Shown piece by piece: positions 1 through 33,946 of a stretch of 33,946 bases of DNA. The notes under the pieces are model-generated. The model was not told the DNA's origin. It did not search any database and saw nothing but the letters and a program-made list of their open reading frames with translations. Every line of letters starts with the position of its first letter. Position 1 is the first letter of the stretch. Location of the stretch: the NCBI GenBank assembly GCA_035454605.1, contig DATIGQ010000100.1, positions 1 through 33,946 of the forward strand. The letters are read 5' to 3'. The stretch comes from Terriglobales bacterium (GTDB taxonomy: Bacteria; Acidobacteriota; Terriglobia; Terriglobales; Acidobacteriaceae). The translations under genes were made by a program, and so were the position numbers.

Positions 1-1
1 G

Positions 2-322
2 CCAATCATCGGCACGGACCAATACTTCGTGTGGGGTGTCTGGGGGTCGCTCAGCAAAGTGAATTTTCACAAGCTGCTGGAAATGCACGACGACCCGAAA
101 CGTGTCGAGCTACCTCCAATGTTTTCGTGGTTAAGCAACCACATTCCCGAGTATCCCGACACTCTAAACCTGAAGATGTACGCGCACATCCAGGGGCCCG
201 GCTGGCGCCCGCATTTCGAACTCGAGCACACCGACCATCCGCTCGCCCAGGAGTACCACCACGGCGTCACACCGGAGCGGGTGAAGGGAATCATTCGGGG
301 ACGAGTGCGGAACAGCGAGTGA
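2..322 (+). CDS. DUF2199 family protein, 5'-truncated by window edge
   Basis: The reading frame is open from base 2, so this is the C-terminal part of a longer gene whose start lies outside the window. The visible protein begins PIIGTDQYFVWGVWGSLS and continues through WLSNHIPEYPDTLNLK and a Pro-Gly-x-Arg-Pro...ELE-x-TDHPLA stretch, which matches the conserved core and tail of the DUF2199 family as I know it. The family has no established biochemical function. A GTG at 29 could be read as a start, but the family pattern clearly continues upstream of it. Base composition looks less GC-rich than the rest of the window, which would fit a sporadically distributed gene, though this is only an impression. 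It ends about 200 bases before the convergent dehydrogenase gene. Confidence 0.75.
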   Translation, partial: PIIGTDQYFVWGVWGSLSKVNFHKLLEMHDDPKRVELPPMFSWLSNHIPEYPDTLNLKMYAHIQGPGWRPHFELEHTDHPLAQEYHHGVTPERVKGIIRGRVRNSE

Positions 323-527
323 GCGGCGAGGATTACGCAACCCACGCTGTGGTCGTCCTCACAGGACCTAAAAGGTTTAGGCGAACCGCATGCCCGGTGC
401 TGGAAGCGCTGGGTTGTTATGCGTCGTCCGCCGAGGGTGGACTGGGCGTGGTAGCGGAAGTCGCGGATCGGGCGCAAGCCCCGGTGCACTGCCCTAGTGA
501 CTTAGCCGAAGTCCTACCACCCTTCAT
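323..527. other. Intergenic gap between convergent genes
   Basis: No credible gene was found here. The only structure seen is a small perfect hairpin at 367-381 (CCTAAA, loop AGG, TTTAGG) without a T-run, which could be a weak terminator for the DUF2199 gene. The antisense open frame across this interval resembles no known protein. Confidence 0.4.
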
Positions 528-1385
528 CTACTTCGGGTACTCGTACACCCCGCGGCCGGACTTACGGCCCAGGCGGCCGGCCTTGACGTACTGCACCAGC
601 AGCGGGCAGGGGCGGAACTTCTCTCCCAGGGATTTGTGCAGGTACTCGAGGATGTGCAGGCGGGTATCGAGGCCGACCAGGTCCCCCAGTTCGAACGGCC
701 CCATGGGATGGTTCAGGCCGAGCTTCAGGGCCTTATCGATATCGGCGGCGGAGGCCACGCCTTCCTGCAGCATGTAAAACGCTTCGTTGCCGATCATGGC
801 GTTGATGCGGCTGGTGATGAACCCCGGAGACTCCTTTACCACCACCACTTCCTTGCCCATGCGCTTGCCTACTTCGACCGCGGCGGCAAGCGTGGGTTCG
901 TCGGTCTCCAGGGCGCGCACGATCTCCAGCAGCTTCATCTTGTGCACGGGATTGAAAAAGTGCATGCCCAGGCAGCGGGGCGCGCGGTAGGTGACCGAAG
1001 CGATCTCGGTGATGCTGAGGGAAGACGTATTGGAGGCGAGGATGGTATGCGGCGGGCAGATCTTGTCCAGCAGGGTGAAGATCTCGATCTTGGATTCGAT
1101 CTCTTCCGGCACGGCTTCGATGACCATGTCGGCGGCGCGCGCGGCTTCGTCGATGGAGCCGGCGAACTCGATGCGCGCGAAGGCGGCATCGGCATCCTCA
1201 CGGCTGACCTTGCCGATCTCGACCGCCTTGGCGAGGTTGGCCTGGATCTCGCTCTGGGCGCGGCGCAGGCTGTCGGGCAGGATGTCCTCGAGGATGGTGC
1301 GATAGCCGCCGAGGGCGGCGGCGTGGGCGATGCCCCGGCCCATCAGGCCGGCGCCGATCACCGAGATGGTGCGGACCCCGGCCAT
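528..1385 (-). CDS. hbd: 3-hydroxyacyl-CoA (3-hydroxybutyryl-CoA) dehydrogenase
   Basis: Soluble NAD-dependent oxidoreductase that interconverts (S)-3-hydroxyacyl-CoA and 3-ketoacyl-CoA in fatty-acid or butanoate metabolism. The 285-aa length is normal for the single-function family. The N-terminus carries the Rossmann fingerprint ISVIGAGLMGRGIA (residues 7-20). NTSSLSITEI (about 119-128) and MHFFNPVHKMKLLEIV (141-156, with catalytic-type His142) are the expected active-site segments. The C-terminal dimerisation domain begins near GLNHPMGPFELGDLVGLD (223-240). The start ATG overlaps the stop of the 61-aa ORF upstream by one base (TAATG), so the two are probably translationally coupled. Hbd and PaaH types cannot be separated from sequence alone. 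No thiolase or enoyl-CoA hydratase gene lies next to it in this window. Confidence 0.9.
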   Translation of the reverse strand: MAGVRTISVIGAGLMGRGIAHAAALGGYRTILEDILPDSLRRAQSEIQANLAKAVEIGKVSREDADAAFARIEFAGSIDEAARAADMVIEAVPEEIESKIEIFTLLDKICPPHTILASNTSSLSITEIASVTYRAPRCLGMHFFNPVHKMKLLEIVRALETDEPTLAAAVEVGKRMGKEVVVVKESPGFITSRINAMIGNEAFYMLQEGVASAADIDKALKLGLNHPMGPFELGDLVGLDTRLHILEYLHKSLGEKFRPCPLLVQYVKAGRLGRKSGRGVYEYPK

Positions 1386-1570
1386 TACTCGGTCCGTTCC
1401 AACTGTTCGATCACGCCCAGGTAGTTGGGCTCGACCTTGCGCATGTAGTCCGCCAGTTGCTTTTTCTCTTCCGCGGTCATGAAGCTGAAGTTGGCGGTGA
1501 TGCGCCGCAGCGTGGCCGCGATGTCGTCCACGTAATTCATCATGCGAATGATTTCGCCGGTTACGATCAT
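1385..1570 (-). CDS. Small conserved-looking protein (61 aa) coupled to hbd
   Basis: The ATG at 1570 was chosen because a good ribosome-binding site (AAGGAG, 6 bases away) precedes it; the longer open frame to 1615 begins with an arginine-rich stretch that looks untranslated. The protein begins MIVTGEIIRMMNYVDDIAATL and is soluble, mostly helical and charged, with no membrane segment or cysteines. It is not recognised. Its stop overlaps the start of the 3-hydroxyacyl-CoA dehydrogenase by one base, so it is the first gene of a two-gene unit. That arrangement suggests a partner or regulator of the dehydrogenase or of acyl-CoA metabolism, which is inference only. Confidence 0.65.
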   Translation of the reverse strand: MIVTGEIIRMMNYVDDIAATLRRITANFSFMTAEEKKQLADYMRKVEPNYLGVIEQLERTE

Positions 1571-1700
1571 GGCAAGCTCCTTACGACCGGCCGCTCCGCG
1601 GCTTCTGCGAAGCATGCTCGGGCGCGTTCCAAAGTTCCGGTGGAACTGGTTATTGTCACTGCTGCTTGTGATTAAGTAAAGGCGCCGTCGCCGCCCGCGC

Positions 1701-1706
1701 TAGAAT
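1701..1706 (+). promoter_or_regulatory. -10 box of a leaderless-type promoter for the hemerythrin gene
   Basis: TAGAAT ends 9 bases before the ATG at 1716 and no Shine-Dalgarno sequence is present. Transcription would start at or within a few bases of the start codon. No convincing -35 box is visible. Confidence 0.5.
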
Positions 1707-1715
1707 GACTGCGCC

Positions 1716-2186
1716 ATGCTGCGCGACCGCAGCCTCATCCCGCTTTCCCGCCAGCATCAGCACGCGCTGGCCATGTGCGTGCTCATCCGCCGCGCCCTCA
1801 GTTCCGGCAAAGCCAGCCTGGAAAAGTGGCGCGGCGAAATGCGCGAGGCGTTCGCGGAAGAAATCGGCGTCCACTTCGCGGCCGAGGAAGAAGTGCTGTT
1901 CCCGGAGGCGCGCAATTTCCCCGCCCTGGCGCCCCTGGTCGACGACCTGCTTCGCGACCATGCGGCGCTGCGCGATTGCTTCCGGCGCGCGGAAACCGGC
2001 ACGCTCGACACCGAGGGTTTGGCGGATTTCGTCCGCCTGCTGGACCAGCACATCCGCAAAGAGGAGCGCCAGCTCTTCGAACAGTTGCAGAAGCTGGTCC
2101 CGGCCAACCGTTTGGAAGAACTGGGACGCAGCATGCAGAAGCGGTTGGGGAGCGCTTCCGGTCCAGCGTGCAAGATCAACGACTAG
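1716..2186 (+). CDS. Hemerythrin HHE domain protein
   Basis: Cytoplasmic four-helix-bundle protein expected to hold a non-haem di-iron centre; relatives bind oxygen or sense or repair NO and oxidative damage. The ligand pattern of the HHE family is visible in 156 aa: His16 in SRQHQHAL, HFAAEE (His53, Glu57), RDHAAL (His82) and HIRKEE (His112, Glu116). The start has no ribosome-binding site but sits 9 bases after a TAGAAT box, which favours this ATG and a leaderless message. The gene is monocistronic, divergent from the 61-aa ORF and convergent with malQ. Its TAG stop is itself part of the heptamer repeat array that follows. It differs from the YtfE/RIC repair proteins, which carry an extra N-terminal domain that is absent here. 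Confidence 0.85.
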   Translation: MLRDRSLIPLSRQHQHALAMCVLIRRALSSGKASLEKWRGEMREAFAEEIGVHFAAEEEVLFPEARNFPALAPLVDDLLRDHAALRDCFRRAETGTLDTEGLADFVRLLDQHIRKEERQLFEQLQKLVPANRLEELGRSMQKRLGSASGPACKIND

Positions 2187-2298
2187 CTTCTAGCTACTGC
2201 CTATTGGCTTCGCCTTGCGGTATCCGCTATCAGCTTTCCGCTTTGCGCTTTCCGTGAGAGCGCCCTAACTGGGTACTGGCAACTCGGTACTCGGTAGT
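2183..2298. repeat. Degenerate 7-base-period array filling the intergenic gap
   Basis: From 2183 to 2252 the sequence divides into ten in-phase heptads: CTAGCTT, CTAGCTA, CTGCCTA, TTGGCTT, CGCCTTG, CGGTATC, CGCTATC, AGCTTTC, CGCTTTG, CGCTTTC. A second set at 2271-2298 reads GGGTACT, GGCAACT, CGGTACT, CGGTAGT. The stop codon of the hemerythrin gene (2184-2186) lies inside the first set and that of malQ (2298-2300) touches the end of the second. It separates two convergent genes. Confidence 0.75.
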
Positions 2299-3842
2299 CA
2301 GGCGCAATACTCTTCTGACGGCTGAGACGCTGCCGGGACCGAAGTCCCTGGGTCACGGTCCGTCACTTCCGCGAGCATCGCGAGGCGCTCGGCGATGTGT
2401 GGCGCGAGCGCATCCGGTGGGAAGCGCCAGGTCCAGTTGCCGTCAGGGCGGCTGGGGACGTTCATGCGGCCTTCGCTGCCCAAGCCCAGCGCATCCTGCA
2501 GCGGGAAGATGGCGAGCACGGCGGGCGAAGCCAGGGCGCCGCGGATGAAAGCCCAGTTCATGCCTTCGGGGTCGTGGCCGAAATAGGCCTGGGCGTGGCG
2601 GCGCTCGGCGTCGCTCGCGCCCGACTCCCACCAGCCGCGCACGGTGTCGTTGTCGTGCGTGCCGGTGTAGACCGCGCAGTTGGTTTCGTAGCGATGGGGC
2701 AGATAGATGTGGGCGCCGGGGTCGCCGAAGGCGAACTGCAGCACTTTCATCCCCGGGATGTTCCAGCGGCAGCGCAGCGCATGCACCTCAGGGGTGATGT
2801 AACCCAGGTCCTCGGCGATGAGCGGCAACTCGCCCAGCGCGCCGCTCAGGGCGCGGAACAGGTCGTCGCCGGGGCCCGGCTGCCAGCGTCCGTTCACGGC
2901 GGTCGGTTCGCCGGCGGGGATCTCCCAGTACTGCTCGAAGCCGCGAAAGTGGTCGAGCCGCAGAATGTCGCAGGTGCGCAGGGCGGCGCGCACGCGCTCG
3001 ATCCACCAGTCGTAGCCGCGCGCGGCCAGCGCGTCCCAACGATAGAGCGGGTCGCCCCAGCGCTGCCCGGTCTTGCTGAACAGGTCGGGGGGGACGCCCG
3101 CGACCACGTAGGGCTCCAGATCGTCCTCGCGCAGGGTGAAGATTTCGCGATGGGCCCAGACGTCGGCCGAGTCGCAACTCACGAAGATGGCGACGTCGCC
3201 CACCAGGCGGATGCCGCGCCGCCGGGCCTCGCTGTGCAGCGCGTTCCACTGCTCGAAAAAGAAGAACTGGATGGCGCGCACGATCCCCATGTCTTCGGCA
3301 AGATATTCACGGGCGCGGGCAAGAGCCGCCGGCTCGCGGTGAGCGATGGCGGACGGCCAGCGGTTCCATGCCTGCTCGCCGTGCCGGGAACGCAAGGCGT
3401 CGTAGAGGGCGAAATCCTCGAGCCACCCCGCGCTTTCGCGGCGGAACCGTTCGTAGCGTTCGCGCTGCGCTCCCCTGGCAGTGGCAAGAAAGTTGCGCGC
3501 GGCTTCGCGCAGTAGCGGCAGCTTGCGACGGCGCACGGAGGAATAGTCGACGGAAGCCGAAGGCTCGGGCAGATCGCGCAGGAGCGCGGGAGCGAGCCAG
3601 CCACGCTCCGCCAGTCTCTCCAGGCTGATGAGCAGCGGATTGCCGGCGAAGGCCGAGGTAGCCGAGTAAGGCGAGTTGCCCAGGCCGGTGGGCGCCAGTG
3701 GCAGCACCTGCCACAGGCGCTGGCGTGCGGCGGAGAGGAAGTCCAGGAACTGGTACGCCGCCGGGCCCAAGTCTCCGATGCCGCCCCGCGAGGGCAGCGA
3801 CGTCGGATGCAACAGGATCCCGCTGGCGCGAGTGAAGGGCAT
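2298..3842 (-). CDS. malQ: 4-alpha-glucanotransferase (amylomaltase)
   Basis: GH77 enzyme that transfers alpha-1,4-glucan segments between maltodextrins, serving glycogen or maltose breakdown in the cytoplasm. The 514 aa match bacterial amylomaltases of the short type. It opens with the family signature SGILLHPTSLPSRGGIGDLG. The three catalytic acids are visible: Asp297 in ILRLDHFRGF (nucleophile), Glu344 in LIAEDLG (acid/base) and Asp397 in GTHDNDT. GDVAIFVSCDSADVWAH is a further conserved block. It stands alone on the minus strand between the hemerythrin array and ppiD. A TTGACA box with a poor -10 lies just upstream, and no ribosome-binding site is evident. Confidence 0.96.
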   Translation of the reverse strand: MPFTRASGILLHPTSLPSRGGIGDLGPAAYQFLDFLSAARQRLWQVLPLAPTGLGNSPYSATSAFAGNPLLISLERLAERGWLAPALLRDLPEPSASVDYSSVRRRKLPLLREAARNFLATARGAQRERYERFRRESAGWLEDFALYDALRSRHGEQAWNRWPSAIAHREPAALARAREYLAEDMGIVRAIQFFFFEQWNALHSEARRRGIRLVGDVAIFVSCDSADVWAHREIFTLREDDLEPYVVAGVPPDLFSKTGQRWGDPLYRWDALAARGYDWWIERVRAALRTCDILRLDHFRGFEQYWEIPAGEPTAVNGRWQPGPGDDLFRALSGALGELPLIAEDLGYITPEVHALRCRWNIPGMKVLQFAFGDPGAHIYLPHRYETNCAVYTGTHDNDTVRGWWESGASDAERRHAQAYFGHDPEGMNWAFIRGALASPAVLAIFPLQDALGLGSEGRMNVPSRPDGNWTWRFPPDALAPHIAERLAMLAEVTDRDPGTSVPAASQPSEEYCA

Positions 3843-3853
3843 GCGGAGCGGCT

Positions 3854-3883
3854 AGGATTTCGCCTGGATGCCCCGGCTGTCAA
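3854..3883 (-). promoter_or_regulatory. Putative malQ promoter
   Basis: On the minus strand a perfect TTGACA (3878-3883) is followed after 18 bases by AATCCT (3854-3859), a weak -10 match. The -10 ends 11 bases before the malQ ATG, so the leader would be very short. Confidence 0.4.
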
Positions 3884-3940
3884 CCGGGCGCGAGGCGGCG
3901 CGGGCGGAGCTCCGACGCGGCGAAGGCGTTGACGCCTCGT

Positions 3941-5908
3941 TTAGGTGTTGCCGAAGGCGCCGGTCAAGCGCTCGAGCTCCTCGTTGTTGCGCTTGATCTT
4001 GCCTTCCTTCTCCAGGCGCTCCACCAGGGTAGAAACGTACACTTCCATGAGGGCGTCGCGCTTGCGGGCCAGCAGGCGGTCGCGGATCTGGTCTTTGTCG
4101 CGCTCCAGAACCGCAGGATCGGGATCCTGGCGCTCGAGCACCGCGATGACCACCCCGTTTCGGCCGGCCTGAATGGGACCGCTGATTTCTCCCGCCTTGA
4201 GCACGAAGGCGACCGAAGCGGAACCGGACATCAGGCCGATCTCCGGTACCTGGCTCTGGGCGTTGACCAGCTCGGAGGTGCGCACTTCGGCGCCCAACTC
4301 GCGCGCCGCCTTCTTCAGGTCGTGTGCGGCGCGGGCGCGGTCGGAGAGTTCGCTGGTGCGCTGCAGCAGCAACTGCTGCGAGCGCTCGTTGCGGAAGTCC
4401 TCTTCCACGCGCGCGCGCAGTTCCTCGAAGGTGCCGGCGCGCCCGGGCTGGACGCCCAGCAGTTCGAACACCACGTAGCCCTGCGGCATCCGGGCGATCG
4501 AGGGTGGAGCCTTCTCACGGGCGTTGAAGACGGCTTCGTTGAAGGCGGGCGCAAAGCCGATGCCGGGCAGCGTGTCCGTGCGGCTGAAGAACTGCGTGGT
4601 CACGGTGGCGAAGCCCAGCTTGCCGGCGGCGGTATTGAGGTTCGAGCCGCGGGCCTCGGACTCCAGGCGGCTGGCCAGCTCGTCGACGGCACGTGACGCC
4701 TTCTCTTCCCGGACCTGCGGCTCGATCCGGTCGCGCACTTCCTCGAGCGTCTGCACGTGCGCCTGCTGGTGGCTCTCCACTTTCAGGATGTGGAAGCCGA
4801 ACTGGGTCTGTACCAGGTCGCTGATCTGGCCCGGAGGCAGGGAAAATGCCGCCTTTTCAAACTCCGGCACCATGCGGCCGCGAGTGACGCCGCCATAGAG
4901 GCCGCCCTCCTCCTTGCTGCCGGGGTCGTCGGAATACTTCTTCGCCAGGGCGGCGAAGTCAGCGCCGGCGCGAAGCTGCTTGAGAATGTCTTCGGCCTTC
5001 TTGCGGGCTGCTTCCACGGCTGCGGGGTCCACCTTGCCATCGGCGCCAGCCGGCGGAGTCTTCACCAGGATGTGTCGGACGTCCACCTGTTCGGAGACGC
5101 GGAACTGGTCGCGGCGGTCGTTGTAGAAGCGCTGCAAATCCTGCGGTGTGATTTCCACTTTCTGGCGCGCCAGCGCCGCGTCGATCTGTACGTAACGCAC
5201 CTGGCGCTTTTCCGGGATGGCGTTGGCATAACGCACCTGGTTGGCCTGGAAGAAGGCACGCAGTTCGGCCTCGGCCGGATGAATGTTCCTGGCGACGTCC
5301 TCCGGCCTGAGCACTGCGTAGTCGAAGCGGATCTTGCGGTTCTGGCGCTGGAACTCCAGCTCGATGTCCTTGGCGGAAACCGAGGTTCCGCCCACGATGA
5401 CCGCGCGCAGTTTCTCCGCCAGAAGCTGGTTCCGGAGGGCCTGCTCCAGTTGCATCACCGTCATCTGGAAGTTCTGCTGGACAAAGGCTTCGTAGTTGGG
5501 CTGGCCGATGAACTTGCCGCCGGGAAAGAGCTGCGCGCCCAGGAAGCCGGTGCGCAGCGACTGGCGCACCTCGTTCTCAGAGACTTTGAGACCCAGGCGC
5601 CGGGCCTCGAAGAGCATGGCTTTGTCCACCACCAGCGAATCGGCGGCGCGCTGGATGAAGAAGGGCAAGAGCTGCGCCGGAATATTGCGCTGGAACTGCT
5701 GGCGGCCGATGCGCCGCGCCGCTTCCTGCACCTCGAGCGCGGTGATCTGCTCGTCGCCCACGCTGGCAATCACGCCTTGGACCGGACCGCTGGTGGCGTC
5801 CATGAAGCCGGGAATCAGATAGACCAGCATGGCCGCAGAAAGAACCAGCAGCATGCCGCCGAGCAGGATCTTGGCGCCGCGGTTCGACGATTGAAGGAAT
5901 CGGATCAT
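3941..5908 (-). CDS. ppiD: PpiD/SurA-like membrane-anchored peptidyl-prolyl isomerase
   Basis: Periplasmic folding helper tethered to the inner membrane, acting on newly exported proteins. The 655-aa protein has one N-terminal membrane anchor (about residues 13-34). A SurA_N-type chaperone region follows (about 45-200). A parvulin domain occupies about 275-380, starting VRHILVK and ending QTQFGFHILKVES with the GGLYGGVTRGRMVPEF core. A second, more diverged parvulin-like or C-terminal chaperone segment runs to about 610. This layout and length fit PpiD (about 620 aa in enterobacteria). The start is supported by GGAG upstream and a perfect TATAAT at 5941-5946. The kdsC gene ends 62 bases upstream on the same strand. 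Confidence 0.88.
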   Translation of the reverse strand: MIRFLQSSNRGAKILLGGMLLVLSAAMLVYLIPGFMDATSGPVQGVIASVGDEQITALEVQEAARRIGRQQFQRNIPAQLLPFFIQRAADSLVVDKAMLFEARRLGLKVSENEVRQSLRTGFLGAQLFPGGKFIGQPNYEAFVQQNFQMTVMQLEQALRNQLLAEKLRAVIVGGTSVSAKDIELEFQRQNRKIRFDYAVLRPEDVARNIHPAEAELRAFFQANQVRYANAIPEKRQVRYVQIDAALARQKVEITPQDLQRFYNDRRDQFRVSEQVDVRHILVKTPPAGADGKVDPAAVEAARKKAEDILKQLRAGADFAALAKKYSDDPGSKEEGGLYGGVTRGRMVPEFEKAAFSLPPGQISDLVQTQFGFHILKVESHQQAHVQTLEEVRDRIEPQVREEKASRAVDELASRLESEARGSNLNTAAGKLGFATVTTQFFSRTDTLPGIGFAPAFNEAVFNAREKAPPSIARMPQGYVVFELLGVQPGRAGTFEELRARVEEDFRNERSQQLLLQRTSELSDRARAAHDLKKAARELGAEVRTSELVNAQSQVPEIGLMSGSASVAFVLKAGEISGPIQAGRNGVVIAVLERQDPDPAVLERDKDQIRDRLLARKRDALMEVYVSTLVERLEKEGKIKRNNEELERLTGAFGNT

Positions 5909-5940
5909 GGAAGGACTGCTCCGGAGAGAATCAAACCCTG

Positions 5941-5946
5941 ATTATA
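5941..5946 (-). promoter_or_regulatory. -10 box for ppiD
   Basis: A perfect TATAAT on the minus strand lies 32 bases before the ppiD ATG, giving a leader of about 25 bases with GGAG in it. A -35 box would fall at the end of kdsC (about 5964-5970) and matches the consensus poorly. Confidence 0.5.
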
Positions 5947-5970
5947 AATGACGACGCGGGAAAGCAGTGG

Positions 5971-6594
5971 TCAGTGCTTCCCCGGTGCACCGCGTTCGTT
6001 CAGATACGCCTTCACCACCGAGTTCCACTTGCTCTGGGCGCGGAGGATGTACTCGACGGCGTCGCGCGCGGCGCCGGCTCCCCCGGCGTGCCCGGTGACG
6101 AAGTGGGCTTCCTTCTTCACCTCCTTGCGGGCGTTGGCGGTAGCGATGGCCAGGCCACAGCGGCGCATCACCGGCAGGTCGATGATGTCGTCGCCCAGGT
6201 AGGCGACTTCGCGGGCGCCAAGCTTCTCCTGCGCCAGGATCTGCTCCAGCACCGCGACCTTGTCGGCTGCGCCCTGATGGACGTGGTCCAGGCACAGGTC
6301 GCGGGCGCGCAGCGCCACCGTCTCCGAGATGCGCTTGGTGATGACGCCGGTCTTGATGCCCGCCAGCCGTGCCAGCGAGATGGCCGTGCCATCGTGGGCG
6401 TGAAAGCCCTTGGCTTCGACGATATTGGCGCTCGCGATGGCAAAGCCGCCGGAGTCGGCGCGCGCCGCGGCCGCCGGTGCCGTTTGCTGCGCGGAGCCCG
6501 CGGGCGCGGGAAACAACCAGATGGTGCCGTCGGTGAGCACGCCATCCACGTCCATGAGGATGAGCTTGATGCGCCTGGCGCGAGCCTTGGACAT
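5971..6594 (-). CDS. kdsC: KdsC-like HAD phosphatase (KDO 8-phosphate phosphatase family)
   Basis: Small C0-type HAD phosphatase expected to release phosphate from 3-deoxy-manno-octulosonate 8-phosphate during lipopolysaccharide core synthesis. The 207-aa protein shows the DxD nucleophile motif in LILMDVDGVLTDG (Asp15, Asp17), the motif-II region GVITKRISETV (83-93), Lys112 in GAADKVAVLEQ and the metal-binding YLGDDIIDLPVM (Asp135/136). Between motif I and FHAHDG it has an extra Ala/Pro-rich stretch of some 25 residues (about 29-55) not present in typical KdsC. Motif II reads TKR where most relatives have TGR. The ATG at 6594 is preferred over the longer frame because a TACAAT box sits 9 bases before it and the upstream part lies in repeat sequence. 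No kdsA or kdsB is in the window. Confidence 0.82.
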   Translation of the reverse strand: MSKARARRIKLILMDVDGVLTDGTIWLFPAPAGSAQQTAPAAAARADSGGFAIASANIVEAKGFHAHDGTAISLARLAGIKTGVITKRISETVALRARDLCLDHVHQGAADKVAVLEQILAQEKLGAREVAYLGDDIIDLPVMRRCGLAIATANARKEVKKEAHFVTGHAGGAGAARDAVEYILRAQSKWNSVVKAYLNERGAPGKH

Positions 6595-6603
6595 AGCTGG
6601 CAG

Positions 6604-6609
6604 ATTGTA
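6604..6609 (-). promoter_or_regulatory. -10 box of a leaderless-type promoter for kdsC
   Basis: TACAAT on the minus strand ends 9 bases before the kdsC ATG. There is no Shine-Dalgarno sequence in the spacer. Confidence 0.45.
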
Positions 6610-6626
6610 GCAGCGCGTCGCGCCCA

Positions 6627-6689
6627 GGCTATTGGCTTTTGGCTGTTGGCTCTTGGCCACGAGCTACTAGCTAGCAGCTAGAGGCTCAG
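6627..6689. repeat. Degenerate 7-base-period array abutting a stop codon
   Basis: Nine in-phase heptads can be read: GGCTATT, GGCTTTT, GGCTGTT, GGCTCTT, GGCCACG, AGCTACT, AGCTAGC, AGCTAGA, GGCTCAG. The array ends exactly at the base before the stop codon of the zinc-ribbon gene (6690-6692, minus strand). It looks like the same class as the array at 2183-2298 in reverse orientation. Confidence 0.75.
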
Positions 6690-7025
6690 TTACAAGTTGC
6701 CGGGGACGAATTCTTCGATCACCAGGCGGGAAACGGCGCGGCAATCGGCGCACAACAGCAGCGTCTCGTTCCCGTCGGCGCTGAGGATGGCTACTCTCAA
6801 GCTCTGACAGGCGGCGCAGGCAGTGGTGGGCTCGCCGGATTCGGGCTCGGCGGCCTGGATGGAGGTCTCGCGGTCGAAGCGCCCGGTCTTCTGGGTGTTG
6901 ATCTCGAAGGTGGAGCGGCAGTCGGCGCAGACGTGGTTGAAGCAGCACTTGGGCTCGCAGGAGTACACGATCTCCGCGCCCTGACAGTGCGGGCAACGGA
7001 TGAGGTCTTTCAACGTCTGGGCCAC
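6690..7025 (-). CDS. Double zinc-ribbon protein of unknown function
   Basis: Small soluble 111-aa protein with two zinc-ribbon modules. The first uses CPHC (Cys11, Cys14) with CADC (Cys33, Cys36) and has additional Cys23, Cys27 and Cys28 between them. The second uses CAAC (Cys70, Cys73) and CADC (Cys92, Cys95). No enzyme domain or membrane segment is present and no specific family is recognised; nucleic-acid or protein binding is the usual role of such ribbons. Translation starts at GTG 7025, placed only 6 bases after a TAGAAT box, so the message is probably leaderless. It is divergent from the P450 gene and lies upstream of kdsC, separated by a heptamer array. Confidence 0.75.
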   Translation of the reverse strand: MAQTLKDLIRCPHCQGAEIVYSCEPKCCFNHVCADCRSTFEINTQKTGRFDRETSIQAAEPESGEPTTACAACQSLRVAILSADGNETLLLCADCRAVSRLVIEEFVPGNL

Positions 7026-7031
7026 GCGGTG

Positions 7032-7037
7032 ATTCTA
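7032..7037 (-). promoter_or_regulatory. -10 box of a leaderless-type promoter for the zinc-ribbon gene
   Basis: TAGAAT on the minus strand ends 6 bases before the GTG start. No ribosome-binding site fits in the spacer. Confidence 0.5.
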
Positions 7038-7113
7038 GCCGACGCGGCTGCACCTCGGGTGAGTGGCTCAAGCCCAGCTCGGTGGTAAGGTAGTCCGCCA
7101 GCGAGTCCAGCCA

Positions 7114-8316
7114 ATGCAGCCCATCAAGGCGCCGGATCTGGCCAGTCCGAGATTCAAAGCCAACCCCTATCCGTTTTACGCGCGTCTGCGGACGAAGGCC
7201 CCTCTCTACCGGACGCGCGCGCTGGGCCAGACGACGTGGCTCATCACCCGTTATGACGATGTGTTCGCCGCGTTGAGGGACGAGCGTTTCACCAAGGGCG
7301 GCAGCATGACGGCAGAAGAGCGCACCAAGATGCCGTGGGTCCCCGGGCTTCTCAAGCCGCTGACGCGCAACATGCTCGACCTGGATGCTCCCGACCACAC
7401 CCGGCTCCGCGCGCTGGTACACAAGGCATTCACGCCCAACCTGATCGAGCGCTTGCGCGCGCGGGTTCAGACGCTCTGCGATGAGTTGCTGACGGCCGCC
7501 GAGCGGCAAGGCCGCCTGGAGCTGATTCGCGACTTCGCGCTGCCGCTGCCGCTGACCATCATCGCCGAGTTGCTGGGCGTGCCGCCCGAAGACCGGCAGA
7601 AGTTCCATTCCTGGACAAAGCGCTTCGTCGCGGTCTCCTCGCGCAGCGATCTGTTCCTGGCCCTGCCGCCGCTCTGGATGTGCGTGCGCTACCTGCGCCG
7701 GCTGTTTGAGCGGCGTCGCGCCGATCCGCAGGACGACCTGGTGACGGCGCTGGTCCAGGCCGAGGAAGCGGGCGACCACCTCAGCCCGGACGAGTTGCTG
7801 GCGATGGTGGTGCTGTTGCTCATTGCCGGTTATGAAACCACCGTCAACCTGATTGGCAGCGGGACGCTGGCGCTGCTCGAGCATCCCGAGCAGATGGAGC
7901 GCTTGCGCCGGAACCCGGGACTTGTTCAGCTGGCCATCGAAGAACTGCTGCGCTTCACCAGCCCGCTGGATATCGCGACCGAGCGTTATGCGCGCGAGGA
8001 CGTCACGCTCTATGGGATGACCATTCCGCGCCAGGAGCTGGTGCTGCTGGTACTGGGGTCGGCCAACCGGGATGACCGGCAGTTTCCGCATCCGGATACG
8101 CTCGATCTGGCGCGGGAACCCAACCGCCATCTGGCGTTCGGCCAGGGTGCGCATTACTGCCTGGGCGCGCCGCTGGCCCGGCTGGAAGCCCAGATCGCCA
8201 TCACCGCGCTGCTACAGCGTTTTCCCGGTCTGCGGCTCGCGGTGCCGGCAGAAACACTTTGCTGGCGCAAGTCTTTGCCCTTGCGAGGCCTCGAGCAACT
8301 GCCGCTGGCCTTCTGA
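7114..8316 (+). CDS. Cytochrome P450 (CYP107-like bacterial class)
   Basis: Soluble haem-thiolate monooxygenase of 400 aa, the normal bacterial length. The I-helix oxygen-binding motif is AGYETT (238-243), the K-helix ExxR is EELLR (276-280), and the haem loop is FGQGAHYCLGAPLAR with cysteine ligand Cys349. The ATG at 7114 gives the usual N-terminus with PRFKANPYPFYARLR; a GTG at 7063 in the same frame would add 17 residues but has no ribosome-binding site. The substrate cannot be predicted. No ferredoxin or ferredoxin reductase gene lies nearby, so it must borrow redox partners from elsewhere. It is divergent from the zinc-ribbon gene and 65 bases upstream of the helicase gene, which has its own promoter. 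Confidence 0.95.
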   Translation: MQPIKAPDLASPRFKANPYPFYARLRTKAPLYRTRALGQTTWLITRYDDVFAALRDERFTKGGSMTAEERTKMPWVPGLLKPLTRNMLDLDAPDHTRLRALVHKAFTPNLIERLRARVQTLCDELLTAAERQGRLELIRDFALPLPLTIIAELLGVPPEDRQKFHSWTKRFVAVSSRSDLFLALPPLWMCVRYLRRLFERRRADPQDDLVTALVQAEEAGDHLSPDELLAMVVLLLIAGYETTVNLIGSGTLALLEHPEQMERLRRNPGLVQLAIEELLRFTSPLDIATERYAREDVTLYGMTIPRQELVLLVLGSANRDDRQFPHPDTLDLAREPNRHLAFGQGAHYCLGAPLARLEAQIAITALLQRFPGLRLAVPAETLCWRKSLPLRGLEQLPLAF

Positions 8317-8344
8317 AGGAGCGGTTTGTCCTAGGGCGAATAAT

Positions 8345-8373
8345 TTGCGAAAGTCGCTCCGCCGCGCTAGAAT
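8345..8373 (+). promoter_or_regulatory. lhr promoter, leaderless type
   Basis: TTGCGA (8345-8350), a 17-base spacer and TAGAAT (8368-8373) form a reasonable sigma-70 promoter. The -10 ends 8 bases before the ATG at 8382 and no Shine-Dalgarno sequence is visible, so transcription should begin essentially at the start codon. Confidence 0.6.
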
Positions 8374-8381
8374 CCGACTTT

Positions 8382-12641
<4,260 letters not shown>

Positions 12642-12661
12642 AGAATCGGCACGCACCCCGC

Positions 12662-12690
12662 TTGACTCCGTTACTGTGCTTCGGTACGGT
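12662..12690 (+). promoter_or_regulatory. Putative promoter of the secreted NTF2-like gene
   Basis: TTGACT (12662-12667), 17-base spacer, TACGGT (12685-12690). The -10 match is only moderate. It lies in the 135-base gap after lhr and would give a leader of about 80 bases. Confidence 0.35.
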
Positions 12691-12776
12691 TGCCTGCCTT
12701 TCCAATCCAAAAAATGCAAGCGGCGAGGTCATGCAGGCGGGCACGATTCCGCTGCGCTCGCCGAAGGAGACCCAAG

Positions 12777-13232
12777 ATGCGTCGAGTACTTCTGATCGTG
12801 TTGTTGGCCGCCGTCGCCAGCCTGGGGTTGGCGCAGCAGGCCGACAGTTCCGCCGCAGACGAAGTCATTGCCGTCACCAAGGCCCAGTGGAAAGCCGAAA
12901 TGCGCAAGGACCTGGCCGGCGCCTGGAAGAACATCGCCGACGACTACACCGAGTTCAACGACGAATATCCCACCCGCCTGGACGGCAAAACGATCAACCA
13001 CCGGCTGGCGGAAGCCAACCTGGGATCGCCCGGCCGCCTGATGGCTGCGGAGATGGCCAACGAGAAAGTGCAGATGTACGGCGACGTGGCCATCCTGACC
13101 TACAACTTCATCGGCGCGGCTGCCAATAAAGACGGCGTGGTCGAGCCCACGCGCGCCAAGTCCACCCGGGTCTACGTGAAGAAGGACGGGCAGTGGATGC
13201 TGGTGCACGCCAACTTCGCGGCGGCAAGATAA
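12777..13232 (+). CDS. Secreted NTF2-like / SnoaL-like (DUF4440-type) protein
   Basis: Exported 151-aa protein. The signal peptide is clear: MRRVLLIVLLAAVASLGLAQ, with cleavage probably after LAQ. The mature part resembles the NTF2/SnoaL cone fold: an N-terminal helix with VIAVTKAQWKAEMRKD, a central aspartate-rich stretch, and the typical closing strands RVYVKKDGQWMLVHANFA. Many members of this fold have no known activity, and no catalytic residues can be assigned. The start is fixed by AAGGAG at 12764-12769, 7 bases before the ATG. The gene is monocistronic, followed by a strong hairpin and convergent with the PilZ gene. Confidence 0.8.
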   Translation: MRRVLLIVLLAAVASLGLAQQADSSAADEVIAVTKAQWKAEMRKDLAGAWKNIADDYTEFNDEYPTRLDGKTINHRLAEANLGSPGRLMAAEMANEKVQMYGDVAILTYNFIGAAANKDGVVEPTRAKSTRVYVKKDGQWMLVHANFAAAR

Positions 13233-13241
13233 CTCGCCCGA

Positions 13242-13280
13242 GAAAGCAAAAGGCACGGGCTTGGCCCGTGCCTTGCTTTC
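13242..13280. terminator. Bidirectional terminator between convergent genes
   Basis: Near-perfect hairpin: the arm at 13242-13260 pairs with the arm at 13264-13280 around a TTG loop, with only a two-A bulge. The core is AGGCACGGGC / GCCCGTGCCT. The flanks are A-rich on the left and T-rich on the right, as expected for a terminator serving both strands. Confidence 0.8.
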
Positions 13281-13352
13281 GAGCGCCTCTGCGCCGGTTC
13301 CACCGGAAAGCGCGGGCCGGCAACCGCGCGCCGCTTCAGCGCCGCAACTTGA

Positions 13353-14150
13353 TTATTGGCAGACCCCCGCCGCCGGCCGATAGTAGGCAGCCCGGGCATC
13401 GTGCTGGTTCATGGTCTTGCCCGGGTCCAGCTTGCCGTACTCGGGCGTGTCCTGGCAGTAGTACTGGCCGGTGCGGGTATGCACCCACACCTTGGCCTTC
13501 GGATCCGCCTCCACCGCCAACTGCACCGTTTGATTGGCGGAGGGCGTGGGCATGAATACGCTGAACAACAGTCCGGCGGCCAGCACCATCAAAGCGGCGA
13601 AGAACAACAATCCCGCCTCGCTATGATGAGCCTGGGATACCGGCGGAGCTGGCGTAGCCTGGCGCCCCGAACTCTTGCTGCTGCGGGACATCCCCTTGAC
13701 CATTCCGCCCAGCGGCGCATCACTGGGACTGACCGACTCCACCTGGTAGAGCTTGGACTCCTTGGGAACTTTCTTGCGCTGCTCGATGCGCGCGCCGATT
13801 CCTGCCTTGGCGCCCAGCGGCGCCTCAACGCGAACCACGCGGCCCTTGCACCAGAATGCGCTCTGGGTGTCCCCCGCGAGCTCCGTCGGGAGTGACAGCA
13901 TGAACTCGATATTGGCGCCCTCGGGAATGCGCGAGTCCAGGAAGAGGAACACGCCGTTCTCGCTGATATCGCGCACCAGCGCCAGCACCGTGCCTCCGGT
14001 GGAGCCGAAGGACCAGCGCACCGTAACCTGCATGCGGAGGGCATAGCGCCGCAAACCGCGCTGCTCAGCGCGGCTGTCGAGCATGATGGCCTCGGCACGC
14101 CAGCGCTGCAGGTTGCCGGGCGCGATGCAGATTGTGCCTTGACTTGCCAT
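13353..14150 (-). CDS. PilZ-domain protein with C-terminal membrane segment
   Basis: 265-aa protein with an N-terminal PilZ-like domain: RRYALRMQVTVRW is followed by LVRDISENGVFLFLDSRIPEGANIEFMLSLP and by GRVVRVE. PilZ domains often bind cyclic di-GMP. The usual RxxxR motif is present only loosely as RGLRRYALR, and the D/NxSxxG motif is DISENG, so binding is plausible but unproven. A Ser/Pro-rich linker (about 140-175) leads to a single membrane helix (about 180-200) and a C-terminal region with paired cysteines in YYCQDTPEYG and AAGVCQ, probably outside the cytoplasm. AGGAGC upstream of 14150 supports this start; an in-frame ATG at 14084 is an alternative. Adjacent genes give no hint of its role. 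Confidence 0.75.
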   Translation of the reverse strand: MASQGTICIAPGNLQRWRAEAIMLDSRAEQRGLRRYALRMQVTVRWSFGSTGGTVLALVRDISENGVFLFLDSRIPEGANIEFMLSLPTELAGDTQSAFWCKGRVVRVEAPLGAKAGIGARIEQRKKVPKESKLYQVESVSPSDAPLGGMVKGMSRSSKSSGRQATPAPPVSQAHHSEAGLLFFAALMVLAAGLLFSVFMPTPSANQTVQLAVEADPKAKVWVHTRTGQYYCQDTPEYGKLDPGKTMNQHDARAAYYRPAAGVCQ

Positions 14151-14352
14151 TCTGCTTCAAAGCTCCTGGGTCGGAGTAACGCGCGCCAACCTCCGAATCC
14201 TCTGGCACTTTAGCGCTAGAACTATTGCAGGGAAAGATAACCGCGGTAATCCCGCGGCGTTACCATGGTAAGCCAGTTAAAGGCTTTTGGGACAATGAGT
14301 TAGCTGGTTACAAAAAGGCGGGAATCAGCTCCGGCAACAGCCGCGAAGAAGC
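14151..14352. other. Intergenic region between tRNA-Ala and the PilZ gene, with palindromes
   Basis: No gene is seen. ACCGCGGT (14240-14247) and ACCATGGT, within TTACCATGGTAA (14260-14271), are palindromes 22 bases apart. An imperfect inverted repeat (AAGCCAGTTAA at 14270-14280 against TTAGCTGGTTA) follows. A T-run read on the minus strand (the AAAAA near 14312-14316) could help end tRNA transcription. Confidence 0.4.
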
Positions 14353-14428
14353 TGGTGGACCTGGTCGGGATCGAACCGACGACCTCTTCCATGCCATGGA
14401 AGCGCGCTCCCAGCTGCGCCACAGGCCC
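14353..14428 (-). tRNA. tRNA-Ala (anticodon GGC), CCA encoded
   Basis: The minus strand folds as a complete cloverleaf of 76 nt. The acceptor GGGCCTG pairs with CAGGTCC and contains the G3-U70 wobble pair that identifies tRNA-Ala. The D arm is GCGC...GCGC, the anticodon stem CTTCC/GGAAG holds the loop ATGGCAT (T33, anticodon GGC), the variable loop is AGGTC, and the T arm GTCGG/CCGAC carries TTCGATC. The terminal ACCA is encoded in the DNA. It reads alanine GCC (and GCT) codons. Confidence 0.96.
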
Positions 14429-14464
14429 ACGCGGAAAGACTCGGCAGGAAGGTTACGGGAGTTC

Positions 14465-14493
14465 ATTTTCGCCGAGCCGCAAGGGATAGTCAA
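14465..14493 (-). promoter_or_regulatory. tRNA-Ala promoter
   Basis: On the minus strand TTGACT (14488-14493), a 17-base spacer and GAAAAT (14465-14470) lie 36 bases before the tRNA 5' end. Confidence 0.55.
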
Positions 14494-14570
14494 ACCCGCG
14501 TTCCTAAACTTGGGTGGGAGAAGCGCCGGGCATCGCCGGCGGGCTTGGTCCCATCCAAGCAGGCAGGGCA

Positions 14571-14600
14571 GGAACTTCCTGGCCGGGTTTGTAGTCTAAT
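14571..14600 (+). promoter_or_regulatory. ECF (RpoE/AlgU-like) promoter of the sigma factor gene
   Basis: GGAACTT (14571-14577) and GTCTAA (14594-14599) with 16 bases between them match the classical RpoE/AlgU promoter pattern. It is upstream of an ECF sigma gene and would give a leader of about 90 bases. The -35 lies inside a small inverted repeat, CAGGAA-C-TTCCTG (14569-14581). Confidence 0.65.
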
Positions 14601-14652
14601 AGGGTTAGCAGGTCGCGGCCGGGTGAGGCGGCGGCCGAAGCGGTGCCGGAAG

Positions 14653-14686
14653 GCGCCGGCGGGCACAACGGATCCGCGCCGGCGGG
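14653..14686 (+). promoter_or_regulatory. Leader hairpin next to the ribosome-binding site of the sigma gene
   Basis: An 11-base direct repeat, GCGCCGGCGGG, occurs at 14653-14663 and 14676-14686. Each copy contains the self-complementary CGCCGGCG, so the two can pair as an 8-bp GC stem with a 15-base loop. The ribosome-binding site GGGAG (14684-14688) begins at the last base of the stem, 7 bases before the GTG start. Confidence 0.45.
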
Positions 14687-14695
14687 AGCGGCAAA

Positions 14696-15394
14696 GTGGG
14701 CGACATTGCCAGCGCGTTAAGTGGTCGCGCGGAAGAGGTGGCCATCGTGGCCGGGCTGAAGTCCGGCTCCGAGGAGGCCTATGAGTGGCTGATTGCCCGC
14801 TTCCATCAGCCCATCTACAGCCTGGTCTACCGCATTGTGCACGACCCGGCGGACGCGGCCGACACCACCCAGGAGGTCTTCCTGAAGGTGTTCCGCGGCA
14901 TTCACTCCTTCCAGGGCAACGCCAGCCTGAAGACGTGGATATACCGCATCGCCATCCGGGAAGCGTCGAACCAGCGGCGCTGGTGGTACCGGCACAAGGG
15001 GCGCGAGACGTCCATCGAGCCCGCCGAGGAGACGGGCGACTCCGGTTTCTGCGCCTGCCTGCGGGAGACGCTGGTAGACGGATCGGACTCGCCGCTGGAG
15101 TCGGCCATGCATGGGGAAGTGCGGGAGCGGCTGGAGGAAGAACTGCGACAGTTGCCCGAGCCGTACCGCACCACGGTCATCTTGCGCGACATTGAAGAGC
15201 TTTCCTACGAGGAGATTGCGGAAGTGCTGGGAGTTTCGCTGGGCACGGTGAAATCACGCTTGATGCGCGGGCGCGACGCGTTGCGAAAGCGGCTCCTGCG
15301 CTATGCCGGGGAGACGGCGCCGGAGAACAAGCGCCGCTCCACCGAGGATGACGCCGGCGCTGCCGCCGGCGAGCCCATCGAGGTTACGCCATGA
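14696..15394 (+). CDS. ECF-family RNA polymerase sigma factor (RpoE-like)
   Basis: Sigma-70 family factor of 232 aa with regions 2 and 4 only. Region 2 is clear: EEAYEWLIARFHQPIYSLVY and DAADTTQEVFLKVFRGIHSF, then ASLKTWIYRIAIREASNQRR. Region 4 holds LPEPYRTTVILRDIEELSYE and AEVLGVSLGTVKSRLMRGR, the helix-turn-helix that reads the -35 element. The linker between them has a CAC pair in GFCACLRE, and the C-terminus has an unusual charged tail. It starts at GTG with GGGAG 7 bases upstream. Its stop overlaps the start of the anti-sigma gene by 4 bases (ATGA), as usual for sigma/anti-sigma pairs. The GGAACTT/GTCTAA promoter upstream suggests it drives its own transcription. Confidence 0.93.
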   Translation: MGDIASALSGRAEEVAIVAGLKSGSEEAYEWLIARFHQPIYSLVYRIVHDPADAADTTQEVFLKVFRGIHSFQGNASLKTWIYRIAIREASNQRRWWYRHKGRETSIEPAEETGDSGFCACLRETLVDGSDSPLESAMHGEVRERLEEELRQLPEPYRTTVILRDIEELSYEEIAEVLGVSLGTVKSRLMRGRDALRKRLLRYAGETAPENKRRSTEDDAGAAAGEPIEVTP

Positions 15395-16059
15395 AGTGCA
15401 AACAGGCCCGTTCGCTGTTCTCTCCCTGCCTAGACGGTGTGGTGACCGGGGCCCAGATGCTGGCCGTAGAGCGCCACCTGGACGTGTGTGCCCCGTGCAG
15501 GCTGGAATATCGCCAGTTGACCCGCACGCAGGCGCTGGTCCACGCCCTGGGACCGCGACGCGCGCCGGAAGCCCTGGCGCTGCAGTTGCGCGTGGCCCTC
15601 TCCCGCCGCTCCGCCGATACGTTGAGCCGGCGCCTCGCCGCCGGCATGGTGCGGCTGGAAAACGCCATCAACGGATTCCTGCTGCCTGCCACGGCCGGGC
15701 TGGTGAGCACGGTGCTGCTGTTCGGGCTGCTGGTGGGAATCTATCCGGTTCCGGCGCAGGCGGGCGCCAACGACGTCCCCACATTGCTCTACCTGCCGCC
15801 GCAACTGGAGGAGTCGCCCTTCGCCGCGGGAGTGAGCTCGCTGAACAGCGCGGATGCGCTGGTGGTGGAGACCTACGTGGACGCCAACGGCCGGGTACAG
15901 AACTATCGCATCCTGGCCGGTCCGGAGCAGGACGAAAAGCTGCGCGCCCAACTCAACAATGCGCTGATTTTCACCACCTTTCGTCCCGCCATGTCGTTCG
16001 GGCGTCCCACAGCAGGGCGCGTGGTGCTCTCTTTCTCCAAGGTGTCGGTGAAGGGATAA
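15391..16059 (+). CDS. Membrane anti-sigma factor with zinc-finger and TonB-C-like domain
   Basis: 222-aa partner of the adjacent sigma factor. The N-terminus is a zf-HC2/ZAS-type module: Cys3, Cys13, and HLDVCAPC giving His29, Cys33 and Cys36, expected to sit in the cytoplasm and hold the sigma factor. A membrane helix follows at about 97-119. The exported part (about 155-218) reads VVETYVDANGRVQNYRILAG, then LNNALIFTTFRPAMSFGRPTAGRVVLSFS. This follows the TonB C-terminal pattern (a variant of VxxDGrV, then FxPA...G.P..G.V.v.F). Such a sensor half is unusual for an anti-sigma factor. The ATGA overlap with the sigma gene indicates coupled translation. Confidence 0.82.
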   Translation: MKCKQARSLFSPCLDGVVTGAQMLAVERHLDVCAPCRLEYRQLTRTQALVHALGPRRAPEALALQLRVALSRRSADTLSRRLAAGMVRLENAINGFLLPATAGLVSTVLLFGLLVGIYPVPAQAGANDVPTLLYLPPQLEESPFAAGVSSLNSADALVVETYVDANGRVQNYRILAGPEQDEKLRAQLNNALIFTTFRPAMSFGRPTAGRVVLSFSKVSVKG

Positions 16060-16194
16060 GGAGCTTGAGGCAAGGCAGTATTGCCCGCAATCGTGGGCTC
16101 GGCAAAGCTGACACCGCGCAGGCGCCTCAAGTTTGACCGGCGCGGGAGGGCTCCCGTACACTTGTTTTTCCCAATCTCCCACCCCAGGATCAAC

Positions 16195-17727
16195 TTGCAG
16201 GAGGCGGTGCTGCGGCTTCTCCCTCGGTTCGTGCTGCTGGCGGGCCTGTGCGGCTTGCTCGCGCTCCCGTGTGGGGCACAGACCACCTCCAAGGTTTCAC
16301 TCGACACCAGCGAAACGCTGTTCACGGTGCTGGCCGCCATCAATGCCTGCGGCTACGACCAGGAAGTCACAGCCTCCGATCCTGTGCGGCTGCAGGTTCG
16401 CGCCGAAGTGGCGGACGCCATCACCCGCTCCCCGCAGGCGGCCGCGGCGCACCGCCAGGTCTGCGACTTTTACCGCGACCACCAGCAGCCGGAGGCTTCG
16501 CGCACGCTGGCCCAGTATGTGTCCTTGGCCTTGTACCTCGACGGTCCGGCGGAGTTCGCGCCCAACGCGAAAGAAGCCGATTTCCCACCCGACGCGGCCT
16601 ACGTTCTCGGCCTGGCGCCGTTGCTGAAGCCCTTCTACGCGGAAACCAACCTGGGCGCGATCTGGAAGAAGCACCAGCGCGAGTATGAGAGTTTCATCGA
16701 AGGCTACCACCAGCCGGTCTCACGCATGCTGCTGGAGACTGACGTCTACCTGAAGCTGCAGTTTGCCGGCTACCTGGGGCGGCGCTTCGTGGTGTACCTG
16801 GACCCGCTGGCCGCGCCCAGCCAGGTGAACGCGCGCAACTATGGTCCCAACTACTTCGTAGTGATTTCGCCGGCCGGGCCGCCGCGCATGGAGCAGGTGC
16901 GCCACACCTATCTGCATTATGTGCTCGACACCTTCACGCTCAAGCGGGCCAATGCCCTGGTGAAGTTGCAGCCTTTGCTGGAGGCGGTCAAGGCCGCGCC
17001 CATGGATGAGAGTTTCAAGCACGACGTAGGACTGCTGCTGATCGAGTCCTTGATCCGTGCTCTGGAAGCGCGCACCATGGTCCCCCCGGAGGACACACCC
17101 AAGAACAAGGTTCGCGAGGTGCGGGAGCGCAAGGCCGAGGATGCCGTGCGCGAAGGCTTCGTATTGGCACGCTATTTCTACAGCGCGCTGGAACGGTTCG
17201 AAGAGAGCCCGGTGGGCATCAAGGACGCCTTCGGTGACATGCTGCACGACTTGCCGGCGGAGGACGAGATCAAGCGCGCCCGCGAGGTGGAGTTTGCCGC
17301 CCAGGCGGCCCCGGAGGTAGTGCGCGCCTCGCGGCCCGGCGAAGTTTCCATGCTGGCACTGGCGGAGGACCGGCTGGCGCGGGGAGACACAGCCACGGCT
17401 CAGCAACTGGCCCGCCAGGCGCTGGAAATCCGCCGTGAAGACCCCGCGCACGCTCTGTTCGTGCTGGCCCGCGCCGCCACCCGCGACGGAAACATGGAAG
17501 GGGCACGCCTCTACTTTGAACGCACCCTCGAACTGGCCCGTGAGCCTCGTCTGGTAGCCTGGGCCCACATCTATCTCGGCAGGATCTTTGACCTGCAGGA
17601 GAACCGCGACGCCGCCGTTTCGCACTATCGCGCTGCGCTGGCCGCGGGTGACACCACGCCCGACACCCGGGCCGCTGCCGAACGAGGGCTGGCACAGCCC
17701 TACGAACCGCAGGCGGCCAGGCCGTAG
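16195..17727 (+). CDS. Exported TPR-repeat protein of unknown function
   Basis: Predicted 510-aa exported protein. The start is uncertain: TTG 16195 has AGGA 5 bases upstream and leads straight into a signal peptide (LRLLPRFVLLAGLCGLLALPCGAQ), with cleavage probably after GAQ. The open frame continues upstream to 16081, but that part is arginine-rich and not signal-like. The middle domain (about 35-380) is not recognised; it contains RHTYLHYVLDTFTLKRANAL and is helical. The C-terminal 130 residues hold two or three TPR-like helical pairs (ARGDTATAQQLARQALEIRRED, AHALFVLARAATRDGNMEGA, WAHIYLGRIFDLQENRDAA). It lies 135 bases downstream of the anti-sigma gene on the same strand, so it may belong to the same regulon. 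Confidence 0.72.
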   Translation: MQEAVLRLLPRFVLLAGLCGLLALPCGAQTTSKVSLDTSETLFTVLAAINACGYDQEVTASDPVRLQVRAEVADAITRSPQAAAAHRQVCDFYRDHQQPEASRTLAQYVSLALYLDGPAEFAPNAKEADFPPDAAYVLGLAPLLKPFYAETNLGAIWKKHQREYESFIEGYHQPVSRMLLETDVYLKLQFAGYLGRRFVVYLDPLAAPSQVNARNYGPNYFVVISPAGPPRMEQVRHTYLHYVLDTFTLKRANALVKLQPLLEAVKAAPMDESFKHDVGLLLIESLIRALEARTMVPPEDTPKNKVREVRERKAEDAVREGFVLARYFYSALERFEESPVGIKDAFGDMLHDLPAEDEIKRAREVEFAAQAAPEVVRASRPGEVSMLALAEDRLARGDTATAQQLARQALEIRREDPAHALFVLARAATRDGNMEGARLYFERTLELAREPRLVAWAHIYLGRIFDLQENRDAAVSHYRAALAAGDTTPDTRAAAERGLAQPYEPQAARP

Positions 17728-17786
17728 GCCCGAACCCGTCCGGTGCTCGCGAGCGCCGACGCAAAGGAGATTTAAGGAGACCTCGC

Positions 17787-18659
17787 ATGAAGAAATCATT
17801 CTCGATCATCATCCTGAGCCTGGTTCTGACGGCGGTGGCTGTAGCTCAGACCTACAGCGGCCAGCAACAAAAGCCTGCCGGCCAGGCCCCAGCCGGCAGC
17901 CAGCCCCAGGCCGGCGCCCAGCCCGCGCAGCCCGCACCGGCAACTGCGCCGGGACGCCGTGTGCTGCAGGCGCAGAGCGCCGAGGAGCAGGTTGCCTACC
18001 TGGCGGTGGTGAACAATCCCGACATGGCGGCCGCGGAAGCCGCCGCCGCGGACTTTGTGACCAATTTTCCCACCAGCCAGTTGCGGGGAACGCTCTACCA
18101 GGTGCTGCAAAGCCGGTACCAGAACGCTAACGACGCCGACAAGACCATCGAGATGGGCCGCAAGTCCATCGAGTACGACCCGGACAACACCTGGGCCCTG
18201 GCCATTACCGCCAGCGTGCTGGCCGATCGCACACGGGAAACCGATCTCGACCGGGACGAGAGGCTGGCGGAGGTTGCCAAGTATGCGCAGCGCGCCTTGG
18301 AGACCGTCGACACCGGCCTGGCGCTGGCCCCCAGCGCCACCGACGAGCAAGTACAGATGATGAAGGCGGTACTGCTGGGCGTGGCCCACGAAGCCTTGGG
18401 CGTGGCGGAAACCGTGCGCAAGAATGATGCCGCCGCGGAGCAGCACTTCCGCAAAGCCACAGAGATCAACCAGGCGCGCCCCGATCCGCTCACCTGGCTG
18501 CGCTTGGCGCTGGCTCTGGATCGTCAGAAGAAATATCCGGACGCCTTACAGGCGGCCAACCGCGCGGTGGAGATCGCCCAGGCCCAGGGCGGCGGACAGG
18601 TCCACGATATGGCCAAGCAGGAGCAGGCCCGCCTGACGCAGTTGACGGGAACCAAGTAG
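17787..18659 (+). CDS. Exported TPR-like protein with Pro/Gln/Ala-rich N-terminus
   Basis: 290-aa exported protein. The signal peptide MKKSFSIIILSLVLTAVAVA is followed by a low-complexity segment of Gln, Pro, Ala and Gly (about 23-55), then helical repeats of TPR type: NNPDMAAAEAAAADFVTNFP, LYQVLQSRYQNANDADKTIE, NTWALAITASVLADRTRETD and TWLRLALALDRQKKYPDALQ, with a final ANRAVEIAQAQ helix. No enzymatic motif is present, so it is likely a periplasmic or outer-membrane scaffold. The start is fixed by AAGGAG 7 bases upstream. It follows the other TPR gene after 59 bases and probably shares its transcript. Confidence 0.75.
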   Translation: MKKSFSIIILSLVLTAVAVAQTYSGQQQKPAGQAPAGSQPQAGAQPAQPAPATAPGRRVLQAQSAEEQVAYLAVVNNPDMAAAEAAAADFVTNFPTSQLRGTLYQVLQSRYQNANDADKTIEMGRKSIEYDPDNTWALAITASVLADRTRETDLDRDERLAEVAKYAQRALETVDTGLALAPSATDEQVQMMKAVLLGVAHEALGVAETVRKNDAAAEQHFRKATEINQARPDPLTWLRLALALDRQKKYPDALQAANRAVEIAQAQGGGQVHDMAKQEQARLTQLTGTK

Positions 18660-18695
18660 CTGGACCTCCGGTCCGAAGCCCGACCCGGATTGGCC

Positions 18696-19490
18696 ATGAG
18701 AGCAGCAGAAATCACGGCCCTGGAGGCGGCGCTGGGACATCGCTTCCAGCACCGCGAACTGCTGGAGCAGGCGCTGACCCACGCCTCGCACGCCCACGAG
18801 GCTGAGTCGCGTGCCCCCGCTTCCGGCGCGCGCGACAACGAGCAACTGGAATTTCTGGGCGACGCCGTGCTTGGCTTCCTTGCCACCCGGGAGCTCTACC
18901 GCCGTTTCCCTGACTTTCACGAGGGGGAGCTTTCCAAAATGCGCGCCCACATGGTGAGCGCGCAACATCTGGTCCACGTGGCCGGCGAACTGGAACTGGG
19001 ACGCTACCTGCGCCTGGGTCGCGGGGAGGAAAAGAGCGGCGGGCGCCACAAGGCAGCCTTGCTCGCCGACGCGGTGGAGGCAGTGCTGGCGGCGCTCTAC
19101 CTGGACGCCGGCCTCGGAAAAGCCGAAGAGTTCGTAGTGCAGCGCGTAATCGGGCCGGCCCTGGAGCGGCTGGAGCGTGAGACGGGCGTGGGCCTGGCGC
19201 CCACCGACCACAAGTCGGCGTTGCAGGAGTTCTTGCAGGCCCAGGGCCGGCCGCAGCCCCGCTACGTGCTGGTCGAGGAGGCCGGACCTGACCACCGCAA
19301 GACCTTTACGGTCGAGGTGCGCATCCAATCTCCGGGACGCAGCGCGGCCGCCGCGTTCCAGGCGCAAGGACCGAACAAGAAGATAGCGGAACAGCGCGCT
19401 GCGCGCCGGGCGCTCGAGCACTTGGCTGCGGCCGAGGAAGCAACCGCCAGGCCGGCCTCCAGAAGGCGCGTCGGCACGGGGTCGCGATGA
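18696..19490 (+). CDS. rnc: Ribonuclease III
   Basis: Double-strand-specific endoribonuclease that processes rRNA precursors and structured mRNAs. The 264-aa protein has the signature NEQLEFLGDAVLGF (about 48-61) with its acidic active-site residues, and the second catalytic pair in LLADAVEAVLAALYLDAG. A double-stranded RNA-binding domain follows (about 165-245): DHKSALQEFLQAQGRPQPRY and GPNKKIAEQRAARRALEHL. The ATG at 18696 is chosen over a TTG two codons upstream. Its stop overlaps the start of lepB by 4 bases, so it heads the rnc-lepB-lepB-asmA unit. A small hairpin (GGACC-TCC-GGTCC, 18662-18674) precedes it; RNase III often trims its own leader, but that is speculative here. Confidence 0.96.
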   Translation: MRAAEITALEAALGHRFQHRELLEQALTHASHAHEAESRAPASGARDNEQLEFLGDAVLGFLATRELYRRFPDFHEGELSKMRAHMVSAQHLVHVAGELELGRYLRLGRGEEKSGGRHKAALLADAVEAVLAALYLDAGLGKAEEFVVQRVIGPALERLERETGVGLAPTDHKSALQEFLQAQGRPQPRYVLVEEAGPDHRKTFTVEVRIQSPGRSAAAAFQAQGPNKKIAEQRAARRALEHLAAAEEATARPASRRRVGTGSR

Positions 19491-20242
19491 GCGAACTGGA
19501 GCACAATCCCGCAGCATCTCTCCCGGGCGATTGGCCCAGCTCCTTGCAGTCCCTCGCCGAGACCGTGGTGATCGCCATCTTCATCATCACCTTTCTGGTG
19601 CAAGCCTTCCAGATTCCTTCGGAATCCATGGAGAACACGTTGCTGATCGGGGATTACCTGCTGGTGGACAAGGTGCACTTCGCCCAAGGCGGAGCGTGGG
19701 GCAGCGTCCTTCCCTACCAGCCCGTGCGGAGAGGCGACATCGTCGTCTTCCGTTATCCGGTCCGTCCGGCGGAGCACTTCGTCAAACGCGTGGTGGCGGT
19801 GCCCGGCGACCAGGTCCGCCTGCACCACAAGCAGCTTCTGGTGAACGGAAAGCCCGTTCCCGAGGACTACGTGGTGCATAAGCTGCGCGGACGCGACAGC
19901 TTCCGTGACAACTTCCCGGCGACCGACTTCTTCACTTCCAGCATCGATGCCCGATGGTTCCAGGAGATGCGCCGGCAGATCCGCGACGGCGGCATCGTGG
20001 TGCCGCCCGGCAAATACTTCGTGTTGGGCGACAATCGCGACGAAAGCCTGGACAGCCGCTACTGGGGCTTCGTGCCCCGCGAGAACATTGTGGGACGGCC
20101 GCTGATCATCTACTGGTCGGTGGACGACAACGGCCAGGAACTGGCTGCGGTGCCCGATGGTACACTGTCTCGTCTTGCGTACGGACTGGCTCACCTCTTC
20201 CAGAACACCCGCTGGGAACGGACCTTCCGCGTCGTCCGCTAG
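19487..20242 (+). CDS. lepB: Signal peptidase I, first copy
   Basis: Membrane serine protease (family S26) that removes signal peptides from exported proteins. The 251-aa protein has one membrane helix (about 24-42) with the active site on the outer face. Catalytic Ser47 lies in QIPSESMENTLLIGDYLLVDKV and the general base Lys100 in HFVKRVVAVPGD. Box E GDNRDESLDSRYWGFVP is complete. The ATG overlaps the rnc stop (ATGA). A paralogue follows after 42 bases. Compared with it, this copy has a longer insertion around LRGRDSFRDNFPATDFFTSS. Confidence 0.96.
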   Translation: MSELEHNPAASLPGDWPSSLQSLAETVVIAIFIITFLVQAFQIPSESMENTLLIGDYLLVDKVHFAQGGAWGSVLPYQPVRRGDIVVFRYPVRPAEHFVKRVVAVPGDQVRLHHKQLLVNGKPVPEDYVVHKLRGRDSFRDNFPATDFFTSSIDARWFQEMRRQIRDGGIVVPPGKYFVLGDNRDESLDSRYWGFVPRENIVGRPLIIYWSVDDNGQELAAVPDGTLSRLAYGLAHLFQNTRWERTFRVVR

Positions 20243-20284
20243 GGGCGGCGAGCGCTCCTCCCGCGGACGGAGAATGCGAACCCA

Positions 20285-21040
20285 TTGAGCAAGAAGCAGA
20301 AGGAAGACGCCAAACCGGGCGAAACACCCATGGAGTTTGTGGGCTCCATGGCGGTGGTGCTGGTCACCGGTCTGTTCATCATCACCTTCATCTTCCAGGC
20401 CTTCGAAATCCCCTCCAGCTCCATGGAGGACACGCTGCTCATCGGCGATCACGTGTTCGTGGACCGGCTGGCGTACGCTCCCCGCACCGGATGGGTGGGA
20501 CCGGTGTTGCCCTACCGCGACCTGCAGCGCGGGGACATCGTCGTGTTCCTCTCCCCGGCGGAATCCGGTCTCTATGTGGTCAAGCGGGTCATCGGCCTGC
20601 CGGGTGACCGCCTCCACCTGCGCAACGGCGTCGTCTTCCTTAACGGCGTCCCGCAGGACGAATCCTACGCCATCCGCCGCGGCGACTATCGTCCGTACCG
20701 TGACGACTTCCCTGCCGTGTCCATGCCCAGCGGCGCCACCACCCCGGAGTGGTACTTGTCGCTCCCCTCGCATCTCGAGGGCGGCGACCTGGTGGTGCCC
20801 GAGGACAACTATTTCATGATGGGCGACAATCGCGACGCCAGCTACGACAGCCGCTCCTGGGGCTTCGTGCCCCGCGAACACGTCATCGGCCGGCCCATGA
20901 TCATCTACTGGTCTTTCGAGACCCCGCCCGGCCAATATCTGAAGACCGCCCCCAGCGAACGCCTAGGCTACCTGTTCCACGTCATCATTCACTTTTTCGA
21001 CCAGACACGCTGGCGGCGGACCTTCCACCTGGTGCGCTGA
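20285..21040 (+). CDS. lepB: Signal peptidase I, second tandem copy
   Basis: Second complete signal peptidase I, also 251 aa. It has catalytic Ser46 in EIPSSSMEDTLLIGDHVFVDRL, Lys100 in YVVKRVIGLPGD and box E GDNRDASYDSRSWGFVP, with one membrane helix (about 18-40). Nothing essential is missing, so both copies should be active. The start is a TTG with GGAG upstream; an ATG at 20275 is out of frame. Shared C-terminal sequence (QTRWRRTFHLVR against NTRWERTFRVVR) shows an old tandem duplication. Its stop overlaps the AsmA start (TGATG). Confidence 0.94.
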   Translation: MSKKQKEDAKPGETPMEFVGSMAVVLVTGLFIITFIFQAFEIPSSSMEDTLLIGDHVFVDRLAYAPRTGWVGPVLPYRDLQRGDIVVFLSPAESGLYVVKRVIGLPGDRLHLRNGVVFLNGVPQDESYAIRRGDYRPYRDDFPAVSMPSGATTPEWYLSLPSHLEGGDLVVPEDNYFMMGDNRDASYDSRSWGFVPREHVIGRPMIIYWSFETPPGQYLKTAPSERLGYLFHVIIHFFDQTRWRRTFHLVR

Positions 21041-23565
21041 TGCCCTCCGGACGCTCGCGTCGGCTGCTGGTTGTGGCCACGGCCGCTGCAGCGATTCTGC
21101 TTCTGCCGCCCTACATCAACGCCAACCGCTTCAAGGCCCGCCTGGTGGCCGCCATGGAAGCGGCTCTGGGACGTTCCGTCAAAGTGGATGAGATCAGCCT
21201 GCACCTGTTGCCGCGGCCGGGCTTCGATCTGCGCAACCTGGTGATCGGCGACGACCCTGCCTTCAGCGCCGAGCCCATGTTGCGTGCCGACGAGGTCACT
21301 GCCGCACTGCGGCTGACTTCCCTGTGGCGGGGACGGCTGGAAATCGCCCACCTCAGCCTGGAATCGCCCAGCCTCAACCTGGTGCGTTCGCCCGAAGGCC
21401 ACTGGAATCTGGAAGCGCTCATGGCGCGCGCCGCGGAAACGCCCTCGGCGCCCACGGCGCTGCCCCGGCCCGAGAGCCGGCCGCGATTCCCTTACATCGA
21501 AGCGGAGAACGGTCGCATCAACTTCAAGCTCGGACAGGAGAAGAAGGCCCTCACCTTGGCCGACGCCGACTTCGCGCTGTGGCTGGAGTCCGAGGAGGCA
21601 TGGGGCGTGCGCCTGGAGGCGCGCCCGGTGCGCACGGATATGAATCTGGGCGACACCGGCGAACTCCGCCTTTCGGGCACGCTGGGACGCGCGGCCGCGC
21701 CCGGCGAGCGTCCGCTGCAACTCTCCGTGACTTTGGAAAGAGCGCAGCTCGGGCAACTCTCCGCGCTGCTCTGGGGCAGGAACCGCGGTTGGCGCGGCGC
21801 GCTCGACCTGCGCGCCTCCTTCACCGGCAGGCCCAACGATCTGAGCATGGGAGCCGAAGCCGAGTTGCGTGACTTCCGCCGCTATGACATCGTGGCCGGC
21901 GAAGGGCTCCGCGGCCGGCTGCGCTGTTCGGCCACCTACCGCGCCGCATCCGACGCTCTTAGTGATGTGGACTGCCTGGCGCCGGTGGGCGAGGGCGACC
22001 TCGCCCTGCGCGGCATGATCGGAAGCCTGTTCAGCGAGCGCCGTTACGATCTGAGCTTCGCCCTGCGCGCCGTGCCGGCCGCTTCGTTGGCGCAGATCGC
22101 GCGCCGCGCCAAGCGCGACCTGCCGGGCGATCTCACCGCCGACGGCGAATTGAACGCCGCCTTTACCCTGCGCTCGCTCGAAGAAGCCGGCCGCGCACCG
22201 GTTTGGGCCGGTGGAGGCTCCATCGCCGGGCTGCGCTTGCGATCCGCGCTGCTCGATCCTGACCTTTCGGCCCCGGATGTCCGCTTCCTCGTCGAGAATC
22301 CGCCGCCTCTGAAGCAAGCCGGTCGGTTGCGCGCGGGACGCCCGGACGCGGTCTCGGAAGCCCGGCTGAGCCTGCAACCACTGCCCTTGAACCTTGGCGG
22401 TGGCGCGCCGGTCGAGCTGACAGGATTTCTCTCCGCGTCCGGGTATCGGCTCTCCGTGCGCGGCATGGCTGCCATCACGCAGCTTACGCGCCTGGCCCGC
22501 GCACTGGGAGTAGAAGCGCGGTTGCTCGATGCCGATGGTTCCGCGCGGGTGGACATGGAAATGGCAGGACCATGGGCGGAGTTCGCGCCCGCCGTCATCT
22601 CGGGAACGGCGCAGGTGCGCCGCGTTACGCTCCGATTGAGCGGCATCGCCGAGCCGGTGGAGGTGGTCGCGGCGGACTTGCGCCTTTCACCCGACACGGC
22701 GGAAGTTCGCAACCTCTCGCTCTCGCTCCCGGCGGCCCGCTTGCGCCTGACGGGCGAAGCCAGCCGGGAGCGCGCCTGCGAGGCCGGCTGTCCGGTGCGC
22801 TTCACGCTCCACGCCAACGACATCGTGTTCGACGAGCTGAACCGCCTTCTGAATCCCCAGGTGCATCAGCGACGCTGGTTCCAGTTCGCGAGTCGAAAGG
22901 AAGAGCCCAGCATATTCTCCGGCTTGCGCGCGGAAGGACGCATCACTGCTGCGCGTGTCCTCATCAAGTCGGTGGCGGCACAGCGCGTGACCGCGGTCGC
23001 GCGCCTGGCCCAGAACCGGCTCGAGATTGCGGAACTGCGGGGTGAACTGTTGGGCGGTCGGCATGAGGGCGTTTGGCATGCCGACTTCACCGGCGAGCAG
23101 CCAACCTACTCGGCGGCGGGAAAGCTGACGGACATCGCGCTGGAGCAGGTGGGCCGCTTGATGCGCGACCCCTGGGCCACCGGGCACGTCTCCGCGAGTT
23201 ACGAGATCACCACCTCAGGCAGCGCCGCGCCGGCGCTGGTGCAGGCTGCTTCCGGCGAACTTGATTTCGATTGGCGCGATGGGTCGCTGGCTCGCCTGCT
23301 GCTGCCCGCCTCCCAGGCTCCCCTGCGATTGCGGCGCTTCAGCGGGAAGATGGCGCTGCGCGATGGCGTGCTCACCTTCCCGGAAGCACAACTTGAAACC
23401 GCCGCCGGCACCTACACCGTGAGCGGCACGGCTTCCCTGGCCCGCGAACTCGACCTGCGGCTGGTCCGCGACGAAGCTCACGGTTTCGCGGTCACCGGCA
23501 CCCTGGCGGCGCCACGCGTAGCGCCGCTGCCGGGGCCCGCCACCCGGGCGTCGTTGGCGCGCTGA
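21040..23565 (+). CDS. AsmA-family envelope protein
   Basis: 841-aa protein anchored by one N-terminal membrane helix (about 8-24) with a large periplasmic part. It begins like AsmA: NANRFKARLVAAMEAALGRS, then DEISLHLLPRPGFDLRNLVI and RLEIAHLSLESPSLNLVRSP, the classical AsmA N-terminal repeat. The rest is beta-rich, and the C-terminal part matches the AsmA-like_C pattern (GELDFDWRDGSLARLLLP, RLRRFSGKMALRDGVLTFPE). AsmA-like proteins of the TamB/YhdP group are linked to phospholipid transport to the outer membrane. The ATG overlaps the lepB stop by one base; a longer open frame runs into lepB but is a shadow. Confidence 0.88.
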   Translation: MPSGRSRRLLVVATAAAAILLLPPYINANRFKARLVAAMEAALGRSVKVDEISLHLLPRPGFDLRNLVIGDDPAFSAEPMLRADEVTAALRLTSLWRGRLEIAHLSLESPSLNLVRSPEGHWNLEALMARAAETPSAPTALPRPESRPRFPYIEAENGRINFKLGQEKKALTLADADFALWLESEEAWGVRLEARPVRTDMNLGDTGELRLSGTLGRAAAPGERPLQLSVTLERAQLGQLSALLWGRNRGWRGALDLRASFTGRPNDLSMGAEAELRDFRRYDIVAGEGLRGRLRCSATYRAASDALSDVDCLAPVGEGDLALRGMIGSLFSERRYDLSFALRAVPAASLAQIARRAKRDLPGDLTADGELNAAFTLRSLEEAGRAPVWAGGGSIAGLRLRSALLDPDLSAPDVRFLVENPPPLKQAGRLRAGRPDAVSEARLSLQPLPLNLGGGAPVELTGFLSASGYRLSVRGMAAITQLTRLARALGVEARLLDADGSARVDMEMAGPWAEFAPAVISGTAQVRRVTLRLSGIAEPVEVVAADLRLSPDTAEVRNLSLSLPAARLRLTGEASRERACEAGCPVRFTLHANDIVFDELNRLLNPQVHQRRWFQFASRKEEPSIFSGLRAEGRITAARVLIKSVAAQRVTAVARLAQNRLEIAELRGELLGGRHEGVWHADFTGEQPTYSAAGKLTDIALEQVGRLMRDPWATGHVSASYEITTSGSAAPALVQAASGELDFDWRDGSLARLLLPASQAPLRLRRFSGKMALRDGVLTFPEAQLETAAGTYTVSGTASLARELDLRLVRDEAHGFAVTGTLAAPRVAPLPGPATRASLAR

Positions 23566-23613
23566 CCGCGCGTTCCCAGCCCTCTGCTATTCTTGATGTT
23601 TTCGGAGAAGCCC

Positions 23614-24429
23614 ATGCCTCGCTATGAGTATCGTGACCGCCATCCCACCCCGGAGGCGGAGAAGCTTTTCCAGGAATGGATCGATCGGCTGGACGCGGAG
23701 TTCATGAACCGCGACCCCGAGCACCGCGCCGCCGTGGTGCGGGACGCGCTGCACCAGCTCTATCTAGGGCGCCCCTATCAGGCTCCGGACCCGAAGTCGC
23801 CCGCCGCGCAGCAGGCGCTGGTGCACTCCTTCGATCCGCGCAACGCCACCATGGAGCCGGAGTACTACGGCGACGTGGACGCGGAAAAATACGCCGAGCG
23901 CAAGCCGCTCATCTGGTTCTGGATGATGTTCGACCGTTCTCCCGTCGGCCTCAATCACTGGCTGGGCTTCCGCATGCGCGCCATGCTGGCGCGGCACGTC
24001 TTCAAGCATCGCGGCAAGAACGTCAAGATCTTTCACGGCGTCGAGATGTCGTTCGGCTACAACCTGACGGTGGAAGACAACTGCGTCATCCACAAGTACG
24101 TGCTGCTCGATGATCGCGGCGAGATCATCATCCACGAAGGCAGTTCCATCTCCGACTATGCCAGCGTGTACTCGCACGCCCATGACCTGAACGATGGCAT
24201 GATCATTACCAACCATCGCACCGAGATCGGTCCGCGCGCCCGCGTCACCTATCACGCCACCGTGCTGAGCGGCGTACGCGTGGGGGAGCACGGCATGGTG
24301 GGCTCGCTGGGCGTAGCCGCCAAAGACGTGGAGCCTTACCACGTCACCGCCGGCATCCCCGCCAAGACCATCAAGGTGAAGTCCATCGCGCCCGAGGCCG
24401 TGCGCAAGGCGGCTGGAGGCAAGACCTAG
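23614..24429 (+). CDS. Left-handed beta-helix (hexapeptide) acyltransferase family protein
   Basis: 271-aa protein with a C-terminal left-handed beta-helix typical of O-acetyltransferases of the maltose/galactoside and NodL/WcaF type. The hexapeptide coils run from about 135 to 250 (VKIFHGVEMSFGYNLTVEDN, IIIHEGSSISDYASVYSHAH, TEIGPRARVTYHATVLSGVR, GEHGMVGSLGVAAKDVEPYH), ending with AGIPAKTIKVKS. The catalytic-type histidine is probably in SHAHD. The N-terminal 110 residues (EYRDRHPTPEAEKLFQEWID onwards) are helical and not part of the standard fold. The start at 23614 is chosen for GGAG 8 bases upstream; ATG 23596 is an alternative. The acceptor is unknown; a sugar of the envelope is a reasonable guess. 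Confidence 0.8.
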   Translation: MPRYEYRDRHPTPEAEKLFQEWIDRLDAEFMNRDPEHRAAVVRDALHQLYLGRPYQAPDPKSPAAQQALVHSFDPRNATMEPEYYGDVDAEKYAERKPLIWFWMMFDRSPVGLNHWLGFRMRAMLARHVFKHRGKNVKIFHGVEMSFGYNLTVEDNCVIHKYVLLDDRGEIIIHEGSSISDYASVYSHAHDLNDGMIITNHRTEIGPRARVTYHATVLSGVRVGEHGMVGSLGVAAKDVEPYHVTAGIPAKTIKVKSIAPEAVRKAAGGKT

Positions 24430-24441
24430 GAACGGAGCATT

Positions 24442-24501
24442 CGGGTCATTCGGCGGACCGGCTCAAAGCTTTCGATAACCGAATCACCCGAGGACCCGAT
24501 G
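24442..24501. repeat. Imperfect inverted repeat downstream of the acyltransferase gene
   Basis: CGGGTCATTCGG (24442-24453) faces CCGAATCACCCG (24479-24490) with one mismatch in 12 and a 25-base loop. The right arm continues in 8-base steps (CCGAATCA, CCCGAGGA, CCCGATGT). It starts 12 bases after the stop codon and may act as a terminator. Confidence 0.6.
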
Positions 24502-24535
24502 TCATCAACCTGCGTGTTATCCTCACTTTGCCATC

Positions 24536-25225
24536 ATGAGTATCGAGCACGTCGGCTTCGTCTTCCAGATCATCGTGTTCCTGTTCGCCATCAGCTTTCA
24601 TGAGTCGGCGCACGCGTTCACAGCCTGGAAGTGCGGCGATCCGACCGCTTACATGCTGGGACGCGTGACTCTGAATCCCCTCAAACACATCGATCCTGTG
24701 GGTACGGTGATTCTGCCGGGAATCGCGCTGCTCACCGGGCTGCCGGTGATCGGCTGGGCGAAGCCCACACCCGTCGATCCTCGCAATTTCAAGAATGAAG
24801 TGCGGGACGACATTCTGACCTCGGTGGCCGGGCCAGCCAGCAATATCCTGGTAGCCGCCGGCGCCGTGGGCGTCATGGCGGGAATCGCGTCCATCTCCGG
24901 CGACGGCCGTGCGCTGGTGCGCGGCCTGGCAGGCAACTTCCCCATCCCGGTGGCCCAGACTTCCCTTTGGGTGCCGGTGGTGGTGCTGCTCTACCAGGCG
25001 ATGCTCATCAACCTGCTCCTGGCCGTGTTCAACCTTATTCCCATTCCGCCGCTCGACGGCAGTCACGTCCTCCGCCATTTGTTGCCGGAATCCATCCGCC
25101 AGGTCTACGACATGGTCGGATGGATGGGCCTGGTGCTCTTGTTCCTGGTCGGCGGACGCGTCGTCTTCACCCTGTTGCAACCGGTGCTGCGTTTCTTCGA
25201 CGCGCTTCTCCTCCTGCTCGCATGA
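24536..25225 (+). CDS. Site-2 protease family membrane metalloprotease (M50)
   Basis: Multi-pass membrane zinc protease of 229 aa. The zinc-binding HESAH (His22 to His26) is in the first membrane segment, and the third ligand is supplied by NLIPIPPLDGSHVL (Asn166, Asp174). It is of the compact rhomboid-like class without a PDZ domain, found in many bacteria and of mostly unknown substrate. RseP-type relatives cleave anti-sigma factors; this one lacks the PDZ domain and has no demonstrated link to the anti-sigma factor 8 kb away. Its stop overlaps the trpS start by 4 bases (ATGA). Confidence 0.92.
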   Translation: MSIEHVGFVFQIIVFLFAISFHESAHAFTAWKCGDPTAYMLGRVTLNPLKHIDPVGTVILPGIALLTGLPVIGWAKPTPVDPRNFKNEVRDDILTSVAGPASNILVAAGAVGVMAGIASISGDGRALVRGLAGNFPIPVAQTSLWVPVVVLLYQAMLINLLLAVFNLIPIPPLDGSHVLRHLLPESIRQVYDMVGWMGLVLLFLVGGRVVFTLLQPVLRFFDALLLLLA

Positions 25226-26271
25226 CACCCGCCAACAAGAATCGGAAGCGACCTCGCGTGCTGAGCGGCATGCGTCCCACCGGCAAGCTGCATCTGGGCA
25301 ACTTCGTAGGCGCGCTGGACAACTGGGTGCGCTTGCAGAAGGATTACGACTGCTTCTTCTTCGTCGCCGACTGGCACGCACTCACCACGGATTACGCCGA
25401 TACCTCGCAGGTGAAGCGCAACTGCGTGGATGTGCTGCTCGACTGGCTGGCCGCCGGCCTCGATCCTCAGCAGTGCACCATGTTCATCCAGTCGCACGTG
25501 CCGCAGCACGCCGAGCTGCACTTGCTGTTTTCCATGGTGACGCCGCTGGGCTGGCTGGAGCGCGTGCCCACCTACAAGGAGCAGCGCGAGAACATCCGCG
25601 ACAAGGATCTCTCGACCTACGGTTTTCTCGGGTACCCGGTGCTGCAATCCGCGGACATCCTGATCTACCAGGCCGACTACGTGCCCGTCGGCGAGGACCA
25701 GGCCCCGCACATCGAGCTCACCCGCGAGGTCGCGCGGCGCTTCAACGCTTTCTATGGCGGCAAGCGCGGCTGGTCGTTCCCCGAACCCAAGACCTTGTTC
25801 ACGCCCTCGCCCAAGCTGCCCGGCACCGACGGCCGCAAGATGTCCAAGTCGTACGACAACGTCATCCTGATGACCGAGCCGGAGGACTCGCTGCGCGCCA
25901 AGCTCAAGACCATGGTCACGGACCCGGCGCGCGTGCGCCGCAGCGACCCGGGCAATCCCGACGTCTGCCCCGTGGGCGACCTGCACAAGCTGTTCAGCTC
26001 GCAGGAAACACTGGCCAAGGTCTACGAAGGATGCCGCTCCGCGGGCATCGGCTGTATCGAGTGCAAGGGATGGGCCGCGGACGCGCTCGTCCAGGTGCTG
26101 GCCCCCATGCAGGAACGCCGCCGCAAGTACGAAGAAAAGCCGCGCCTCGCCTGGGACATCCTGGAGGAGGGCTCCACCCGGGCCGCACGCGCCGCTGATG
26201 CCACCATGCAGCAGGTGCGCGCCGCCATGGGCATGTCGCCGGAGTACGAGCCTCCCAAGTCCGCCCAGTGA
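25222..26271 (+). CDS. trpS: Tryptophanyl-tRNA synthetase
   Basis: Class I aminoacyl-tRNA synthetase charging tRNA-Trp, 349 aa. The HIGH-type motif is HLGN in MRPTGKLHLGNFVGAL, and KMSKS is present in DGRKMSKSYDNVI. PVGEDQAPHIELTREVARRF is the usual Trp-enzyme stretch. The C-terminal region has CRSAGIGCIECKGWAAD, with extra cysteines seen in some bacterial TrpS. The ATG at 25222 overlaps the end of the M50 gene; the in-frame open region upstream is only its shadow. It forms the M50-trpS pair that leads into scpA. Confidence 0.96.
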   Translation: MTPANKNRKRPRVLSGMRPTGKLHLGNFVGALDNWVRLQKDYDCFFFVADWHALTTDYADTSQVKRNCVDVLLDWLAAGLDPQQCTMFIQSHVPQHAELHLLFSMVTPLGWLERVPTYKEQRENIRDKDLSTYGFLGYPVLQSADILIYQADYVPVGEDQAPHIELTREVARRFNAFYGGKRGWSFPEPKTLFTPSPKLPGTDGRKMSKSYDNVILMTEPEDSLRAKLKTMVTDPARVRRSDPGNPDVCPVGDLHKLFSSQETLAKVYEGCRSAGIGCIECKGWAADALVQVLAPMQERRRKYEEKPRLAWDILEEGSTRAARAADATMQQVRAAMGMSPEYEPPKSAQ

Positions 26272-26309
26272 CCGGCAAATAATGCAGGCACAGCAACAGC
26301 GAATCACCC

Positions 26310-26315
26310 TACAAT
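26310..26315 (+). promoter_or_regulatory. -10 box of a leaderless-type promoter for scpA
   Basis: TACAAT lies 7 bases before the ATG at 26323 and overlaps an in-frame ATG at 26314. No Shine-Dalgarno sequence precedes either start, and no good -35 box is evident. Confidence 0.45.
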
Positions 26316-26322
26316 GAACCGA

Positions 26323-27141
26323 ATGCCCGAGCCGACTCAACCCGCGCCCCGTCCGCCCGCGGAAGCCAGCGATTTCCCGTTCGCGGTGACCATCGGGCAG
26401 GTGTACGACGGCCCGCTCGACCTGCTGCTCGATCTCATCCGCAAGCAGGACATCAACATCTATGACATTCCTATCGCGCAGATCACGGCGCAGTATCTCG
26501 CCTACGTCGAGCAGATGAAGCAGCTCGACGTGAACGTGGCCGCCGAGTTCATCTACATGGCGGCCATGCTCATCCACATCAAGTCGAGGATGCTGCTGCC
26601 CCGCGACCCCAACGGGCCCGCGGAGGAGCAGGAAGACCCGCGCGCCGAACTGGTCTATCGCCTGCTCGAGCATGAAAAGTTCAAGACCGCGGCGCAGATG
26701 CTCCTGCAGAAGCAGCAGATCGAGAACGCCACCTGGTCGAACCCGGCGCAGAAGGAGTTCGAGGAAGCCGAGGGCACGGAACCGGAGCTTGCTGCCGATG
26801 TGGTCGATCTGGTGCGCACCTTCCAGGTCATTCTCGACCGCGCCCGCAACCGCCCCGTGCTGCAGGTGGACGAGGACGCGGTCACGGTCTCGCAGATGAT
26901 CGACTACCTGCGCCGCCGCCTGCTGCTCGAGGACCGCGCTTTGCGCCTCACCAGCCTGCTGCAGCCGGTGCGCTCGCGCAAGGCGCTGGTTTGCGCGTTC
27001 CTGGCGCTCTTGGAGCTGGTCCGCCTGCAAGCCATCCTGCTGCGCCAGGACCGCATCTTCGGCGAGATTTACGTAAAGAAGCACGAGATGTTTGACACCG
27101 TGCTGAGCGACGGCGCCGCCGTGCGCGACGACTGGAGGTAG
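26323..27141 (+). CDS. scpA: Segregation and condensation protein A
   Basis: Kleisin subunit of the SMC-ScpAB condensin, needed for chromosome compaction and segregation. About 272 aa, normal length. The N-terminal domain carries YDGPLDLLLDLIRKQDINIY and PIAQITAQYLAYVEQMKQLD, with AAEFIYMAAMLIHIKSRMLL, the SMC-neck binding region. The C-terminal winged helix includes VCAFLALLELVRLQAILLRQ. The ATG at 26323 is preferred to 26314 because the TACAAT box would overlap the latter; a strong case cannot be made. scpB follows on the same strand after 47 bases. Confidence 0.94.
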   Translation: MPEPTQPAPRPPAEASDFPFAVTIGQVYDGPLDLLLDLIRKQDINIYDIPIAQITAQYLAYVEQMKQLDVNVAAEFIYMAAMLIHIKSRMLLPRDPNGPAEEQEDPRAELVYRLLEHEKFKTAAQMLLQKQQIENATWSNPAQKEFEEAEGTEPELAADVVDLVRTFQVILDRARNRPVLQVDEDAVTVSQMIDYLRRRLLLEDRALRLTSLLQPVRSRKALVCAFLALLELVRLQAILLRQDRIFGEIYVKKHEMFDTVLSDGAAVRDDWR

Positions 27142-27188
27142 CTTTGCGCCGTCATCCGGAGCGGGTCCCGTAGGGACGCCACAATTTC

Positions 27189-27857
27189 ATGAGCCTGAAA
27201 TCCGAGATCGAAGCCATCATTTACGCCGCCGAGGAACCGGTGACGCTTGACCAGTTGGTCGCCGTGCTCAAGGACCGCCCCACCGCGGACGGCGCGCCCC
27301 CGGAGGCCGCCGCCCTCAAGGCAGAGATTCGCCGCGTCGTCAGCGAACTCACGGCCGAGTACGCTGCCGCCGACCGTGGCATGGAGATCCGCCAGGTCGC
27401 GGGCGGCTACAGGATGTCCACCCGGCCCGAGCACCATGACGTGGTGCGCGCCTTCGTCAAGAACCTGAAGCCGCCGGTGCGGCTCTCCCTGCCCGCGCTC
27501 GAGACCCTCTCCGTCATCGCTTACAAACAGCCGGTCACCGTCCCGGAGATCAACGAGATCCGCGGCGTCGATTCTTCCGCCGTCATCGCCACCCTGCTCG
27601 ATCGCAAGCTCATCACCACCGCCGGACGCAAGGCGGTGGTCGGCCGGCCCATCCTCTACAAGACCACCAAGGAATTCCTGTTGCGCTTCGGCCTCGAGGA
27701 CGTGGGCGAGCTGCCCAGCCTCAAGGAGTTCGAGGAGGTCACCGGCCAGACCGTGCAAGCGGATCTGTTCGGCGCTCCCTCCGCCGTGCCCGACGCCACC
27801 GGCGTCCCGGATGCCGAGGAAGCACCGGCCGAAAGCACGCCCGCTCCGGAGTCATAG
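27189..27857 (+). CDS. scpB: Segregation and condensation protein B
   Basis: Partner of ScpA, a dimer of winged-helix domains that regulates the SMC ATPase cycle. The 222 aa include the first winged helix (LKSEIEAIIYAAEEPVTLDQ), GYRMSTRPEHHDVVRAF, and the hallmark SLPALETLSVIAYKQPVTVP and INEIRGVDSSAVIATLLDRK region. It closes with the usual LLRFGLEDVGELPSLKEFEE. The C-terminal tail of about 30 residues is Ala/Pro/Glu-rich. The intervening 47 bases after scpA contain a small hairpin (GTCCC-GTA-GGGAC). Confidence 0.95.
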   Translation: MSLKSEIEAIIYAAEEPVTLDQLVAVLKDRPTADGAPPEAAALKAEIRRVVSELTAEYAAADRGMEIRQVAGGYRMSTRPEHHDVVRAFVKNLKPPVRLSLPALETLSVIAYKQPVTVPEINEIRGVDSSAVIATLLDRKLITTAGRKAVVGRPILYKTTKEFLLRFGLEDVGELPSLKEFEEVTGQTVQADLFGAPSAVPDATGVPDAEEAPAESTPAPES

Positions 27858-27858
27858 C

Positions 27859-27888
27859 GCCGCGTGTTCTCCGCGTCTCTGTGGTAAA
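27859..27888. repeat. Short intergenic repeat of the TCTCCGCGTCTCTGTGGT type
   Basis: This stretch resembles a dispersed repeat seen between genes in many bacterial genomes, whose minus-strand translation reads TTETRRTR. A diverged relative occurs at 29832-29866 (CTCCTGCGGTCTGTGCGGTG). Confidence 0.5.
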
Positions 27889-27898
27889 ACCAACCTTG

Positions 27899-28693
27899 AT
27901 GCCCGTCATCCGCCTGCAGAAGATCATCGCCGCCGCCGGCGTAACCTCACGCCGCAAGGCGGAGGAACTGATCACGCAAGGCCGCGTGCAGGTGAACGGG
28001 AAGGTCGTGACCGAACTCGGCGCCAAGGCCGACCCGGAGCATGACCACGTCCGGGTGGATGGCAAGCTGTTGCGCGCCGCCGAGCGCCACGTCTATCTGT
28101 TGCTGAACAAGCCGCGCGGCTACGTCACCACGGCCCGTGACCCCGAGGGCCGTCCCACGGTGCTCGACCTGGTCCGCGGCGCCGGCGCGCGCGTCTTCCC
28201 GGTCGGACGGCTCGACTATGCCAGCGAAGGCCTGCTGCTCCTCACCAACGACGGTGAACTCGCCAACTTGCTGACCCGCGCCGCGTCCCATGTTCCTAAA
28301 ACGTATCTGGTCAAGGTCGGCAAAAAGCCGGGCGAGGAAGCTGTCGCTCGCCTGCGTTCCGGCATACGCATCGGCGGCGCGCACGACCCGGTGCGCTCCG
28401 GCCGCAAGCTGCCTGCGGCCACCACGGCTCCGGCCCGCGTCAAGCTGCTGCATGACGCGCCCAATCCCTGGTACGAGGTCACGCTCATCGAAGGACGCAA
28501 CCGGCAGATCCGCCGCATGTTCGAAGCCATCGGCCATCACGTGGAGAAGATCCGGCGTGTGAAGTACGGCCCGCTGGAGCTGGACGTCCCGCCGGGCGCG
28601 TCGCGTGCCCTTACGCCCGCCGAGGTCGCCGGCCTGCGCGCCGCCGCCTCCGGCAGGTTTCGCGCTCCCCGCGCTCGTGATAAAAAAGACTGA
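27899..28693 (+). CDS. rluB: 23S/16S rRNA pseudouridine synthase of the RsuA/RluB family
   Basis: Converts a specific uridine in rRNA to pseudouridine. The 264-aa protein has an N-terminal S4 RNA-binding domain (RLQKIIAAAGVTSRRKAEEL, ITQGRVQVNGKVV) and a catalytic domain with the family signature VGRLDYASEGLLLLTNDGEL, catalytic Asp106. It also has LIEGRNRQIRRMFEAIGHHV. RluB is favoured by the scpA-scpB-rluB order common in bacteria; RsuA or RluF types cannot be fully excluded. The start is ATG 27899 rather than GTG 27881, because the latter falls in the repeat. hisC starts 4 bases after its stop. Confidence 0.92.
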   Translation: MPVIRLQKIIAAAGVTSRRKAEELITQGRVQVNGKVVTELGAKADPEHDHVRVDGKLLRAAERHVYLLLNKPRGYVTTARDPEGRPTVLDLVRGAGARVFPVGRLDYASEGLLLLTNDGELANLLTRAASHVPKTYLVKVGKKPGEEAVARLRSGIRIGGAHDPVRSGRKLPAATTAPARVKLLHDAPNPWYEVTLIEGRNRQIRRMFEAIGHHVEKIRRVKYGPLELDVPPGASRALTPAEVAGLRAAASGRFRAPRARDKKD

Positions 28694-28697
28694 GCCC

Positions 28698-29825
28698 ATG
28701 GCCTCGATCGAAGACTTTATCCCGGAGCACATCCGCGCCCTGGCGCAATACATTCCCGGCAAGCCCATCCGGCAGGCGGAACGCGAAAGCGGCGTCGCTT
28801 GTATCAAGATGTCGTCGAACGAGAATCCTCTGGGCCCGTCGCCCCGCGCGATGGAGGCCATGCGGCGCGCCGTGGCGGAAACGAACTATTACCCGGACAA
28901 CGACGCCTCCGACCTCCGCCTCCGCCTGGCCGAGCGCCACGGCCTGGGCGCCGAGCACGTCATCGTCGCCGACGGTTCCACGGTGCTCCTCGACCTGCTG
29001 GCGCGCATGCTGCTCGCGCCCGGCTGCAACGCCGTCACCAGCCAGCGCTCGTTCATCGTCTATCCCATCGCGGTGCGCGCCGCAGGCGGCACGCTGGTGG
29101 AAGTCACCATGCGCGACGATGCCTTCGACCTCGACGCCGTCGCTCGCTCCATCACTCGCGACACCCGCCTGGTCTTCCTTGCCAATCCCAACAATCCGAC
29201 CGGCACATTGTTCGACGCCGCCGCTACTGACGCCTTTCTCGACCGCGTGCCGGACCACGTCCTGGTGGTCCTTGACGAGGCCTATTGCGACTACGCCGCA
29301 CACTATGCGCGCTCGCGCGGCATGGAGTACTCGCACTCGCTCGACTATGTTCGCCAGGGACGCAATCTGATCGTGCTGCGCACCTTCTCCAAGGCGCACG
29401 GCCTGGCGGGGGCGCGCGTCGGCTACGGCTTTGGCTCTCCCCGGCTGGTCGAATGCCTCGCCCGCCTGCGTACGGCGTTTTCGATTTCCGCCGTGGCCGA
29501 AGCCGGCGCGCTGGCCGCCCTGGATGACGAAGCTCACATCCGCCGCTCGCTGGAGATGAACGAAAGCGGCGTAGCCTGGCTCGGCCAGCAGTTCCGCGAG
29601 CTCGGCATCCGTTCCGTCCCCACGGCTGCCAACTTCATCTACTTCGACGTCGCCGAGGACGCCGCCGCACTCGCCCGCCGCCTGCAGGCGGAAGGCGTCA
29701 TTGTGCGTCCGCTCACTGCCTGGGGCGCGCCCACCGCCCTGCGCGTCACCGTTGGCACCCCGGAAATGAATCAGAGGTTCGTCGCCGCGCTCAAGAAGGT
29801 GATGGAACGCGCGCCCGTAAGGTAG
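28698..29825 (+). CDS. hisC: Histidinol-phosphate aminotransferase
   Basis: PLP enzyme of histidine synthesis converting imidazole-acetol phosphate to histidinol phosphate; the 375-aa length is normal. Conserved segments: NENPLGPSPRAMEAM, NYYPDNDASDLRLRLAERHG, LANPNNPTGT (Asn163/164), LDEAYCDY (Asp193), TFSKAHGLAGARVGYG with the Schiff-base Lys232, and LRVTVGTPEMNQRFVAALKK. Aromatic aminotransferases of the same fold cannot be fully excluded. No other his gene is present, so it is separated from the rest of the pathway. It ends 45 bases before the convergent ROK kinase gene. Confidence 0.9.
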   Translation: MASIEDFIPEHIRALAQYIPGKPIRQAERESGVACIKMSSNENPLGPSPRAMEAMRRAVAETNYYPDNDASDLRLRLAERHGLGAEHVIVADGSTVLLDLLARMLLAPGCNAVTSQRSFIVYPIAVRAAGGTLVEVTMRDDAFDLDAVARSITRDTRLVFLANPNNPTGTLFDAAATDAFLDRVPDHVLVVLDEAYCDYAAHYARSRGMEYSHSLDYVRQGRNLIVLRTFSKAHGLAGARVGYGFGSPRLVECLARLRTAFSISAVAEAGALAALDDEAHIRRSLEMNESGVAWLGQQFRELGIRSVPTAANFIYFDVAEDAAALARRLQAEGVIVRPLTAWGAPTALRVTVGTPEMNQRFVAALKKVMERAPVR

Positions 29826-29831
29826 CCGACT

Positions 29832-29866
29832 CCGCGATCTGTCTCCTGCGGTCTGTGCGGTGAAAA
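29832..29866. repeat. Diverged intergenic repeat between convergent hisC and ROK kinase
   Basis: CGCGATCTGTCTCCTGCGG and the following GTCTGTGCGGTGAAAA resemble the repeat at 27859-27888. It occupies most of the gap between the two convergent genes. Confidence 0.4.
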
Positions 29867-29870
29867 GGCT

Positions 29871-30881
29871 TTATCCTCGCGTCTGCAAATGCTCCTCGCG
29901 TTCCGCCGGAACCATCGGCAACCTTGCCGCACCGATCAATCCCGCGTCCGAGCCTAATTCCGCTCGCCGGATTTCGGTCCGCATGCGGGTTTTCCCTCCC
30001 TGGGGCGCGGTCGCCGCGTAGACGAACGAGCGCTTCATCACTTCCTCGAACAGGGCTGGGGAGAACGCTTCCCAGGCTCCGGCCACGCCTCCGCCGATCA
30101 CATACATCGGCAGGTTGAGCGCGTTCACCAGGTCGGCAATCAGCACTCCCAGCATGCGCCCCACGGTGTCGAAGATTCCCTGCGCCTGCTTGTCTCCACG
30201 CCTTGCCTGCTCGAACACCGCCTTGGACGTCCATTCGGAGGCCTTCCCCCCGGGTCGCGCGGTCTCGGCGCGGGCCTCGGCAAGCACTTCGCGCGCCATG
30301 CGCTCGACCGCGCTGGCCGAGGCGTACTGCTCGATGCAGCCGCGGTTGCCGCAGCCGCAGGGAACGCCGTCCGGCACCACCGTGATGTGGCCCAGCTCGC
30401 CGGCCATGCCGGTCATGCCGTGCCAGATGCGTCCGCCCAGCACGATTCCGCCGCCCACGCCCGTACCCAGCGTGATCATGCACATGTCGGAAGAGCCGCG
30501 CGCCGCTCCTACCCAGGCTTCTCCCAGCGCGGCGCAGTTGGCGTCGTTCTCCAGCACCACGCGTGTCTTGAGGCGCCGCTCGATCTCGTCGCGCACCGGG
30601 TAATTGTGCCAGCCGGGCAGATTGGGCGACTCGTGCAGCATGCCGGTTTCCATGTCGATGATGCCCGGCACCCCGATGCCGATCCCCGCCAGCTTCCGCC
30701 CGCCGGCGATACCCGCAGCCAGCCGCCCGATGGCGCCGCACATCTCGTCCAGCACGGAGTCGCGCCCGCGCGCTACCTCGGTTCCAGTGGTCACCTTTTC
30801 GAGGATTCGCCCGTCGTCGGCCACTGCTGCAATACGCAGGTTCGTGCCGCCCAGATCGACGCCGATGGCGAAGGAGGACAT
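29871..30881 (-). CDS. glk: ROK-family sugar kinase (glucokinase-like)
   Basis: 336-aa kinase of the ROK family, most likely phosphorylating glucose or a related sugar. The N-terminal phosphate-binding motif is IGVDLGGTNLRIAAV, and the catalytic Asp113 is in ENDANCAALGEAWVGAARGS. GTGVGGGIVLGG and the zinc site His165...CGCGNRGCIEQ (Cys175, 177, 182) follow. The protein lacks the N-terminal winged helix of ROK repressors, so it is an enzyme rather than a regulator. Substrate choice among glucose, mannose and N-acetylated sugars is not decided. It lies on the minus strand after mutM, separated by an octamer repeat hairpin. Confidence 0.9.
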   Translation of the reverse strand: MSSFAIGVDLGGTNLRIAAVADDGRILEKVTTGTEVARGRDSVLDEMCGAIGRLAAGIAGGRKLAGIGIGVPGIIDMETGMLHESPNLPGWHNYPVRDEIERRLKTRVVLENDANCAALGEAWVGAARGSSDMCMITLGTGVGGGIVLGGRIWHGMTGMAGELGHITVVPDGVPCGCGNRGCIEQYASASAVERMAREVLAEARAETARPGGKASEWTSKAVFEQARRGDKQAQGIFDTVGRMLGVLIADLVNALNLPMYVIGGGVAGAWEAFSPALFEEVMKRSFVYAATAPQGGKTRMRTEIRRAELGSDAGLIGAARLPMVPAEREEHLQTRG

Positions 30882-30920
30882 GGACGAGAGAGACTACCAC
30901 GACATTCTCGAGGGATTCGC

Positions 30921-31019
30921 GAATTGTTGAATTGGGGAATTGCCGAACTGAAACCTGCGAATGCGGCCGAATCAGGCGCAGTTCAATTCGGCACTTCGAC
31001 AATTCGCAAATTCGACAAT
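30921..31019. repeat. Facing 8-base-period arrays between mutM and the ROK kinase
   Basis: Left arm in octamers: GAATTGTT, GAATTGGG, GAATTGCC, GAACTGAA (30921-30952). Right arm: CAATTCGG, CACTTCGA, CAATTCGC, AAATTCGA and CAATC (30984-31019 or so). The right arm is the reverse complement of the left type, so the whole forms an imperfect hairpin with about 31 bases between the arms. The array touches the mutM stop codon (31019-31021). Confidence 0.75.
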
Positions 31020-31831
31020 CACTTCTGGCACTTCGGGCAATAGTGCGCGCTTCTTCCCGCCAGTACCACCCGCTTGATCGGCGCTTCGCATACCGAACAA
31101 GGCTCGCCTTCCCGCCCGTAGACGCGGTGCTCGAACTGGAACGAGCCCGGGTCTCCCTCCGAGTCCACGTAATCGGAGATGGAAGAACCCCCGGCGGCGA
31201 TCGCCTGGTTCAACACCTGCTGCAACGCGTCATACAGGCGGCGCAGGTCGTCGCGCGTCAGCCGCGTCGCCTTTCGCCGCGGACGCAGCCCGGCGCGGAA
31301 CAGCGACTCGTCGGCGTAGATGTTGCCCACGCCCCGCAGCAGCTTCTGATTGAGGAGCGCGTTCTTGATCGGCGTCCGTCTTCCGCGGAAGAGGCCCGTG
31401 AACAGCTCGAAGCCGATGTCCAGCGGCTCCGCGCCGGTGCCCTCAAAGCGCTCCGCTACGGCCAGCCGCCCGAACCGCCGCGGGTCCACGAAGCGCAGTT
31501 CCCGTCCCGAAGCCAGCCGCACGATGGCGTGCGTGTGCCGCTCCACTTCGGCATCTGCCGGCACTACCAGCAGCTTTCCCGTCATGCCCAGATGAACAAT
31601 GAACTGACTCTGCGCGGAACGTTTGCGCAGCCGGCTCAGATCGAACACGATGTGCTTCCCTACCCGCCGCACGCCCGCGATGCGCGCCTGGTTCAGCGCC
31701 GCCGCAATCTGCTTCGCCGGCGATCTCAGCGGCTCTGGCTTTTCGCCGATCCAGACCGATTCGATGGCGTCGCCGGTCACGCGCTTCGCCAGTCCGCGCG
31801 CAATCGTCTCGACCTCGGGAAGCTCAGGCAC
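31019..31831 (-). CDS. mutM: Formamidopyrimidine-DNA glycosylase
   Basis: Removes 8-oxoguanine and formamidopyrimidines from DNA and cuts the strand by beta/delta elimination. The 270-aa protein begins MPELPEVETIARGL, with the catalytic N-terminal Pro (Pro2) and the adjacent Glu3. It also has LGMTGKLLVV with the conserved Lys, VGNIYADESLFRAGLRP and the C-terminal zinc finger Cys245-Cys248...Cys265-Cys268 with GRSAHYCPKCQ. It starts at GTG 31831 with GAGG 5 bases upstream. It is divergent from purA. Confidence 0.96.
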   Translation of the reverse strand: MPELPEVETIARGLAKRVTGDAIESVWIGEKPEPLRSPAKQIAAALNQARIAGVRRVGKHIVFDLSRLRKRSAQSQFIVHLGMTGKLLVVPADAEVERHTHAIVRLASGRELRFVDPRRFGRLAVAERFEGTGAEPLDIGFELFTGLFRGRRTPIKNALLNQKLLRGVGNIYADESLFRAGLRPRRKATRLTRDDLRRLYDALQQVLNQAIAAGGSSISDYVDSEGDPGSFQFEHRVYGREGEPCSVCEAPIKRVVLAGRSAHYCPKCQK

Positions 31832-31884
31832 TTCGTCCTCTCCGGTAGGCCATCGATTCTCTCACGCGCACGGTCACGATTCGC

Positions 31885-31914
31885 TTGGTCGTCGTGCGTT
31901 CCATGGTTTATCAT
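31885..31914 (+). promoter_or_regulatory. Putative purA promoter
   Basis: TTGGTC (31885-31890), 18-base spacer, TATCAT (31909-31914). The -10 matches in five of six positions; the -35 matches in three. It implies a leader of about 95 bases before purA, in which no clear riboswitch fold was recognised. Confidence 0.4.
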
Positions 31915-32014
31915 TCCTCGGCACACGGCTGTTCCCGTCTTTCCCCTGCATCTCATAGATTCCAGCTAGGCCCGACGGGCAAGATGTGTGCGAATTCCGA
32001 GTGGCAACTCTCGT

Positions 32015-33355
32015 ATGAGCAGAGGAAGAACCGCCGTCATCGTCGGCGCCCAGTGGGGCGACGAAGGCAAAGGCAAGATCGTCGACGTGCTCTCCGAGCG
32101 CTTCGACGTGGTCGCCCGCTATGCCGGCGGCCACAACGCCGGACACACCGTCCTGATCGGCGGCAAAAAGTTCATTCTGCAGCTCGTTCCCTGCGGCGTG
32201 CTCCGGACAGGCTGCAAGAGCGTCATCGGCAATGGCGTGGTGCTCGACCCCGTCGCCTTCTTGCGTGAGGTCGCCGCGCTGCGCGAAGCCGGAGTCAAGG
32301 TGGACGGCAACCTGTTCGTCTCCAGCCGTGCCCACGTCATCCTGCCCTACCACCGCATGCTGGAGTTGGCTTCCGAGAACGCGCCCGGGCGCGTCAAGAT
32401 CGGCACCACCTCGCGCGGCATCGGGCCGTCGTATGAGGACAAGGCCGGCCGCCGCGGCTTGCGCGTCGCCGACCTGCTCGACTCGGCTCTGCTCAAGACT
32501 CACATCGAGAACGCATGCCGGGAAAAGAACATGATCGCGCATGCGCTCTTCAACTCCGAGCCGCTGGATCCCGACAAGATGTACGCCGAGTACGCCGCAG
32601 CCGCGGGTGAGATCGCGCCCTTCGTCGCCGATACCACCATGCTGCTGAACGCCGCCATTCGCGACGGCAAGTCGGTGCTGTTCGAGGGCGCCCAGGGAAC
32701 CATGCTGGATATCGACCACGGCACCTATCCGTTCGTCACCTCCTCGAGCGCCACTTCGGGCGGCGCGGTGATCGGCACCGGCGTCGCGCCCACCGCCATC
32801 TCCATGGTCCTCGGCGTGACCAAGGCGTACTGCACGCGCGTCGGAGGCGGTCCCTTTCCCACCGAACTGGAAGGCGACGCGGGCGACCGCCTGCGCAACC
32901 GCGGCAACGAATACGGCGCCGTCACCGGACGGCCGCGCCGCTGCGGCTGGGTCGACTTGCCGCTGCTGCGCTACGCCGTCATGATCAACGGCATCGAGTC
33001 GCTCGTGGTCACCAAGCTCGACGTGCTCGACGACCTGGCGGAAATCCCCGTCTGCGTCGGCTACAAGATCAACGGCAAGAAGATGGCGGAAGTGCCGTCG
33101 CAGGCCGCTGGCTTCGAGAAGGTCGAGTGCGTGTACAAGACGTTGCCCGGCTGGCAGAAGCCTACCTCCGGCGCGCGTACCCTGGAGAAGCTCCCCGCCC
33201 AGGCTCGCGCCTATCTGGAATTCCTGGAAAAGGAAACCGGCGCGCGCATCGGCATGGTCTCTACCGGCCCCGAGCGGGACCGGACCATCTTCGCAGAAGG
33301 TTTCGTGGAAACCCTGGGTACTACAACCGCGCCCAAAACGGCGCGCGGCGCATAG
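32015..33355 (+). CDS. purA: Adenylosuccinate synthetase
   Basis: Joins IMP and aspartate using GTP in the first committed step to AMP. The 446-aa protein has the P-loop-like GAQWGDEGKGK (Asp16, Lys19) at the N-terminus and GGHNAGHTV with catalytic-type His44. It also has IGTTSRGIGPSYEDKAGRRG, LFEGAQGTMLDIDHGTYPFV, CTRVGGGPFPTEL and GRPRRCGWVDLPLLRYAV. ATG 32015 is the start that fits the family; the open frame extends upstream nine codons. No good ribosome-binding site is visible. An ABM monooxygenase gene follows after 8 bases. Confidence 0.97.
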   Translation: MSRGRTAVIVGAQWGDEGKGKIVDVLSERFDVVARYAGGHNAGHTVLIGGKKFILQLVPCGVLRTGCKSVIGNGVVLDPVAFLREVAALREAGVKVDGNLFVSSRAHVILPYHRMLELASENAPGRVKIGTTSRGIGPSYEDKAGRRGLRVADLLDSALLKTHIENACREKNMIAHALFNSEPLDPDKMYAEYAAAAGEIAPFVADTTMLLNAAIRDGKSVLFEGAQGTMLDIDHGTYPFVTSSSATSGGAVIGTGVAPTAISMVLGVTKAYCTRVGGGPFPTELEGDAGDRLRNRGNEYGAVTGRPRRCGWVDLPLLRYAVMINGIESLVVTKLDVLDDLAEIPVCVGYKINGKKMAEVPSQAAGFEKVECVYKTLPGWQKPTSGARTLEKLPAQARAYLEFLEKETGARIGMVSTGPERDRTIFAEGFVETLGTTTAPKTARGA

Positions 33356-33363
33356 AGCACAGC

Positions 33364-33648
33364 ATGGTCATCCTGGTCGTCGGCTGGACCGCCAAGCCCG
33401 GCAAGGAAGATGAGGTCGCGCGCCTCTTCCGCACCTTGCAGGAAGAATCACGCAAGGAGCCCGGCTGCCTGCTCTACGTCGCGCAGCGTCACCGCGACGA
33501 CCCCGCCCGCTTCCTGGTCTACGAACAATACAAGGACGACGCCGCGCTCGAAGCGCATCGCGCCACGCCGCACTTTCTGGAGATCGCCCGCGGCGAGCTG
33601 CCCAGGGTCGCCGACCGCACCGACGCCAACCTCTACAGGCCGCTCTAG
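33364..33648 (+). CDS. Antibiotic biosynthesis monooxygenase (ABM) domain protein
   Basis: 94-aa protein of the ABM/quinol monooxygenase fold. It reads VGWTAKPGKEDEVARLFRTL, then EPGCLLYVAQRHRDDPARFL and VYEQYKDDAALEAHRATPHF, the usual dimeric ferredoxin-like pattern including the EQYKD..A...H..T.HF stretch. Relatives such as YgiN act on quinones or aldehydes, others have unknown substrates. It starts 8 bases after purA and is likely co-transcribed with it. It is convergent with the tautomerase gene, with the PERSRR-type repeat in between. Confidence 0.88.
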   Translation: MVILVVGWTAKPGKEDEVARLFRTLQEESRKEPGCLLYVAQRHRDDPARFLVYEQYKDDAALEAHRATPHFLEIARGELPRVADRTDANLYRPL

Positions 33649-33677
33649 GCGCGCCTTGTGCGCCCTGCGTGTCCGAA

Positions 33678-33702
33678 GCCTGCCCTGAGCGTAGCCGAAG
33701 GG
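33678..33702. repeat. Dispersed CCTGAGCGTAGCCGAAGGG-type repeat
   Basis: GCCTGCCCTGAGCG and the following TAGCCGAAGGG form the well-known repeat that translates as ACPERSRRV in the plus strand and is scattered through many bacterial genomes. Its ends (CCCT/AGGG-like) can pair as an imperfect palindrome. It sits between convergent genes. Confidence 0.7.
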
Positions 33703-33723
33703 TGGTGAGCTTTGATGCTGGAT

Positions 33724-33912
33724 CTACTTGCGGTCTGCGATCAGGACACCGCCGCGCGCAAAATCTTCCTTCTCCACTTCGACGATGGCGACCGAAACGG
33801 CTTCGCGCGTCGCTCCGGCCTCTTCCACCAGCGCGTCGGTCACCCGCTTCACCAGCTTGCGCTTCTGTTCCAGCGTGCGGCCCTTCAGGAACGTGATCTC
33901 AACGTGCGGCAT
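33724..33912 (-). CDS. 4-oxalocrotonate tautomerase family protein
   Basis: 62-aa tautomerase-superfamily protein. The mature N-terminus would be Pro (MPHVEITFLKGRTLEQKRKL), the residue that serves as catalytic base in this family. The length and the VTDALVEEAGATREAVSVAI helix-strand pattern fit 4-oxalocrotonate tautomerase. The conserved arginine of the family could be Arg12 (in KGRTLEQ); the C-terminus ends ARGGVLIADRK. The physiological substrate is unknown, and no aromatic-degradation genes are nearby. Confidence 0.9.
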   Translation of the reverse strand: MPHVEITFLKGRTLEQKRKLVKRVTDALVEEAGATREAVSVAIVEVEKEDFARGGVLIADRK

Positions 33913-33946
33913 CGTCTTCTCTCTTGCCTCTTCCGTGTGAACGCGT

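Follow-up and report, generated by a model that had tools for sequence, protein, structure and literature searches.

Heterogeneous heptamer arrays have been described by Rehm et al. (2015; PMC4692102), with the unit GGGANTN in Xanthomonas and GGGGA(C/T)T in Nostoc. Each Xanthomonas genome carries 183-186 of these arrays, which are mainly intergenic, lie near the 3' end of the upstream ORF, are few between divergent genes, form about 70 convergent inverted pairs and have free positions inside the unit (PMC4692102). One G-rich unit is used per genome, and the formation of G-quadruplexes has been proposed (PMC4692102). The TAACTGA direct repeats of Beggiatoaceae, cyanobacteria and Bacteroidetes are also intergenic and beside genes, with hundreds per genome in some cases (MacGregor, 2015; PMC4679880). 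They consist of one fixed heptamer, with related heptamers rarely repeated, and are located mainly just upstream of start codons, where a translational role has been proposed; the same paper relays a proposal of slippage for units of 7 nt. Cyanobacterial STRR heptamers and long heptameric SSRs, as they are presented in papers that cite the original work (Mrazek et al., 2007, cited in PMC4679880 and PMC4692102), have a period of 7 and a proposed origin by polymerase slippage. REPs are palindromes of 20-40 bp with a tagged tetranucleotide (PMC3733652).

Here we analyze a stretch of 33,946 nucleotides from a Terriglobales bacterium (the window), together with the rest of its genome and related genomes. 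The degenerate arrays that we find share with those of Xanthomonas and Nostoc tandem units of exactly 7 nt, dispersed intergenic occurrence and a position close to an ORF (downstream on the coding or upstream on the non-coding strand), but they are built from many unrelated units without G-tracts, are far more degenerate, and are accompanied by an octad class. Once the G-tracts are set aside, their anatomy matches the one published by Rehm et al. With the TAACTGA repeats they have in common that they are intergenic heptamer direct repeats by genes, and differ from them in that those have a fixed unit and lie mostly on the start-codon side. STRRs and SSRs, again as described in the citing papers, are defined by near-exact copies, which the lag-7 identities of our arrays A and B (Table 1) do not reach; the period of 7 and the proposed origin by slippage are shared. 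REP and BIME elements are likewise dispersed and extragenic with some inverted pairs, whereas the arrays are periodic and lack a fixed palindrome. Because G-tracts and exact repeats are both missing, we call the arrays a sequence-diverse form of heptameric intergenic repeats, and neither STRRs nor quadruplex repeats. The kinship to heptameric repeats such as the STRRs, with drifting sequence, that the initial annotation of the window had suggested is supported. We found no earlier description of such heptads in Acidobacteriota in the open-access literature.

The gap between the hemerythrin gene and malQ

Over positions 2183-2301, identity at lag 7 is 0.562, a value reached by none of 5000 dinucleotide shuffles (mean 0.262, sd 0.042, max 0.429); the highest value at any lag from 4 to 20 across 2000 shuffles was 0.443. 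Lags 14 and 21 are raised too (0.47 and 0.40), and adjacent lags are not. The periodicity of this gap is confirmed as genuine, with a degenerate rather than strict phase. The initial annotation had seen strict heptads filling the whole gap; the period stands, but two of the ten units of array A (CGCCTTG and CGGTATC) are a poor fit, and the arrays leave 13 bases of the gap uncovered. TRF recovers no more than 32 bases of array A, its core, and 15 of array B, both with low scores. Pfam bears out the earlier assignment of the two flanking genes (Table 1), and their stop codons are tied to the arrays as first described: the convergent gap proper is 2187-2297, and both stops lie inside arrays, the TAG of the hemerythrin gene in the first heptad and that of malQ (TCA on the + strand, 2298-2300) at the end of array B. 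The region 2000-2500 contains no intrinsic terminator-like site.

Table 1. Genes and arrays of the window discussed in the text
Feature	Positions	Strand	Description
Hemerythrin HHE-domain gene	1716-2186	+	ORF list, gene call and Pfam PF01814 (E 4e-16); stop TAG 2184-2186 inside first heptad
Heptad array A	2183-2254	.	TAGCTNC-type units drifting to GCTTTCC-type; lag-7 identity 0.66; TRF core 2223-2254, TCCGCTT
Spacer, 13 nt	2255-2267	.	5' part forms an 8-bp hairpin with the end of array A, without U-tract
Heptad array B	2268-2301	.	GGTACTC/G units (CGAGTAC outward from malQ); lag-7 identity 0.74; covers malQ stop
malQ, 4-alpha-glucanotransferase	2298-3842	-	Pfam PF02446 (E 2e-173)
Second heptad array	6627-6686	.	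GCTNTTG units, switching midway to TAGCT units; 3 nt from stop of - strand gene 6690-7025
Octad array	30913-30950	.	GAATTGNN
Octad array	30984-31019	.	CAATTCGN; inverted relative to 30913-30950, same gap

The window holds a second heptad array and two octad arrays (Table 1); the gap orthologous to that of the octad arrays in the only other genome of the genus that we found, G297, has octads too, of different sequence. When all gaps of the window are pooled, lag 7 is not raised (z 0.1), probably because heptad arrays occupy just 2 of its 25 gaps, so that the signal sits in individual gaps. At the Rfam gathering score, the sole match in the window is a tRNA at 14356-14428, and the arrays match no family. 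The assembly to which the window belongs has 222 contigs and 3.29 Mb; by malQ, its relatives are Acidobacteriota, mainly metagenome assemblies of Terriglobia/Acidobacteriaceae. Two of its contigs (C14 and C15) measure 39,877 bases each and differ over their first 20 kb; they may be one contig that was duplicated in assembly or entered once for each strand.

Abundance, units and placement of the arrays

Arrays were identified with a maximal-segment detector, and gene borders were taken from a codon-usage gene caller written for this analysis rather than from standard annotation. Unbiased densities come from contigs C1-C20 of the window's genome and from G297 (malQ 86% identical), of which about one third (1.14 Mb) was sampled; a second batch of contigs, picked by GCT-pattern matches, was left out of these densities. 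The initial annotation had proposed to look for an excess of lag 7 in intergenic sequence genome-wide, and this excess is found: z is 8.7, 5.0 and 8.4 at lags 7, 14 and 21 in the 20 unselected contigs, and 11.4, 8.9 and 7.8 in G297. In the intergenic sequence of both genomes, lag 7 stands well above lags 5, 6 and 8-11.

In the 20 contigs, the 35 kb between genes hold 33 heptad arrays, where shuffled sequence gives 0.6; coding sequence, which amounts to 233 kb, is nearly free of them (4 arrays). The sampled part of G297 has 155 heptad arrays (2.0 expected) and about 50 octad arrays (3 expected), and extrapolation gives roughly 430 heptad arrays per genome. A control of 50 kb from E. coli K-12, 7 kb of it intergenic, had none. 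The pattern GCTN4GCTN4GCTN4GCT has 139 matches in the window's genome, where its reversal, the control, has 17; many other Acidobacteriota families show tens to hundreds of matches, and stretches from other genomes have arrays built of other unit types. The gap between the hemerythrin gene and malQ is one of several hundred arrays just outside genes, not a one-off.

Recurring heptads are GCTGANT, GCTNCTA, GCTNTTG, GCTTTCC, GCTTATC, CAGTNNC and GAGAACT, and the octad units are CAATTCGN and TTCAATGA. No GGG tract is present in units such as GCTGANT, CAGTNNC and GCTTATC, and TAACTGA is absent among the units found. The free position is truly free in some units, with 9-17 occurrences of each base in GCTGANT and 11-17 in GCTNCTA next to conserved neighbours, and is restricted to C or T in CAGTGGY. 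Over all arrays, heterogeneity between columns exceeds that of a slippage simulation modestly (6.54 vs 5.84, p = 0.003). The lag-7 match of the arrays is about 60-85%, and most would escape an SSR search. Distant arrays have a vocabulary in common: an exact 14-mer is shared with a distant array by 125 of 157 arrays in G297, and by 2 of 157 control intergenic pieces. Few of the non-local matches between arrays (45 of 1116, not inspected one by one) run at least 15 bp beyond the array.

In G297, counting gaps of 150 bp or more, 26 arrays are found no more than 10 nt away from a stop codon (4.9 expected) and 13 equally close to a start codon (5.0 expected). The majority of stop-adjacent arrays start a few nt past the stop. 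Array density in G297 is highest in convergent gaps (1.39 per kb) and lowest in divergent gaps (0.65 per kb). Among arrays of G297 and of the window's genome, TAA makes up 34 of 91 adjoining stop codons (146 of 812 genes) and TGA 20 of 91 (329 of 812), by our own gene caller and with confounders uncontrolled.

The unit strand points outward from the nearest gene edge in 85 of 117 cases in G297 (null 58.9±7.2), in 49 of 72 in the window's genome (null 35.9±5.8), and in 31 of 41 octad arrays. This outward polarity is a tendency of about 70% and no rule. The heptad counts come from a k-mer leave-one-out test, used because a simple count of CAG and AGC, which gave no significant polarity overall, is too blunt when TAGCT units are palindromic. 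Models in which polarity follows transcript sense (40 of 117 in G297) or the plus strand perform at or below the null.

Turnover in orthologous gaps

Comparison of 154 orthologous gaps between the window's genome and G297 finds an array in both for 23, in G297 only for 11, in the window's genome only for 5, and in neither for 115. Among the 115 gap pairs in which both gaps measure at least 40 bp, these 23 shared-array pairs compare with 8.3±2.0 in a length-stratified null (max 17 in 5000). In 10 of the 23, the two arrays are no more alike than random pairs of arrays, with units replaced outright, e.g. GCTGANT vs GCTCTTG at L124:1003 and GAGTNGC vs CAGTGGT at L124:15706. Place and period thus persist while the letters turn over, in agreement with the earlier suggestion that the period stays constant while the sequence changes. 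At L112:6892 and L127:3612, orthologous arrays align base by base, which argues against an assembly artefact. At L095:7311, they differ by exactly one 7-bp unit, the sole clean single-unit indel seen, most other pairs being too diverged to align.

The malQ gap of G297 has TAG-bearing heptads directly after the hemerythrin stop, as in the window, and in its other half a GGGCTGAAGCCC hairpin with A7 in place of array B. In more distant relatives (L047 2928-3013, L046, L052, L059 and L084), GAGAACT or CTGGCAA heptads adjoin malQ, several of them at its start codon. At L095:7560-7706 and in its G297 ortholog, an ordinary hairpin follows the array, its stem kept through several paired changes (GAGATGAGAGCC/GGCTCTCATCTC vs GGAGTTGAAAGCC/GGCTTTCAACTCC).

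Origin and possible roles of the arrays

Taken together, the gap belongs to a genome-wide class of short degenerate heptad arrays, with a smaller octad class, directly outside genes; these arrays probably grow in steps of 7 nt, turn over their units and are retained. Arrays would gain and lose whole units by replication slippage, a growth step suggested by the 7-nt period, by the one-unit indel and by published work. They would also exchange units or converge on a common set, as the shared vocabulary suggests, and would be retained next to gene ends, chiefly just past stop codons, while the letters turn over. What counts for retention may be the period, or just the room available next to genes, and not the sequence; part of the pattern could come from such room, in which an array damages no reading frame and no promoter. 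The initial annotation had proposed slippage growth followed by mutation, and the unit indel agrees with this. Slippage alone falls short, however, since it predicts neither a vocabulary shared between distant arrays nor a polarity, and both are observed.

The arrays may instead act at transcript 3' ends, as a repeated 7-nt ligand for an RNA-binding factor (a cold-shock or S1-like protein, Rho or a nuclease) that sets RNA 3' ends or stability. We regard this as rather unlikely. In B. subtilis, CspB is able to bind direct repeats of heptamers, with a single protein on each heptamer (MacGregor, 2015; PMC4679880), and such a ligand would fit with the strong preference for starts close to stop codons, the conserved presence of arrays despite unit replacement and the low density in divergent gaps. 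Divergent gaps nevertheless hold arrays, start codons are abutted by them as well, and polarity tracks the gene edge and not the transcript. Moreover, intrinsic terminator-like sites and hairpins are neither enriched nor depleted at array-bearing 3' ends compared with others, and the sense strand past the stop has no rut-like composition (C 0.269, G 0.273). Of the 3'-end or termination element raised by the initial annotation, the position at gene 3' ends has strong support, but a role in termination or as a replacement of terminators is unsupported, given the absent U-tract, the unchanged hairpin content and the lack of a C>G bias.

A pattern search picks up inverted pairs of arrays in 41 of 60 Acidobacteriota genomes. 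They raise the question whether the arrays form the arms of long stem-loops or cruciforms, in which a spacer separates an array from its reverse complement; template switching or RNA pairing would then account for the growth or maintenance of the arms. The orientation of these pairs is lineage-specific, with about 103 CAG-left and 3 CTG-left matches in the window's family and 49 and 254, respectively, in the family of another genome, G029; long array hairpins exist in individual gaps (e.g. L115:16234 and L127:3612), and array-bearing tandem gaps fold somewhat better than others (24% vs 11% with z < -2, p = 0.003). Convergent array gaps, on the other hand, fold no better than other gaps, the - strand of the hemerythrin/malQ gap folds like its shuffles, and single arrays in the window's genus have no specific complementary partner in the gap (mean 15.8 vs 14.7, Wilcoxon p = 0.6), making stem-loop arms an improbable explanation. 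In G029 itself (family f25), there are hundreds of pattern matches to near-perfect stem-loops with CTGAGTN heptad arms, in which the variable bases are apparently mirrored (e.g. C11:24648-24713).

An origin of the arrays as relics of a mobile element that carried heptads in its inverted ends and inserted beside genes is very improbable: no target duplications were seen, beyond the common units each array is unique, and few matches extend past the arrays, even if outward polarity is equivalent to inward-facing inverted ends, dispersed copies have units in common, and some orthologous sites have an array in one species and none in the other. Chance, or the low-complexity composition of a single high-GC gap, might have been suspected from the degeneracy of individual units and the low scores of standard TRF, but is refuted by the shuffles of the gap and by the array count in G297.

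The preferred reading, a class of degenerate arrays that grow in 7-nt steps and are retained at gene edges, bears on how heptameric repeats are viewed. Exact-repeat searches miss such arrays, so that heptads have passed for peculiarities of a handful of species, each with a single motif that was taken as the explanation, e.g. through G-quadruplexes. The same placement and polarity with unrelated units separates period from sequence, so that it becomes testable why intergenic repeats favour 7 nt. The conserved presence of arrays with replaced units offers a natural setting in which slippage and selection for period can be told apart. A bolder and, in our judgement, unlikely extension is that gene edges in distant phyla (Acidobacteriota in this work, Xanthomonas and Nostoc in published studies) are marked by a period-7 element that is indifferent to sequence. 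Step, place and outward polarity would be conserved and the letters free, and the element would be read by a machine that binds or advances once per 7 nt. If true, this would be a cis element defined by period alone.
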